A stretch of 64,000 nucleotides of DNA, taken from positions 930,001 to 994,000 of the forward strand of contig CU207211.1 of the NCBI GenBank assembly GCA_000026125.1, given 5' to 3'. The DNA is from Herminiimonas arsenicoxydans (GTDB lineage: Bacteria > Pseudomonadota > Gammaproteobacteria > Burkholderiales > Burkholderiaceae_D). The translations under genes were made by a program, and so were the position numbers. Numbering within the stretch: the first letter of the stretch is position 1; every line of letters starts with the position of its first letter. Below the pieces are notes generated by a model that saw nothing but the letters and a program-made list of their open reading frames with translations, was not told the origin of the DNA and did not search any database. Shown here piece by piece: positions 1-64,000 of the stretch.

Positions 1-27
1 AAATTGTACGTTCAGGTTGTCCATCAT
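1..27 (-). CDS. 5' end of an unidentified gene leaving the window to the left
   Basis: On the minus strand a purine-rich Shine-Dalgarno-like stretch (AAAGGGGAAA) lies just before ATGATG, giving a start at position 27 and nine open codons (MMDNLNVQF) to the window edge. Nothing about function can be said from nine residues. The ribosome-binding site and its spacing are the only support. Confidence 0.45.
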
Positions 28-122
28 TTTCCCCTTTCACTCGTCGTTGGCGATTCTGTGGAGCGGACTATGGCTTTAGTTTATACGCGCGAATGGAATT
101 TGTGGAGGGTACTTACATCCTT

Positions 123-476
123 TTACTTGACGAGTGCCGCAGAGAGTTTTTCCATTACGCGCGTGACATCTTCTTCGCTGGCAAAACCAATGCGCGGCCA
201 GTTTTGAACCTTGTTGGTTTCGGTTGGCTTGCCGGTCATATACCTGCATTCATCCAGCAAGCTGGTCAGCGCGGCAGGGGTGATGCGATAGGCTGAGGCG
301 AGTGGGTGTACGTTAAATGCGATTTCGGCATCGTTGCCGGGTGCCAGTTCAGTGTGATAAATCGTGATGGTGCCGTTTCGCAGGAAGCGGGCCCCGCTTT
401 TATTGACGAGCGGGCGTGGCGTACCGAAGAGATTTTTCAATGCGGTGAGTGCTTGGTTGTATACGGCGTTTTCCAT
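123..476 (-). CDS. Hypothetical protein, 117 aa
   Basis: I do not recognise this family. The ATG at 476 was preferred to an upstream in-frame start at 530 because it has a short GGA purine run just ahead and gives a compact soluble protein beginning MENAVYNQALTALKNLF. There is no signal peptide, membrane segment or metal motif. It has a central hydrophilic beta-rich part and a C-terminal helix (EEDVTRVMEKLSAAL). It is monocistronic, transcribed away from the signalling operon that starts at 1050, and shares its strand with the gene leaving the left edge. It could be a phage- or mobile-derived orphan or a small conserved cytoplasmic protein. Confidence 0.6.
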   Translation of the reverse strand: MENAVYNQALTALKNLFGTPRPLVNKSGARFLRNGTITIYHTELAPGNDAEIAFNVHPLASAYRITPAALTSLLDECRYMTGKPTETNKVQNWPRIGFASEEDVTRVMEKLSAALVK

Positions 477-1049
477 CTTGCATCCATTATGTGTTTGAAA
501 CTGCTGATGACGATATTGTAGCGCTCGCACGGTATTCCAATTGTGCTGTTTCAGTTTTTACCTTTATCAGCCATAAAGCTTGCGTATACGCGCAATAGAC
601 AGGGCAAGAATCAATCGCTAGCTTGAGAAATTTCGTCTATATGTTGATATTAAATAAACATATTGAAAAAGATGTTCGAGACAAATCCGGTGTGTAGCAA
701 TTTTATTGTGTTGATGAAATATTATTTCATCCGGCGATAAGAGAATTTTTTCCTCCGTATAAGGGGAAAAATGGCGCATTTGGCATTTTCAGCGTGGTGC
801 ATTCTCCCTATGAGCGCAAAAGAAAAATGCATATATTTTCCATGACACATTTTTTTGCAATTAGTTATTACTGCAATTGAATTTTTTACACTAGAATCAT
901 TGAAAAAGTAGCCGTATGGCAAGTTGGACTTGCCGCAACGATGCCAATAAAAAAATGTGGTTTTGCAGTATTTCATTTCCTGAAAATATGCCTGATTGAT
1001 GAACGTACGTTTACGTTTCTCAGGCAAAAAATAAACAGAGACGCATGAA
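477..1049. other. AT-rich intergenic region upstream of the signalling operon
   Basis: This 573-base stretch is clearly AT-richer than the coding DNA around it and holds no convincing gene. It contains a 7-bp inverted repeat ATATGTT/AACATAT at 639-663 with an 11-nt spacer, which could be an operator. The promoter of the sensor kinase operon must lie here. A TAGAAT hexamer near 891 is a possible -10 element, but I cannot identify a firm -35 partner. Confidence 0.5.
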
Positions 1050-2441
1050 ATGTCTGATGAAACTCGATCTGGAGACATGATCAAGCAGGAATGGTTGACG
1101 AAGGTTGGGCTGAGCCTGGCCTTGTTTTTGCTCGTGCTGATTTCTTTTATCACTTTTAACAGTGTCGATCAGTTTGCGAGTAGTTCGCGCTTGGTTGAGC
1201 ATACACATTTAGTTATCAAGCAAATTGATCAAGTCGTCTCTGACCTGAAGGATGCCGAATCCACGCAGCGTGGATACCTGATTACCGGTGACGGGATTTT
1301 TTTGAAGACGCATTACGACATTCTTGCGCAGCTCCCTAGTCAGATTGCCACTTTACGAGGACTGACCTATGACAATCCTGCACAGCGAAAATCGATTGAT
1401 GTATTTGAGGGCTTGATCGATAAAAAAATAGCTGTCATGCGTTCGGGGATTAATGCTCTGGAGGAGAGGAACGCATTTCATAGTGATGAAATCGCTGCCT
1501 TGGTGGGCGGTGAGGGCCGGCTGGCGATGGATCAGTTAAGAGAGCAGAGCTCTTTGATGATCATGGTGGAAGAAAAATTATTGCTGCAGCGTGCGCAAGA
1601 GGTTGAGGCCAAGGCGAGATCGACCAAATTGTGGATTCTATTCGGTAATCTGCTGGCGATTGTGCTGCTGCTTTCCGCCTTCTGGCTGATCTTGTGGGAA
1701 ATAAAACATCGCAGGAGAGCGCAACGCAAGATAGAAAAAAATGCAGCGCAACTGGAATTGACGAACAAAGAACTGGAGAGCTTCAGCTATTCGGTTTCGC
1801 ATGATCTGCGCTCTCCTTTACGTGCGATCGATGGTTACTCGCGCATGTTTGAAGAGGATTTCGCCGATCGTCTTGACGATGAAGGCCGCCGTTTGCTGTC
1901 AGTGATTCGTGTCAGTAGCAAGAAGATGGGACAGTTGATCGATGATTTGCTGGCCTTCTCGCGGATGGGGCGCAAGCCGGTCGACAGCGCGAAGGTCGAT
2001 ATGAATGCTTTGGTTGATGAGGTATGGACGGAAGTGTGCGCCAGTTCCAAGACTGTATTGCCTTTGAAGAAGACAAACTTGCCGGCCGTATGGGGCGATC
2101 AGGCCTTGTTACGACAGGTATGGATGAATCTGCTGGCGAATGCAGTCAAGTACAGCAGTAAAAAAGAAGAGCAGATAGTCGAGATCACGGCAAAACAGAG
2201 CGAACATGAAGTGGTGTACACAGTGCGCGATAACGGCGTGGGTTTTGATATGCGCTTCTATAACAAACTGTTTGGTGTTTTTCAGCGCTTGCATACCGAA
2301 AATGAATTCCCGGGCACGGGTGTCGGTCTGGCGATTGCACAGCGAGTGATTGTGCGGCACGGCGGGCGGATCTGGGCCGAGAGCAAACCGGATGAATATA
2401 CGATTTTCAATTTCAGCTTACCTAAAGAGGCCGTCGCATGA
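1050..2441 (+). CDS. Membrane sensor histidine kinase with CHASE3 domain, 463 aa
   Basis: Transmembrane segments at about residues 19-37 and 194-216 flank a periplasmic four-helix CHASE3-type domain (contains the typical [14 protein letters not shown] stretch at 68-81). A cytoplasmic HisKA domain follows with H-box HDLRSPLR (phospho-acceptor H251), then a HATPase domain with N-box [12 protein letters not shown] and G boxes DNGVGFD and GTGVGLAIA. The catalytic core resembles the kinases that pair with Rcp1-type regulators. It autophosphorylates on His and most likely passes phosphate to the regulators encoded directly downstream. The next gene overlaps its stop by 4 bp (ATGA). Ribosome-binding evidence at 1050 is weak; an alternative in-frame ATG at 1077 has GGAG only 4 bp ahead. 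Confidence 0.9.
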
Positions 2442-2884
2442 ATGAAGATATGCAACCAGTTCATATTCTTCTCGCCGAGGATACACCTACCGATGCGGAG
2501 ATGACCTTGCGCGCGCTCAAGAAGGTAGGCCTTGTCAACAACATCACATGGGTCAAGGATGGACAGGAGGCGCTGGACTACATTTTTCGCAAAGGCGAAT
2601 TTGCCAATCGCGTTAACGGCGATCCGACATTGATCATGCTTGATCTGAAAATGCCCAAGGTCAATGGACTGGAAGTACTCAAGGCGATCAAGACAACGGA
2701 ATCGACCAGAATCATTCCAGTCATCATGCTGACCTCCAGTGCAGAAGAGCCGGATATCGTGCGCTGTTATGAACACGGTGTGAACAGCTACATCGTCAAG
2801 CCGGTTGAGTCGGACAAGTTTTTTGAAGAAGTTTCCAAGGCGGGTTTCTATTGGGCTATCTTGAATAGAATTCCTGCAAGATAA
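2438..2884 (+). CDS. Rcp1-type single-domain response regulator, 148 aa
   Basis: This is a stand-alone receiver domain: acidic pocket E14/D15, phospho-acceptor D69 in MLDLKMP, switch Ser/Thr in MLTSS and the conserved Lys in VKPVES. The long loop before the acceptor ([16 protein letters not shown]) is typical of the Rcp1 subfamily that works with phytochrome-like and CHASE3 kinases. No output domain is fused, so it probably acts by protein contact or as a phosphate shuttle to the next gene product, whose own receiver starts with almost the same VEDTPTDAE motif. It overlaps the kinase gene by 4 bp and lies 23 bp before the next start. Confidence 0.92.
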
Positions 2885-2907
2885 AAGTGGAAGTCGAGGG
2901 CCGGATC

Positions 2908-5364
2908 ATGATCAAAATCCTGATGGTCGAAGATACGCCTACCGATGCCGAACTTGCGTCGCGTGAGTTGAAGCGTAGTGGCATTCTGCACCAGGCAAGA
3001 CGGGTGGAAACCGAGCAGGAGTTGCGACATGAACTTGCAGACTTCAAGCCGGACGTTGTGTTGTCGGATTTTTCCATGCCGCATTTTGATGGATTGTCTG
3101 CGCTCAAGGTTGTGCGACAGGAGTTGCCGGATACGCCGTTCATTTTCGTTTCAGGCCGGATTGGCGAGGAACTGGCGATCGAATCCCTGAAGCTCGGCGC
3201 GAGCGATTACGTGATCAAGACAAATCTGTCGCGTTTGCCGAGCGCGGTTACCCGCGCGATGGAGCATGTGGAACAAAGAGATGCGCGGCGTCGCATTGAA
3301 ACGGAACTGCTGGAGAGCAATCTGATGTTTCGCACCTTCATGGAGAATCTTCCTGGTGCTGCCTTCATCAAGGACCAGGATGGCCGTTATCTGTACTGCA
3401 ATCACGGTTTGGACAAGGCATTCAATGTCGAAAAGGGTTGTTCCATCGGCAAGCTGGATACCGAACTGGTTCCGCTTGAAGTGGCGTACAAGCTGCGCGA
3501 AATGGAAGCCCGGGTTCTGAAGGCAGGTACGGCTCTGCAGGAACTGGAAGTCATGTCGATGCCGTCCGGCGCAAGCTACTGGTTGTCGACGAAATTTCCC
3601 TTGGTTGGAGAAAACAGCGACTCACAGCACGTCGGCGGCATTGCGATCGATATCACCGAGCGCATGAAGGTCGAGCAGGATCTGTTGTTGCGCACACGTG
3701 CCATCGAGGCGTGCGTCAATCCTATCGTGATCGTGGATACGGCAACGCCGGGCATGCCGCTGATTTATGTCAATGGCGCGTTTGAAACCATCACTGGTTA
3801 TTCCAGCGAAGAGGCGATAGGACGTAATTGCAAATTTCTGCAGGGCATGGATACCGATCAGCCTGAGCTGGGGAAATTGCGTGCGGCGATACGGGAACAA
3901 CGCCCGGCTTCGGTCTTGCTGCGCAACTATCACAAGGATGGCAGCATGTTCCTCAACGAGTTGTATATCGCACCGGTCAGTGATACCTCGGGCGGCGCAG
4001 TAGGCCATTTTGTAGGTGTGCTGTATGACGTGACCCAGATAAAACGCTATCAGGAAGATCTGGAGCATCAGGCCAATTACGATACGCTGACAGGACTTGC
4101 CAATCGCAATCTGCTTAATGAACGGACGCAGCAGGCGCTGCTCCAGGCGCGTCGTCACGATCATTTTCTCAGCCTGGTTTTCATCGATCTCGATAATTTC
4201 AAGCTGGTCAATGACAGCATGGGGCATGGCGCAGGCGATGAGTTGATCGCCAATGTGGGTTCGCGTTTGCAAACCTGTGTACGTGACGGCGATACCGTTG
4301 CCCGTATCGGCGGCGACGAGTTCGTGCTGCTGTTGACGAATCAGAGTGTGAGTGACAGCAATGCAGGCGTGATGCAGCGTATTCAGGCGGAACTTATCAA
4401 GCCGATGTGGATACGCGGGCAGGAAATTGTCGTGACCTGCAGCATGGGTGTAGCCCGTTTCCCCGAAGATGGCGAAGATTCGGAATCGTTACTCGCCAAT
4501 GCCGATACAGCCATGTACAGAGCCAAATCGAGCGGGCGCAATAATTTCCAGTTCTATACCAAAGAGATGAATGCGACCTCGGGCGAACGCCTCTCGCTGG
4601 AAAGTGATTTGTGGCATGCATTGAAGAATGACGAGTTATTTCTGGTCTATCAGCCGCAAATCGATTTGCGTGATGGCACAGTCATAGGAATGGAAGCGCT
4701 GATCCGTTGGCAACATCCGAAACGCGGACTGATTGCCCCGATGGATTTTATTCCGATGGCGGAATGTAATGGTTTGATCATCCCGATCGGAATATGGGTA
4801 CTGGAGACGGCTTGCAGACATAATCTGCAATTGCAGAAGGAAGGATTGCCGCCGATACGCGTAGCAATCAATTTGTCTGCTCGTCAGCTGAGCGACAGGA
4901 ATTTCGTCGAGAGTGTGCAAAGCGTGATCGAAGCGATCGGCCTCGATCCGCATTATCTGGAACTCGAAGTAACCGAAAGCATGGTGATGCACAATGTCGA
5001 AGATGTGGTGGTCACGCTGAATGATTTGAACAAGATGGGGATTCAATTATCGCTGGACGATTTTGGCACCGGATTTTCCAGTCTGGCCTATCTGAAGCGC
5101 TTCCCTATCGATCGCCTCAAGATTGATCAATCCTTCATTTTCAATTGCGACAGCGATCCCGGCGACGCGATCATTGCACAAACCATCATCGCATTGGCGC
5201 ACGGGCTGAAGATCAAGGTGATTGCGGAGGGAGTGGAAAAATCCGAGCATCTAAGCTTCCTCAAGAAGAATGGTTGCGATGAAGGGCAGGGCTATTTCAT
5301 CAGCAGGCCGTTGACGTTCGATGATTTGCGCATGTTTCTGCTGACAGGAAAAAATCCTCACTGA
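2908..5364 (+). CDS. REC-PAS-LOV-GGDEF-EAL cyclic-di-GMP signalling protein, 818 aa
   Basis: Domains in order: receiver (1-125; E8/D9, phospho-acceptor D54 in LSDFSMP), PAS (about 138-255), LOV-type PAS (about 268-380), GGDEF (388-552) and EAL (560-818). The LOV domain has GRNCKFLQG with the flavin-adduct cysteine C308, plus the flavin-contacting N340 and N350, but L372 where the usual glutamine sits. The cyclase site GGDEF (468-472) is intact with an RxxD inhibitory site (R459-D462) five residues ahead. The phosphodiesterase motifs MEALIRW, DDFGTG and IAEGVE are also intact, so both activities are possible. The ATG at 2908 was chosen over a GTG at 2887 because GAGGG precedes it by about 10 bp. 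It is the last gene of the operon and is followed by a terminator. Confidence 0.95.
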   Translation: MIKILMVEDTPTDAELASRELKRSGILHQARRVETEQELRHELADFKPDVVLSDFSMPHFDGLSALKVVRQELPDTPFIFVSGRIGEELAIESLKLGASDYVIKTNLSRLPSAVTRAMEHVEQRDARRRIETELLESNLMFRTFMENLPGAAFIKDQDGRYLYCNHGLDKAFNVEKGCSIGKLDTELVPLEVAYKLREMEARVLKAGTALQELEVMSMPSGASYWLSTKFPLVGENSDSQHVGGIAIDITERMKVEQDLLLRTRAIEACVNPIVIVDTATPGMPLIYVNGAFETITGYSSEEAIGRNCKFLQGMDTDQPELGKLRAAIREQRPASVLLRNYHKDGSMFLNELYIAPVSDTSGGAVGHFVGVLYDVTQIKRYQEDLEHQANYDTLTGLANRNLLNERTQQALLQARRHDHFLSLVFIDLDNFKLVNDSMGHGAGDELIANVGSRLQTCVRDGDTVARIGGDEFVLLLTNQSVSDSNAGVMQRIQAELIKPMWIRGQEIVVTCSMGVARFPEDGEDSESLLANADTAMYRAKSSGRNNFQFYTKEMNATSGERLSLESDLWHALKNDELFLVYQPQIDLRDGTVIGMEALIRWQHPKRGLIAPMDFIPMAECNGLIIPIGIWVLETACRHNLQLQKEGLPPIRVAINLSARQLSDRNFVESVQSVIEAIGLDPHYLELEVTESMVMHNVEDVVVTLNDLNKMGIQLSLDDFGTGFSSLAYLKRFPIDRLKIDQSFIFNCDSDPGDAIIAQTIIALAHGLKIKVIAEGVEKSEHLSFLKKNGCDEGQGYFISRPLTFDDLRMFLLTGKNPH

Positions 5365-5440
5365 TATTTTGGCGCTTGCCTGAGGGCTATCCTCGTAGCA
5401 TGAATAAAAATATGGCCTTGCAAAACAGAGTTTCTTGAAC

Positions 5441-5466
5441 GCCGGCCTACGCCGGTTTTTTGTTTT
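5441..5466 (+). terminator. Rho-independent terminator of the signalling operon
   Basis: A 5-bp GC stem CCGGC/GCCGG with a CTAC loop is followed by a T-rich run (TTTTTTGTTTT), 77 bp after the stop of the GGDEF-EAL gene. Confidence 0.8.
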
Positions 5467-5984
5467 ATCCATATCGAGAAATTATTTGATGTGCCTCAAA
5501 TACATGCGGCTGGAACAGACGATAGAATTGCGGCAGTTTCTTTAACCCGGAATTTTTTGCACGTCTATCGGCGGATGCTTAGGCAGAGTCAGGGCTCCTG
5601 CGAGAAACCGAGCGCCGCATGTTCATCACGTCAAGCGCATCAGCTGAAGGTGCGATGTTGCTTAAACGATCTGGTTATAAGCAAATGAGAATTTCGTCAT
5701 TATCGAAGTGCGCTGTGGAGAGTATCCTAGCAGCCAGTAGTTGCCGAGGTTTAAGGGATTCATTTATAATGAGAACAATTCTCAAGTAGTTCCTTGCATA
5801 CGCTGACGAAACATCTCCTTGTGGATATCGGGCGGATTGTCTGATGTCAACGACAGTGAAGTCCCGGCTGGTAAAATACGCGCTCCTTTTCTTCCGGAAA
5901 CTGGGCATTACACGCGACATGCGCACATGGTTTGCCTGCTTGTCCGTCATCACGGCAATTTGATATTTAGGATGTATTGATTTT
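5467..5984. other. Intergenic region upstream of fpr, with a Fur-like inverted repeat
   Basis: I see no convincing gene in these 518 bases. At 5770-5784 there is a perfect palindrome TGAGAA-CAA-TTCTCA embedded in ATAATGAGAAC, which resembles a Fur-type operator. A possible -10 hexamer TAAAAT sits at 5872-5877, about 108 bp before the fpr start, without a clear -35. Short open frames in the region have no ribosome-binding site or recognisable family. Confidence 0.5.
5766..5786. promoter_or_regulatory. Fur-box-like palindrome
   Basis: The interrupted palindrome TGAGAA-N3-TTCTCA is preceded by ATAA, close to the AATGAGAAT-N-ATTCTCATT form of proteobacterial Fur boxes. It lies about 200 bp upstream of fpr. 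Assignment to Fur is by resemblance only. Confidence 0.4.
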
Positions 5985-6764
5985 ATGGCTGCATTTGAAA
6001 CTGTCCGCATACTGAGTGTCCATCACTGGAACGACACGCTGTTTTCTTTTACGACTACCCGCGAACCGAGCTTTCGCTTTGAAAGCGGCCACTTCGTCAT
6101 GATTGGTTTGCCGATCGATGGAAAAAATGTGTTGCGCGCATACAGTATTGCCAGCCCGTCGTGGGAAGAACATCTGGAATTTCTTTCGATCAAGGTGCAA
6201 GAAGGCGCGTTGACCAAGCACCTGCAGAACATGAAAGTGGGCGATGAACTGCTGGTCGGTCGCAAGCCAACCGGCACGCTGGTGATCTCCGATCTATTGC
6301 CGGCCAAGCGTCTGTTCCTCTTTGGCAGCGGCACCGGCCTCGCGCCTTTCATGAGCATTATCCGTGATCCGGATACCTATGAGCGTTTCGATCAAGTCGT
6401 TCTGGTGCATGGTGTACGCCTGGTCAGTGAACTGGCATACCGTGAATACATCGGCCAGGGATTGCTGGAGATCGAAGGCCTGGGCGAAGAGATCGCAGCC
6501 AAATTGCTGTATTACCCGACCGTGACACGCGAGCCCTTCATGTATGAAGGGCGCATCACGACGGCGATTGAAACCGGAAAAATGTGCGATGACCTCGGCA
6601 TTCCCCCGCTGGATCCGCTGACTGATCGCGCGATGATATGCGGCAGTCCTGACATGCTGAAAGACACCGCTGCGCGACTCGACCATCTGGGCTTCGAAGT
6701 GTCTGCCGGTATCGGCCAACCTGGCGACTACGTGATTGAGCGCGCGTTTGTGGATCGCGGCTGA
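5985..6764 (+). CDS. fpr: Ferredoxin/flavodoxin-NADP+ reductase, 259 aa
   Basis: FAD-dependent enzyme that moves electrons between NADPH and ferredoxin or flavodoxin in the cytoplasm, often tied to oxidative-stress defence and Fe-S repair. The FAD-binding barrel carries RAYSIAS (about residues 49-55). The nucleotide-binding half begins GSGTGLAPFMSI (about 111-122) and includes the CGSPDML motif. The C-terminus ERAFVDRG matches the bacterial subclass found in Pseudomonas and Azotobacter rather than the E. coli type. Length is normal (about 257). An AGGA lies about 12 bp before the ATG. It is monocistronic, with a strong terminator behind it and a Fur-like palindrome ahead. Confidence 0.95.
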   Translation: MAAFETVRILSVHHWNDTLFSFTTTREPSFRFESGHFVMIGLPIDGKNVLRAYSIASPSWEEHLEFLSIKVQEGALTKHLQNMKVGDELLVGRKPTGTLVISDLLPAKRLFLFGSGTGLAPFMSIIRDPDTYERFDQVVLVHGVRLVSELAYREYIGQGLLEIEGLGEEIAAKLLYYPTVTREPFMYEGRITTAIETGKMCDDLGIPPLDPLTDRAMICGSPDMLKDTAARLDHLGFEVSAGIGQPGDYVIERAFVDRG

Positions 6765-6824
6765 TCAGGCGGATTCAAAAACAGGGATATTGCTGTCGCG
6801 TGTGTTGCGATGGAGTCGAATCGA

Positions 6825-6868
6825 AAAATGGCGCCGATGCTTGCCTGAACATCGGCGCCATTTTTTTA
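6825..6868 (+). terminator. Terminator of fpr
   Basis: A long stem AATGGCGCCGATG/CATCGGCGCCATT with a 10-nt loop is followed by seven T residues. It is a textbook rho-independent terminator. Confidence 0.92.
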
Positions 6869-7180
6869 TCCGGCTGAAACATGCGCGGATATTGCCCGCC
6901 GCGTACTGTCAACGCCGGGGAAAATATCTTCTTCACAATTCTTTACCTCCCGGAAGCAGGGATTCTCTTGATAAACATGGGCGGACTCGTTTATCGTTAT
7001 CACCTGCCCAACGTTAGACTGACGTCGCCAGCCATTCCATCGCTCTTCAGGATAGCCAGCCAGTCAACTTGAGACATGCATGAATGGCCGGCGCTTGAAG
7101 TGCCGCCTTGCTTGTCGCTATTGATGATGTGATCGTGCTGCGATCCCATGTGCCTGATTGAATAACAACCCACATTGTGA
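6869..7180. other. Intergenic region upstream of macA
   Basis: About 310 bases without a supportable gene. The promoter of the macA-macB operon should be here, but I cannot point to a confident -35/-10 pair. Short frames on both strands lack ribosome-binding sites, and the longest overlaps the start of macA on the opposite strand. Confidence 0.4.
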
Positions 7181-8631
7181 ATGCCCTTGCCCATGAAGTT
7201 TTCCTCATCCTTCCTCTCTAGCTTGCGCCAACGCGCTTTGCCTCGCTATACGCTGCTGGCCTTGCTGATGGTACTGCTGGCCGTTGGCGCTTATTGGGGA
7301 TGGCATAAGTTCTATGCAAAGAAAGACCCTCGCGAAATTTATCAGGTAGCGGAAGTGCAGCGCGGCGATATTCAGGATCTGGTGACGGCGACCGGCACCG
7401 TGCAGCCGCTCGAATATGTGGATGTGGGTGCGCAGGTATCAGGGCAGTTGAAGAAGTTGCATATCGAAGTCGGTTCGGTGGTGAAAGAGGGCGATCTTCT
7501 GGCCGAGATCGATCCGACCGTGTTCCGTGCAACGGTGGATGCAAGACGCGCAGGCTTGCGTAATCAACAGGCAACCATGAAGGAGCGGGAATCGGCATTG
7601 GCATTGGCCAGCCTGCAATATACCCGCCAGAAAAACCTGATGGCAGCCGATGCCACCACTGCGGAAACGCTGCAAATTGCAGAAGCGACGCTACGCGCAG
7701 CCAAGGCGCAGATCGATGCACTGCAAGCGCAAATCGAGCAGACGCAATCGACTTTGCGTGCCGATGAGGCCAATCTCAATTACGCAAAAATTTACGCGCC
7801 GATGACGGGGACGGTTGTTTCGCTGACAGCGCGTCAGGGCCAGACATTGAATGCCAATCAAAATGCACCGACTATTTTGCGTATTGCCGATCTGTCGACA
7901 ATGACGGTGCAGACGCAAGTGTCGGAAGCGGAAATCGGCAAATTGAGCAAGAACATGGAAGTGTATTTCACTACGCTGGGAAGCCAGGGACGTCGCTGGT
8001 ATGGTGCCTTGCGCAAGATCGAACCCACGCCTACCGTGACCAATAATGTAGTGCTGTATAACGCCTTGTTTGATGTTCCCAACAATAATCAGGCCTTGAT
8101 GCCGAACATGACGACACAAGTCTTTTTCATTGCGGCGACCGCGAAAGATGTATTGCTGGTGCCGACTTCTGCTGTGACTACTACGCGCGGCTCGGGCAGT
8201 GCAGGTGGCAAGCGTGAACGTGGCGATAGTGCCGGCAAGTCAGCGGGTGAAAAATCGTCCGCGAGCGATAATCGCAAAGCCAAAGACGGGGGGGCAAAGC
8301 CTGCTGCCGCAGACAAAAGTGATCCGTCTGCTGCCACTTCAAATACAGGCAGCCCGCCGGTCAATTCTGCAGCTTCCACTAGTGGCTTTGCCGAACAAAG
8401 TACAACGCACACGCCACGTAGCGGCACGGTAAAAGTCATCGGTGAAGATGGAAAAGTCGAACAACGCAAGGTGGAACTGGGTGTCAGCAATCGCGTACAG
8501 ATGCAGGTGACAAGTGGTTTGTCCGAGGGTGACACCGTCATCATCGGCATCAAACTGCCGCCATCCTCCAAGCGCACGCAGGCAGCCGGCCAGCCGGGCG
8601 GCATGCCGCCTGGCGCGACGCGAGGTCGTTA

Positions 8632-8632
<1 letters not shown>
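7181..8632 (+). CDS. macA: MacA-type periplasmic adaptor subunit, 483 aa
   Basis: Membrane-fusion protein that links the MacB ABC transporter to an outer-membrane channel. One N-terminal membrane anchor (about 20-43) is followed by a lipoyl half ([21 protein letters not shown]), a long alpha-hairpin (about 110-200), the second lipoyl half, a beta-barrel, and the membrane-proximal domain. The family is usually 370-400 aa. The excess is a low-complexity Ser/Ala/Gly/Lys-rich insert at about residues 337-410, inside the C-terminal domain between VPTSAVTT and TVKVIGEDG. An alternative ATG lies at 7193; neither has a strong Shine-Dalgarno sequence. The stop overlaps the macB start (TAATG). Confidence 0.92.
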
Positions 8633-10626
<1,994 letters not shown>

Positions 10627-10627
10627 A

Positions 10628-12046
10628 ATGAATTCCATGACTTCACGTTTTAACTTTCGTCGTACCCATCTCGCGCTTGCAGTAGCGGTCTTGTTTGCAG
10701 TGAGCGGGTGTGCGCATAACATCGATGCCAGCAAGCCGAATGTAGAGATTCCCGCCACGTGGGCGGAGGTGGCGCCTGCAGGTATTGAATTGCAACGCGA
10801 CTGGTGGCGCGGCTTCGGCTCGAACGAATTGTCTGCATTGATAGACCAGTCTCTGGCCGGCAGTCCCGACTTGATCATCGCGGCAGAGCGTGTGACACAG
10901 GCTGAAATTACCGCAAGCAGTGCCGGCGCATCGCTGTTTCCCTTGCTGACCGTGAGTGCGGGAACGGATACGGGCCAGGTCAAACCTGGCCCGACGGGCA
11001 GCGGCTGGGCCAGAAGCGAATCAACCGGCGTCGCGCTGAGCGTCAATTATGAAGTCGATGTGTGGGGACGCGTGGCAGCTACCACACGCAGTGCGAATGC
11101 ATCGCTGAATGCCAGTCGCTACGATCTGGAAACGGTGCGCCTTACCCTGACGACCGGCGTCGCCAATGCCTACTTTCAGACGCTGGCCTTGCGCATGCAA
11201 TTGCAGGTGGCGCAGGAAAACCTGGCGATTGCAGAAAAACTTTTTTCCATAGTCGAAGCGCGTTATCGCTTTGGCGCAGCGTCGGCACTGGATGTCAGCC
11301 GTCAGCGCAGCACGGTGCTGGCACAGCGCGCGACTATCCTGCCCTTGCAGGTGCAGGAGCGGCAAACCGTCAGTGCGCTGGCGATTCTGCTGGGTCGCCA
11401 GCCGCAAGCCTTGCAGGTTGCGGCACTAAGCCTGGATACGCTTGCGATACCGGAAGTCAGCCCGGGCTTGCCGTCAACATTGATTACGCGCCGCCCTGAT
11501 GTCGCCAGTGTCGAGGCGCAACTGCTGGCAGGTTCTGCCAATGTTGCGGCTGCGCGTGCGGCATTGCTGCCGACGATTTCATTGACGGGAAGTGCAGGTA
11601 ATGCGAGTGCTGCCTTGCTGACGCTGGGCAATCCTGCCTACAGCATCGGCATCGCAGCCTCGATAGTGCAAACGCTATTCGACGGCAACAGTCTGCGCTT
11701 GCGCGTGGAAACCAATGAATCCACGCGACGCCAACTGGCGGAAAGCTATCGCCGCACGGTGTATACCGCATTGAAAGAAGTAGACGATGCACTCGGCAAT
11801 GCAACGCGCAATCGTGAGCAGGAACAGGCGCAGATAGCAATCAAAAAAGAAGCGGAGCGTGCGCTTGCCTTGTCCGAGTTGCGCTATCGCGAAGGGGCGG
11901 ATGATCTGAACAGTCTGCTCGATGCGCAACGCACGCTATTCGCCGCCGACGATAAGTTGACGCAATTGAGGCTGTTGCGCCTGACCGGCACTACCGATGT
12001 CTTCAAGGCCTTGGGCGGTGGCTGGAGCAAGCCGCAAACCGAGTAG
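10628..12046 (+). CDS. Outer-membrane efflux lipoprotein, NodT/TolC family, 472 aa
   Basis: Outer-membrane factor that completes the MacAB tripartite exporter. A lipoprotein signal peptide ends in the lipobox VSGC with C28 as the acylated cysteine. The mature part has two OEP repeats rich in long helices (LIIAAERVTQAE; YEVDVWGRVAATTRSA; RRPDVASVEAQLLAGSANVAAARAA in two pieces), the NodT subfamily signature. It starts one base after the macB stop, so the three genes are one operon. A second ATG lies at codon 4. The gene converges on cytX with 46 bp between and no visible terminator. Confidence 0.93.
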   Translation: MNSMTSRFNFRRTHLALAVAVLFAVSGCAHNIDASKPNVEIPATWAEVAPAGIELQRDWWRGFGSNELSALIDQSLAGSPDLIIAAERVTQAEITASSAGASLFPLLTVSAGTDTGQVKPGPTGSGWARSESTGVALSVNYEVDVWGRVAATTRSANASLNASRYDLETVRLTLTTGVANAYFQTLALRMQLQVAQENLAIAEKLFSIVEARYRFGAASALDVSRQRSTVLAQRATILPLQVQERQTVSALAILLGRQPQALQVAALSLDTLAIPEVSPGLPSTLITRRPDVASVEAQLLAGSANVAAARAALLPTISLTGSAGNASAALLTLGNPAYSIGIAASIVQTLFDGNSLRLRVETNESTRRQLAESYRRTVYTALKEVDDALGNATRNREQEQAQIAIKKEAERALALSELRYREGADDLNSLLDAQRTLFAADDKLTQLRLLRLTGTTDVFKALGGGWSKPQTE

Positions 12047-12092
12047 CAGCAATCCGGAATGAAGGATGTACTCCTGCATTCTGATTGTTTCA

Positions 12093-13397
12093 TCAGGCCG
12101 ACTGCAATGCCGGACGTTGCGCCACGCGATAAATCGTTCCCAGTATCAAGGTTGCTGTCAGGCTAGGCAGGGCCGAGCCGACTTGCGGCCAGAACACCGG
12201 GCAGATGTGGAACACGGCAATGCCGATCAGCCAGATGACAACCGGTACGGTGTTGACCGCCTTGTCGCTGGCACGTCCATGCATCGCCAATTGCGAAATC
12301 ACGACACCGAACAAGGGCACGAAAACCGAACTCAGCAACAGCAGGAACGGTTCCAGTCCGTGCATGGGCAAAATCAGCGCGCATCCAGTAGCCAGCAAGG
12401 CCAGTCCTATACCCCAGAAGCGCACGCTGAATTTCCCATGCAGGAAGTTGAGTGCGACGGAACCGGAATAGACGTCGCCATACGCATTATCCATTTCATC
12501 GATCAGGATCAGGCCGAGCGCTATCAAGCCGCCTTGCGCCAGCAGCAGGGTCGCCATCAGATCGGCGCCGGGAGTCGTGGTGCTGACTATCAGCACGCCC
12601 AGTGCATGACACCAGATATTGGCAATCGCAAAACCCAGCCAGGTGCCGCGAAAAGTGCTGGTGCCAGCCTTGCCGTAGCGTGCGAAATCCGCCACCAGCG
12701 GTAGCCATGAAACCGGCATGGCCATCACCAGATCGATGCCGGCCAGTGTACTCATTGAACCGTCTCCCGCCCTGTTCCATATTGCATCCAGTCCTTGCGC
12801 CTGCGCTTTCATGAAGAATTGCCAGGTCAGCCAGATCAGCGACAGGATGACGAGCGGCAGTCCGAAGCGCCCGACGAATTTGCGCACCAGCCCTATCATG
12901 GAGCCGGTTGCCAGGGCGACCAGCAATAGTCCCCAGAACAGTGCCGTCAGATATGTGACCCACACAGCGTCGATGCCGGTAATGTTTTTGACGAGCGCGC
13001 TGGTGCCATCGCGCATGACAACCAGTTCAAATGCGCTCCAGCCTATCAACTGGATCACGTTCATGATGACCGGCAGCTTGGCGAAGGACGTGCCCAGCGT
13101 TTGGCACATCAGGACCGGGCTCGATAGGCCGCGTTCAAAACCGATATAAGCCACCCATGCCAGCAGCGCGGCGCCAACGGAGGAGCCGACGAGGATGGCG
13201 AACAGAGCGGTTTGCGTGCCGAGGGCGGTTCCGAGAAACGCGCCTATCTGCATCACCAGCAGGCCGACGCCCAGACTGAACCACAAGGCCATGTGATCGC
13301 GGAACGAGAACACTCTGTCCGCCGACGGAATCGGCACAAATGCAGGATTGGAAGCGGCAGCGATTGCTGCAGGTGTGGTGTCTGGCAAAGCCATCAT
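12093..13397 (-). CDS. cytX: NCS1-family permease, probable hydroxymethylpyrimidine transporter CytX, 434 aa
   Basis: Inner-membrane permease of the nucleobase:cation symporter-1 family with about 12 hydrophobic segments (first near residues 36-58). Internal motifs include IDEMDNAYGDVYSG and DFARYGK, seen in the CytX/cytosine permease branch. The TPP riboswitch immediately upstream on the same strand identifies it as a thiamine-related transporter, so uptake of the HMP pyrimidine precursor of thiamine is the likely job. This is inference from context. Two adjacent ATG codons could start it; GAAAGACG lies just ahead. It is transcribed alone here. Confidence 0.87.
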   Translation of the reverse strand: MMALPDTTPAAIAAASNPAFVPIPSADRVFSFRDHMALWFSLGVGLLVMQIGAFLGTALGTQTALFAILVGSSVGAALLAWVAYIGFERGLSSPVLMCQTLGTSFAKLPVIMNVIQLIGWSAFELVVMRDGTSALVKNITGIDAVWVTYLTALFWGLLLVALATGSMIGLVRKFVGRFGLPLVILSLIWLTWQFFMKAQAQGLDAIWNRAGDGSMSTLAGIDLVMAMPVSWLPLVADFARYGKAGTSTFRGTWLGFAIANIWCHALGVLIVSTTTPGADLMATLLLAQGGLIALGLILIDEMDNAYGDVYSGSVALNFLHGKFSVRFWGIGLALLATGCALILPMHGLEPFLLLLSSVFVPLFGVVISQLAMHGRASDKAVNTVPVVIWLIGIAVFHICPVFWPQVGSALPSLTATLILGTIYRVAQRPALQSA

Positions 13398-13452
13398 CGT
13401 CTTTCAAAATGAATGGCAGGTCAGCAGATGTCATGCCTGTGAATGGCGATGG

Positions 13453-13550
13453 ATTGCATGCTTTCCTGCGCGAGGATTACCTCAATCAGGTTCAACGGGT
13501 ATTTCTCACCCGCGCATATTTTCCGCGCAGGACCCCGAGCCGAGAGTCTT
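13453..13550 (-). ncRNA. TPP (THI-box) riboswitch
   Basis: Read on the minus strand, the element has the classic order: CTCGGGGTCC near the 5' end, GGGTGAGAAATACCC, the invariant TTGAACCTGATTGAGGTAAT core, and a closing CGCGCAGGAAA arm. It ends about 55 bases before the cytX start, so it most likely controls cytX translation or early termination in response to thiamine pyrophosphate. Confidence 0.95.
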
Positions 13551-13662
13551 AACTGGGCGCTACTTTGAGCCAAAAATTAGTTATAGGCAAGCCCATGTGC
13601 GGATTTGACTTGCATATAGCGGCAAGCATGGGGATAGAAGCGGGGATATGCAGGAAGAAAGA

Positions 13663-13702
13663 GTCGGGCTGCACAGCAATGCTGGAGGGGGAGCAGCCCG
13701 AC
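13663..13702. repeat. 10-bp inverted repeat next to the LexA box
   Basis: GTCGGGCTGC at 13663-13672 is perfectly complementary to GCAGCCCGAC at 13693-13702, with a 20-nt loop. It could fold as an RNA hairpin on either strand, but neither side carries a clear U-run. Confidence 0.6.
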
Positions 13703-13714
13703 GTAAACACAATA

Positions 13715-13734
13715 TACTGTACGAATAAACAGTA
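13715..13734. promoter_or_regulatory. LexA (SOS) box without an obvious target gene
   Basis: TACTGT-N8-ACAGTA is a perfect CTGT-N8-ACAG LexA operator with an AT-rich spacer and symmetric flanks (AATA/TATT). No recognisable SOS gene follows on either strand: to the right is the 3' end of a binding-protein gene on the opposite strand, and to the left only very short frames before the TPP riboswitch. Confidence 0.65.
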
Positions 13735-13809
13735 TATTCGCAAGCGCAGGAAAAGTCACGCACAGATACGCGGGTGGCATGAATCTGTGCGGATTGGCAG
13801 AAAAACGGT

Positions 13810-13841
13810 AAAAAAACGGGAGAAACTTTCGCTCCTCCCGC
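13810..13841 (-). terminator. Terminator of the downstream PhnD-like gene
   Basis: On the minus strand CGGGAG and CTCCCG form a stem followed by seven T residues, 27 bp after the stop codon at 13868. Confidence 0.8.
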
Positions 13842-13867
13842 CGCTGTTTTCTACTGATCGCTATCGC

Positions 13868-14677
13868 TTACAAGCCCAGGCGGGTGCTAGCGGCATCCAT
13901 TCCCTGCGTGTTCCAGGACACAAAACCCGTGATGCCGATTTTGGATAGTGCATTTTTACCCGCATCGTTTTCCGACAGGGTCAGTAACAATACTTTGAGT
14001 TTCTCCCGGTCGGACTCGCTGAGTTTTTTGGATGCCAGGAATTGCTTGATCGGAATCGGTTTGGTTTCTGCGAGTATGCGGCCACCTTTGGCGACCCACG
14101 CTTTTGCCACGGCACTGGAGCCGGTGACGCCGGCATCGACAAAACCGTTATCGATCATGAACGGCACGGCATCCTGATAGCGGGTCGCGGTAAATGCCTT
14201 TTCCGGATGCGGGAAATTCAGTTCGCGCAGAGTGGCGGTAAACATGACTGTGGTAATCGAATCTATCGATGGCACGCCGATCTTTTTACCACGCAGATCC
14301 TGCATTGATTTCAGCGGTGAGGTACCGGAGACCAGCACGTGCGCACGATAGTCGGTAAAGCCTTTGGCGGTGGCCAATCCTTCATAGCCATCTTTTTTGA
14401 CTGCCCGCAAACCGACATGCGCTGCGTGTATGAAGGCGATGTCAAATTTATTTTCTGCAAGGCCTTTGGCAAAGCTTGCATTGTCTATGTTGTGCAGTTT
14501 CACATTTTGCTTGAGCTCTTTGGAAAGCAGTTGCAGCAGTGGTTTGTAACGTTCGCTGGCAGGACCATTGTCCTGATAAGTGACACCTTCGTTAATCGCG
14601 AGGACAAGATCTTGCGCCGAAGCAAAGTTGATACTGGCTGCCAGCAGTGGCAGCGCCAAAAGTGAAGGGAATTTCAT
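13868..14677 (-). CDS. PhnD-like periplasmic binding protein, copy 2, 269 aa
   Basis: Substrate-binding protein of the phosphate/phosphite/phosphonate ABC class (PF12974-like). A signal peptide ends ASA before QDLVLAINEG. The fold shows GPASERYKPLLQLLSKEL, the ligand-loop DIAFIHAAHVGL, LRGKKIGVPS and ENGFVDAGVTG-like segments. The ATG at 14677 with AGAAAG ahead was chosen over an upstream in-frame start, since the extension would mask the signal peptide. It is a close paralogue of the gene at 14827-15639 in direct tandem, each with its own terminator. No permease or ATPase gene is adjacent, so the ligand and transporter are unknown. Confidence 0.85.
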   Translation of the reverse strand: MKFPSLLALPLLAASINFASAQDLVLAINEGVTYQDNGPASERYKPLLQLLSKELKQNVKLHNIDNASFAKGLAENKFDIAFIHAAHVGLRAVKKDGYEGLATAKGFTDYRAHVLVSGTSPLKSMQDLRGKKIGVPSIDSITTVMFTATLRELNFPHPEKAFTATRYQDAVPFMIDNGFVDAGVTGSSAVAKAWVAKGGRILAETKPIPIKQFLASKKLSESDREKLKVLLLTLSENDAGKNALSKIGITGFVSWNTQGMDAASTRLGL

Positions 14678-14762
14678 ACGCTTTCTTGATTGAGGATGTT
14701 GGGAAATTTTTGAATGAACGAATACCCGGGGAATGAGGTATAGGCTGGATGAAAGATTGGGA

Positions 14763-14793
14763 CGAAAAAAACGCATTGCAGCAAGCAATGCGT
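14763..14793 (-). terminator. Terminator between the two PhnD-like genes
   Basis: On the minus strand CGCATTGC-TTGCT-GCAATGCG is followed by seven T residues. It separates the two paralogues into independent transcripts. Confidence 0.88.
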
Positions 14794-14826
14794 CGGATGA
14801 GCAAGCGCGTGAAGCGCGCTATTTTT

Positions 14827-15639
14827 TTACAGGCCGAGGCGAACCGTTGCCTCTTCCATTACTTGGCCATTCCAGGGTACAAAGCCAGTCATGCTGATTT
14901 TGGACAAGGCATTTTTTCCTGCATCGTTTTCCGACAAGGCCAATAACAATGCCTTGAGTTTTTCCCTGTCGGACTCGCTGAGTTTTTTGGATGCAAGGAA
15001 CTGCTTGATCGGAATCGGTTTGGTTTCTGCAAGTATGCGGCCGCCTTTGGCGACCCACGCTTTTGCCACGGCACCGGAGCCGGTGACGCCGGCATCGACA
15101 AAACCGTTTTCAATCATGAATGGCACGGCATCCTGATAACGGGTGGCGGTAAATGCCTTTTCCGGTTGCGGGAACTTCAGTTCGCGCAGATTGGCGGTAA
15201 ACATGACCGTTGTGATCGATTCCAGTGATGGCACACCAATTTTTTTGCCGCGCAAATCCTGCATCGATTTCAATGGTGAGGTATTGGCCACCATCACGCG
15301 TGCACGATAATCAGTAAAACCCTTGGCGGTGACCAGGCCTTCATAGCCATTCTTTTTGACTGCGACCAGGCCGACATGCGCAGGATGGATAAACGCCAGA
15401 TCGTACTTTCCTTCGGCCAGGCCTTTTTCAAATACGGCGTATTTATCCACGCTTTGCAGCTTGATGTTCTGTTTTAACTCCTTCGATAACAAAGCCAGCA
15501 GCGGTTTGTAACGCTCACTGGCCGGCCCACCATCTTGATACGTCACACCTTCGTTAATGGCGAGAATCAGTTCTTGCGCTGAAGCAGAATTGATCCCGGC
15601 AGTCAGCACAGCCATGGCCACAAAAGATGTGAGTTTCAT
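14827..15639 (-). CDS. PhnD-like periplasmic binding protein, copy 1, 270 aa
   Basis: Upstream member of the tandem pair, same class as its neighbour, with signal peptide cut after SASA and mature start QELILAINEG. GGAG lies 8 bp before the ATG. The central and C-terminal parts (from RGKKIGVPS to LSESDREKLK) are almost identical to copy 2 in protein and very similar in DNA. Residues around the ligand loop differ (DLAFIHPAHVGLVAV against DIAFIHAAHVGLRAV), as do VDKYAVFEKGL and IDNASFAKGL. This pattern suggests recent duplication or gene conversion with divergence near the binding cleft. No transporter partner is nearby. Confidence 0.87.
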   Translation of the reverse strand: MKLTSFVAMAVLTAGINSASAQELILAINEGVTYQDGGPASERYKPLLALLSKELKQNIKLQSVDKYAVFEKGLAEGKYDLAFIHPAHVGLVAVKKNGYEGLVTAKGFTDYRARVMVANTSPLKSMQDLRGKKIGVPSLESITTVMFTANLRELKFPQPEKAFTATRYQDAVPFMIENGFVDAGVTGSGAVAKAWVAKGGRILAETKPIPIKQFLASKKLSESDREKLKALLLALSENDAGKNALSKISMTGFVPWNGQVMEEATVRLGL

Positions 15640-15935
15640 AAGGGTTGCTCCGATAGGAATATTTTTTTAAGGTAACTAATTGTAAAGTGAATGGTACATT
15701 AAGCGATGAAAAGGGAAGAATTTTTCTAGTTTGCGGTGACAAAAACCCACAACAGTTTATTTGAATTGCGTCAACGGGCAGGGCGGGTGCAGGGCTAGGC
15801 AGCCCACAAGACGTGCAGTATTAGCCAATGCGAATATCCCGCATCGCGATTTGTTTTACAGACGATTGAAATTACCCGTGGATGAGTGTTCAGGGGCCCC
15901 TTGAGTCAGGTCGCCTGAACACAAGTTACCGGTCG

Positions 15936-16094
15936 TTAGATGCGCCCTGTTACCAGCATGATGAGAAGGATGACAACCAGCAAGCCGGTGATACCGCTGG
16001 GTGCGTATCCCCAACTCCGGCTATGCCCCCAGGTTGGCAACACGCCGAGCAGAATCAATACCAGTACGATCAGCAAAATGGTTCCGATGGACAT
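15936..16094 (-). CDS. DUF3309 small membrane protein, 52 aa
   Basis: Tiny protein MSIGTILLIVLVLILLGVLP followed by TWGHSRSWGY-PSG and a second hydrophobic stretch, the exact layout of the DUF3309 family: two short membrane segments joined by a W-H-S-R-S-W-G-Y motif. AAGGG precedes the ATG at 16094, which was preferred over an upstream in-frame ATG. The function is unknown; family members are widespread in proteobacteria. Confidence 0.85.
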   Translation of the reverse strand: MSIGTILLIVLVLILLGVLPTWGHSRSWGYAPSGITGLLVVILLIMLVTGRI

Positions 16095-16341
16095 GATTTT
16101 TCCCTTGTTGTTTAAGGTGAGCAGCGTGTGGATATGCATATGCCGCATCCATATTTATCGAGCATTGCAAGGTCAGCGTAGTGCACCTTTGATACCTGCT
16201 CTGTACGTTGGCGAACAAACAATTCAACCTTGCTGCGAGACAATGAATACTGTCCGTGGCACGCAAGCAGTGGTTGTGCTCTACGATGGAAAGAAGGCGA
16301 TCCTTCATTTCTGAACGCAATTTTTTTAAAGTGAGGTCATC

Positions 16342-16842
16342 ATGCAAATCCGCACCTTTTTATTCATCATCATTCTGGGTGCGATAGGCGCTCTCGCAGC
16401 ATTGAACTGGGAAGTGTTCAATACGCCGACGGCACTATGGCTGGGAGTGACGACCGTGCAGGCGCCGCTGGGGCTGGTCATGCTGGGATTCACTGCGCTA
16501 TTGACGCTTTTTTTTCTTGCCGTGGTCATTTACCTGCAATCTTCAGTGTTGCTGGAGGCGCGTCGCCATGCCAAGGAATTGCAGGTCCATCGTGAACGGG
16601 CGGATCAGGCCGAGGCTTCGCGCTTCATTGAATTGCGCAACCTGATGGAAGCAGAAATGCAATCGGTTGGACAGCAAAATCTTGAGTTGCGCGGTACACT
16701 GCTGGACCGGATGGAACGGCTGCAGAGCGGCATCGTACTGGCGATAGAAGAATCCGGTAATACTGTCGCCGCTCATATTGGTGAACTGGAAGACAGGCTG
16801 GAGCGCGGTACCAATGTAGGGACGTCGAATCGGCTCGCATGA
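16342..16842 (+). CDS. LapA-like membrane protein with coiled coil, 166 aa
   Basis: Two N-terminal membrane segments (about residues 4-22 and 43-65) joined by a short loop with NWEVFNTP give the LapA/YciS-type layout (DUF1049-like). A long charged helical tail (about 70-155) with coiled-coil character follows: RRHAKELQVHRERADQAEAS and MERLQSG. AGTGAGG lies 8-10 bp ahead of the ATG. LapA relatives act in lipopolysaccharide assembly control, but the different tail here means only an envelope-associated role can be suggested. It is monocistronic. Confidence 0.7.
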   Translation: MQIRTFLFIIILGAIGALAALNWEVFNTPTALWLGVTTVQAPLGLVMLGFTALLTLFFLAVVIYLQSSVLLEARRHAKELQVHRERADQAEASRFIELRNLMEAEMQSVGQQNLELRGTLLDRMERLQSGIVLAIEESGNTVAAHIGELEDRLERGTNVGTSNRLA

Positions 16843-16949
16843 ATCAGCTGTCAGACCGAATGCATTTAATTTCCCTGTGGAAACATATCGGCGGGTAATC
16901 GTAGGGACATCGGTTAAACTACGGGATTGCAATTATTCCGGGGCTCGTC

Positions 16950-17369
16950 ATGGCAACAGCCAAACCCAGACAAACCGACACAAGCGTTATTATTCTTGCT
17001 AGCGTCTTGGCTGTCGTATTGGTCGGTATTGTGGCCGGATGGCTTTATATTTCCTACCTCGCACGCCCGGTAGCATCCTCCTCCTTTGCAAGCTTTGGTC
17101 CTGTGGTGGTGCGCAGCTCGGAATTTTCGATCAAGGCGACTATTGCGGTACAAACGCGAAATGAAGACGCCAGCTGGGTAAAAAACCATAAAAAGGAACT
17201 GGATTTTGCATTGCAGGCTGCCTTGGGCAATGTTGATGCGCATCGTGTACGGACTCCGGAGGGCGTGACATATGTACAGGAAATGTTGCGAGATGCTGCA
17301 AATAAAGCGCTTAATACCACCAATATCCAGGAAGTTCTGCTGACCGACTTTATTGTGCAGGGACAGTGA
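16950..17369 (+). CDS. FliL-like membrane protein, 139 aa
   Basis: One membrane helix at about residues 12-34 (VIILASVLAVVLVGIVAGWLY) is followed by a periplasmic domain. The C-terminal part, with a TIAVQTRNED strand, a helix ending LRDAANKAL and the closing EVLLTDFIVQ, resembles the FliL C-terminal domain that helps the flagellar stator. No flagellar gene is adjacent, so this is either a stand-alone FliL paralogue or a distant relative with another role. The body is shorter than typical FliL. Confidence 0.6.
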   Translation: MATAKPRQTDTSVIILASVLAVVLVGIVAGWLYISYLARPVASSSFASFGPVVVRSSEFSIKATIAVQTRNEDASWVKNHKKELDFALQAALGNVDAHRVRTPEGVTYVQEMLRDAANKALNTTNIQEVLLTDFIVQGQ

Positions 17370-17429
17370 TATTGCGTGTGTGTCTACAGACACACCGTTT
17401 GACGGATAGAATCAAAGATCATTTTCAGT

Positions 17430-17642
17430 ATGAGTAACACAGACAATTTTCCCAAGCAGGGCCGCGATGTACTTCGGCCCGACTCGCCTTGCGCCGGTTA
17501 TTGCTCGACCTCGCATGGCGATGAAATCTGCAAGGGTTGCGGCCGGACGTTCGACGAAGTGATCAACTGGATCATTTACGATGATGCGGAAAAAGCTGCG
17601 ATCTGGGCCAGGCTGGAAGCGGCTGGCTTGATAAAACGTTAA
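17430..17642 (+). CDS. DUF1289 cysteine-rich small protein, 70 aa
   Basis: Short protein with SPCAGYCSTSHGDEICKGCG in its centre, i.e. a C-x3-C-x7-C-x2-C pattern followed by RTFDEVINW, the hallmark of DUF1289. The four cysteines probably bind a metal. Function is not established. It lies 60 bp after the FliL-like gene on the same strand and may share its transcript. Confidence 0.87.
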   Translation: MSNTDNFPKQGRDVLRPDSPCAGYCSTSHGDEICKGCGRTFDEVINWIIYDDAEKAAIWARLEAAGLIKR

Positions 17643-17723
17643 GTATTTTCAGTATTGCAGCATGCCTCCTGACGTCTACGTAATGCTCGTATTAGACTTC
17701 AGGGCCAAGAGGCGGTAGACTTT

Positions 17724-17741
17724 AGCCCTTTTTCTAGGGCT
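17724..17741 (+). promoter_or_regulatory. Small hairpin just before the prfC start
   Basis: AGCCCT-N6-AGGGCT ends five bases before the prfC ATG, in the place where a Shine-Dalgarno sequence would normally be, and no such sequence is seen. A TAGACT hexamer at 17716-17721 could be the promoter -10, which would make the leader very short. Confidence 0.4.
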
Positions 17742-17746
17742 ATTCC

Positions 17747-19441
17747 ATGTCCGCCACGCCCGAATCTCCAACGTCCGATGATAGCGCCAGCACCGATTCC
17801 GCCATTGCGTCCGAATCCGCTGCTGAAGCGCGCGCCGTTTCCGCTGAACTGATTGCCAGCGAAGTTGCACGTCGTCGCACCTTCGGTATTATTTCTCACC
17901 CGGATGCGGGTAAAACCACACTGACTGAAAAGCTGTTGCTGTTCTCCGGCGCGATTCAGCTCGCGGGTACCGTCAAGGGGCGCAAGAGCGCTCGTCATGC
18001 GACTTCCGACTGGATGGATATCGAAAAGCAGCGCGGCATTTCCGTCGCCAGTTCGGTCATGCAGTTTGAATATCGCGATCACGTCGTCAATCTGCTCGAT
18101 ACGCCGGGTCACCAGGATTTTTCCGAAGATACCTATCGCGTGCTGACTGCAGTCGATTCCGCCTTGATGGTGATTGATGCCGCCAAGGGTGTCGAGACGC
18201 AGACGATCAAGCTGCTCAATGTCTGTCGCATGCGTAACACGCCCATCATCACGTTCATGAACAAGCTGGATCGGGAAACACGCGATCCGCTGGAACTGTT
18301 GGACGAGCTGGAATCCGTGCTGAAGATCGAATGCGCACCGGTGACCTGGCCGATCGGCATGGGCAAGAATTTCCGCGGCGTGTATCACTTGCTGCGCGAT
18401 GAAATCATGTTGTTTGCGCCGGGTAGCGAGAAGGCGGACCAGACGTTTGAAGTTGTCAAAGGCATCGACAATCCGCGCCTGGCCGAAATGTTCCCGCAAG
18501 AGATCGAGCAGCTGAAAATGGAAGTGGAACTGGTGCATGGCGCCTCCCATCCATTCGATCTCGATGCCTTCCTGAATGGCACGCGTACGCCGGTATTCTT
18601 CGGTTCGGCAATCAATAACTTCGGTGTGCGCGAAATCCTGAATGCCTTGCTCGACTGGGCGCAACCGCCACGCGAACGCGATGCGACAGTACGTTCCGTC
18701 AAGCCGATTGAATTGCCATTCTCCGGTTTCGTCTTCAAGATCCAGGCGAATATGGACCCCGCACATCGCGATCGCATCGCCTTCCTGCGTGTGTGTTCCG
18801 GTCGCTTCGAGCGCGGCATGAAGGTTAAGCATCTGCGCCTGAATCGCGAGATCAAGGTGTCGAGTGTGGTGACCTTCATGGCGTCGAGTCGCGAACAGGT
18901 TGAGGAAGCATACGCCGGCGACATCATCGGCTTGCCGAATCACGGCAACATGCAGATCGGCGACAGTTTTTCTGAAGGCGAGCTGCTGCAGTTCACCGGC
19001 ATACCATATTTTGCGCCGGACTTCTTCCGTGCAGTGCGGATTCGCAATCCACTGAAGATCAAGCAATTGCACAAGGGTTTGCAGCAGTTGGGCGAAGAGG
19101 GTGCGATTCAGGTATTCAAGCCGGTTAACAGCAGCGATCTGATTCTGGGTGGCGTCGGCGTGTTGCAGTTTGAAGTAGTCGCCAGTCGTTTGCTGAATGA
19201 GTATGGCGTCGATGCCGTATTTGAAGGCACCAGCATCAGCAGCGCGCGCTGGATTACCTGTGACGACAAGAAGATGCTGGCTGATTTTGAACGCTCTTCA
19301 GCGGGTCATAATCTGTCGCATGATGCAGCCGGCAATCTGGCTTACCTCGCAAGCTCGGGTGTCAACTTGCGTTTGACGCAAGAGCGCTGGCCAGGTGTGA
19401 CTTTCCACGAAACACGTGAACATGCCGCCAAGCTCGCTTAA
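17747..19441 (+). CDS. prfC: Peptide chain release factor 3, 564 aa
   Basis: GTPase that recycles RF1/RF2 from the ribosome after termination. G1 is [12 protein letters not shown] (about residue 52), then switch region RGISVASS, G3 [14 protein letters not shown] and G4 NKLD; the RF3-specific C-terminal domain ends near [17 protein letters not shown]. The protein is about 35 residues longer than E. coli RF3 because of an acidic Ser/Thr/Ala-rich N-terminal tail (residues 1-40). No internal ATG fits better, but the tail could be untranslated if a non-ATG start is used. A strong terminator follows. Confidence 0.96.
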
Positions 19442-19460
19442 TGGTGCTTGATACGATTGC

Positions 19461-19497
19461 AACGCCGGTTGTCCTTGCGATACCGGCGTTTTTTGTT
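19461..19497 (+). terminator. Terminator of prfC
   Basis: The 9-bp stem AACGCCGGT/ACCGGCGTT with a 12-nt loop is followed by TTTTTTG-TTT. Confidence 0.9.
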
Positions 19498-19525
19498 TGC
19501 CTTTGTTGATTGAGTGTTGCATGTC

Positions 19526-20860
19526 ATGAAAAAAATTCTGAAATTCACCAGCTTTTCCCTGCGCGACCTATTCGTCACTATCGGACCGCTGGCGATTCTG
19601 ATTGCTGCTGCATGCTATTTTGCTTACAAGCTGATCAATCCGTTTCCTCCGTCGCAAGTCGTTTTTTCGACCGGGCAGGATAGTAGCGCTTATGCAGAAT
19701 TCGGCAAAAAATATGCGAAAGAACTCAGCAAGTTCGGGATTACGACAATACTCAAGTCATCGCAAGGTTCGGAGGAAAATTTACGTCTGTTGAACGATGA
19801 AGATTCGGATATCGATATCGCCTTCGTGCAAAGCGGTTCGACCCAGCATGCAGATGCTGAGCGTTCCGGTTTGATCTCGATCGGCAGTTTGTTTTATGAG
19901 CCGGTCTGGCTGTTTTATCGCGAGAGTGCGCAGCTGAAAAATCTGACGCAATTAAAGAAAATGAAGGTCAATGTCGGTACCGACGGTAGTGGAGTACCGA
20001 AGTTGTTTAACGCGATTCTTGAAGCGAATGATATTGACATCACCAGGGTAAAAACGAGCAAGCTGGCCGATACGCCGGCGACCGTTGAATTGCTGGCGGG
20101 ACGTATTGATGCCTTGGTGTTCAGTTCCGCCCCGGATGGCTTGCTGATCCAGATGTTGTTGCGGACACCAGGGGTCAAATTGTTTGATTTTTCGCAGGCG
20201 GAAGCGTATTCGCGCCGTTTTCCTTATCTGTCGCACGTGGTGCTACCGCGTGGCATCGTCGATTTTTCGAGGGATATGCCAGTCAAGAATTATCACTTGA
20301 TTGCACCGACAGCGACTTTGGTTGCACGCGAGGATTTGCATCCTGCTCTGGTGGATTTGATTGCGCAGGCAGCCGTCAGTATTCACGGCGGCGCTGGCTG
20401 GTTCAACAAGAAAGGTGAATTCCCGAACGGGAGCTACACGGAAATTCCGGTGGCGCCACAAGCCGAGAAGTTCTATCGCGATGGCGCACCGCTACTGCAG
20501 CGTTACTTTCCGTTCTGGGTGGCCAATTTTGTTGAGCGCATGTGGATCGTGATCGTCGCATTGGGCGCATTGATCATCCCCTTGTCACGTATTTTGCCGC
20601 CCTTGTATGTATGGAAGGTGCGTTCGCGCGTGTATCGCTGGTACGGGCAATTGCGCTCTGTAGAACAGACGATTGAAGACGTGCCGCCGGAAAAGCGTGC
20701 GGAGGTTTATCCTGAGCAGTTGCGACGCTTGCGTGAAATCGAAGAGAGGGTCAATCAGATTTCGATTCCGCTGTCGTTTGCCGATGAGTTATATCGCTTG
20801 CGCAGTCATATCAATTTTGTGCGCAAGCGTATCGTGTGGTTGGGCGAATCGCAATCCTAG
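19526..20860 (+). CDS. Membrane-anchored TAXI-type solute-binding protein, 444 aa
   Basis: A signal anchor at about residues 16-36 is followed by a TAXI (TRAP-associated extracytoplasmic immunogenic) binding domain: FSTGQDSSAYAEFGKKYAKEL, LKSSQGSEENLRLL, DIDIAFVQSG and VNVGTDGSGV are the family's ligand-cleft segments. A second membrane helix (about 330-350) and a cytoplasmic, arginine-rich helical tail with a coiled coil (LRRLREIEERVNQI) follow, features absent from ordinary soluble TAXI proteins. No TRAP permease gene is adjacent. The ATG at 19526 is preferred to a GTG at 19514. The stop overlaps the convergent rhodanese gene by 4 bp. Confidence 0.85.
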   Translation: MKKILKFTSFSLRDLFVTIGPLAILIAAACYFAYKLINPFPPSQVVFSTGQDSSAYAEFGKKYAKELSKFGITTILKSSQGSEENLRLLNDEDSDIDIAFVQSGSTQHADAERSGLISIGSLFYEPVWLFYRESAQLKNLTQLKKMKVNVGTDGSGVPKLFNAILEANDIDITRVKTSKLADTPATVELLAGRIDALVFSSAPDGLLIQMLLRTPGVKLFDFSQAEAYSRRFPYLSHVVLPRGIVDFSRDMPVKNYHLIAPTATLVAREDLHPALVDLIAQAAVSIHGGAGWFNKKGEFPNGSYTEIPVAPQAEKFYRDGAPLLQRYFPFWVANFVERMWIVIVALGALIIPLSRILPPLYVWKVRSRVYRWYGQLRSVEQTIEDVPPEKRAEVYPEQLRRLREIEERVNQISIPLSFADELYRLRSHINFVRKRIVWLGESQS

Positions 20861-21321
20861 GCGCCGGTCCATGGCAAGCCGGCATGACACCAGCCGTTGA
20901 CGTTCTTACGATGGCCGTCGGCGTCTTTTTCACCCTCGAATCCCTCCAGAATATCGTAGGAATGCGCATAGCCGTTTTCCGTCGCTACTTTTGCCGCATG
21001 TTTGGAACGCACGGCGCCACGGCACAGGAAAAGCAGCACGCTATCCTTGCCGGCAACCTGCGATAGTTGCGACAGAAAATCGGCATTCTGCGCGCCGCCT
21101 GGATACAGATTCCATTGCACCGCCAGATGCTGTTCCGGCGCGATGGCGGGACGACCTATCCAGTCGCGTTCTGCGTTGGTGCGCACATCGACCAGCTTGA
21201 CATTGGCATCGTTTTGCAGCAGCGCATATGCCTCCTGTGGTGTCAGCGCGCCAGCATAAGGCAGCGCATGGGCATGGGCACGTTCGCGTGCAGAGGCGAG
21301 AATATCGGCAGAGATGGTCAT
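20857..21321 (-). CDS. Rhodanese-domain protein, 154 aa
   Basis: Single rhodanese domain of about 110 residues. LVDVRTNAERDWIG is the N-terminal CH2A-like motif, and the active-site loop is CRGAVRS with catalytic C100 followed by SKHAA. It ends DGHRKNVNGWCHAGLPW, a C-terminal motif shared by a subset of proteobacterial rhodaneses. It probably carries sulfane sulfur; the donor and acceptor are unknown. No signal peptide is seen, so it is cytoplasmic. It converges with the TAXI gene, overlapping at the stop codons. Confidence 0.9.
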   Translation of the reverse strand: MTISADILASARERAHAHALPYAGALTPQEAYALLQNDANVKLVDVRTNAERDWIGRPAIAPEQHLAVQWNLYPGGAQNADFLSQLSQVAGKDSVLLFLCRGAVRSKHAAKVATENGYAHSYDILEGFEGEKDADGHRKNVNGWCHAGLPWTGA

Positions 21322-21691
21322 GTGCGAGGCTTTCTGAACGGGGTTTTTATTATAGATGAGCCTCTATGTCGTTGCCCATCCAAAGCATGCTGGTTGCTGC
21401 ATTGGTGCTAAATTGAAGTCGCGCTCGGTTTTTGCGTGTTCGTGGGGATGGCGTGCATGTCCATTGGAGTTGCTGCAACCGATTAGGCGGACTTCAGACC
21501 ATATGCCGAACCGCTGTTGGTCATTATCTTCATGATCGTTGTATCGTATTCGGCAATGGACATAGTCAAACGCCGATTTCTGTCTGGACTTGTGCCTAAG
21601 TCCTTGAAGGCAGCGATGGTGCAGTTATGTTTTGCCTACTGCTATGTTGATGGCACTAAAAGAATGCAATTTTTAATTAAAAATTTCCAAA

Positions 21692-21708
21692 TGCACCAAT
21701 TTAATGCA
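21692..21708. promoter_or_regulatory. Candidate NtrC enhancer site, distal
   Basis: TGCACC-N5-AATGCA resembles the NtrC dyad TGCACC-N5-GGTGCA with one good and one degenerate half. It is centred about 170 bp before the predicted glnA transcription start. Confidence 0.45.
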
Positions 21709-21803
21709 ATTTGTAGAAAATGCACTTTTTTAGGGATATTTTTTGTTTTGATTTAATCAGGTGTGAAGCAGTCGCCATGCGGTTATCCCAATAAAATGCA
21801 AGG

Positions 21804-21820
21804 CGCTCCAGCGAGGTGCG
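21804..21820. promoter_or_regulatory. Candidate NtrC enhancer site, proximal
   Basis: CGCTCC-N5-GGTGCG matches the NtrC dyad core GCACC-N5-GGTGC at 9 of 10 positions. It is centred about 34 bp upstream of the -24 element. Confidence 0.55.
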
Positions 21821-21844
21821 CACGCAGCTTATTCCTGAAGATGG

Positions 21845-21860
21845 TGGCATGGAATCTGCT
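21845..21860 (+). promoter_or_regulatory. Sigma-54 promoter of glnA
   Basis: TGGCATGGAATCTGCT fits the -24/-12 consensus TGGCACG-N4-TTGCW, with the required GG-N10-GC spacing (GG at 21846-21847, GC at 21858-21859). It lies about 100 bp before the start codon and would be activated by NtrC, which is encoded 3 kb downstream. Confidence 0.7.
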
Positions 21861-21960
21861 ATCATTTCGCACGAGTTCAAGTCGCATGCTGTCAGGTACA
21901 CGCACGGCTCATAACCCATTTGCATATTTGTATTATTTTGCTCAATTTTAGGAGATTCGC

Positions 21961-23376
21961 ATGGCAATGACGGCAGCAGAGGTCTTGAAGATGGTGAAAG
22001 ACAACGAAGTTAAATTCGTTGATTTTCGCTTTGCTGACACACGTGGCAAAGAACAGCACGTCACTGTGCCAGTTTCGCATTTCGATATGGATAAATTCGA
22101 GTCCGGTCATGCGTTTGATGGTTCCTCCATCGCAGGCTGGAAAGGTATCGAATCGTCGGACATGTTGTTGATGCCGGATCCAAACACCGCCAATATCGAT
22201 CCATTCTTTGAAGAAACCACATTGTTCATGCAATGTGACGTGATCGAGCCGTCGGACGGCAAAGGTTACGACCGTGATCCGCGTTCGATCGCCAAGCGCG
22301 CAGAAGCGTATTTGAAATCGTCCGGCATGGGCGACACTGCTTACTTCGGACCAGAACCGGAATTTTTCATTTTCGACAGCATCCGCTGGAAAATCGGCAT
22401 GGATGGCTGCTTTGTCAAGATCGAATCGGAAGAAGCATCGTGGAGCACCGGCGAGAAATTCGAAGGCGGCAACACAGGTCACCGTCCTACAGTGAAAGGC
22501 GGCTACTTCCCGGTGCCGCCAGTCGACAGCTTTCAGGACATGCGTTCGGAAATGTGCCTGATTCTGGAATCGCTCGGCATTCCGGTTGAAGTGCATCACC
22601 ACGAAGTGGCAGGCGCTGGTCAAAATGAAATCGGCAGCAAGTTCTCGACCCTGGTGGAGCGCGCTGACTGGACCCAGAACATGAAATACGTGATCTGGAA
22701 CGTGGCGCACACCTACGGAAAAACCGCGACCTTCATGCCGAAACCTATCGTTGGCGACAACGGTTCGGGCATGCACGTGCATCAATCGGTATGGAAAGAC
22801 GGCAAAAACCTGTTCGCAGGCGACGGCTATGCAGGCCTGTCCGATTTCGCGCTGTACTACATCGGCGGCATCATCAAGCATGCCAAGGCATTGAACGCGA
22901 TCACCAACCCGGGTACCAACTCGTACAAACGTCTGGTTCCAGGCTTTGAAGCACCGGTCAAACTGGCATACTCGGCACGTAACCGTTCGGCTTCGATCCG
23001 TATCCCGCACGTATCGAATCCTAAAGGTCGCCGCGTTGAAGCGCGTTTCCCGGATCCGCTGGCTAACCCATACCTGTGCTTCTCGGCTTTGCTGATGGCA
23101 GGTCTGGACGGCGTACAGAACAAGATCCATCCAGGCGAAGCCGCCTCGAAAGATCTGTACCATTTGCCACCGGAAGAAGATGCGTTGATCCCAACCGTGT
23201 GCGCTTCGCTGGAAGAAGCACTGGATGCATTGAACAAGGATCGTGAATTCCTGACCCGCGGTGGCGTGTTCAGCGATGCAATGATCGATGCATACATTGA
23301 ACTGAAAATGCAGGAAGTGCAGCGTTTCCGCATGACAGCTCATCCGGTCGAATACGATATGTACTATTCGCTGTAA
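21961..23376 (+). CDS. glnA: Glutamine synthetase type I, 471 aa
   Basis: Dodecameric enzyme making glutamine from glutamate, ammonia and ATP; the main entry of nitrogen under limitation. Visible motifs are DGSSIAGW in the N-terminal domain, the metal-site stretch [26 protein letters not shown], the ATP-site NGSGMHVH and NRSASIRIP. Tyr400 in [10 protein letters not shown] is the adenylylation site of the GSI-beta class, so activity should be controlled by GlnE. Length is normal. A good GGAG lies just before the ATG (TTTTAGGAG). Transcription probably uses the sigma-54 promoter upstream. Confidence 0.98.
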
Positions 23377-23383
23377 TCCGCAG

Positions 23384-23413
23384 TGTTCATTTCGCCGCAA
23401 GGCGGAATGAACA
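23384..23413 (+). promoter_or_regulatory. Stable hairpin in the glnA 3' untranslated region
   Basis: A 13-bp stem (TGTTCATTTCGCC pairing with GGCGGAATGAACA, one G-T pair) is closed by a GCAA tetraloop of the GNRA type, starting 8 bases after the glnA stop. It has no U-run of its own and is followed 20 bases later by a true terminator, so it may protect the mRNA 3' end. Confidence 0.7.
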
Positions 23414-23432
23414 TGCAGGGAAGCAAAACGAG

Positions 23433-23466
23433 GCGGAAAAGGCGCAGGCTTTTTCCGCTTTTTTAT
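23433..23466 (+). terminator. Terminator of glnA
   Basis: GCGGAAAA pairs with TTTTCCGC around a G/C-rich loop, followed by TTTTTTATT. This separates glnA from the next gene and from ntrBC. Confidence 0.82.
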
Positions 23467-23583
23467 TGGGTGCCGGAAGCGGGTTTGTTGTGGATGCGCA
23501 TTAAATTGCCCATCTATGTTTGTCAGCGTTTGTTTCTTGTCCTAAACTATGGTTCTGATTTAACAGTTTCTAAAAGAAAGTTT

Positions 23584-24057
23584 ATGAAACGTCAACTCGC
23601 TATTTTGCTGCTTTCTGTCACCGTGCTCCCGGCTTATTCACAGGGTGAGGTTTACCTGTGCGTCGATAGCAATGGCAATCGTGAATACAAGAATACCGGT
23701 TCGGTTGCGCGCTGCAAGAAAGTCGATTTGCCCGGCGTATCGACGATTCCCTCTGCGCCTAAAAAACCGGTAGTCCAAACCGCATCGGCCAAACCGGCTG
23801 ATTTCCCGCGCGTCGATAACACTGTCCAGAAAGCGCGCGATAGCGATCGCAGGCAGATTCTGCAGGATGAAATGAGAACCGAGGAACAAAAACTGGCCGA
23901 GATTCGCCGTGAATACAATAATGGTGAACCGGAGCGTCGCGGCGACGAGCGCAATTATGCAAAATATCAGGAACGCACGGCAGCGCTGAAAGACGACCTC
24001 GCACGTACGGAAAAAAACGTCGAGGCATTGAAGCGCGAACTCGGCAATCTGAAATAG
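23584..24057 (+). CDS. Exported DUF4124-like protein with coiled coil, 157 aa
   Basis: A signal peptide (MKRQLAILLLSVTVLPAYSQ) is followed by a short domain GEVYLCVDSNGNREYKNTG, resembling the DUF4124 motif of periplasmic proteins. A proline/alanine linker and a long charged coiled coil (about residues 85-155) complete it. AGAAAG lies 4-9 bp before the ATG at 23584; upstream in-frame starts would bury the signal peptide. It sits between glnA and ntrB with terminators on both sides, so it is probably not part of the nitrogen regulon by transcript. Function unknown. Confidence 0.78.
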   Translation: MKRQLAILLLSVTVLPAYSQGEVYLCVDSNGNREYKNTGSVARCKKVDLPGVSTIPSAPKKPVVQTASAKPADFPRVDNTVQKARDSDRRQILQDEMRTEEQKLAEIRREYNNGEPERRGDERNYAKYQERTAALKDDLARTEKNVEALKRELGNLK

Positions 24058-24098
24058 TTGAGCATAAATAACATCGGTACGATGTTTGCTTGAGTCAG

Positions 24099-24125
24099 GC
24101 CGCGTTATGCGGCTTTTCTTTTTTG
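24099..24125 (+). terminator. Terminator ahead of ntrB
   Basis: GCCGC-GTTAT-GCGGC followed by TTTTCTTTTTT. It ends a few bases before the ntrB GTG start, so the ntrB transcript either starts inside this region or reads through. Confidence 0.75.
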
Positions 24126-24132
24126 GATTCCT

Positions 24133-25206
24133 GTGAAAAAACCTTCAATTTCTTTCGGTGGTCTTGATCTGCTGGCCTCCGCCGTGCTGGTGCTGCGCTC
24201 CGACGGTTATATCGCCTATGCGAATCCGGCAGCAGAAAATCTGCTGGAAAATTCAAACAAGGTTCTGGCGACGCACCGGCTCAATGAACTCTTTCTCAAT
24301 GCAGATGAACTGGACGTAGTATTCCAGCAGGCCGTAGAACATCAGTTCGCCGACAAGCGGCAGGACTTGACGCTGGAGCGCATGGGGCGCGAGCCGCTGC
24401 AGGTGCACATGGTCGTGACTGCGCTAGATAATCCGGACTTGCCGGTGCTGATGGAGTTGCGCGAAAACGTGCAGCAATTGAAGCTGGATCGCGAAGAGCG
24501 CCTGATCGATCAAAGCCAGGCCAACAAGGAGTTGATCCGCAATCTGGCACATGAGATCAAGAATCCTCTGGGCGGCATACGCGGCGCCGCACAATTGCTC
24601 GAACTTGAGTTGCCCGAGCGGCATGTGAAAGAGCTGCGCGAATATACGCAAGTCATCATCAAGGAGGCGGATCGCCTGCAAACGCTGGTGGATCGCCTGC
24701 TGGCGCCGCATCGCAGCCTGCATATTGTCGGCGATGTGAATATTCATGAAGTATGCGAACGCGTGCGCAGCCTGATCGTGGCCGAATTCCCGAGCGGATT
24801 GAAGATCAGGCGTGATTACGATTTGTCGATACCCGAATTCCGCGGCGACAAGGAGCAACTGATACAAGCGGTATTGAACATTGCGCACAATGCTGCACAA
24901 GTACTGTCCTCGCACATCAAAAGCGGCGATGCGGAGATTGTTTTGCGTACGCGGATTGCACGAAATGTGACGCTGGCCAAGGTACGCTACCGGCTGGCAT
25001 TAGACTTGCATATTATCGATAACGGTCCGGGCATTCCGCCTGACATCCAGGATCGCATCTTCTATCCTTTGGTATCGGGTCGGGACGGCGGTAGTGGGTT
25101 GGGACTGACGCTGGCGCAGACATTTGTGCAGCAACACATGGGCTTGATCGAATGCGAGAGCCGCCCTGGGTGTACGGATTTCAGAATTCTGATTCCATTG
25201 CCGTGA
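24133..25206 (+). CDS. glnL: Nitrogen regulation sensor kinase NtrB, 357 aa
   Basis: Cytosolic histidine kinase/phosphatase that sets the phosphorylation of NtrC according to PII signalling. An N-terminal PAS domain (about 12-115), then HisKA with H140 in LIRNLAHEIKNPLGGIRGAA and a HATPase domain with N-box LNIAHNAAQ, DNGPGIP and GGSGLGLTLAQ. No membrane segments, as expected. The start is GTG at 24133; no closer ATG in frame exists. The gap to ntrC is 67 bp and the two are probably co-transcribed. An alternative name is ntrB. Confidence 0.96.
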   Translation: MKKPSISFGGLDLLASAVLVLRSDGYIAYANPAAENLLENSNKVLATHRLNELFLNADELDVVFQQAVEHQFADKRQDLTLERMGREPLQVHMVVTALDNPDLPVLMELRENVQQLKLDREERLIDQSQANKELIRNLAHEIKNPLGGIRGAAQLLELELPERHVKELREYTQVIIKEADRLQTLVDRLLAPHRSLHIVGDVNIHEVCERVRSLIVAEFPSGLKIRRDYDLSIPEFRGDKEQLIQAVLNIAHNAAQVLSSHIKSGDAEIVLRTRIARNVTLAKVRYRLALDLHIIDNGPGIPPDIQDRIFYPLVSGRDGGSGLGLTLAQTFVQQHMGLIECESRPGCTDFRILIPLP

Positions 25207-25273
25207 CAGAATCCGGGGCAGTCACCGCAATGCATCACTCACTTTGCAATATGAACGCGGACGCTGAAACTAT

Positions 25274-26806
25274 ATGAAACCAATCTGGATTGTTGACGAC
25301 GACGAGTCGATCCGCTGGGTGCTTGAAAAGGCACTGGCGCGGGAAAACCTTGCTACGCAAAGTTTTTCCAATGCACGCGATGCGATGGAGGCCTTGAAAA
25401 CCGGCGCACCGCAGGTCCTGGTGTCGGACATACGCATGCCTGGCGAAACCGGCCTTGAATTGCTGCAGGCCGTCAAAGCCAAGCATCCCGGTTTGCCGGT
25501 CATTATCATCACTGCCTTCTCCGATCTGGATTCGGCAGTCGCCGCATTTCAAGGCGGCGCCTTTGAATATCTGGCCAAGCCTTTCGATATCGACAAGGCA
25601 GTGGAACTGATACGCCGCGCGCTGGAAGAAAGCCTGCGCGAAACCAGCATTGAACAGGTGTCGGCAGAAACCCCGGAAATTCTCGGCCAGGCACCGGCGA
25701 TGCAGGATGTGTTTCGCGCCATCGGCCGCTTGTCGCAATCGAATGTGACAGTACTGATTACCGGTGAGTCCGGTTCCGGCAAGGAGCTGGTCGCCCGGGC
25801 CTTGCATAAACACAGTCCACGGGCATCGCAACCCTTCATCGCCTTGAATACGGCAGCGATACCGAAAGACTTGCTGGAATCCGAACTGTTCGGCCATGAG
25901 CGCGGGGCCTTCACCGGCGCGCAAGCTTCGCGCCGGGGGCGTTTCGAGCAGGCGGACGGCGGTACTTTATTCCTCGATGAAATCGGCGATATGCCTTTCG
26001 ATTTGCAAACGCGCCTGTTGCGCGTGCTGTCGGATGGACATTTCTATCGCGTCGGCGGTCATCAGCCCTTGAAAGCGAATGTACGCGTGATCGCGGCGAC
26101 ACATCAGAATCTGGAACAGCGCGTACGCGAAGGCTTGTTCCGCGAAGATTTGTATCATCGTCTCAATGTGATTCGTTTGCGCCTGCCGAGCTTGCGTGAA
26201 CGGCGCGAAGATATTCCCATCCTGACGCGACATTTTCTGGCCCAGAGCGCGAAACAGCTGGGTGTTGAAGTCAAGCGCATGTCGGACGGCGCGATGCAAT
26301 TTCTGACCAACCTCGAGTTGCCCGGCAATGTGCGGCAACTGGAAAATCTGTGCAACTGGATCACGGTGATGGCACCCGGTCAAACAGTGGAAGCCAAGGA
26401 TTTGCCGCATGAGCTGACTGAGGGGCAAGCCTTTTCTGCATCGGGGCAAGCGGGCGCAAACGCTGTCCATGGCATCAGCTACACCACGCCGGAAAGCGAT
26501 GCGATGACGTTGGGCGGCATGACACAGACGTCCTCGTTTCCGAATGCCGGTGGTGCAGCGAGTGCTCCATTGGAATCCTCCAGCTGGATTGCCTTGCTGG
26601 AAATGGAAGCGGCTTCATTGCTGGCGGCAGGAAAGCCGGAAGTGATGGATGCGCTGGGCCGCCAGTTCGAGTCGACGCTGATCAAGATGGCCTTGAAACA
26701 TACGCATGGTCGCAAGAATGATGCGGCAGTGCGTCTGGGGATAGGGCGCAATACCATTACGCGCAAGATTCATGAGCTGGGCATCGATGGCGCGAAGGAC
26801 GATTAA
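25274..26806 (+). CDS. glnG: Nitrogen regulation response regulator NtrC, 510 aa
   Basis: Sigma-54-dependent activator. Receiver domain with D8-D10 acidic pocket and phospho-acceptor D52 (SDIRMPG); AAA+ domain with Walker A GESGSGKE, the sigma-54-contact loop GAFTGA, Walker B GGTLFLDEIGD and an arginine-finger segment (FREDLYHRLNV); a Fis-type helix-turn-helix at the C-terminus (ALKHTHGRKNDAAVRLGIGR). A longer than usual flexible linker (about 390-440) joins the AAA+ and DNA-binding parts. It should act on the glnA sigma-54 promoter and sites described upstream. A terminator follows. Also called ntrC. Confidence 0.97.
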   Translation: MKPIWIVDDDESIRWVLEKALARENLATQSFSNARDAMEALKTGAPQVLVSDIRMPGETGLELLQAVKAKHPGLPVIIITAFSDLDSAVAAFQGGAFEYLAKPFDIDKAVELIRRALEESLRETSIEQVSAETPEILGQAPAMQDVFRAIGRLSQSNVTVLITGESGSGKELVARALHKHSPRASQPFIALNTAAIPKDLLESELFGHERGAFTGAQASRRGRFEQADGGTLFLDEIGDMPFDLQTRLLRVLSDGHFYRVGGHQPLKANVRVIAATHQNLEQRVREGLFREDLYHRLNVIRLRLPSLRERREDIPILTRHFLAQSAKQLGVEVKRMSDGAMQFLTNLELPGNVRQLENLCNWITVMAPGQTVEAKDLPHELTEGQAFSASGQAGANAVHGISYTTPESDAMTLGGMTQTSSFPNAGGAASAPLESSSWIALLEMEAASLLAAGKPEVMDALGRQFESTLIKMALKHTHGRKNDAAVRLGIGRNTITRKIHELGIDGAKDD

Positions 26807-26840
26807 CGATCACGCATCGATATCTGCCTGCAGTAAATAA

Positions 26841-26870
26841 AAAAACACCCTGAATAGTCAGGGTGTTTTT
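26841..26870. terminator. Bidirectional terminator between ntrC and cheA
   Basis: AAACACCCTGA-ATAG-TCAGGGTGTTT is flanked by A-run and T-run on opposite sides, so it can stop transcription from both converging genes. Confidence 0.92.
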
Positions 26871-26920
26871 CATTGTGCAACTCGGGAATGCTGGCGTGAT
26901 ATTCGCATGCAGATGACGGC

Positions 26921-28750
26921 TTACGCTGCCATTTTTGCCGTCTGGCGCGCGCCTTCCAGCAAGAATGACAAGCCGACTACCAGCACCAGTTCGCCTTCCG
27001 CCGAACGCGCAGTACCGGCGATGCCGGGCACCGTAATTGCCGTCATTGGCTTGATCACCAGATCGGCGGTGCCTTCGACTGCGCCTACCGACAGGATGTA
27101 CGGTTGCGGTGCAGAGATGACGATGCCGACTTTTTCCACGCCGAGTTCATACCCCAGGGAGCCGGCCAGCGAACGTACCGGCAATGGACGCCCCTGATCG
27201 CGCAGCACCGGTGCGCCGCCCACGTGTTCAAACTCATCGGGCAGTTCGACCACGCGTTGCACGACCGCCATCGGCAGCGCCAAGGCCGCATCGGAACTGC
27301 GCACCAGCATGGTCGGCACGATCGATAATTCAATCGGCAGGCGTATCGAGAAGCGGGTGCCGACGCCGAGGGTGGAATCGATGGTGATCGCGCCGCGATG
27401 TTTTTCCACCGCGGTTTTCACCACATCCATGCCGACGCCACGCCCGGAGACGCTGTTGGCGACTTCCTTGGTCGAAAAGCCCGGTAGGAAGACCAGTTGC
27501 AGCATTTCTTCCTGTGTTTGCGCTGCCGTATCGGCAATCAATCCCTTGGAAATTGCCTTGGCCCGCAGTTGTTCGCCATTCATACCCTTGCCATCATCGG
27601 AAATCTCGATCATGACGCTGCTGGCTTCCTGCCATGCCTTCAGCAAAATCACCGATTTGGTCGATTTCCCGTTGGCGGTACGCGTGGCGTTGTCTTCAAT
27701 GCCGTGATCAAGCGAATTGCGCAGCATGTGCACGAGCGGATCGTACAGGCTGTCGACGACCACGCGATCGACTTCGGTTTCAGCGCCTTCGATTTGCAGG
27801 TCGACATCCTTGCCGAGATCCTTCGCCAGCTCGCGCACCAGGCGCGGGAATTTCTGGAACAGCTTGCCGACCGGCTGCATGCGGGTGGACAGCGTAGCGC
27901 GTTGCAATTCGGTGGAATAGCGCGAGGCACGGTTCAGCGTTTCTGCCAGTGCAGCCATCAGTGTGGCAGCCTGTCCTTCGACCGGGAACTGGGCCAGTTT
28001 TTCCAGCAGCACGCTGGCCTGATTGGCGGCTTGTACCGATTCGCCGGCGACTTCCAGCAAGGCGTCGAGCTTGACCGCATCGACGCGTATGCTTTCTTCC
28101 TTGATGCCGGCGGCAGCGGTTTTGTCGCCACCACCGCTGCCACGTCTGTCGATGCCATCCCAGCCGCCTTTGGCCGGGGCTGCGGGAGTAACAGGAACTG
28201 CACTGGCCGCAGTTACCGCAGCAGTGGCAGCAAGAGATGCGGCCGGTGTCGCCAGTGCGGTGCCGGCGGGAACGACGGCTTGATACAGCGCATTCCAGTC
28301 CGGGCCATCTGTGTCGATTGCCGGCGCGGTCGGTGCAGCTGTTGCCGCCGACGCGGGTACGGCATCCTTGCCATCGATTGCGCTGTTCAGTATCTGTTCC
28401 AGCGCATCGGGCATGGCCGACAGGCTTTCGGGTGCTGCGCCGTTGGCCAGTTCAGTCAATTGATCGGCGACAAAGCCGCTGGCTTGTAATGCTGCTTCGA
28501 TGGCAATCGGTGTGACCGGTACCTGACCGGTGCGCAATGCATCGAACAGGTTTTCCGTCAGATGGCAGGCTGACACCATGGCAGGCAGGTTCATGAAACC
28601 GGCGCCGCCCTTGATCGTGTGGAAAGAACGGAAAACGGCATTGAGTGTATTGAGGTCGCCGGGGTTGCGCTCAAGGCTGAGCAGATGCTCTTCTACGTTG
28701 GTCGCCAGTTCCAGCGCCTCGACAACGAAATCTTTGAGCATGTCGTCCAT
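26921..28750 (-). CDS. cheA: Chemotaxis-type histidine kinase CheA, short form, 609 aa
   Basis: HPt domain with phospho-acceptor H44 in FRSFHTIKGGAGFMNL (1-105), an Ala/Pro/Thr-rich linker (about 125-205), a P3 dimerisation helix pair (about 215-285), a HATPase domain with MLRNSLDHGIE, DDGKGM and SGRGVGMDVV, and a CheW-like P5 domain at the end. I see no CheY-binding P2 domain between HPt and P3; the linker is low-complexity there. The start overlaps the cheZ stop (TGATG), so they are one operon. No cheY, cheW or receptor genes are nearby; partners must be elsewhere. Confidence 0.93.
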   Translation of the reverse strand: MDDMLKDFVVEALELATNVEEHLLSLERNPGDLNTLNAVFRSFHTIKGGAGFMNLPAMVSACHLTENLFDALRTGQVPVTPIAIEAALQASGFVADQLTELANGAAPESLSAMPDALEQILNSAIDGKDAVPASAATAAPTAPAIDTDGPDWNALYQAVVPAGTALATPAASLAATAAVTAASAVPVTPAAPAKGGWDGIDRRGSGGGDKTAAAGIKEESIRVDAVKLDALLEVAGESVQAANQASVLLEKLAQFPVEGQAATLMAALAETLNRASRYSTELQRATLSTRMQPVGKLFQKFPRLVRELAKDLGKDVDLQIEGAETEVDRVVVDSLYDPLVHMLRNSLDHGIEDNATRTANGKSTKSVILLKAWQEASSVMIEISDDGKGMNGEQLRAKAISKGLIADTAAQTQEEMLQLVFLPGFSTKEVANSVSGRGVGMDVVKTAVEKHRGAITIDSTLGVGTRFSIRLPIELSIVPTMLVRSSDAALALPMAVVQRVVELPDEFEHVGGAPVLRDQGRPLPVRSLAGSLGYELGVEKVGIVISAPQPYILSVGAVEGTADLVIKPMTAITVPGIAGTARSAEGELVLVVGLSFLLEGARQTAKMAA

Positions 28751-29511
28751 CAGAACCCCAGATCGGCAAGAAGACCGTCGACGTCATCCTGCACCATGGC
28801 GATAGCCGGTGCAGACGGGCCGTTCATCAACTGGACAGGTGCATCGCCAGGTTTGGCTTCGGCGCGGGCGGCCTTGATTTCAGGCGGTGCATTATCGCGC
28901 AGCAGTTGTGCCAGTTCGCTTTCGGCCTTGTGCGTGATGGTGACGATTTTCTTGATCAACTGACCCGTGATGTCCTGGAAATCCTGCGCCATCATGATTT
29001 CGAGCAAGCGGGCTTTTTCGGCTTCCGTCACTTCTGCCACTTTGGCCGAGAACTGGCGCGAGTCGGTGGCCAGCTTCTTGAATTCATCGACGCTGAGTTT
29101 GCCGTCGAACAACTGGGCCCAGCGCGTATCCATTTCCTTTGCGGTTTTGGATAAGGCATCCTGTTGCGGCATGCCGATATCGATGGCGTTCAATACCTTG
29201 TTGGCAGCCTGTTCGGTCAGTGTGGCGACGTATTCGAGGCGGCCTTGTGCATCGGTGATCTCGGAGGCGACATCCGACAGGGAACGGTCATAACCGAGTT
29301 CGCGCAAGGAATCGTGCAGCAGGCGAACGATGCCCCCCAGACGTTCAAACATCGGCTTCTCGGACAGGTCTTCGTCAGGCTCCGCCGCAGGGGCGCGCGC
29401 TGCCGGTGCCGGCGGGGCGGTAACAGCGGGTGCAGCTGTTGCTACAGTTTCCGCGCGCTGGGCGGAAATTTCTTCAAACAATGCATCAAAATCGTCTACG
29501 TCGCCGCTCAT
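28750..29511 (-). CDS. cheZ: CheY-P phosphatase CheZ, 253 aa
   Basis: Phosphatase that removes phosphate from CheY to terminate chemotactic signals. The active-site motif AQDFQDITGQLIKK carries the Asp and Gln needed for catalysis. The C-terminal peptide VQDDVDGLLADLGF is the CheY-binding helix. A long four-helix hairpin core (about 60-200) precedes it, and an acidic N-terminal segment plus an Ala/Pro stretch (20-50) is longer than in E. coli (214 aa). GGAGA lies 8 bp before the ATG. It is the first gene of the cheZ-cheA pair. Confidence 0.95.
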   Translation of the reverse strand: MSGDVDDFDALFEEISAQRAETVATAAPAVTAPPAPAARAPAAEPDEDLSEKPMFERLGGIVRLLHDSLRELGYDRSLSDVASEITDAQGRLEYVATLTEQAANKVLNAIDIGMPQQDALSKTAKEMDTRWAQLFDGKLSVDEFKKLATDSRQFSAKVAEVTEAEKARLLEIMMAQDFQDITGQLIKKIVTITHKAESELAQLLRDNAPPEIKAARAEAKPGDAPVQLMNGPSAPAIAMVQDDVDGLLADLGF

Positions 29512-30049
29512 TAAATTTTTCTCCGATCGTTATCCATGTGTGCTTTGCCTTGCTATGCGGCCCTGTGTTTCGGACGGACGCTAAGAGTGCAAGACTGTCG
29601 GATGCGGCACTGCAAACGGCACCGTTTCAGACATTCAGCTACGGATAGGAACAGGTATTTTACCTGTTGACATGGGGCAATAATACCCAGATTTACAGAG
29701 GGCGCATAGCAATTCCACGCAAGTTGGCGATGCAGCGCAACAATTGCAAAATTTGGTTAAAAGATGAGGTAATTCCAAGCTGTTCCAGGCTTCCTCATAT
29801 GCGCCGAAGTCGGGAGGGAGGCTGTTTTTTGGTAACAAAAAGCCTGTCCGGCACGCCGGTCTTGTCGTCGCCATACGTTTGACGTGCCAGATGCGCACGC
29901 CTACACTGCAGCTACTTTTTATTTGCGCCTGCGTTTTCGATTTCCTCGAATAAATGCTGCTGCTTACCTATGTACTGTGGTGACGGCGCAGATGTTATCA
30001 ACCTGTCAGTTCAATTCCAAGGATCGTGTACCGTACGGACACGGCAAGC
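29512..30049. other. Intergenic region between divergent cheZ and cobT
   Basis: About 540 bases with no supportable gene. It holds a tight inverted repeat AACAGGTA-TTT-TACCTGTT at 29650-29668, a possible operator, and an imperfect hairpin at 29819-29845 (AGGC..TTTTT pairing with AAAAAGCCT). Promoters for both flanking genes must be inside, but no cobalamin riboswitch motif is seen ahead of cobT, unlike the two receptors downstream. Confidence 0.5.
29650..29668. repeat. 8-bp inverted repeat, possible operator
   Basis: AACAGGTA and TACCTGTT are perfect reverse complements separated by only TTT. This geometry suits a dimeric repressor rather than an RNA hairpin. It lies 140 bp upstream of cheZ on its coding strand. 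Confidence 0.45.
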
Positions 30050-31099
30050 ATGCCATCTTCTTTTCTCCTTCCTGTCATTTCCTCTACACATGACGCGACA
30101 TTAAGTGCTGCGCTGACCGCCGCCATCAACAATAAAACCAAACCGTTGGGGAGTCTTGGCATGCTGGAAACGCTGGCCAGGCAGATCGGCCTGATCCAGC
30201 AGACCGTGCAGCCGAACATCGTTGCGCCGGCCCTGATTGTCTGCGCCGGCGATCATGGCGTAGTGGAAGAAAACATTTCTGCCTATCCGCAAAGCGTGAC
30301 TTGGCAAATGGTGGAGAATTTTCTCGCAGGTGGTGCGGCGATCAATGTTTTTGCACGGCAGAATCATTGCGCGCTGTATATCGTTGATGCCGGCGTCAAT
30401 CACGATTTCGGCGTGCGCGAGGGTTTGCTGGATCGCAAGGTCGCCTACGGTACGCGCAACTTCGCGCAGGAAGCAGCGATGACTGCAGAACAGTGCGCAT
30501 TGGCCATGCAACACGGCGCCGAACTGCTTGCGGGTGTGCAAGGAAATGTCGTGGGTTTTGGCGAAATGGGGATAGGCAACACCACCGCCGCTGCCGCCAT
30601 CATGCATGTGATGACGCAATTGCCGGTGGCGGAATGCGTAGGCGCCGGGACCGGCCTGGCGCCGGAAGGTGTGCTGCACAAGCAGAGAGTGATAGAGGCT
30701 GCTGTGACGCGCCATGCTGCGGAAAGTATGGAGCCGCTGGAAGTGCTGGCGACTTTCGGCGGTTTTGAAATCGCCATGATCGCCGGTGCGATGCTGGCTG
30801 CAGCCGAGCGCCGGATGGTATTGCTGATCGACGGTTTTATCGTCACCAGCGCCTTGCTGGTAGCGGCGCGGCTGCAGCCGGCCATCCTCGATTACTGCGT
30901 GTTTGCGCATTGTTCGGATGAGCAGGGGCACAGGCAAATGCTGGCATATCTGAACGTGCAACCTGTCCTGCAAATGGGTTTGCGTCTGGGGGAGGGAACC
31001 GGTAGCGTACTGGCTTTGCCGCTGTTGCATGCGTCAGTTAATTTCCTGCATGAAATGGCGACCTTCGATTCCGCCGCTGTCAGCAACAAGGGTGCTTGA
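30050..31099 (+). CDS. cobT: Nicotinate-nucleotide:dimethylbenzimidazole phosphoribosyltransferase, 349 aa
   Basis: Makes alpha-ribazole phosphate, the lower-ligand building block of cobalamin, from nicotinate mononucleotide and dimethylbenzimidazole. Hallmarks are NKTKPLGSLGMLE (near residue 26), ICAGDHGV, GFGEMGIGNTT, and LRLGEGTG near the C-terminus, which contains the catalytic glutamate. Length is normal. The ATG at 30050 is chosen over a GTG eight codons earlier; AAGGA lies too close to the GTG and far from the ATG, so the start is uncertain. It begins a cobT-cobS-cobC run. Confidence 0.95.
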   Translation: MPSSFLLPVISSTHDATLSAALTAAINNKTKPLGSLGMLETLARQIGLIQQTVQPNIVAPALIVCAGDHGVVEENISAYPQSVTWQMVENFLAGGAAINVFARQNHCALYIVDAGVNHDFGVREGLLDRKVAYGTRNFAQEAAMTAEQCALAMQHGAELLAGVQGNVVGFGEMGIGNTTAAAAIMHVMTQLPVAECVGAGTGLAPEGVLHKQRVIEAAVTRHAAESMEPLEVLATFGGFEIAMIAGAMLAAAERRMVLLIDGFIVTSALLVAARLQPAILDYCVFAHCSDEQGHRQMLAYLNVQPVLQMGLRLGEGTGSVLALPLLHASVNFLHEMATFDSAAVSNKGA

Positions 31100-31924
31100 A
31101 TGATGGAGCCGATGGAAATCGATCATCCCGTTCATACCAGTCTGCGCGCGCGTTGCGTACATCAACTACGGCTGTTCTTTGTTGCCCTGCAATTTTTTAC
31201 GCGTATACCGATTCCGCGCTGGGTTGGTTTCGACGAGCGCTGGCTGCAACATGCTTCGCGTTATTTTCCCGCTGTGGGCATCGTGGTGGCGCTGGTATGT
31301 GCGCTGGTTTATCTCCTTGGATCCCTGTTCTGGAATCAATCGGTCGCCGTGCTGCTATCAATGAGTGCCGGTATTTATCTGACCGGAGCTTTTCACGAAG
31401 ATGGCTTTGCCGATACCTGTGACGGTTTTGGCGGCGGCATGACGGAAGAGCGCGTCCTTGAGATCATGACGGATTCGCGCATTGGTGCCTATGGCGCCAT
31501 CGGGATCGGCATGATGCTGGCGCTGAAATGGGTGGTACTTTCCAGTATGCCTTCACCGGCTGTGGTGGCGGCATTGCTGATCGTGCATCCGTTTTCGCGG
31601 CTGGCAGCAATCAGCCTGGTATGGCGCATGAATTATGTAAAGGCGAATGGCAAGGCGAAACCAATCGGACAGCAGATGTCTAATGGGGAGTTTTGCATTG
31701 CCAGCGCGACCGCCTTGTTGCCCATGGTGCTGTTCAGCCTGACAGGATGGATGCCCTGGGAAGCGATAGCCGCCGGCGTATTGCTGGCGGCTATTGTTTC
31801 TTTATGGCTGGCACGCATGTTTCAACGCCGTATCGGCGGCTATACCGGCGATTGTCTGGGTGCGGTCCAGCAAGCTGCGGAAGTCGCTTGCTATCTTGGC
31901 ATACTGGCCGCACTTGCTTATTGA
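31100..31924 (+). CDS. cobS: Adenosylcobinamide-GDP ribazoletransferase (cobalamin synthase), 274 aa
   Basis: Integral membrane enzyme joining adenosylcobinamide-GDP to alpha-ribazole (phosphate) in the last step of the nucleotide loop pathway. The family motif appears in FHEDGFADTCDGFGGG (about residues 96-111), a metal-binding Asp cluster, with DSRIGAYGAIG just after. Five or more hydrophobic segments cover the rest. The N-terminal tail is about 25 residues longer than in E. coli. The ATG directly follows the cobT stop, with AAGGG ahead. It is translationally coupled. Confidence 0.95.
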   Translation: MMEPMEIDHPVHTSLRARCVHQLRLFFVALQFFTRIPIPRWVGFDERWLQHASRYFPAVGIVVALVCALVYLLGSLFWNQSVAVLLSMSAGIYLTGAFHEDGFADTCDGFGGGMTEERVLEIMTDSRIGAYGAIGIGMMLALKWVVLSSMPSPAVVAALLIVHPFSRLAAISLVWRMNYVKANGKAKPIGQQMSNGEFCIASATALLPMVLFSLTGWMPWEAIAAGVLLAAIVSLWLARMFQRRIGGYTGDCLGAVQQAAEVACYLGILAALAY

Positions 31925-31947
31925 TCTTTGCTAAATAGATTATCGCC

Positions 31948-32502
31948 ATGCACCTTTATCTCGTTCGCCATCCCCGTCCCATCGTCGCTGCCAATACCTG
32001 CTATGGCCGCGCCGATCTGGCCGTGGCGGCGGAAGAGTTGGCGGCAGCGCGTGCTTCGCTGCTGCCGGTATTGCCGAAAAATGCCTTGTTGTTCTCCAGT
32101 CCCTTGCGCCGCTGCAGCGAATTGACGGAGAGCCTGGCGCAAACGCTGGGATGCCCGACGCCGACCTACGACGAGCGTCTGGCGGAAATGCATTTCGGCG
32201 ATTGGGAAATGCGCACGTGGGACGATATTCCGCGCGCGGCGGTTAATGCATGGGCCAGGGATATGGTGGGCTATCAGCCGGGCGGCGGAGAAAGTGTGTT
32301 GCAGGTTGCGCAAAGGGTGCGCGCATTTCGCGATGAGCTGACGACACTGAATGTCGAACATGCAATCGTCATCTGTCATGCAGGGACCATACGTCTGCTG
32401 GCTGCCTGCGAGCACGGTCTGTCGATTCCGGAAATGGCGCTGTACGCGGCGCAGAAGCCGCACAAGATACGCTACGGCGAGTTACTGGTGGTGGATTGCT
32501 AG
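31948..32502 (+). CDS. cobC: Alpha-ribazole phosphatase (histidine phosphatase family), 184 aa
   Basis: Histidine phosphatase that removes phosphate from alpha-ribazole-5'-phosphate or adenosylcobalamin phosphate. The N-terminal VRHPRP holds the catalytic His (H8), then CYGRADL, SSPLRRCSEL, the catalytic acid region RLAEMHFGDWE and the second His in VICHAGTIR. Context (23 bp after cobS) supports the cobalamin role over a general phosphoglycerate mutase. There is no strong Shine-Dalgarno sequence, so coupling to upstream translation is likely. Confidence 0.9.
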   Translation: MHLYLVRHPRPIVAANTCYGRADLAVAAEELAAARASLLPVLPKNALLFSSPLRRCSELTESLAQTLGCPTPTYDERLAEMHFGDWEMRTWDDIPRAAVNAWARDMVGYQPGGGESVLQVAQRVRAFRDELTTLNVEHAIVICHAGTIRLLAACEHGLSIPEMALYAAQKPHKIRYGELLVVDC

Positions 32503-32507
32503 GCGCA

Positions 32508-33308
32508 TCAGCCTGATGCTGGGCGACGCTTTTTCAACTCCCTGACTGCCAGATGCAATACCTGTGCCGCCGCCTGTGCCGACACGACATCTCGGCCCCA
32601 CGGCTTGCGCTGTTTCGGCAGCATCCGCAGCCAGCCGAAAGTGCGCGCCGCGCGCATGACTTCCTCTTGAACATCGCTGCCATCCTGCTGCAGATAACGC
32701 AAAAAATGCTGCGCGATTTCTTGTGCGTCGATGTTCAGGATGTAGGCAGTCGAGTGCAAATACAATAACCAGTCGCGTGCCTGTGCTGATGCCATCGGCA
32801 TCACACTGCTGGGATTGTCTTCAAAATCTATGAAGCTGACCTTGCCTTCATGCCAGATCATATTGCGTGCAAAACACTGACTGGCAGTCTGGCACAGACG
32901 GTGCAATTCCAGAATCGCCTGCAAACCGGACTCCCAGTAATACAGTCCTCGTTCCGGCTGCTGCCGCAGCAATTGATCGATGGAAGTCGCCCCCAGAAAG
33001 GAAATGGCAAACCAGTGCGGCGTGACATGCAACACTTCGGGTACTGAAACACCCGCGCTCGCCAGTGCGCGCAGGCGTGCAATTTCTATCGACTGCGCGG
33101 CACTGCTGCCGGGAGCCGGCACCGCGCGCAGCATAGGCTGGCGCAAGACGCTGGCGAGCGTATTCAACACCGGATACCCCCAATGCTTGAGCGGCGCTTC
33201 CAGTTGCTTGACGATGACGGGTGTTCCGTCAACCTCCACTAATTGCGTGCGATCCGGCGTGCGAGCCAATTGCTCAGTGATGATTGCTAATTGTTCGGGA
33301 GTAAACAT
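32508..33308 (-). CDS. Kinase-fold protein with degenerate catalytic loop, 266 aa
   Basis: Looks like a small protein-kinase-like fold (BUD32/lipopolysaccharide-kinase group): Lys in TPVIVKQLEA (near residue 41), an SAAQSIEIARLRAL helix that may supply the glutamate, and the metal Asp in KVSFIDFEDNP. The catalytic loop before it reads TASQCFARNMIW: the Asn is present, but the usual HxD aspartate position appears to be Gln or Cys. It may be a pseudokinase or a divergent family. The ATG at 33308 is preferred over an upstream TTG. It lies head to head with the first receptor unit and tail to tail with cobC. Confidence 0.7.
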   Translation of the reverse strand: MFTPEQLAIITEQLARTPDRTQLVEVDGTPVIVKQLEAPLKHWGYPVLNTLASVLRQPMLRAVPAPGSSAAQSIEIARLRALASAGVSVPEVLHVTPHWFAISFLGATSIDQLLRQQPERGLYYWESGLQAILELHRLCQTASQCFARNMIWHEGKVSFIDFEDNPSSVMPMASAQARDWLLYLHSTAYILNIDAQEIAQHFLRYLQQDGSDVQEEVMRAARTFGWLRMLPKQRKPWGRDVVSAQAAAQVLHLAVRELKKRRPASG

Positions 33309-33383
33309 GCGATGGTCGGGCAGGGCGGGCAAGGCTGGATTATAGACCAGCGTCGTGAGTGGGTGCCACTGAAACCGCAGAAG

Positions 33384-33412
33384 TTGCCGCTGGATCGCAT
33401 GCGCCGTACAAT
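33384..33412 (+). promoter_or_regulatory. Promoter of the first cobalamin riboswitch unit
   Basis: TTGCCG and TACAAT hexamers with a 17-bp spacer give a predicted start at about 33419, exactly where the riboswitch homology begins. The same arrangement is repeated at 35911-35939. Confidence 0.7.
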
Positions 33413-33414
33413 GG

Positions 33415-33640
33415 CGCAGTTTTGGTGCTCGCGGACATGTCCATGTCTGCAGTTAAACGGGAAACGCCAAGCCGCAAGGCCAAGGAGTGCTGCCCCCGCA
33501 ACGGTAAAACAAGCGTCACGGTATTGCGTGACCAATCGTCTTTTTACACCACTGTGCCATTGCATGGGAAGGTGAGACGGTTTGCTTGTCAGCCCGGATA
33601 CCGGCCGGAACAGGTGAAAGCAAGACGGGCGGGGAGTTCG
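33415..33640 (+). ncRNA. Cobalamin riboswitch 1
   Basis: Contains the conserved blocks in order: TTTTGGTGCTCGC, GGGAAACGCCAAGCC, GTGCTGCCCCCGCAACGGTAA, CCACTGTGCCATTGCATGGGAAGGTGAGAC-type segments, and the B12-box AGCCCGGATACCGGCC. It controls the TonB receptor gene starting at 33757, presumably blocking expression when adenosylcobalamin is plentiful. The 3' border is approximate. Confidence 0.95.
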
Positions 33641-33756
33641 TGAGCCAGCGCTGTCGCGATTGCCGCAGCGCGTTGTTATATCTCTTCTTCTGTCTGCTTT
33701 TGTTGAATTCGACCCGCGGGGAAGCAGGTCGAGTGCTCATTATCGAAAACGACATC

Positions 33757-35712
33757 ATGAAATCCGCATCATCAAATCGCAGCAACGCTGCATGGAAACC
33801 ACTCGCGCTGGTTTCTGCTCTCGCCACTCTGACATTTCCTGCGGTTGCGCAAGTGGAAACAGGGCAGCAATTAACGCCAGTTACGGTATCTGCTTCGCGC
33901 TTCGAGAGCGCAGAGGCGCCTATTGGTGCGACAGTCATTACCGCACAGCAAATTCGCGATTCTGGTGCCGGCAGTATCAACGAAGCGATACGCAAGATTG
34001 CCGGCGTATTTGGACGCGCTAGTCAAAGCGGGACTTCTGACTCATCACTTGATTTGCGTGGATTCGGCTCAAGCAGTAATCAGAACGTGGCGATTTTTGT
34101 GGATGGAATTCGCATATCTGAAAACGAACTGCAACCCGCAGTGATGTCTGCAATCGCGATTGAATCCGTCGAGAGGATTGAAGTGGTTCGCGGCGGCAGT
34201 AGTGTGCTGTATGGTGAGGGCGCAACCGGTGGCACGATTCAAATCATCACCAAACGCGGTAGTACAAAAGGCACGCATGGCTCTGTCGTCGCCGAAATAG
34301 GCAATCGTGGACACGAAGAAATACGTGCTTCCTTGAATGCCGGCTGGGACGGCTTTTCCATTGATGCCAATCTTGGCGCTTTGCGTACAGATAACTACCG
34401 CGCCAACAACGAATTGAGGCAAGAGAATTTCAGTGGCGGTGTTCAGTGGGCGCTCCAAAATGGAAAGGTAGGATTTCGAGTGGATTCAGCACGTCAGGAT
34501 CTACGTCTTCCAGGCTCTCTGACATTGAGTCAGTACCTGCAGAATCCAAGACAAACCTTGAAACCGACGGAGAACGGATCTCTCGACTCCGATCGTTATA
34601 CGTTTTTTGTTGATCAGCGTTACGGTAATCTGGAACTCGCTGCTGATTTGTCTTATCGGGAAAAGACCTCCAAAGGAGATTTCAGTGGATTTCTGTCCAA
34701 CGCTGAAAGTGAGGTCAAACAATTCTCTCCCCGTGCAAAATACGTATCGAACTTCGGCAGTACGCGCAATGAATTGATTGTTGGCATGGATTTTTCGGAC
34801 TCCAAACGGTTCACTCAGAGTTCATTTAACGGGGCTGCAAATGCAGATGAGCATACCTCGCAGCAATCGATGGCGATTTATGGACGCAATGAAATAAGGT
34901 TTGGCAATATGCGTGTTGCAGCAGGTGCAAGACATGAAAAATTTGATCAGGATTTGCGCGCAGGAACGTCCTACAATCAATCGTTTTCACTTAACGCCTT
35001 CGATTTAAATGCAAGCTATGAATTGACACCGCTGGTGAGCTTGTTTGGGAAAGCAGGTAAAAGCTATCGTGTAGCAAACGTTGATGAAAATGCCTTTTTG
35101 TCCAAGCCGCTAAATCCGCAAAGGTCGAACGATCTTGAACTGGGTGGTTTGTTTGGCAATGACAATAATAAATTGATAGCCAAAGTATTCAGGCATAAGC
35201 TGAAAGACGAAATTTTTTACGATCCTACAGCGGGTGGCGGCGTTGGTGCCAACGTCAATCTTGACCGTACAAAACGACAAGGTGTTGAAATAGAAGGACG
35301 TGCACGATTGTCATCGGAATTTTTCTTGTCTGCGGTATTGCAACATGTCTCGGCCAAATTTACGGATGGCCCCAACAGCGGCAAGGAAATGGTGCTGGTG
35401 CCAAAAAATACGGCAACTGTCCGTTTGAACTGGAAGGCGGACAAGCAGACAGCAGATGTTGGCGTGCAATGGGTAGATACACAGCGTTATGGCAAGGATG
35501 TTTCGAATAGCTGTACTGCACGTATTCCGTCCTTTGCAACGCTTGATGCGCGCTATGCAGTACGAGTGGGTGCTTGGGAATTCGCTGTCAGCGGTACAAA
35601 TTTGACGGACAAGGACTATTACAGCCAGGCATTTGGTGACTGCTCGAATAATCGGGGTATATACCCTGATGCGGGTCGCTCGGTAAAATTTTCGGCACGT
35701 CTGAATTTTTAG
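33757..35712 (+). CDS. TonB-dependent cobalamin/corrinoid receptor, first copy, 651 aa
   Basis: Outer-membrane 22-stranded barrel with plug domain. A signal peptide ends PAVAQ. The TonB box is near LTPVTVSASR. The plug shows GAGSINEAIRKIAGVFGR, SLDLRGFGSSSNQNVAIFVDG and VERIEVVRGGSSVLYGEGATGGTI-type segments; the C-terminus is KFSARLNF with aromatic end. The ATG at 33757 was selected because the frame upstream runs through the riboswitch. The riboswitch makes corrinoid uptake the likely function. Codon use is AT-richer than in the surrounding cob genes. A long-stem terminator follows, so it is a single-gene unit. Confidence 0.92.
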   Translation: MKSASSNRSNAAWKPLALVSALATLTFPAVAQVETGQQLTPVTVSASRFESAEAPIGATVITAQQIRDSGAGSINEAIRKIAGVFGRASQSGTSDSSLDLRGFGSSSNQNVAIFVDGIRISENELQPAVMSAIAIESVERIEVVRGGSSVLYGEGATGGTIQIITKRGSTKGTHGSVVAEIGNRGHEEIRASLNAGWDGFSIDANLGALRTDNYRANNELRQENFSGGVQWALQNGKVGFRVDSARQDLRLPGSLTLSQYLQNPRQTLKPTENGSLDSDRYTFFVDQRYGNLELAADLSYREKTSKGDFSGFLSNAESEVKQFSPRAKYVSNFGSTRNELIVGMDFSDSKRFTQSSFNGAANADEHTSQQSMAIYGRNEIRFGNMRVAAGARHEKFDQDLRAGTSYNQSFSLNAFDLNASYELTPLVSLFGKAGKSYRVANVDENAFLSKPLNPQRSNDLELGGLFGNDNNKLIAKVFRHKLKDEIFYDPTAGGGVGANVNLDRTKRQGVEIEGRARLSSEFFLSAVLQHVSAKFTDGPNSGKEMVLVPKNTATVRLNWKADKQTADVGVQWVDTQRYGKDVSNSCTARIPSFATLDARYAVRVGAWEFAVSGTNLTDKDYYSQAFGDCSNNRGIYPDAGRSVKFSARLNF

Positions 35713-35745
35713 TTTTAAAAATTCCGACAATTATCTGCAAGATCG

Positions 35746-35795
35746 TCCCGCGTGGATGTTGGAAGATATTTTCCGACAGCCACGCGGGATTTTTA
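35746..35795 (+). terminator. Terminator of the first receptor gene
   Basis: The perfect 10-bp outer stem TCCCGCGTGG/CCACGCGGGA encloses a second stem (TGTTGGAA/TTCCGACA) and is followed by TTTTT. Confidence 0.9.
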
Positions 35796-35910
35796 CATCT
35801 GTATTTTTGATCGTGGATCTGAGGTGATTCAACATCCAAATCCTTGTTCGGTTCTGAAGTGAGTCATGTGGTTCTGATGAAGCCGTCCTCCCACTACGTA
35901 CTTGGCGCAG

Positions 35911-35939
35911 TTGTCGGGAGGTGTTGCGGGACGTACAAT
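35911..35939 (+). promoter_or_regulatory. Promoter of the second cobalamin riboswitch unit
   Basis: TTGTCG-N17-TACAAT, matching the first unit's TTGCCG-N17-TACAAT in both hexamers and spacing. The start would fall near 35946, at the first base of the riboswitch. Confidence 0.7.
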
Positions 35940-35941
35940 GT

Positions 35942-36150
35942 CGCCAGTTTTGGTGCTCGCAGACATGTTCATGTCTGCAGTTAAACGGGAAACACGAAGC
36001 TTTACGGCTAACGTGTGCTGCCCCCGCAACGGTAATCAAGCGTCACATATCTGTGACAGGTCGTCTCTTAAACCACTGTGCATTTGCATGGGAAGGTGAG
36101 GCTATCGTGCTTGCAAGCCCGGATACCGGCCAGGACAGGTGGAAATGCTG
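35942..36150 (+). ncRNA. Cobalamin riboswitch 2
   Basis: Same block order as riboswitch 1: TTTTGGTGCTCGC, GGGAAACACGAAGC, GTGCTGCCCCCGCAACGGTAA, CCACTGTGCATTTGCATGGGAAGG, and AGCCCGGATACCGGCC. Peripheral arms differ in length and sequence. It precedes the second btuB-type gene. After it, the leader keeps a short segment (CCTGCGGGGAAG) also present after riboswitch 1. Confidence 0.95.
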
Positions 36151-36296
36151 CGAACGGGGATGTTCGCGACGCGATTCGCTCACGTTCTGGTTAGTGCTGG
36201 TTCCTGTCTGTTTCGGTCGTTGATTCTGTTCCAGTATTTCTTTTCAATTCAGCCTGCGGGGAAGTGGGCTGGATACTTGTATCTTGAAAAGTAATC

Positions 36297-38165
36297 ATGA
36301 CCTCATCTGTTTTACGGCGCGCCAGTGTGGCGTTCCCGCCGCTTGCCATTGTTTTGTCCATTTCCGCTGCATTTTCTCCTTTGAGTTTCGCGCAAACTGC
36401 TTCTGATCAATCGCTTGAGCCTGTCGTGGTGACAGCCTCGCGTACAGTACAGAAGGCGAGTGATGTACTGGCCGATAATATTGTGATTACTGCTGAAGAA
36501 ATCCAGCAGTCAGGACAAACTTCACTGATTGATTTACTGCAAAAAAAACGCGGTGTTGAAATTACACGTAATGGTGGCGCAGGAAATAGTTCTAGCGTGT
36601 TTTTACGTGGAAGTAATAGTAAACAAGTAGTTCTTCTTATTGATGGTGTACGTAGTGTTTCTTCTACTTTGGGGGATGCGACCTGGTCGGCGATTCCCTT
36701 GTCTCAAATAGATCGCGTTGAAATCGTATTTGGCCCGATGAGCAGTATGTATGGTGCTGACGCTGTTGGGGGTGTGATTCAGGTATTTACAAAAAAGGGT
36801 AGTGGGGCACCTCGCATTTCCTTCTCCGCTGGAACAGGTACTTATGGAGAGCAGGTGGTTAGCGCTGGTGTCTCGGGCTCAGTCGAAGGCGAGCATCGTA
36901 TACGTTATGCACTTAATACTGCGCATGAACAGGCGGATGGGTTCTCGTCCAGAGTCGATGCTGGGCAAAATCCAGACAAAGATGGTTATAGAAAACGTAG
37001 TATGAGTGGTCAGTTTTCATGGGAGTTGGCGCACGGGCACGAACTAGGATTGGCGTTTCTGAACAGCCGCAATAATGCTGAATATGACAATGGCTTGTCT
37101 ACATACAATGCTCACAATATTGCAGACGTTGACGTGTATTCACTCTACTCCAGAAATCAGTTAACTGAAAATTGGAGCAGTTTTCTGCAGTTATCGCGTT
37201 CGTATAACGAAGACCGTAGTTACACATCGGCATTGCGGAGCGGGTTGGCTAGGTCGGATTCCAAGCAGGATCAAATCAGTTGGCAAAATGACTTTCAACT
37301 CGGAACCGATATTTTTCAATTATTAGTAGAGCGACGTGAAGAAAATGTGAGTTCAACAGAAATGGCGTTGAATAGAGGACGTGCAGTCAATTCTGTCGCT
37401 ATGGCATATCAACTCAATCACGGGGCTCACATTGGGAGCGCTAGTGTTCGTTATGATAATAGCTCGGCTTATGGTTCCAATGTTACTGGCAGTATTGGTT
37501 ATGGCTACCATCTCAGTAAAGAATTGCGAGTCAGTGGCAGCGTCGGCACCAGCTTCCGTGCACCAACCTACAACGAGTTGTATCGCGTGGATTACGGGAG
37601 TCTAGACAATAAGCCAGAGAAGGGAAAAAATGCTGAAGTCGGTCTGTACTACGACGATGGAAAGTCAGATTTCACAATCGCTTATTACCATAATCAAATA
37701 ACTGATTTACTGACAAACAAGACTTGTACCAAGGGTAGTGGAACTTGTGCCTATAACGTCAATAAAGCGTTATTGGAAGGTATCTCAATAGGTGCGGGTA
37801 ACACATTGGGTGACTTCAGATTATTCGGCACCTTGGATCTACAAGATCCACGTGATAAAACGACGAATAAATTGCTGAATCGCCGTGCCAAGTATCATGG
37901 CGCCGTGGGTGTTGAGTATGCGAAAGGCCCTGTCTCGAGTGGTGTTAGCCTCGCATTTTCTGGTTATAGATATGACGATGCGGCCAATAAAAATAAATTA
38001 GGAGGTTATGCATTGCTGAATCTTCAAGTTGGCTATGATTTAAACAACGATTGGCAATTGTTTGCTCGTTGGAATAATGCTTTGGATAAGAAGTATGAGG
38101 TTGCACGTAATTATCAGACTGCCGGTTCTAATGTTTTCGTCGGTGTTCGCTATGGTTTTAAATAA
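36297..38165 (+). CDS. btuB: BtuB-type TonB-dependent cobalamin receptor, second copy, 622 aa
   Basis: Close in length and layout to E. coli BtuB (614 aa): signal peptide ending SFAQ, TonB box EPVVVTASR, plug segments SLIDLLQKKRGVEIT, FLRGSNSKQVVLLIDGVR, IDRVEIVFGPMSSMYGADAVGG, and a barrel ending VGVRYGFK with terminal aromatic. Presumed role is high-affinity uptake of vitamin B12 or cobinamide across the outer membrane. Its DNA is strikingly AT-rich with many non-preferred codons compared with the cob genes, suggesting horizontal origin. It is followed by a hairpin and then btuC. Confidence 0.94.
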   Translation: MTSSVLRRASVAFPPLAIVLSISAAFSPLSFAQTASDQSLEPVVVTASRTVQKASDVLADNIVITAEEIQQSGQTSLIDLLQKKRGVEITRNGGAGNSSSVFLRGSNSKQVVLLIDGVRSVSSTLGDATWSAIPLSQIDRVEIVFGPMSSMYGADAVGGVIQVFTKKGSGAPRISFSAGTGTYGEQVVSAGVSGSVEGEHRIRYALNTAHEQADGFSSRVDAGQNPDKDGYRKRSMSGQFSWELAHGHELGLAFLNSRNNAEYDNGLSTYNAHNIADVDVYSLYSRNQLTENWSSFLQLSRSYNEDRSYTSALRSGLARSDSKQDQISWQNDFQLGTDIFQLLVERREENVSSTEMALNRGRAVNSVAMAYQLNHGAHIGSASVRYDNSSAYGSNVTGSIGYGYHLSKELRVSGSVGTSFRAPTYNELYRVDYGSLDNKPEKGKNAEVGLYYDDGKSDFTIAYYHNQITDLLTNKTCTKGSGTCAYNVNKALLEGISIGAGNTLGDFRLFGTLDLQDPRDKTTNKLLNRRAKYHGAVGVEYAKGPVSSGVSLAFSGYRYDDAANKNKLGGYALLNLQVGYDLNNDWQLFARWNNALDKKYEVARNYQTAGSNVFVGVRYGFK

Positions 38166-38194
38166 GTACTTGTAAAAAACTTTTCTGCATGACC

Positions 38195-38235
38195 GCGCAT
38201 GCATACCGTGGATTTTTATCTGGTATTGCATGCGC
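38195..38235 (+). repeat. Long hairpin between btuB and btuC
   Basis: GCGCATGCATACC (38195-38207) pairs with GGTATTGCATGCGC (38222-38235) with one bulged T and a 14-nt loop. The sequence after it, AAATTTTATAAAG, is a poor U-run, so it may be a weak terminator, an RNA-processing site or an operator rather than a full stop. Confidence 0.55.
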
Positions 38236-38270
38236 AAATTTTATAAAGAATCCTAGATGTCGTTTCAACT

Positions 38271-39320
38271 ATGAGTACGGTCGCCAATAGAAGTGTGAGC
38301 ATTTCCGCGATACATGGACGCACACGTGCATGGACGGTGTTATCGACGCTGACTTTGCTTGCCTTGCTGAGCTTGCTGATTGCATGCGTGGTCGGCTCGG
38401 TGGCCTTATCGTTTTCAGAGATTACCGACGGTATGCGTGAATTGCTGCAGGGAAGCGCATCGACGATGGCGGCGACCCTGGTTGAATTGCGCCTGAGTCG
38501 CGCGCTTTCCGCCTTCGTTACCGGTGCCACGCTGGCCTTGGCTGGGGTGATGATGCAAGCCTTGCTGCGCAATCCCCTGGCCGATCCTTATGTGCTGGGC
38601 GTGTCTGGCGGCGCCGCCGTGGGTGCGCTGGGTGCGATGCTGTTGTTTACGCTGACATGGATGGTGGATCTCGCAGCTTTCGGTGGTGCGATTACGGTGT
38701 CGTTCATGTTGTATGCGCTGGCGCGTCGCGATTTGCGCGGTGCGGCCAGTTCGGAGGGTAGTGCGCCCTTGCTGCTGCTGACGGGAGTGATACTCGCATC
38801 CGGCTGCGGCGCACTGGTCACGCTGATGCTGTCGATCGCGCCGGATAATCGCTTGCGCGGCATGGTGTTCTGGCTGATTGGCGATTTGTCAGGCACGCAA
38901 TTTCGTTTGCTGCCGTGGATAGTGCTGGCTGGTGCATTGGCATTCTCTACCCGTACCGCGCGTGCAATCAATGTAATTGCCTTGCATGCGGAAGCGGCAT
39001 CGACGCTGGGTATCAATGTAGGAAAATTCCGCAGCGGCTTGTTTCTCTGTTCGGCATTGTTGACGGCAAGCGCCGTCAGTAATGCCGGCAGCATCGGTTT
39101 TGTCGGTCTGATTGTGCCGCACGCGTGTCGCTTCGTTCTGGGGCCGGATCATCGCTTGCTGCTACCGGCGGCAACGTTGGTGGGCGGCGCCTTTCTGGTG
39201 CTGGCGGATACGCTGGCGCGCAGTATCGTCGCGCCGCAACAACTGCCGGTCGGTGTCATCACCGCAATGATAGGCGTGCCTATCTTCCTGCTGCAGTTGC
39301 ATCAGTTGAGGAAGCGCTGA
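38271..39320 (+). CDS. btuC: Cobalamin ABC transporter permease BtuC-like, 349 aa
   Basis: FecCD/BtuC family inner-membrane permease with about ten hydrophobic segments. Family motifs are LRLSRALSAFVTGATLALAG in the first half, MMQALLRNPLADPYVLGVSGGAA, LIGDLSGTQFRLLPW, and GSIGFVGLIVPHACR, which binds the ATPase coupling site. It could in principle carry iron chelates, but the cobalamin riboswitch unit upstream and the following cob operon indicate corrinoids. It overlaps btuD by one base (TGATG). Confidence 0.93.
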   Translation: MSTVANRSVSISAIHGRTRAWTVLSTLTLLALLSLLIACVVGSVALSFSEITDGMRELLQGSASTMAATLVELRLSRALSAFVTGATLALAGVMMQALLRNPLADPYVLGVSGGAAVGALGAMLLFTLTWMVDLAAFGGAITVSFMLYALARRDLRGAASSEGSAPLLLLTGVILASGCGALVTLMLSIAPDNRLRGMVFWLIGDLSGTQFRLLPWIVLAGALAFSTRTARAINVIALHAEAASTLGINVGKFRSGLFLCSALLTASAVSNAGSIGFVGLIVPHACRFVLGPDHRLLLPAATLVGGAFLVLADTLARSIVAPQQLPVGVITAMIGVPIFLLQLHQLRKR

Positions 39321-40093
39321 TGAAAACCAATGATCTCAAACTGCGTGTTGCCGAGCGCGTGCTGGTAGATGCGCTGAACTGGCAAATCGGACCGGGCGAA
39401 TGCTGGTGCGTCATTGGACGCAATGGTGCAGGAAAAAGTACCCTGTTGCGCACGCTGGCCGGTTTGCGCGGAGCGGACGGCGGCCAGGTCGTATTGCAGG
39501 AGCGCGCGATTGCCGATTGGCCTTTGCAGGATCTGGCGCGCGAGCGGGCATTCCTGCCGCAGGGCAGGAGCGATGCCTTCGGTTATCGCGTAATTGAAAC
39601 CGTATTGACTGCACGCCATCCGTATCACGAATCTGCGTATTGGGAGTCGGATGCCGATCATGCGGCTGCGCATTCAGCGTTGCAGATGATGGATGTCGAT
39701 GCATTGGCGGAACGCGATGTGCGTTCACTCTCAGGCGGCGAACGGCAACGTGTCGCGATTGCCGCCGTGCTGGCGCAGGACACGCCTTTGCTGTTGCTGG
39801 ATGAACCAACCAATGCGCTCGATCTGGCGCATCAGGTCAGTGTGATGAATTTGCTGTTCAGGCTGTGCAGTAAGCAAAAGAAGTCGGTGGTCATGGTCAG
39901 CCATGATTTGAATCTGGCGCACAGTATTGCCACGCATGCACTGCTATTGATGGGTGATGGACGCTGGCATGCAGGAACAGTCGATGAGGTCATGCAGGCG
40001 CCATTGTTGAGCGCATGTCTTGGTCACCCCATCGAGATCGTCAAACACGGCAAACGTATTATTTATCTGGCAGGTGAGGAAAAACATGAGTGA
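39320..40093 (+). CDS. btuD: Cobalamin ABC transporter ATPase BtuD-like, 257 aa
   Basis: ATPase that powers BtuC. Walker A GRNGAGKST (near residue 35), Q-loop LPQGRSD, signature LSGGERQRVAIAAVL, Walker B LLLLDEPTNALD and the switch His in MVSHDLN. Its ATG overlaps the btuC stop, and its own end overlaps cobO by 8 bp, showing tight coupling. Members of this family resemble iron-siderophore ATPases; context decides for cobalamin. Confidence 0.93.
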   Translation: MKTNDLKLRVAERVLVDALNWQIGPGECWCVIGRNGAGKSTLLRTLAGLRGADGGQVVLQERAIADWPLQDLARERAFLPQGRSDAFGYRVIETVLTARHPYHESAYWESDADHAAAHSALQMMDVDALAERDVRSLSGGERQRVAIAAVLAQDTPLLLLDEPTNALDLAHQVSVMNLLFRLCSKQKKSVVMVSHDLNLAHSIATHALLLMGDGRWHAGTVDEVMQAPLLSACLGHPIEIVKHGKRIIYLAGEEKHE

Positions 40094-40721
40094 AGAGCAA
40101 AACAGCGCTGGCAAGGATGCCGACGGCTTGAACGAACGACACAATGCACGCATGGCGCGCAAGAAGGAAGTGGTCGATAAAAAGATAGATGCAGCCAAAC
40201 GGAACGCCGGCGTGCTGGTCATCACCTGCGGCAATGGCAAGGGCAAAAGCTCCAGCGCATTCGGCATGGCGGCACGTGCGCTTGGGCACGGCATGAAGGT
40301 CGGGGTTGTACAGTTCATCAAGGGAGCGATTGCGACCGGCGAGGAAAACTTCTTCCGCCGTTTTCCCGATGAAATCAGTTTCCATGTGATGGGTGAGGGC
40401 TATACCTGGGAAACGCAAAATCGCGAGCGCGATGTGGAGAAAGCGGAAATCGCATGGCAGCGCGCCAAAGAGTTATTGAGCGACCCGGCGATCGGCATGG
40501 TAGTGCTGGATGAATTGAATATCGCATTGAAATACAAGTATCTCGACGTGCAGCGCGTGATCGCCGATTTGCAGGCGCGTCCCACCATGCAGCACGTCAT
40601 AGTGACTGGTCGCGGCGCACCGCCGGAACTGATCGCCGTGGCGAATACCGTGACCGAGATGCAACCTGTCAAGCACGCATTTGCCGACGGTATCGCTGCC
40701 CAGCAGGGCGTGGAATGGTAA
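40086..40721 (+). CDS. cobO: Corrinoid adenosyltransferase (CobO/BtuR), 211 aa
   Basis: Transfers the adenosyl group of ATP to the cobalt of corrinoids. The N-terminus has the P-loop GNGKGKSSSAFGMAARALG (near residue 42), then VVQFIKGA, the GEGYTWETQNRERD stretch and LDELNIALKYKYLD, all typical of the CobA/CobO class. A charged N-terminal tail (1-35) is as long as in CobO of other proteobacteria. The ATG at 40086 lies within the end of btuD. Normal length. Confidence 0.96.
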   Translation: MSEEQNSAGKDADGLNERHNARMARKKEVVDKKIDAAKRNAGVLVITCGNGKGKSSSAFGMAARALGHGMKVGVVQFIKGAIATGEENFFRRFPDEISFHVMGEGYTWETQNRERDVEKAEIAWQRAKELLSDPAIGMVVLDELNIALKYKYLDVQRVIADLQARPTMQHVIVTGRGAPPELIAVANTVTEMQPVKHAFADGIAAQQGVEW

Positions 40722-42031
40722 TGAGTAGTCCGACCAATAGCGCACGCATCATCCTGATTTCCGGCATCGCTTCCGGTCAGGGTAAAACGACAGTCACGGC
40801 CGCTCTGGCGCGCAAGCTGATCCGTCAGGGTTTGCGTGTGCGCGTCTTCAAGACCGGACCGGATTATCTTGATCCCATGATCCTGCAACGCGCGAGCGGG
40901 GCTGAAGTATATGCACTTGATTTGTGGATGGTCGGTCTGGACGATTGCCGCAGATTGCTGGCCAGGGCGGCAAGCGAAGTCGATGTGATCCTGATCGAAG
41001 GCGTGATGGGTTTGTACGATGGTGATCCATCATCGGCCGATCTGGCGCGTGCTTTTGGCGTGCCGGTAGTGGTCGTGCTGGATGCTGCGAAAATGGCGCA
41101 GACTGTGGGCGCGGTGGTGCTCGGTTTGCAGCAGTATGGTCCGGTTGATCTGGCTGGCGTAATCGTCAACCGACTCGCCAGCCCGTCGCACGCCAGCATG
41201 GTAACGCGCGGAATCCGTAATGTACCTATCCTGGCGACTCTGCCCAAGCAACAACAAGCATTGCCGGAGCGGCATCTGGGACTGGTGCAGCCGGATGAAA
41301 TCGCGCAGGTCGATCAGGTGCTGGACCAGCTTGCCGATCAGATCGAGATTGATATGGTGGCATGGGATGCCATTGCGCCAGTTGTGCTGGATGGGAGTCT
41401 TGCCGCAGCGAGCACGCAGCAATTACTGGCCGGTAAAACAATTGCGATTGCGCGTGATGCGGCTTTTGCCTTTGTCTATCACGCCAATCTGGAATGCTTG
41501 CGCGCCGCCGGTGCGCAGCTGAAATTCTTTTCCCCGTTGAATGATGAAACGATTCCGGCGGAAGCGGATGCGGTCTATATCCCCGGTGGTTATCCGGAGC
41601 TGCATTGTGCGACGCTCTCGTCGGCGCAACGCTGGCAGGATTCCATGCGTGCCGCACACGTACGGAATATGCCGATACTCGCAGAATGCGGCGGCATGAT
41701 GGTGATTGCAGACAGCCTGATCGATGCGCAAGGGAAGAAGTGGCCCATGGTCGGTTTGATCCCGGGCGAAGTGGCCATGCAAGGCAAGCTGGCTGGTCTG
41801 GGTATGCAGTCGCTGGCAACGGAAGATGGCGAATTGCGCGGACATGCCTTCCACTATTCAACGCTGAGTACGCCGGTCGAGCCGCAGGCACAGACGGTCA
41901 AGCGATCGAATGGCGCTCATGGCGAGGCAGTGTACAAACAAGGTGCATTGACCGCGACATACTTCCACGCCTATTTCTCATCGTGTCCGGCGGCGACGGC
42001 ACGTATTTTTTCTCCTGAAATAAAAGCATGA
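40721..42031 (+). CDS. cobB: Cobyrinic acid a,c-diamide synthase, 436 aa
   Basis: Glutamine- and ATP-dependent amidase acting on side chains a and c of cobyrinic (or hydrogenobyrinic) acid. P-loop GIASGQGKTTVTAALAR at the N-terminus, TGPDYLDP and LIEGVMGLYDG motifs, and a class-I glutaminase domain with catalytic Cys in ILAECGGMM and a His near AFHYSTL. The start is either ATG 40721, overlapping the cobO stop as TAATG, or ATG 40715 two codons earlier. It overlaps cobU by 4 bp. Confidence 0.95.
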   Translation: MSSPTNSARIILISGIASGQGKTTVTAALARKLIRQGLRVRVFKTGPDYLDPMILQRASGAEVYALDLWMVGLDDCRRLLARAASEVDVILIEGVMGLYDGDPSSADLARAFGVPVVVVLDAAKMAQTVGAVVLGLQQYGPVDLAGVIVNRLASPSHASMVTRGIRNVPILATLPKQQQALPERHLGLVQPDEIAQVDQVLDQLADQIEIDMVAWDAIAPVVLDGSLAAASTQQLLAGKTIAIARDAAFAFVYHANLECLRAAGAQLKFFSPLNDETIPAEADAVYIPGGYPELHCATLSSAQRWQDSMRAAHVRNMPILAECGGMMVIADSLIDAQGKKWPMVGLIPGEVAMQGKLAGLGMQSLATEDGELRGHAFHYSTLSTPVEPQAQTVKRSNGAHGEAVYKQGALTATYFHAYFSSCPAATARIFSPEIKA

Positions 42032-42576
42032 CACGCACACTGGTAATAGGCGGTGCCCGTTCAGGCAAAAGCGCACATGCCGAAGCGCTGGCGACTGCAG
42101 CCGGCAAGCCAGTGGTCTATATCGCGACGGCGCAAGCCGGCGATGCAGAAATGCAGGCACGAATTGCGCATCATCGCGCGCGACGCGATAGCCATTGGGT
42201 GACGGTAGAGGAAGTGTTGACGCTGGGTGCTGCGATTGAAAAACACAGTACGCCGGACAATCTCGTCATGGTGGATTGCCTGACGGTCTGGCTTTCCAAT
42301 CTGCTGTTTGCAGAAAAAAACCAATTCCCGGAAATCGGCGCCATCGATGCGCCAGCCTGTTTCACTGAGCAGCGCGCCGCTTTGCTGCAAGCGCTGATGC
42401 AAGCCAGGGGCGATGTGATTCTGGTGTCGAATGAAGTCGGACAGGGCATCGTGCCGCAAGGTGCGGTATCGCGCTGGTTTGTCGATGAGGCGGGGCGTCT
42501 GAATCAGGCGGTGGCCGCGGCTTGTGAGCGTGCCGTATTGGTGGTCGCCGGTTTGCCGCTGGCGCTGAAGGGTTGA
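42028..42576 (+). CDS. cobU: Adenosylcobinamide kinase/guanylyltransferase, 182 aa
   Basis: Bifunctional enzyme that phosphorylates adenosylcobinamide and then attaches GMP. P-loop GGARSGKSAHAE at residues 8-19, the guanylylated His region HHRARRDSHW (about 50-59), and SNEVGQGIVP near the end, all diagnostic. Size equals that of Salmonella CobU (about 180 aa). Starts at ATGA overlapping the cobB stop. Also called cobP. Confidence 0.96.
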   Translation: MTRTLVIGGARSGKSAHAEALATAAGKPVVYIATAQAGDAEMQARIAHHRARRDSHWVTVEEVLTLGAAIEKHSTPDNLVMVDCLTVWLSNLLFAEKNQFPEIGAIDAPACFTEQRAALLQALMQARGDVILVSNEVGQGIVPQGAVSRWFVDEAGRLNQAVAAACERAVLVVAGLPLALKG

Positions 42577-42577
42577 G

Positions 42578-43531
42578 ATGCTGTTTGGTTTATCTTGTGG
42601 AGCGATTGCCATCCTGATGATGCTGGGCGTGCTGCTGGATATGCGTCTGGGCGAAGCAACGCGCTGGCATCCGCTGGTCGGCTTCGGCAATCTGGCGATA
42701 CGCATCGAAAAGAAACTCAACACCGGTGGCTCGCGGATTGTACGTGGCGCAGTGGCATGGATGCTGATTGTCTTGCCATTGGTATTGGTTGCCTGGCTGC
42801 TGACTTTCTGGCTGGCGCAATTCGATCTTTTGCTAGCATTTGGCGTGCATGCTTTGCTGCTTTACTTCGGCCTCGGCTTGCGCAGTCTGCGTGATCACAC
42901 CTTGCCGATAGCACATGCATTGATGGACGGCGATTTATCGCAGGCGCGCCTGTTGACTGCACGCATCGTCAGCCGCGATACAACTCAGGCGCAAGAAGCT
43001 GACTTGGCAAAAGCCGGCGTTGAGTCCCTGCTGGAGAACGGGAATGATGCGGTGTTCGGCACCTTGTTCTGGTTTGTCCTGGCCGGTGGTCCCGGTGTTG
43101 TCTTGTTCCGTTTTGCAAATACCCTCGATGCGATGTGGGGTTACCGCACGCAGCGTTTCAATGAATTCGGTCGTGTCGCAGCGCGCATCGACGATGTCTT
43201 GAATTTTATTCCGGCGCGCCTGACTGCGTTGTCTTACGCGGTGCTCGGAAATGCCAAGCAGGCCTGGCAGTGCTGGCGTGTGCAAGCTCCCGCCTGGTCC
43301 AGCCCGAATGCCGGGCCGGTAATGTCGGCAGGTGCGGGTGCCCTGGGCATATCGCTGGGCGGTGCCGCGATTTACGATGGCGAAGTGGAACAGCGTCCGC
43401 CGCTGGGTATCGGCCCTGCAGCCGCCGGCAAGGATATCGCCCGCGCCTGGCGTCTGGTGGTCTTGACGACGGTCTTGTGGCTGGCGCTGATTTGCATTGC
43501 AGCTGTGATAGCGGGAGTTGTCCATGCTTGA
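42578..43531 (+). CDS. cbiB: Adenosylcobinamide-phosphate synthase, 317 aa
   Basis: Membrane enzyme that attaches (R)-1-aminopropanol-2-phosphate (or aminopropanol) to adenosylcobyric acid. Hydrophobic segments are at about 2-20, 58-95 and 155-175 and at the C-terminal end. Family motifs are HPLVGFGNLA, ESLLENGNDAVFGTLFWF, and RFANTLDAMWGYRT. Starts one base after the cobU stop; its end overlaps the next gene by 8 bp. In other nomenclature this is cobD, so the name is given here in the Salmonella style. Confidence 0.95.
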   Translation: MLFGLSCGAIAILMMLGVLLDMRLGEATRWHPLVGFGNLAIRIEKKLNTGGSRIVRGAVAWMLIVLPLVLVAWLLTFWLAQFDLLLAFGVHALLLYFGLGLRSLRDHTLPIAHALMDGDLSQARLLTARIVSRDTTQAQEADLAKAGVESLLENGNDAVFGTLFWFVLAGGPGVVLFRFANTLDAMWGYRTQRFNEFGRVAARIDDVLNFIPARLTALSYAVLGNAKQAWQCWRVQAPAWSSPNAGPVMSAGAGALGISLGGAAIYDGEVEQRPPLGIGPAAAGKDIARAWRLVVLTTVLWLALICIAAVIAGVVHA

Positions 43532-44522
43532 GCATGGCGGCAATCTGCACGATGCAGTCCTGCGTTACGGCCGGCCGCGCGAAGAGTGGCTGGATCTGTC
43601 TACCGGCATCAATCCGCAAGCCTATCCGGTACCGCAGCTGGCACCGGATGCATGGCATCGTCTGCCGGAGCCGAGTACGACTTTGCTGGAAGCTGCGCAG
43701 AATTATTACGGTGCGCCGCAGTTATTGCCGGTTGCCGGTACGCAGGCGGCGATACAGGCATTGCCGCGCTTGCGTGCACGCAGTCGGGTCGTGATCGCGG
43801 CGCCTTCGTATGCGGAGCACAGTTATCAATGGCGACAGGCCGGACATGATGTGCGTGAAGTTCGTTACGAGCAGCTGGAGGCGGCACTAAACACATGCGA
43901 TGTGATGTCGCTCTGCAACCCGAATAACCCGACCGGCGAGAAAATCGCACCGGAGACATTGCTGCGCTGGGCTGAGCAACTGGCGGCACGCGGCGGCTGG
44001 CTGATCGTCGATGAGGCATTTGGCGATACTGCGCCGGCACAAAGCGTGGCGGCCTTTACCTCGCAGGCCGGCTTGATCGTGTTCCGCTCGGTGGGCAAAT
44101 TTTTCGGCCTGGCCGGATTGCGTTTAGGTTTTGTTGCGGCACATGCGGATTTACTGAAACAGTTGGCCGACTTGCTGGGACCGTGGACAGTCAGCGGCCC
44201 GGCGCAGCAGATTGGCAGTGCCGCCTTATCGGATCGGGCATGGCAGCAGGCCATGCGTAGTCAATTGCAAGAGAGCGGTAAGTGTTTGCAGCAACTGCTG
44301 GCCTCGCATGGCATTGCATCGAACGGCACGCCCTTGTATCAGTATTGGCCGGAAGCACGTGCTGCAGCATTCGCGGAACATATGGCGCAGCATGGTATCT
44401 GGGTAAGAATGTTTTCACATGGTGTACGCATCGGTTTGCCGGCGGATGAAAAAGGCTGGCACAGATTGCAGCATGCATTGAGTGCATGGGCTGTCTCCAC
44501 TATTCAACAGGAAGAAAAATGA
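43524..44522 (+). CDS. cobD: L-threonine-O-3-phosphate decarboxylase, PLP-dependent, 332 aa
   Basis: Class I/II aminotransferase-fold enzyme making (R)-1-aminopropanol-2-phosphate for the CbiB step. Motifs are EHGGNLHDA and LDLSTGINPQAYP at the N-terminus, CNPNNPTGE, DEAFGD and the PLP-lysine in SVGKFFGLAGLRLGF. GGGAG lies 6 bp before the ATG at 43524. Its role is assigned over histidinol-phosphate aminotransferase by the short length, the GGNLH motif and the position between cbiB and btuF. ATGA overlap with btuF. Confidence 0.94.
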   Translation: MLEHGGNLHDAVLRYGRPREEWLDLSTGINPQAYPVPQLAPDAWHRLPEPSTTLLEAAQNYYGAPQLLPVAGTQAAIQALPRLRARSRVVIAAPSYAEHSYQWRQAGHDVREVRYEQLEAALNTCDVMSLCNPNNPTGEKIAPETLLRWAEQLAARGGWLIVDEAFGDTAPAQSVAAFTSQAGLIVFRSVGKFFGLAGLRLGFVAAHADLLKQLADLLGPWTVSGPAQQIGSAALSDRAWQQAMRSQLQESGKCLQQLLASHGIASNGTPLYQYWPEARAAAFAEHMAQHGIWVRMFSHGVRIGLPADEKGWHRLQHALSAWAVSTIQQEEK

Positions 44523-45415
44523 AATCTTGTTTCGTATTCGCCTTGTCGCTGCTCGCCTTGCAGGCGCATGCAACGATCAGCGTGCAGGATGATGCCGGCA
44601 ATACGGTGCTCGTAAGTCAGCCGGCGCAACGCATTATTTCGCTAGCACCGCATGCGACTGAACTGATCTTTGCGGCGGGTGGCGGCGACCGTATTGTGGG
44701 CACGGTCGGATACAGCGACTACCCGGCTGCCGCGCTGAAGATTGCGCGTGTGGGCAATCATCAGCAAATCGATATAGAACGCATCATCGCGCTCAAGCCG
44801 GATTTGCTGGTGGTCTGGTTGCATGGCAACTCGGAACGTCAGCTTGAGCATTTACGCAAACTCGGCATTCCTTTCTATTACAGCGAACCGAAGAAGCTGA
44901 GCGATATTCCGGATAGCGTGCAGCGTCTCGGGAAATTGATGGGTACGGAACAGCAGGCAGAAAAAACGGCGGCTGCCGAACGTGCGGAATTGACGCGTCT
45001 GCGCACGCAATACAGCAATCGCGCTCCGGTGCGCACCTTTTATCAGGTCTGGGGCAAGCCGGTATATACGCTCAATGGCGAACACATCATGAGCGATGTA
45101 TTCCGCTTGTGCGGCGGCGAAAATGTATTCGCCAAACTGTCGGTCACCGCTCCGACTGTCAGCGTCGAATCCGTGCTGCTGGAGAATCCGGAGGCGATGT
45201 TCACCGGCGGACGCAAGGAGAAAAAGACAGCCGGCCTGGAAATGTGGGAACAGTATCCGAATCTGCTTGCCGTCAAAAACGGCAATCTGTTTCCGATCGA
45301 CGGCGATTTGCTCAATCGTGCCGGGCCGCGGTTGATAGAAGGTGCAGCCGCAGTATGCGAAAAACTGGAACTTGCACGTAGTCGCCGTACTGTAAAACGA
45401 TCGGTACTGCCGTGA
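44519..45415 (+). CDS. btuF: Periplasmic cobalamin-binding protein BtuF, 298 aa
   Basis: Soluble binding protein that hands corrinoids to BtuCD. A signal peptide (cut near HATI), then a two-lobed helical-backbone fold: [71 protein letters not shown] lies about 5 bp ahead of the ATG. There is no lipobox, so it is a free periplasmic protein. It ends with a basic tail (RSRRTVKRS). Its stop overlaps the GTG start of cobQ. Confidence 0.93.
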
Positions 45416-46872
45416 AATTTCCTTTCCCTACATTGATGGTGCAGGGCACCACTTCCGACGCCGGTAAAACCACCTTGGTCGCGGCCTTATGCCGCTTGCT
45501 GGCACAACAGGGTGTGAGGGTTGTGCCGTTCAAGCCGCAGAACATGGCATTAAACAGTGCAGTGACGGCAGACGGCGGCGAGATCGGTCGTGCACAAGCC
45601 CTGCAGGCGGTGGCTGCCGGACTGCCGCCGCATACCGATATGAATCCCATCCTGCTCAAACCATCGAGCGACACCGGTGCGCAAGTAATCATTCATGGCA
45701 GAGCGCGCAACGACATGAATGCGCGTGACTATCACGCGTACAAGCCGATAGCGATGCAGGCGGTGCTGGAGTCGTATGGACGTTTGAGTGCGCAATACGA
45801 AACCGTATTGGTGGAAGGGGCAGGCAGTCCGGCTGAAGTGAATTTGCGCGATCGCGATATCGCCAATATGGGTTTTGCCGAGGCGGTCGATTGCCCGGTC
45901 ATCCTGGTCGCCGATATCGATAGAGGCGGCGTGTTCGCGCACATCATCGGCACGCTGGCTTGCCTGTCGGAGAGCGAACGCAAGCGCACGATCGGTTTCG
46001 TCATCAATCGTTTTCGCGGCGATATCAGTTTGCTGGAGCCCGGCCTGCGATGGCTGGAAGAACAAACCGGCAAGCCGGTGCTGGCTGTGCTGCCGTATCT
46101 GCACGGTCTGTTTCTCGATGCCGAAGATGCAGTGGAACAAACACAAACCGCGCGCGGTGCTTTCCGCATCGTCGTACCGGTGCCGCCGCGTATCAGCAAT
46201 CACACGGATTTCGATGCGTTGCGTGCGCATCCGGATGTCGATCTGCAATTGATAGGACCGGGGCAACCGATTCCGGCTGCCGATCTGATCATCCTGCCGG
46301 GCAGCAAAAATACGCGTGGCGATCTGGATTGGCTGATTGCGAATGGCTGGCGTGAGGCATTGATCCGTCATGCGCGCTACGGCGGCAAGATCATCGGTAT
46401 CTGCGGCGGCTATCAGATGCTTGGCAAGACGATAGCCGACCCGCAAGGAGTGGAAGGCTTGCCGGGCATTTCGCAAGGTTTGGCTTTGCTGGATATCACT
46501 ACCGTGCTGACGCCGGAAAAGCAGCTGGAGCAGGTCCACGGTATGTGTGCGTTTGCAGATACGGATGCCGCCGTCAGCGGTTACGAAATCCACATGGGGC
46601 TTTCCGAAGGCGAAGCATGCTCGCATCCTGCTTTTGTCATAGCTGGCCGCCCCGAAGGCGCGCGTTCTGCCGATGATCAGATTCTCGGCAGCTATCTGCA
46701 CGGGATGTTCGATACGCCTTCGGCCTGTTCCGCATTGCTACGCTGGGCCGGACTTGATAGCGACGTCGCGGTTGATACGGCGCGTTTGCGGGAAGCCAGT
46801 CTGGACCGCATTGCGCAAGCTGCGCAGCCGCTGCTGGATGCGCTTTGCGCACTGGACCCTCCGACGGCCTGA
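45412..46872 (+). CDS. cobQ: Adenosylcobyric acid synthase (cobyric acid synthase), 486 aa
   Basis: Amidates side chains b, d, e and g of adenosylcobyrinic acid a,c-diamide using glutamine. P-loop [16 protein letters not shown] at residues 13-28, [31 protein letters not shown], and a C-terminal glutaminase domain with catalytic Cys in [10 protein letters not shown] and His in YEIHMG. GTG start overlapping the btuF stop (GTGA). It is the last gene of the overlapping btuC-to-cobQ operon; I see no clear terminator in the 178 bp that follow. Confidence 0.97.
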
Positions 46873-47050
46873 CCTCCGTCCCTGATACGCGTCGGCTTTG
46901 GCGCGCCTGCAACAAACTCATTGCCCGGGAGCTGCGGCGGGATTGACCTTGCAATGCAGCATGATATTCTTGCCGCTGAATCAGCAAGGGGCAAACCGCA
47001 GGCTGGTTTTCAAGTGAATCGCCAATAACAACGCAAAAAAGGGGAATTTC

Positions 47051-47665
47051 ATGCCAGTCATCGTCATCGCCAATCCGAAAGGAGGCGTGGGGAAGAGTAC
47101 GTTTGCCACCAATCTTGCCGGTTATTTTGCAGCGCAGGGGCACAAGGTCATGCTGGGCGACGTCGATGCCCAGCAATCGTCGCGCTCATGGCTGGCATTG
47201 CGGCCCGCATCGCTACCGGCGATCCATGCCTGGGAAATTGAAGATGGCCACGTCGCCAAGCCGCCGAAAGGAACCACGCACATCGTGCTGGATACGCCGG
47301 CCGGTTTCAGCGGCAAGCGTTTCGAGAAAGTAATGCAGATTGCCGACAAGGTGGTCGTTCCTTTGCAGCCGTCGATCTTCGATATTCTGGCGACGCAGGA
47401 ATTTCTGCAAAAGCTGCAGCAAATCAAGGGAAAATTCGATCTTGGCGTGCTGGGCATGCGCGTCAACGGCCGTACGCGTGCAGCCGATCAGTTGACGAAA
47501 TACGTGAATGGACTTGGTATTCCGGTACTCGGTTTTCTGCGCGATACGCAAAACTACGTGCAGCTCGCTGCAAATGGCGCCACGTTGTGGGATGTTGCAC
47601 CTTCCCGCGTAGAAAAAGATTTTGAACAATGGCAGGGTTTGTTGAAGTGGATTGAGAAAAAATGA
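47051..47665 (+). CDS. Orphan ParA-family ATPase, 204 aa
   Basis: Short ParA/MinD-like ATPase with deviant Walker A ANPKGGVGKST (8-18), Walker A' DVDAQQSSRSW and Walker B HIVLDTPAG. It lacks the N-terminal helix-turn-helix of plasmid ParA and has no parB next to it; such single ParA proteins often position other cargo. AGGGGA lies 6 bp before the ATG. The next gene overlaps by 4 bp, so the two are one transcript. Cargo cannot be deduced. Confidence 0.9.
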   Translation: MPVIVIANPKGGVGKSTFATNLAGYFAAQGHKVMLGDVDAQQSSRSWLALRPASLPAIHAWEIEDGHVAKPPKGTTHIVLDTPAGFSGKRFEKVMQIADKVVVPLQPSIFDILATQEFLQKLQQIKGKFDLGVLGMRVNGRTRAADQLTKYVNGLGIPVLGFLRDTQNYVQLAANGATLWDVAPSRVEKDFEQWQGLLKWIEKK

Positions 47666-48192
47666 TTTCCCCTGAATACGCGCAGTTACTGGCGCGTTAC
47701 AACCGCTGGATGAACGACAAGATGTATGCCGCCAGCGAGCAGTTGAGTGATGCAGAACGCAAAGCCGATCGCGGTGCGTTTTTCAAATCGATACATTCAA
47801 CCTTGAATCATCTGGTGTGGGGCGACGCGATGTGGCTGGCCCGCTTCACCAAAGGTACCGCGCTGGAAAGGTCGATGCCGACCACGCCCGGCAACGTCGA
47901 TGTGCATGCCGAATGGGATGCATTGAAAGCTGCGCGTATAAAATTGGATGACGAGTTGATGATCTGGGCCGGGAGTCTGGATGCTGTATGGCTGGCCAGC
48001 GATTTTTCCTGGTACAGCGGTCTGACAAAATCCACACGCAACGGTCCTGCGTGGCAATCAGTCACGCATATGTTCAATCACCAGACGCATCATCGCGGGC
48101 AGGTAACGACCTTGCTGGTGCAGCAGAAGATTGACCTTGGCGCGACCGATTTGATCATGCTGCCGCAGCAGTCGGATATATCGGCTGCATAA
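47662..48192 (+). CDS. DinB/DUF664-like four-helix-bundle protein, 176 aa
   Basis: Metal-binding four-helix fold of the DinB superfamily. Helix 1 has the typical LLARYNRWMNDKMYAA, the second IHSTLNHLVWGD contains the first metal His, and the later HQTHHRGQVTTLL supplies the other two. Unrelated to DNA polymerase IV despite the name. Enzymes of this fold include thiol S-transferases, but the substrate is unknown. It overlaps parA by ATGA. Confidence 0.9.
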   Translation: MISPEYAQLLARYNRWMNDKMYAASEQLSDAERKADRGAFFKSIHSTLNHLVWGDAMWLARFTKGTALERSMPTTPGNVDVHAEWDALKAARIKLDDELMIWAGSLDAVWLASDFSWYSGLTKSTRNGPAWQSVTHMFNHQTHHRGQVTTLLVQQKIDLGATDLIMLPQQSDISAA

Positions 48193-48195
48193 ACC

Positions 48196-48939
48196 ATGCT
48201 AACAATGAAATTACTACGCGGCTCCGTACCAGCGGCCCTGTCCGTATGTTGTGCGTCGACATGGGCGATGCATCCCATGGTGACCGACGATACTGCCACT
48301 CAGGGGCGGCAGCGTTCGCAAATCGAGATCAATACCGATTGGGTCAGAGGTCGTGGTTACGATGGCCGGATTGCTGACTTTACCTATACCTACGGCCTTT
48401 CCGACAGCGTCGATATCGCACTCGACATGCCTTCCAATTTGTCTTCTCCTGCCGGTCTGAATGATGTGGCTATCGGATTCAAATGGCGATTTGCAGAGAT
48501 GGATGGCATCAGTTTTGCGGTAACGCCTACGCTGGCGCTGTCGACTGGCAGTGAACAGCGCGGACTGAGTAACGGCACCTACAATCCCGGGGCGGCATTG
48601 ATAGGCAGTTATGCCACCGGTTCCTGGGTATGGCTGGCCAATGTCGGCATAGTCTCCAATCGCTATCGTCAGAATGAGTTGCGTGCAGCCAACCGCGCCA
48701 TTATTCGCCGTGCGTCGCTTGCCGTGACGTATGCAATTGATCCTCAATGGACAGTGGTCGCCGATACCGGCATCGCGCAGAACATGCGTCGTTCCGAGCA
48801 GGGTAACCCCGCCTATTTTCTATTTGGCGCCGTCTATTCGCCGAATCAGACTATCGATCTTGATGCCGGCATCAAATTCGGACTGAAGAACGTGGGGCCA
48901 TCCCGTCAGGTCGGTGTGGGACTGACTGTGCATTTCTGA
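48196..48939 (+). CDS. Putative outer-membrane beta-barrel protein, 247 aa
   Basis: A signal peptide (through TWAMH) is followed by alternating strands with small and aromatic residues (FTYTYGLSDSVDIALDMPS, VAIGFKWRF, IGSYATGSWVWLANVG) and a terminal VGVGLTVHF ending in Phe, as outer-membrane barrels do. It resembles the MetA-pathway phenol-degradation/transporter barrel group (PF13557-like). A second ATG (48205) is an equal start candidate. It follows the DinB-like gene by 3 bp and may be co-transcribed. Confidence 0.72.
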   Translation: MLTMKLLRGSVPAALSVCCASTWAMHPMVTDDTATQGRQRSQIEINTDWVRGRGYDGRIADFTYTYGLSDSVDIALDMPSNLSSPAGLNDVAIGFKWRFAEMDGISFAVTPTLALSTGSEQRGLSNGTYNPGAALIGSYATGSWVWLANVGIVSNRYRQNELRAANRAIIRRASLAVTYAIDPQWTVVADTGIAQNMRRSEQGNPAYFLFGAVYSPNQTIDLDAGIKFGLKNVGPSRQVGVGLTVHF

Positions 48940-48980
48940 CGCTGGATGTTGTTAAGTCTGCAGCGATGCTGTTATCCGGC

Positions 48981-49850
<870 letters not shown>

Positions 49851-49900
49851 TTACATGCTGATACGCACAAACGTCATGATTGGTAGGGATGGAGCAATGT

Positions 49901-50779
49901 TCAGCTGGGCGCGTAAGCCAGACGCACATAAATCGGTGCAAATGGTTCGGCCTGCGTGATCTCGATCAGTGTTTCCTTCGCCAGTTCCAGCAGGGCGACG
50001 AAATTGACCACGATCACCGGTACGCCGCGCGTAGGATCGAAAAGATCGGCGAACTCGACGAATTTGGTGGATTGCAAACGGCGCAGGATAGAGGTCATGT
50101 GCTCGCGCACGGATAATTCTTCGCGGCTGATCATGTGATGCGCGGTCAGTTTCGCGCGTTTGATCAAATCAGCCCACGCGGCTTGCAGATCGACTATGTC
50201 GACTTCAGGCCAGCGCGTGACGGTGTTTTGTTCGATATAAATCTGCGTACGTACATAATCCCGACCGAGTTGCGGCAGGGCGTCGATTTGCTGTGACGCG
50301 AGTTTCATTTGTTCGTATTCGAGCAGACGGCGTACCAGTTCAGCACGCGGATCGCCGGCTTCTTCACCGGTATCGGCCTTGCGTACCGGCAGCAGCATGC
50401 GCGATTTGATTTCGATCAGCATCGCCGCCATCAGCAGGTATTCAGCCGCCAGTTCGAGATTGTGCAAACGGATCTGATCGACATATTGCAGATACTGCTT
50501 CGTCACCTGCGCCATCGGAATGTCGAGGATGTTGAAGTTCTGCTTGCGGATCAGGTACAGCAGCAGATCGAGCGGGCCTTCAAAGGCTTCGAGAAAGACT
50601 TCGAGCGCGTCCGGCGGAATATACAAATCCGTCGGCATGCGGAACAAGGGTTCCCCATATAGCCGGGCGTAGGCGACGCCGTCGATGACATCCGGTGTGG
50701 TATCCGGTCTGCCGTCAACTACAAGATCGGGCGCACTGGAAGGCAGGTGCGCCAGCATCGTGTTCGGCCCCTTGTTCAT
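49901..50779 (-). CDS. scpA: Segregation and condensation protein A, 292 aa
   Basis: Kleisin subunit of the SMC-ScpAB condensin that organises the chromosome. Core motifs are FEGPLDLLLYLIRKQNFNILDIPMA (in two parts: FEGPLDLLLYLIRK and FNILDIPMAQVTKQYLQYV), a middle helix AAEYLLMAAMLIEIKSRMLLP, and a C-terminal winged helix. The N-terminal 60 residues before the core are longer than in many species. The start follows the DUF3460 stop without a gap (TAAATG). scpB is not in the window. Confidence 0.95.
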   Translation of the reverse strand: MNKGPNTMLAHLPSSAPDLVVDGRPDTTPDVIDGVAYARLYGEPLFRMPTDLYIPPDALEVFLEAFEGPLDLLLYLIRKQNFNILDIPMAQVTKQYLQYVDQIRLHNLELAAEYLLMAAMLIEIKSRMLLPVRKADTGEEAGDPRAELVRRLLEYEQMKLASQQIDALPQLGRDYVRTQIYIEQNTVTRWPEVDIVDLQAAWADLIKRAKLTAHHMISREELSVREHMTSILRRLQSTKFVEFADLFDPTRGVPVIVVNFVALLELAKETLIEITQAEPFAPIYVRLAYAPS

Positions 50780-50992
50780 TTACCGAACTTTGTTTTGGTA
50801 CGGGTAAGCTTGCTGATCGACGTGCGAGGCCTGATTGCGCGCTTGTTGTTCCAGATCGATAGGGCTTTTATCCCACAGCAGTGCGCGACCGGCGAGCTGG
50901 GATGCTTCAAGGTTCGGATTTTTTGCTTTCAGCGAGTCGATGAACTGCGTGATCTCGGACTGATAATTGGCGTGCTGTTTGCTGAATTTCAT
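50780..50992 (-). CDS. DUF3460 small protein, 70 aa
   Basis: Soluble 70-residue protein MKFSKQHANYQSEITQFIDS followed by LKAKNPNLEASQLAGRALLWDK, matching the betaproteobacterial DUF3460 family. Its gene directly abuts scpA on the same strand, a conserved pairing in Burkholderiales, suggesting coupled expression. No known function. Confidence 0.88.
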   Translation of the reverse strand: MKFSKQHANYQSEITQFIDSLKAKNPNLEASQLAGRALLWDKSPIDLEQQARNQASHVDQQAYPYQNKVR

Positions 50993-51200
50993 GGGTAAAT
51001 TTTCAACTAGGTGGAATCAACCGCTATTTTACCCTGTCTTGCGCCCGCTTCCGCGAGTTTGCGTCAGAGGCAAAAAGAGTCGTTTGGAATGGGTACAATT
51101 CCGCTTGCTGGAAGTAGAGCAATGCGATACCGGGATTTTGGCAATTGCAGCATGAAAAAGCCTTGCCGGACGGCGATGGGCGACTTTGAATGGAATGGAA

Positions 51201-51701
51201 ATGAAGAATTTTTTGCGTGCCGTGTCGGGCTTTGTCTGTGGTTTGCTGATGTTCGGCTGTAACGGCCGCGCTATCGAAGACTTCGGCCTGGAAAAATTGA
51301 TCAAAGGCGTGTCGTCAGAAGCCGATGTGCGCAGTGCGATGGGAGAACCGGAAACGGTGCGCGACGAAGAGAACGGCGCGCGCACGCTCGAATATCCAAA
51401 AGGGCCGTCAGGGCATCGCACTTTCATGATCAATCTGGATGCGCAGGGCGTGTTCCAGGCTTACACGCAAGTATTGACGCCGGAGAACTTCGCGACCATC
51501 GAGGCCGGTATGAGTCGGGATCAGGTGCGGCGCAAACTCGGCAAGCCGCGTACCGTCGTCAAATTCGGCTTGAAGAATGAAGAAGTGTGGGATTGGCGTT
51601 ATCTGGAAGGGCCGGTCACCGAACGCTTTTTCAACGTGCATTTCGATATCGACAGCGGCAAAGTGACCCGCACATCGGTGTCCGACCCTGTCATGGGTTA
51701 G
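51201..51701 (+). CDS. BamE/SmpA-like outer-membrane lipoprotein, 166 aa
   Basis: Lipoprotein signal with lipobox MFGC (Cys at residue 20 when starting at ATG 51201). The mature part contains two copies of a BamE-like fold: a helix-turn GVSSEADVRSAMGEPETVRD and GMSRDQVRRKLGKPRTVVKF, each followed by an aromatic strand (RTLEYP, EVWDWRY). BamE itself is about 110 residues with one such unit, so this is a double-domain relative rather than BamE. A second ATG at 51195 is possible. It is transcribed alone. Confidence 0.8.
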   Translation: MKNFLRAVSGFVCGLLMFGCNGRAIEDFGLEKLIKGVSSEADVRSAMGEPETVRDEENGARTLEYPKGPSGHRTFMINLDAQGVFQAYTQVLTPENFATIEAGMSRDQVRRKLGKPRTVVKFGLKNEEVWDWRYLEGPVTERFFNVHFDIDSGKVTRTSVSDPVMG

Positions 51702-51731
51702 AGCCTGCTTGACAGGTCCTGAGGCCCGACA

Positions 51732-53429
51732 TCAGGCTGCCAGCGCAGCACTGCGTGCCAGCGCATCAGGCAGGTTATCCAGGCAATTCTGCGGACCCAG
51801 CCGTGCGAGAAAACCGCTACGCCGCATCAAGTCCAGCGGCTGCCGATTCGGCCCGCACAGAATCAACTGGCTCCCCTTTTTCTGCAGGGTCTTGCGCACG
51901 GTTTCCAGTGCGTCGAGTCCGGTTGCGTCCAGATTGATCAATTGGTGCAACTCGAGAATCAATGCCTGTTCCGGCATCGATTCCGCCTCGATCAATCCTT
52001 CCAGCTTGTCGACAGCGCCGAAAAACAGCGAGCCGAAGATCGAGTAGGCCAGTACGCCGTGCGGCAACGGGGTGCTGAGGCGATCCGGCGGGATCAATTC
52101 AATGCGCGTCAGGCTGGAGATGCGGTAGATGAAAAAGACGCATGCCAGCACCAGACCGACTTGTACGGCAACCGTCAGATCGACAATCACCGTCAGTAAA
52201 AAAGTCGCCAGCATCAGAATCCGATAGTTCATCGAAAAATGCCGGAGCCGCGCGAATTCATGCCATTCGCCCATATTGTAGGCAACGTATAAAAGAATCG
52301 CGGCCAGTGCGGCCAGCGGAATATTGCTGGCCAGCGGTGCCGCAACCAGGACGATCACCAGCAAGGTGAGCGCATGCAGGATGCCGGCAATCGGCGAAAC
52401 GGCGCCGGCGCGGATATTGGTGACCGTGCGTGCGATCGTGCCGGTGGCCGGAATGCCGCCGAAGAAAGGTACGATGAAATTGGCGCATCCTTGCGCCATC
52501 AATTCCTGATTCGGATCGTGGCGATCGCCGGTGATGTTGTCGGCAACGCGCGCGCACAACAGCGATTCGATGGCGCCCAGCAGAGCAATGGTCAGCGCAG
52601 GCGGAAATAGCTGCTTGACCAGTTCCCATGTGAAGTGCGGCAACGCGAAGGAAGGCAAGCCTTGCGGTATGCCGCCGAATTTACTGCCTATTGTATCGAC
52701 CTGCAGATCGAACAGGGAAACGGCAAGCGTTGCTAGCACTAGAACAAGTATGGTCCCGGGAAATGCGCGCAAGATGCGCAGTATGCGCTTGTCTTTGCCG
52801 CCTATGACCTCATCCATGGTATTCGGCTTTGCCTGCCATAATTTGGGCCAGATGAAAATCAGAAGAAGTGAAACCAGGGCGATGGCGATGCTGGCAAGAT
52901 TGAAGGAGTGGGCGTTTGCCGTCAGCGTTTGAATCTGCGCAAAAAAATCGCCCGGCATCTTTTCTATGTGCAAACCGAAAAAATCCTTCATTTGCGACAG
53001 GGCGATCAGTACGGCAATGCCGTTGGTGAAGCCGATCACGATCGGAACCGGGATGTAGCGTATCAGTGAACCGAGACGGAAGAAGCCCATTGCACACAGC
53101 ATCAATCCGGCGAAGATGGTGGCGATCAGCAGGTTGGCGACACCGTATTTTTCGACTATGCCGTAAATGATGACGATGAACGCGCCCGCCGGCCCGCCGA
53201 TCTGGATGCGCGAACCGCCGAGGGCGGAAATCAGGAAACCGCCAATGATGGCGGTGAAAATGCCGGCTTCCGGTTTGACGCCGCTGGCAATGGCAAATGC
53301 CATGGCCAGCGGCAAGGCGACGATGCCGACCGTCAGGCCGGCACTCAGATCACGGAAGAATGCAGGCACATCGTAGCCGCGCAAATCCTTTAGAAGGGAA
53401 GGGCGGAACGAAAATCTGAACGGCTTCAT
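51732..53429 (-). CDS. SulP-family anion transporter with STAS domain, 565 aa
   Basis: Inner-membrane transporter with about 12-14 segments. The SulP signature region spans AGLTVGIVALPLAMAFAIASG and GGSRIQIGGPAGAFIVI; the C-terminal cytosolic STAS domain (about 440-560) contains LDATGLDALETV. Substrate may be sulfate, bicarbonate or dicarboxylate; neighbours do not decide. GGGAG lies 8 bp before the ATG at 53429, preferred over a GTG five codons upstream. Confidence 0.93.
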   Translation of the reverse strand: MKPFRFSFRPSLLKDLRGYDVPAFFRDLSAGLTVGIVALPLAMAFAIASGVKPEAGIFTAIIGGFLISALGGSRIQIGGPAGAFIVIIYGIVEKYGVANLLIATIFAGLMLCAMGFFRLGSLIRYIPVPIVIGFTNGIAVLIALSQMKDFFGLHIEKMPGDFFAQIQTLTANAHSFNLASIAIALVSLLLIFIWPKLWQAKPNTMDEVIGGKDKRILRILRAFPGTILVLVLATLAVSLFDLQVDTIGSKFGGIPQGLPSFALPHFTWELVKQLFPPALTIALLGAIESLLCARVADNITGDRHDPNQELMAQGCANFIVPFFGGIPATGTIARTVTNIRAGAVSPIAGILHALTLLVIVLVAAPLASNIPLAALAAILLYVAYNMGEWHEFARLRHFSMNYRILMLATFLLTVIVDLTVAVQVGLVLACVFFIYRISSLTRIELIPPDRLSTPLPHGVLAYSIFGSLFFGAVDKLEGLIEAESMPEQALILELHQLINLDATGLDALETVRKTLQKKGSQLILCGPNRQPLDLMRRSGFLARLGPQNCLDNLPDALARSAALAA

Positions 53430-53584
53430 TGAATACACTCCCACAATTCATATTGCTGTCGCGATGCCAGTCTATGGCAGGCTTACCCCGATGGTACGTC
53501 AGTTGGGGTTTTTTGCGAAGAATGAGGCGCTGACTGAAAATGTGCGATGCATGGGCACATGCAGTCGTTTCAGGATGTAGGTGC

Positions 53585-53621
53585 GCATCGTCCGGAACTG
53601 TAGCGAGCATCCGGACGATGC
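53585..53621 (-). repeat. 11-bp inverted repeat after metG
   Basis: GCATCGTCCGG and CCGGACGATGC are perfect complements with a 15-nt loop, 20 bp past the metG stop on the minus strand. It has no U-run, so it is a likely factor-dependent or mRNA-end hairpin rather than a classic terminator. Confidence 0.6.
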
Positions 53622-53641
53622 ATTGGGCGGTGCAATGACTG

Positions 53642-55774
53642 TTAGCCGACGCGCATGCCAGGCTCTGCCCCTGGCCATGGGTTCAGGATGTAAATGCCGG
53701 GATTGGATTTTTCATCCGCTGCCGATGCTGCCAGCACCATGCCTTCGGAAATGCCGAATTTCATTTTGCGCGGTGCAAGATTGGCGACCATCACGGTCAG
53801 TTTGCCGATCAGGTCTTCCGGCTGGTAGGCCGATTTGATGCCGGAGAACACATTGCGCAAACGGCCTTCGCCCATGTCCAGTGTCAGGCGCAGCAACTTG
53901 TCCGAGCCTTCCACATGTTCGCAATTGACGATCTTTGCAATGCGTAAATCGATCTTGGCAAAATCGTCGATTTTGATTTCCGGCGCAATTGCTTCAATCG
54001 TGCTGTCGGCTGCAACTTCAGTCTCGCTCGTGCCATTCGGTACGTTCACCGTGACATCCACGACTGCCGGCATGTCGAACAAGGCATCGAGCATTTTCGG
54101 TTCTACGCGCGTCATCAAATGCGAATAAGGATTGACCTGATGATTGTGCGGTAGCGGTGTGCCGACATCACTCCACTGCAGTGGCGCGATGTTGAGCAGC
54201 GCTTCGACCTGCTTCGCCAGTTCCGGCAATACCGGTTTCAGATAGATGGTCAGGATGCGGAAGGCTTCCAGCAGGCGGCTGCAGACTTCCTGCAGCGCAG
54301 CGCTATTCTCCGGTTTTTTCGCCAGTTCCCACGGCTTGTTGGCATCGACGTAGGCGTTGATGGCATCGGCTTGTTCCATGATGGTGCGTAGCGCTTTGCC
54401 GTATTCGCGCTGGTCGTACAGCGCTTGAATTTCAGATGCGACGTTGCGCAGCTTGCTGATGAAGACGTCGTCTGCCGTGGCCCAGTCGCTGACAACGCGG
54501 CCGTCGAATTTTTTTGCAATGAAGCCGGCGGCGCGGCTGGCAATGTTGACATACTTGCCGATCAGATCGCTGTTGACGCGCGCGATGAAGTCTTCCGGAT
54601 TGAAGTCTATGTCTTCATTGCGTGCGCTGAGCTTGTTGGCCAGGTAATAGCGCAGCCATTCCGGATTCATGCCCAGGCTCAGGTACTTCAATGGATCGAG
54701 GCCGGTGCCGCGGCTCTTGCTCATTTTTTCGCCGTTGTTGACGGTCAAAAAGCCGTGCACGAATACCTTGTTAGGCGTCTTGCGGCCGCTGAACTTCAGC
54801 ATGGCCGGCCAGAACAGCGTATGGAAGTTGACGATATCCTTGCCGATGAAGTGAATCTGTTCCAGTGCCGGTTCGGCCATATAGGCGTCAAAATTCTCGC
54901 CGCGCTTGTCCAGCAGGTTTTTCAGCGAGGCCAGATAGCCGACCGGCGCATCCAGCCAGACGTAAAAATATTTTCCCGGTGCATCCGGAATTTCAATGCC
55001 GAAATAAGGCGCATCGCGCGAAATATCCCAATCGTTGAGACCTTCGCTGATCGTGCCGTCCGGATTGGTGCGTGCCGAAAACCATTCCTTGACCTTGTTG
55101 GCGACTTCCGCCTGCAGGTGCGTTTTGCCATCGGTATCCAGACCCGAGACCCACTCTTCCAGAAAGGCGACGCAGCGCGGATCGGAGAGCGTAAAGAAAA
55201 AATGCTCGGAATGTTTCAGTACCGGCGTGGCGCCCGTCAATGCCGAGTACGGATTGATCAGGTCGGTCGGCGAATAAACTGCAGCACAGACTTCGCAGTT
55301 GTCGCCGTATTGATCCTTGGTGTGACATTTCGGGCATTCGCCCTTGATGTAGCGATCCGGCAGAAACATGTTTTTTTCCGGGTCGAAGAATTGTTCAACC
55401 GTCTTGCTGGCAATCAGCCCGGCTTTTTTCAAGTCCAGATAGATCTGCTGTGCAAGCTGGTGATTCTCCGGGCTGTCGGTCGAACTCCAGTTGTCGAAGG
55501 CGATATGAAAGCCATCCAGATACTGCTTGCGGCCGGCGGCAATATTGCTCACGAACTGTTGCGGCGTCAGCCCGGCTTTTTCCGCCGCGATCATGATGGG
55601 CGCGCCATGCGCATCGTCGGCACCGACGAAATCGACTTGATTGCCTTGCATGCGCTGGAACCGCACCCAGATGTCGGCCTGGATGTATTCCATGATGTGG
55701 CCGATATGGAATGCGCCGTTGGCGTATGGGAGGGCGGTTGTAACAAACAGTTTGCGCGGCAATGGATTACTCAT
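53642..55774 (-). CDS. metG: Methionyl-tRNA synthetase, 710 aa
   Basis: Class I synthetase charging tRNA-Met. HIGH motif at residues 23-26, a zinc knuckle with CPKC and CEVC around residues 145-161, KMSKS at 350-354, an anticodon-binding helical domain, and a C-terminal tRNA-binding (OB-fold, EMAP-like) domain from about 605 ([20 protein letters not shown]), which mediates dimerisation in the long form. Length is slightly above the E. coli enzyme (677). Divergent from gltX across 214 bp. Confidence 0.98.
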
Positions 55775-55931
55775 AAGGCGGTGCTTGCGATCAAGAAGGT
55801 AATAAAGACGTAATTTTAGCAGTGCGGCGCGGATTGACGCAGTTCAGCCCTTTATATAGTTGTGCGGCGATAGTTGTCCGGCGGTAGCGCGGATATTCGC
55901 GCGAGGCTGTGCCATCCGCATGGCGACGCGG

Positions 55932-55937
55932 TAAAAT
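55932..55937 (+). promoter_or_regulatory. Possible -10 element of gltX
   Basis: TAAAAT lies 52 bp before the gltX ATG. The -35 region is weak, so this is a tentative call. It would place the start near 55943 and leave a leader of about 45 bases. Confidence 0.35.
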
Positions 55938-55953
55938 GGCGTTTTTTCACAGG

Positions 55954-55982
55954 ACGGCTTTGGCAATCCAAGGCCGTTTTTA
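55954..55982 (+). promoter_or_regulatory. Terminator-like hairpin in the gltX leader
   Basis: A 10-bp stem (ACGGCTTTGG with CCAAGGCCGT, one G-T pair) and CAAT loop are followed by TTTTT and then ATTTGTC before the ATG at 55989. No Shine-Dalgarno sequence is present between them. It could act as an attenuator or stabilise the 5' end. Confidence 0.6.
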
Positions 55983-55988
55983 TTTGTC

Positions 55989-57392
55989 ATGACCGCTCGT
56001 ACTCCTATCCGTACCCGTTTTGCCCCCAGCCCGACCGGCTATCTCCACGTTGGCGGCGCGCGCACCGCGCTTTTTTCCTGGGCTTATGCACGCCACTTTG
56101 GCGGCACTTTTGTCTTGCGTATCGAAGACACCGATCTTGAACGCTCCACGCCGGAAGCCGTGCAGGCGATTATCGAGGGCATGGAATGGCTGGGCCTGCA
56201 TCACGACGAAGGTCCGTTCTACCAGATGCAGCGCATGGATCGCTATCGCGAAGTCATCGCGCAAATGCTGGCGGCTGGTACTGCCTACTATTGTTATTCG
56301 TCGTCCGAAGAAGTTGAAGCGATGCGCGAACGTCAACGCGCTGCCGGGGAAAAGCCGCGCTACGACGGCACCTGGCGTCCTGAAGCAGGCAAAACCTTGC
56401 CGGCGATTCCTGCGGATCGCAAGCCGGTGGTGCGTTTTCGTAATCCGATGGAAGGCGATGTGACCTGGCTGGATGTGGTCAAAGGTCAGATCACGATTTC
56501 CAACCGCGAGCTGGACGATCTGGTGATTGCGCGCCAGGACGGCACGCCGACGTATAACTTCTGCGTTGCAGTTGATGATTCGGATATGAAGATCACGCAC
56601 GTCATTCGCGGCGACGATCATGTCAACAACACACCGCGTCAGATCAATATCCTGAAAGCGCTGGGTGCAGAGCTGCCGCATTACGGTCACTTGCCTATGA
56701 TCTTGGGTGCCGATGGTGCGAAGTTGTCGAAACGCCACGGCGCAGTCAGTGTGATGGATTATCCGGCACAGGGCTATCTGCCGGAAGCGATGCTCAATTA
56801 CCTGGCGCGACTCGGCTGGAGTCACGGCGATGATGAAGTGTTCTCCATGGAGCAGTTCACGGAATGGTTCGATCTGGATCATTTGACCAAATCGCCTGCG
56901 CAATTCGATCCGGAAAAACTCGACTGGATCAATAATCACTACATCAAGCAAGCCGACAACACACGCCTGGCCGGATTGATCAAGCCGATGATGGAAAATC
57001 TCGGCGCGCAATTCGATAATGCCCCTGATCTGCCGGCAGTCATCGGCTTGATGAAAGAACGCGTCAAGACCTTGAATGAGTTGGCTGTCACCGCGATGCT
57101 GTTCTATCGCCAGCCAGCACCAGATGCAGCATTGCTTACGCAACACCTGACCGATGCGGTCAAACCGGCACTGGCGCAATACGTGGAGCAACTGAAGACA
57201 GTAGCGTGGGGCAAGGATGCATTGTCTGCCGCACTGAAGGAAGTGCTGGCTACACACAAGCTGAAGATGCCGCAACTGGCGATGCCTTTGCGCTTGATCA
57301 TCACTGGACAATTGCAAACACCATCGATCGATGCAGTGGTTGAATTGTTTGGTCGCGAGGTCGTATTGGCGCGTATTGCAAATTATCTTTAA
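55989..57392 (+). CDS. gltX: Glutamyl-tRNA synthetase, 467 aa
   Basis: Class I synthetase charging tRNA-Glu. The HIGH-like motif is in [19 protein letters not shown] (residues 9-27), followed by [13 protein letters not shown], and KLSKRHG with K245. Length is typical for the discriminating bacterial form, so it may coexist with GlnRS or GatCAB. Immediately downstream lies an operon with tRNA-Ala and tRNA-Glu. Only the leader hairpin described above separates the promoter from the start codon. Confidence 0.97.
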
Positions 57393-57409
57393 TAAATTTC
57401 AAAAGAGCA

Positions 57410-57439
57410 TTTACATAGTGAGAAAACCTTTGCTATAAT
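57410..57439 (+). promoter_or_regulatory. Promoter of the tRNA operon
   Basis: TTTACA (57410-57415) and TATAAT (57434-57439) with an 18-bp spacer, about 18 bases before the first tRNA. The -10 is perfect consensus. Confidence 0.8.
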
Positions 57440-57456
57440 CTCGCTTCTGCACTCGA

Positions 57457-57532
<76 letters not shown>

Positions 57533-57570
57533 CCGATTTTGCAGAAGGTCAGTATCAAGGACAGTTTTAT

Positions 57571-57646
57571 GTCCCCATCGTCTAGAGGCCTAGGACATCA
57601 CCCTTTCACGGTGAGTACAGGGGTTCGAATCCCCTTGGGGACGCCA
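57571..57646 (+). tRNA. tRNA-Glu (anticodon TTC)
   Basis: A 76-nt cloverleaf: acceptor GTCCCCA/TGGGGAC, anticodon loop CCTTTCACG with TTC, T-arm GGGGTTCGAATCCCC, and encoded CCA. It shares a transcript with the tRNA-Ala 38 bp upstream. Confidence 0.97.
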
Positions 57647-57667
57647 AATTCCAGATTCGTCTGGTAC

Positions 57668-57699
57668 GAAAAAAGCTCTGATTATTCAGGGCTTTTTTC
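57668..57699 (+). terminator. Terminator of the tRNA operon
   Basis: AAAAAGCTCTGA-TTAT-TCAGGGCTTTTTT forms a stem with one mismatch, followed by a T-run, 22 bp after the tRNA-Glu CCA. Confidence 0.88.
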
Positions 57700-58246
57700 G
57701 TTTCTGGCTACCATGCAGTGCGAAATCGTCTAGCTGCACAAAACGATTCCGTACGTATCAGAGCAACATCTTCCTCCTGTCGTATCAACAGCTTGTGGTG
57801 AGCGTATTTTTAATATGCTCCCGGAAGCTCCGCATCTTTCATTCTGTTTTCTTCGTGCCGAGTATTCTGCCGCGCGTTCAGCTTTATCTTGCTGCCTTGA
57901 TCCGCTTGAGGGTTTGTGCCAATTGCGCGGCATGACTTCTTATTATTCAACGCTGCTGCCTTCATGACTCAATTTCATTGAGATAGATCGTCAGGCAATA
58001 CGGTATGTTCAATCGCAATCAGTGCGTATGCGTTGGCTTACATCGATGTTTGTAAGGCTCCTTTCAGCAAAGTGCACTCGTCGGTATCTGTGTCGCCATG
58101 CGAAGAGCCCTTTCAAGAGCCTTGCCCCAAGGTTCTGCATCGCTCAAAAATCTCAATCTTCTTTGTGCTGTGCCACAAAATAAAAATCCTGATATATTTG
58201 CTGCCTAGGCAGCTATTGACTGATCAGCTATCGAAATGGCGCACAT
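57700..58246. other. Intergenic region upstream of the MarR-type regulator
   Basis: About 550 bases with no recognisable gene. Near the right end lies the 14-bp perfect palindrome described next. Short open frames have no ribosome-binding site or family match. Confidence 0.45.
58200..58213. promoter_or_regulatory. Palindrome, possible operator of the MarR-type regulator
   Basis: GCTGCCTAGGCAGC is a perfect 14-bp palindrome 34 bp before the regulator start codon. MarR proteins usually bind palindromes of this size overlapping their own promoter. Confidence 0.5.
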
Positions 58247-58738
58247 ATGAGTAAATTTGAAAAAATATTCCCGTCCGGTGGATGGTGTGTAGAAGAGAGT
58301 GTGGGTTATCTGCTGGCACGCTCTCGCACCAAGCTTGCGAAAGCGGTTGATATCGAACTGGCACAGCACGACATCACGCATGCACAAGGCAGCATGTTGC
58401 TGATGCTTTCTTCAGGTAATTGTTCAACAGCCGCCGAACTGTCGCGCGAGCTGTATATCGACTCTGCTTCGATTACGCGCATGATCGACAGGCTGGAGAA
58501 GCGTGGACTGATCGTCCGCATGCCGCGCGGCGACGACCGGCGCGTCATTCATCTACAACTGACCGAAGTCGGCGCTGAACTTGCCGCTCGTTTGCCGGAT
58601 TTGTATATGGGCGTACTGAGTCATCATTTTGCCGATTTCACTGTGGATGAAGTGGCCACGCTCAAGACCTTGCTGCGCAAGCTGTTGTTTGGTTCATCCG
58701 AAACCGCTGGCAAGGATGCAAAAGCCGGGAGCGCATGA
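58247..58738 (+). CDS. MarR-family transcriptional regulator, 163 aa
   Basis: Winged-helix dimeric regulator. The recognition region reads STAAELSRELYIDSASITRMIDRLEKRGLI, and the wing carries the conserved DDRR (RMPRGDDRRVIHLQLTEVG). Most MarR proteins next to pumps are repressors relieved by aromatic ligands, so this one probably represses the following efflux operon. The next gene overlaps its stop (ATGATGA), making a four-gene operon. The palindrome just upstream is a candidate site. Confidence 0.93.
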   Translation: MSKFEKIFPSGGWCVEESVGYLLARSRTKLAKAVDIELAQHDITHAQGSMLLMLSSGNCSTAAELSRELYIDSASITRMIDRLEKRGLIVRMPRGDDRRVIHLQLTEVGAELAARLPDLYMGVLSHHFADFTVDEVATLKTLLRKLLFGSSETAGKDAKAGSA

Positions 58739-60243
58739 TGAAAAATTCCGTACATTTTTATTTTGCTTCGCGCCGCAGTCTGCTTGCGGCGAGTTGTGCC
58801 GTCGTGCTGCTGAGCGCCTGTGCCAGTTTCAAGGGAATAGACAGCAGTGCCAGGCTGCAGCAGCCTGGCGACTATGCAACTGCAGCCTCCTTGCCTGATC
58901 AGCATGGGCAATGGCCGGATGCTTCGTGGGCGCACACCATAGGCGGCGCATCGCTGCAGGCCTTGATCGACGAGGCGATTGCAGGTAATCCGAATCTGCA
59001 GATTGCCGCTGCGCGTGTCGCTGCTGCAAGAGCCGTCGCCGAAGCGGCGGGGGCCGCCAGCAGTCCTGCATGGTCGGCAAATTTCAAAAGCACGTATCAG
59101 CGTTTCAGCGAAAACTACATTATTCCGCCGCCCTATGCCGGCTCCTATCAATCGGATAATTCGCTGACACTGAATTTTTCCTACGACTTCGATTTCTGGG
59201 GCAGGCATGCAGCCGAACTGCGCAGTGCGCTGTCGCAAGACAAGGCTGCGCAAGCCGAACAATACAATGCGCGGCTGGTGATTGCGACCTCGGTGGCACA
59301 CGCCTGGATACAGCTGGCAAGACTATATGCGCAACTGGATTTGAACCAGCAGCAGCTCGAGGTGAGCAGCAAGATGGCACACCTGACGCAATTGCGTTTC
59401 AAGGCCGGGCTGGACGCCAAATCAGAGAATCAGCAAACGCGCCAGCAAGTGGCCAGCCTGGGCGCGGAGCGCGAACAGCTGCAGGAACAGATTGCATTGA
59501 CGCGCAACCAGCTGGCAGCGCTGCTTGGACAAGGCCCTGATCGCGGCCGTCAGATCGAGCGGCCGACATTGCCGGCTGATGTGGCGACTGCCTTGCCGGA
59601 CGCACTGCCTCTGGCATTGCTGGGACGGCGTCCTGACATCGTTGCCGCACGCTGGCAGGTGGAAGCGGCTGACGGTGGCATTGCTGCGGCCAGGACTGCG
59701 TTCTATCCCAACGTCAACCTGATGGCCTTCGCCGGTTTCTCCAGCATCGGCCTGAGTAATCTGCTGCAAAGCGGCAGCCGTGTGGTCGGCATAGGCCCGG
59801 CCGTCAGCGTACCGATTCTGGAAGGCCGTACGCTGCGCGCCAATCTGAAAGGGCGCGTAGCCGAATACGATGGCATGGTCGCCACCTACAATCGCGCATT
59901 GACCGATGCCTTGCATGATGTCGCCGACCAGGTGGCATCCATGCGTGCTGTTGCATTGCAAAGCGAACAGCAGCAGCGTGCGACGCAAGCCGCCGCCGGC
60001 AATCTGGATCTGGCGCAGCAACGCGAACGGGTAGGCACCACCAATATGCTGCCGGCCTTGAGCGCACACATGACCCTGCTGGCGCAACGACGCATGGACC
60101 TCGATCTGCAGGCCCGTCGCAGCGATCTGCGCGTGGGCCTGATCAAGGCGCTGGGCGGCGGTTTTGACGCCCAGTCGCAAGACCTTGCCAAAGAAAATCC
60201 CACTCCACTGAATATTCCCACCTCTGTGAGAAGCGCATCATGA
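58735..60243 (+). CDS. Outer-membrane efflux lipoprotein, NodT family, 502 aa
   Basis: Outer-membrane channel of the EmrAB-type pump encoded downstream. Lipobox LSAC with C29 acylated, after a signal containing SLLAASCAVVL. OEP repeats are visible: LQIAAARVAAARAVAEAAG, YDFDFWGRHAAELRSALSQD, GRRPDIVAARWQVEAADGG, typical of NodT. A second copy of this family in the window belongs to MacAB (10628-12046); the two are clearly different proteins. ATGA overlap with the adaptor gene. Confidence 0.93.
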   Translation: MMKNSVHFYFASRRSLLAASCAVVLLSACASFKGIDSSARLQQPGDYATAASLPDQHGQWPDASWAHTIGGASLQALIDEAIAGNPNLQIAAARVAAARAVAEAAGAASSPAWSANFKSTYQRFSENYIIPPPYAGSYQSDNSLTLNFSYDFDFWGRHAAELRSALSQDKAAQAEQYNARLVIATSVAHAWIQLARLYAQLDLNQQQLEVSSKMAHLTQLRFKAGLDAKSENQQTRQQVASLGAEREQLQEQIALTRNQLAALLGQGPDRGRQIERPTLPADVATALPDALPLALLGRRPDIVAARWQVEAADGGIAAARTAFYPNVNLMAFAGFSSIGLSNLLQSGSRVVGIGPAVSVPILEGRTLRANLKGRVAEYDGMVATYNRALTDALHDVADQVASMRAVALQSEQQQRATQAAAGNLDLAQQRERVGTTNMLPALSAHMTLLAQRRMDLDLQARRSDLRVGLIKALGGGFDAQSQDLAKENPTPLNIPTSVRSAS

Positions 60244-61436
60244 ATACGACCAGCCCGGCAGCAGAAACTTCCAACTCCAATAACAATGGCAAGCGTCGTC
60301 GTCATCTTATTATTGTTTCCATCCTGCTTGTGTTGTTGCTGATTGCCTACGGTCTGTGGTGGGCGATTTATGCGCGTCATTTTGAAGGGACCGATGATGC
60401 GTATGTTGCAGGCAATGTGGTGCAGGTGACGCCACAGGTGGGCGGTACGGTGGTCGCCATTCATGCCGACGATACTGAACTGGTGCACGCCGGCATGCCG
60501 CTGGTCGAGCTTGATCACAGCGATGCCAAGGTAGCGCTGAATCAGGCGGAAGCGCAACTGGCGCAAACGGTGCGCGAAGTACGTACGCTCTTCGTCAATA
60601 ACGGTACGCTGAATGCCAATGTGGCCTTGCGGGTTGCCGATGTGGCGCGTGCCCGGGCCGATCTGGCGCGTCGTCAGGAGCTGAGTGGCACCGGCGCGGT
60701 ATCGAAAGAAGATCTGGAGCATGCACGCAGCGCATTGCAAACTGCGGAATCCGCATTGCAGGCCACGCGCGAGCAGCTGGCATCGAACCAGGTGTTGACC
60801 GATCGCACTTCGGTTGCGAGCCATCCGAATGTGCAGCGTGCTGCCGCACAGGTGCAAGCCGCTTATCTCGCATTGGCGCGCAACACCCTGCCGGCGCCTA
60901 TCACCGGTTATGTTGCCAAGCGTTCGGTGCAGGTCGGCCAGCGCGTCGCACCCGGCACACCGTTGTTGTCCATAGTGCCACTGACCACCTTGTGGGTAGA
61001 TGCCAACTTCAAGGAAGTACAGGTTGCCAGAATGCGTATCGGCCAGCCGGTGACCCTGCATTCCGATTTGTACGGCAGCAGTGTTGAATATCACGGCAAG
61101 GTGGCAGGTCTGTCGGCTGGAACGGGCGCCGCTTTTGCCTTGCTGCCGACACAGAATGCGAGCGGCAACTGGATCAAGGTGGTGCAACGCATCCCGGTAC
61201 GCATTGCGCTGGACCCGAAAGAGTTGACTGAACGTCCCCTGCGCGTGGGTTTGTCCATGCAGGTTGAAGTGGATATCGCGCATGCGGAAGGTACTTCGCT
61301 GACAGCGGTGACGGCAGCACGCACGGAACCGGTTTATCAAACTGCAGTATTCGACAATGCCGGACAGGAAGCAGAGGCGCGTGTGGCGCAAATCATTGCT
61401 GCCAACAGCAATGCCGCGCTGCCGACTACACATTAA
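60240..61436 (+). CDS. emrA: EmrA-type membrane-fusion adaptor, 398 aa
   Basis: HlyD-family periplasmic adaptor. One N-terminal membrane helix (about 22-44), then FEGTDDAYVAGNVVQVTPQVGG, the start of the lipoyl domain typical of EmrA, an alpha-hairpin (about 100-180), APITGYVAKRSVQVGQRVAPG, and a beta-barrel with LWVDANFKEVQVARMRIGQ. It links the MFS pump to the lipoprotein channel. It is the third gene of the operon; four bases separate it from emrB. Confidence 0.94.
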   Translation: MNTTSPAAETSNSNNNGKRRRHLIIVSILLVLLLIAYGLWWAIYARHFEGTDDAYVAGNVVQVTPQVGGTVVAIHADDTELVHAGMPLVELDHSDAKVALNQAEAQLAQTVREVRTLFVNNGTLNANVALRVADVARARADLARRQELSGTGAVSKEDLEHARSALQTAESALQATREQLASNQVLTDRTSVASHPNVQRAAAQVQAAYLALARNTLPAPITGYVAKRSVQVGQRVAPGTPLLSIVPLTTLWVDANFKEVQVARMRIGQPVTLHSDLYGSSVEYHGKVAGLSAGTGAAFALLPTQNASGNWIKVVQRIPVRIALDPKELTERPLRVGLSMQVEVDIAHAEGTSLTAVTAARTEPVYQTAVFDNAGQEAEARVAQIIAANSNAALPTTH

Positions 61437-61439
61437 ATC

Positions 61440-62993
61440 ATGAGTGCAACTCCCGCTGCCGCGCTGACGCCGCTGAACGGCACGCGACTCGTCGTCGGTA
61501 CGGTAGCCCTGTCGCTGGCGGTGTTCATGAACGTACTCGATTCATCGATTGCGAACGTATCGATACCGGCGATTTCGGGCGATCTCGGCGTCTCGCCGCA
61601 GCAGGGCACGTGGGTGATTACTTCGTTTGCGGTGGCAAATGCGATTTCGGTGCCCTTGACCGGCTGGTTGACGCAGCGCTTCGGCCAGGTGCGTTTGTTC
61701 ATCAGTTCCATCCTGCTGTTCGTGCTGGCGTCATGCCTGTGCGGTTTGGCCCCGAGCATAGAAATCCTGATTGCTGCACGTGTCTTGCAGGGCGCGGTGG
61801 CTGGCCCGATGATTCCCTTGTCGCAGGCGTTGCTGCTGTCGAGTTATCCGCCCGCGAAGAGTGGGATGGCACTGGCGTTCTGGGGCATGACGACGCTGGT
61901 GGCGCCGATTATGGGGCCGTTGCTGGGTGGCTGGATATCGGATAACTACACATGGCCGTGGATCTTCTACATTAATATCCCGATCGGTATTTTTGCTGCG
62001 TGGGCGACGTGGTCGATTTATCGCGAACGTGAATCGAAAACCTACAAGCTGCCTATTGATAAAGTTGGTTTGGTCTTGCTGGTGCTGTGGGTTGGTTCCT
62101 TGCAATTGATGCTGGACAAGGGCAAGGAACTGGACTGGTTCCATTCAGGCGAAATCATTATTCTTGCATCGGTGGCGGCAGTGGCCTTCATCTATTTCAT
62201 TATTTGGGAAATCGGCGAAGAGCATCCGGTGGTGGATTTATCCTTGTTCCAAGGCCGTAATTTCAGCGGTGGCGTGATTGCTATTTCAGTTGCCTACGGT
62301 TTGTTCTTCGGCAGTCTGGTGATTCTGCCCTTGTGGCTACAGACGCAGATAGGCTACACCGCGACGGAGGCCGGCAAGGTGATGGCGCCAGTTGGTATTT
62401 TTGCGATTATCCTGTCGCCTATCGTCGGCAAACTGTTGCCGAAAATCGATGCGCGCTGGGTGGCGACGACGGCCTTCCTGATTTTCTCGCTGGTGTTCTT
62501 CATGCGTGCAGAGTTTACGCAGGATGTGGACATGATGACGCTGATGATTCCTACCGTGATTCAGGGTGCGGCGATGGCGATGTTCTTCATTCCGTTGACC
62601 TCCATCATCCTGTCCGGTCAATCACCAGACAAGATACCGGCAGCAGCAGGTTTGTCCAACTTCGTGCGTATCATGTTCGGCGGTATCGGTACTTCCGTGA
62701 TGTCTACGATGTGGGATAACCGTACCATCCTGCATCATGCGCAATTGGCTGAATACACAGGCGCACATAATTCTGCTTTTACACAAGCGGTGAATACGTT
62801 GATGGCGCGCGGGATGTCGGAGCAGGCGGCATGGGCGGTGATAGACCGGCAGATGACTGTGCAAGCGAGTACCTTGGCGGCAACCGATTTGTTCTGGATG
62901 TCCGGCATCATGTTCCTGTGCCTGATCGGTTTTATCTGGATTACCAAACGCAGCAAAGCCAGCGGTGGTGCAGATGCAGCCGGCGCGCATTGA
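61440..62993 (+). CDS. emrB: EmrB-type DHA2 major-facilitator drug exporter, 517 aa
   Basis: Fourteen-segment proton-driven exporter. Motif D-like FMNVLDSSIANVSIPAISGDLG in membrane helix 1, motif A GWLTQRFGQVRLF, motif C-like MIPLSQALLLSSYPPAKSG and SIPTVIQGAAMAMFF-like segments mark the DHA2 branch. With EmrA and the NodT channel it exports hydrophobic drugs or host-derived aromatics from cytoplasm to outside. Normal length. It ends the MarR-led operon, 77 bp before earP. Confidence 0.95.
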   Translation: MSATPAAALTPLNGTRLVVGTVALSLAVFMNVLDSSIANVSIPAISGDLGVSPQQGTWVITSFAVANAISVPLTGWLTQRFGQVRLFISSILLFVLASCLCGLAPSIEILIAARVLQGAVAGPMIPLSQALLLSSYPPAKSGMALAFWGMTTLVAPIMGPLLGGWISDNYTWPWIFYINIPIGIFAAWATWSIYRERESKTYKLPIDKVGLVLLVLWVGSLQLMLDKGKELDWFHSGEIIILASVAAVAFIYFIIWEIGEEHPVVDLSLFQGRNFSGGVIAISVAYGLFFGSLVILPLWLQTQIGYTATEAGKVMAPVGIFAIILSPIVGKLLPKIDARWVATTAFLIFSLVFFMRAEFTQDVDMMTLMIPTVIQGAAMAMFFIPLTSIILSGQSPDKIPAAAGLSNFVRIMFGGIGTSVMSTMWDNRTILHHAQLAEYTGAHNSAFTQAVNTLMARGMSEQAAWAVIDRQMTVQASTLAATDLFWMSGIMFLCLIGFIWITKRSKASGGADAAGAH

Positions 62994-63070
62994 GACAGTA
63001 GGCATGAATTATTCAATACCTTGTTTCGTGCATCGTCTATCATGCCGGAATTGATTTTTTGGCACGCCGT

Positions 63071-64000
63071 ATGACTTTTCCATCAACCTTGCATCTGTTT
63101 TGCCGTGTCGTCGATAATTACGGCGATATCGGTATTTGCTGGCGTCTTGCGCGGCAATTGCAGCAGGAACATGGCGTTATCGTCACCTTGTGGGTAGACG
63201 ATTTGGCCAGCTTCCAGCGGATTTGCCCCGAGGTTGCGCTGGATACGGAAATCCAGCAAGTCGCCGGTGTGACGGTACGCCACTGGCGGAATCAGGATGG
63301 CGTGTTTTCAGCAGGTGATGTTGCCGATATCGTCATTGAGTTTTTTGCCTGCGATATTCCACCCGGCTACATAGTTGCCATGGCAGAGTGCAATCCGCGT
63401 CCAGTATGGCTCAATCTCGAAGGGCTGACAGCGGAGGAATGGGTGGAGGGTTGCCATACCTTGCCGTCGCCGCATCCGCGCCTGCCGCTGACCAAACATT
63501 TTTTCTTTCCCGGTTTCACCAGTAAAACGGGTGGCCTGTTGCATGAATCTGCGCTGGAAGAAGAGCGCCGGAAATTTCAATCGGATACTGCGGCCATAAG
63601 AGTTTTTTTTGCGCAGTTCGGTCTGACGCCGGCAGAAATGGCATCGTTAAAGGTTTCCCTGTTTTGTTATCCGCACGCGCCGGTTAAAGCGTTGTTCGAT
63701 GCATGGCAAAACGGTGCGTCGACCATCACTTGCCTGGTGCCGGAAGGCGTGGCAGTCGAGGCGGTGCAATCCTTCCTGGGAATGGATGCACAAGCGGGAG
63801 CAGTACAAACGCGCGGCGCGCTCACTGTACGCATCCTGCCTTTTGTTGCGCAATCCGACTACGACAGATTGTTATGGGCCTGTGATATCAATTTCGTGCG
63901 CGGCGAGGATTCATGGGTGCGTGCGCAGTGGGCAGGCAAGCCGTTTATCTGGCATATCTATCCGCAGGACGAAAACCTGCATCACAAGAAATTACGCGCC
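63071..64000 (+). CDS. earP: EF-P arginine rhamnosyltransferase, 5' part (310 codons)
   Basis: GT-B glycosyltransferase (DUF2331) that adds rhamnose from dTDP-rhamnose to an arginine of elongation factor P, letting it rescue ribosomes at proline runs. The N-terminal FCRVVDNYGDIGICWRLARQL holds the catalytic aspartates (D15, D19). Near the edge, RGEDSWVRAQWAGKPF and WHIYPQDENLHHKKL are the sugar-nucleotide binding segment. The frame is open to the last base and lacks its C-terminal part. The efp gene is expected just beyond the window. Confidence 0.95.
   Translation, partial: MTFPSTLHLFCRVVDNYGDIGICWRLARQLQQEHGVIVTLWVDDLASFQRICPEVALDTEIQQVAGVTVRHWRNQDGVFSAGDVADIVIEFFACDIPPGYIVAMAECNPRPVWLNLEGLTAEEWVEGCHTLPSPHPRLPLTKHFFFPGFTSKTGGLLHESALEEERRKFQSDTAAIRVFFAQFGLTPAEMASLKVSLFCYPHAPVKALFDAWQNGASTITCLVPEGVAVEAVQSFLGMDAQAGAVQTRGALTVRILPFVAQSDYDRLLWACDINFVRGEDSWVRAQWAGKPFIWHIYPQDENLHHKKLRA

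Follow-up and report, generated by a model that had tools for sequence, protein, structure and literature searches.

The protein encoded at positions 2908 to 5364 of the window (the whole stretch of 64,000 nucleotides analysed here, positions 930,001 to 994,000 of Herminiimonas arsenicoxydans contig CU207211.1) is probably, judging from its sequence, a functional blue-light receptor of the LOV-deltaQ kind, whose LOV domain lacks the usual signalling glutamine and would control a GGDEF-EAL output. We favour this reading because a leucine stands exactly at the glutamine position of a domain whose adduct cysteine and flavin site are intact and conserved throughout a clade, because the domain is under purifying selection, the catalytic motifs are intact and the gene order is conserved, and because a Mesorhizobium LOV-deltaQ-GGDEF fragment and leucine variants of YF1, NmPAL and AsLOV2 respond to light (Dietler et al. 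2022, PMC9098866).

Gene and domain organisation

The gene is the third of three on the same strand, laid out as follows.

1050..2441 (+), CHASE3 histidine kinase, gene 1 of 3, upstream of the LOV gene
2438..2884 (+), single-domain response regulator, gene 2 of 3, its start codon overlapping the kinase stop
2908..5364 (+), REC-PAS-LOV-GGDEF-EAL gene, 818 amino acids from the ATG at 2908, coding to 5361, stop codon to 5364
2917..3243 (+), receiver (REC) domain, residues 4-112, Pfam E-value 3.6e-17
3343..3663 (+), PAS domain, residues 146-252, Pfam PAS_4
3709..4047 (+), LOV domain, residues 268-380, containing GRNCKFLQG and FVGVLYDVT
4027..4089 (+), LOV-GGDEF linker of 21 residues, Asp374 (in DVT) to Leu394 (in DTLT)
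4072..4545 (+), GGDEF domain, residues 389-546; I-site RDGD at 459-462, GGDEF motif at 468-472
4606..5310 (+), EAL domain, residues 567-801, with EALIR (596) and DDFGTG (717)

The ATG at 2908 is common to 7/7 orthologues; starting instead from the in-frame GTG at 2887 would lengthen the protein by 7 residues. Asp54 of the string LSDFS (codon 3067-3069) is the likely phospho-acceptor of the receiver domain, and SDFS is present in 8/8 sequences. The GGDEF motif and the I-site are intact in all eight sequences and the exact string EALIRW in seven of them, and with GGDEF, I-site and EAL catalytic motifs the protein has the motif set predicted for a bifunctional GGDEF-EAL enzyme. Two NCBIfam assignments were rejected: phosphodiesterase DibA, which ranked first for the full-length protein, scored 544 against a cut-off of 980, and YtvA_fam scored 128 against a cut-off of 250. 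The order CHASE3 kinase, response regulator, LOV gene was found in 8/8 genomes (the window and 7/7 relatives' loci). Elsewhere, the window carries two cobalamin riboswitches separated by about 2.3 kb (33406-33623 and 35934-36148, +) and a TPP riboswitch (13446-13547, -) with a score just above the gathering threshold.

A LOV domain with leucine in place of the signalling glutamine

The active-site positions were obtained by mapping onto AsLOV2, by motif alignment and by comparison within the clade described below.

3721..3723 (+), Pro272, aligned with AsLOV2 N414 (alignment)
3829..3831 (+), Cys308, the adduct cysteine, equivalent to AsLOV2 C450 (AsLOV2 mapping)
3925..3927 (+), Asn340, a flavin asparagine, equivalent to AsLOV2 N482 (AsLOV2 mapping)
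3955..3957 (+), Asn350, a flavin asparagine, equivalent to AsLOV2 N492 (AsLOV2 mapping)
4021..4023 (+), Leu372, replacing the signalling glutamine, equivalent to AsLOV2 Q513 (motif alignment and AsLOV2 mapping)
4024..4026 (+), Tyr373, adjacent to Leu372, fixed in the leucine clade

The domain has the PAS-type LOV fold, the adduct cysteine within GRNC.FLQ and the two flavin asparagines, and the glutamine usually found on the last strand is replaced by Leu372. The first-pass annotation had recognised a LOV domain with GRNCKFLQG in residues 268-380 of a GGDEF-EAL protein and had placed Leu372 at the LOV glutamine; the AsLOV2 mapping bears out the cysteine codon and both asparagines, and the alignment together with the mapping to Q513 puts the leucine exactly at that position. 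Because of Leu372 the domain is placed in the Gln-less subset of LOV domains: it has no active-site glutamine, and it retains 8 of the 9 named conserved residues of which the published LOV-deltaQ rule asks for at least 8 (PMC9098866), the exception being Lys309 in place of arginine.

That the glutamine is displaced elsewhere through an error of alignment, or that the leucine is an error of assembly, has next to no likelihood. The motifs align without gaps with those of solved LOV domains, in agreement with the AsLOV2 mapping, and leucine is encoded by different codons in 7 other genomes (CTG 6, TTG 1 and TTA 1 across the eight). Nothing speaks in favour of such an error and we rule it out; the gene is neither an error nor a decaying copy.

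Conservation within the close group

The orthologue is present in 8/13 genomes of the genus group, its own included; the named species among the relatives comprise Herminiimonas fonticola and three members of Oxalicibacterium, alongside metagenome bins. From the window protein and the best 120 of its 331 homologues we delimited a close group of 46 rows (the window and P0002-P0046), in which the adduct cysteine occurs in 46/46 rows, Leu372 in 45/46 (isoleucine in the remaining one), and Tyr373 and a proline at position 272 in 46/46 each. Of the 113 LOV columns in this 46-row group, 56 are invariant and 57 variable. At the site of AsLOV2 R451 the window protein has Lys309, and 18 of the 46 rows (again from the best 120 of 331 and the window) have asparagine; either residue may weaken flavin binding. 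Position 373 is N, K, Q or H in a hand-picked set of 13 sister rows, and positions 264, 271, 274, 295 and 337 likewise mark the close group against that set.

A quick 97-row tree was made with residues 308, 372 and 373 masked (of 121 rows, 115 had 480 residues or more counted from the start of LOV, and removing identities above 97% left 97). In it, the 36 non-redundant rows of the close group form one clade (SH-aLRT 100) beside mostly Gln-bearing relatives. Four relatives (P0118-P0121) have tryptophan at the cysteine position and leucine at the glutamine position and have thus lost both signature residues; three of them read GRNWSFL ... FVGVLND.

Across 6 pairs from 4 close genomes, dN/dS was 0 to 0.051 for LOV, 0.027 to 0.077 for GGDEF, 0.026 to 0.099 for EAL, 0.018 to 0.084 for REC and 0.069 to 0.115 for PAS, the ratios being rough as many dS values approach or exceed 1. 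They indicate that purifying selection on the LOV domain is similar in order to that acting on GGDEF and EAL and exceeds that on PAS. This selection and the 8/9 retained signature residues tell against a LOV domain that is uncoupled from output or locked in its dark state, with its photochemistry intact or lost, serving as a dimerising spacer while the receiver domain controls the enzyme. Such a spacer would suit the kinase and regulator genes adjoining the LOV gene, the lower dN/dS of REC than of LOV in 5/6 pairs and the loss of about half of the signal in engineered leucine variants (PMC9098866); on balance we consider it quite improbable.

Loss of the glutamine among wider relatives

To the search with the window protein we added two Gln-less queries, and the best 120 of 331, 6311 and 5648 matches gave a set of 329 rows, in which the Gln-less share is biased by the choice of queries and differs from a natural frequency. 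Within this query-biased set glutamine is absent from 231/329 rows, 191 of the 231 retaining the cysteine and 40 lacking it, and among the Gln-bearing rows of the same matches 71/98 retain the cysteine. By the published rule of at least 8 of 9 residues, 280 of the 329 rows are LOV domains, and the 191 of them that are Gln-less have leucine in 169 cases, isoleucine in 13, serine in 6, valine in 2 and alanine in 1 (among the matches listed, with the same query bias). Leucine with an intact cysteine prevails in three groups among these matches: the clade of the window protein, a Burkholderiales group (cysteine without glutamine in 62/72 rows) and a Pseudomonas group (61/73), the latter two being delimited as ranges of row identifiers and not as tested clades. 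The glutamine site has changed at least 9 times on the 97-row tree and at least 10 times on a second tree restricted to Cys-bearing rows (those of the 329 reduced to 235 by a length and GG filter, then to 124 by removing identities above 88%), both trees being quick, with several long branches flagged.

A flavin redox or oxygen sensor, in which N5 is protonated by reduction to the semiquinone and not by light and Cys308 is kept for structure or redox chemistry, is an unlikely reading of this site. We know of no need for the adduct cysteine in a pure redox sensor. The cysteine is moreover invariant in the 46-row close group (best 120 of 331 and the window) although half of the LOV columns vary there. 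On the other side, 40/231 Gln-less relatives among the matches listed have lost the cysteine, and Dietler et al. argue that redox-active flavoproteins may be the ancestors of LOV domains and that Cys-less LOV domains signal when photoreduced (PMC9098866).

Three candidate associations with the loss of glutamine were tried and set aside. Loss of the cysteine does not accompany it in any supported way: the 97-row tree gives 4 independent pairs, with on average 0.1 changing the same way and 0.4 the opposite way, too few to decide, and the raw counts among the matches listed run slightly opposite (191/231 against 71/98). Residue 274, equivalent to AsLOV2 V416, a site tuning recovery, is valine or isoleucine in 177/191 Gln-less but 30/72 Gln-bearing rows among the Cys-bearing matches listed (AsLOV2 included in the latter); covariation found no support on the second tree, made with the trait residues masked, where 5 independent pairs on starred branches, too few to reach 0.05, gave an average of 1.7 the same way against 1.1 opposite (median p 1). 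Tyr373 was considered, too, as a possible compensating residue; position 373 differs in no more than about one of 4 independent pairs, and its fixation is reported as description only.

Comparison with published LOV proteins

Some 350 natural LOV proteins that lack the glutamine, mostly with leucine and isoleucine, have been reported, and Gln-less proteins are also counted as LOV receptors (PMC9098866); a LOV-GGDEF-EAL is among those already described. In the same work, activity with a natural Mesorhizobium loti LOV-GGDEF fragment carrying methionine for glutamine was 145 Miller units in darkness and dropped to 30 under blue light, and engineered leucine variants of YF1, NmPAL and AsLOV2 bound flavin, formed the adduct and absorbed further to the blue, with dark recovery slowed 10-fold, 1.2-fold and 22-fold, respectively. 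The first-pass annotation had stated that Gln-to-Leu changes weaken or alter signalling, which fits these variants: the signal amplitude is about half in YF1 Q123L and AsLOV2 Q513L, and NmPAL Q347L keeps a light response in a reporter assay, impaired relative to wild type (PMC9098866).

The window protein resembles the M. loti LOV-deltaQ-GGDEF-EAL protein WP_140774521.1 (PMC9098866) in its cysteine, flavin site, missing glutamine and GGDEF-EAL output, and differs from it in having leucine instead of methionine, N-terminal REC and PAS domains and adjoining kinase and regulator genes. Its 21-residue linker falls in the short class of LadC proteins, for which PMC10396304 gives 21 or 35 residues from D(I/V)(T/S) to DxLT; unlike LadC, which consists of LOV and GGDEF only (MsLadC structure 8c05), it adds REC-PAS before and EAL after and lacks the glutamine, and so departs from the two-domain architecture. 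With AsLOV2 and YtvA it shares the fold and the adduct site, and its leucine is placed as in the engineered Q513L and Q123L; in contrast to all of these, the leucine here occurs naturally and has become fixed in a clade, and Pro272 occupies the N414 site of AsLOV2. No experimental work on the window protein, spectrum or activity included, was found among the open-licence papers listed in the literature searches.

Light-related loci of the host genome

A 2014 review credits H. arsenicoxydans with three proteins of the LOV-GGDEF/EAL type and a single short BLUF (PMC4844311). The host genome encodes a second Cys-intact LOV-GGDEF (G000:C1:2391532-2391840, -), which differs from the window protein in having the glutamine (FIGIQKDVT), a 35-residue linker and an adjoining BLUF domain (2392068-2392349); therefore blue light plausibly serves this host as a signal. 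Both lie in a compact light-signalling cluster (about 2390032-2393340, -) of an EAL protein, the Gln-bearing LOV-GGDEF, BLUF and a regulator of the MerR type that carries B12-binding domains. A CHASE-PAS-GGDEF-EAL protein has a LOV-like domain (G000:C1:631516-631848, +) that keeps the glutamine (VVQYDIT) and has leucine at the cysteine position (GVNLCFLWG), and by these residues is the mirror image of the window LOV domain. A search of the host genome for the PHY family gave no match.

A proposed route from light to output

The first-pass annotation had left two branches side by side, a natural blue-light receptor that does without Gln and signals by another route, or a flavin binder that senses redox or is dark-locked; conservation and the published experiments on other proteins (PMC9098866) make the first the best explanation and the second less likely. 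For a functional Gln-less receptor, FMN would bind the LOV domain, and blue light would form the Cys308 adduct and protonate flavin N5. With no glutamine side chain involved, the signal would then be handed to the last strand and its DVT motif, probably by a transient water as Dietler et al. propose, and pass from DVT through the 21-residue linker to shift the GGDEF-EAL balance. Gene and domain order suggest that the receiver domain, fed by the neighbouring kinase and regulator pair, would add a phosphorylation input, so that the c-di-GMP output would combine light with the stimulus of the CHASE3 kinase. The leucine should blue-shift absorption and delay recovery in the dark; whether light raises or lowers the output is not predictable from sequence.

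Given a functional photoreceptor, we put the chances of a water relay at about even. Dietler et al. favour it, and the crystals of Q513L have no ordered water near N5, so that the water relay is itself a model (PMC9098866). Pro272, present in 46/46 close-group rows (best 120 of 331 and the window), means that the N414 relay of AsLOV2 cannot operate here. This proline, the approximately halved amplitude of the leucine variants (PMC9098866) and the lysine or asparagine at the R451 site count against a functional receptor.

As the glutamine site has changed at least 9 and at least 10 times on the two trees and leucine with cysteine prevails in three groups among the matches listed, we tentatively suggest, as a possibility short of an even chance, that Gln-less signalling is a repeatedly fixed and selected design in LOV-GGDEF-EAL proteins. 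The window protein could then be a slow receptor integrating dim light, its signal leaving by a route without the N414 relay, perhaps by way of Tyr373, fixed in this clade, or along the backbone of the strand, and gated by the phosphorylated receiver domain.

Significance

The evidence on Gln-less LOV signalling in PMC9098866 comes mostly from engineered variants, and the sole natural case tested there has methionine. A clade with leucine and cysteine, with Gln-bearing relatives and proline at the N414 site, offers a clean natural test of water against backbone against sterics, for which the Gln-bearing LOV cyclase of the same host is an internal control. The window protein is a good natural example of the known Gln-less LOV sensors, and not a new kind of sensor.
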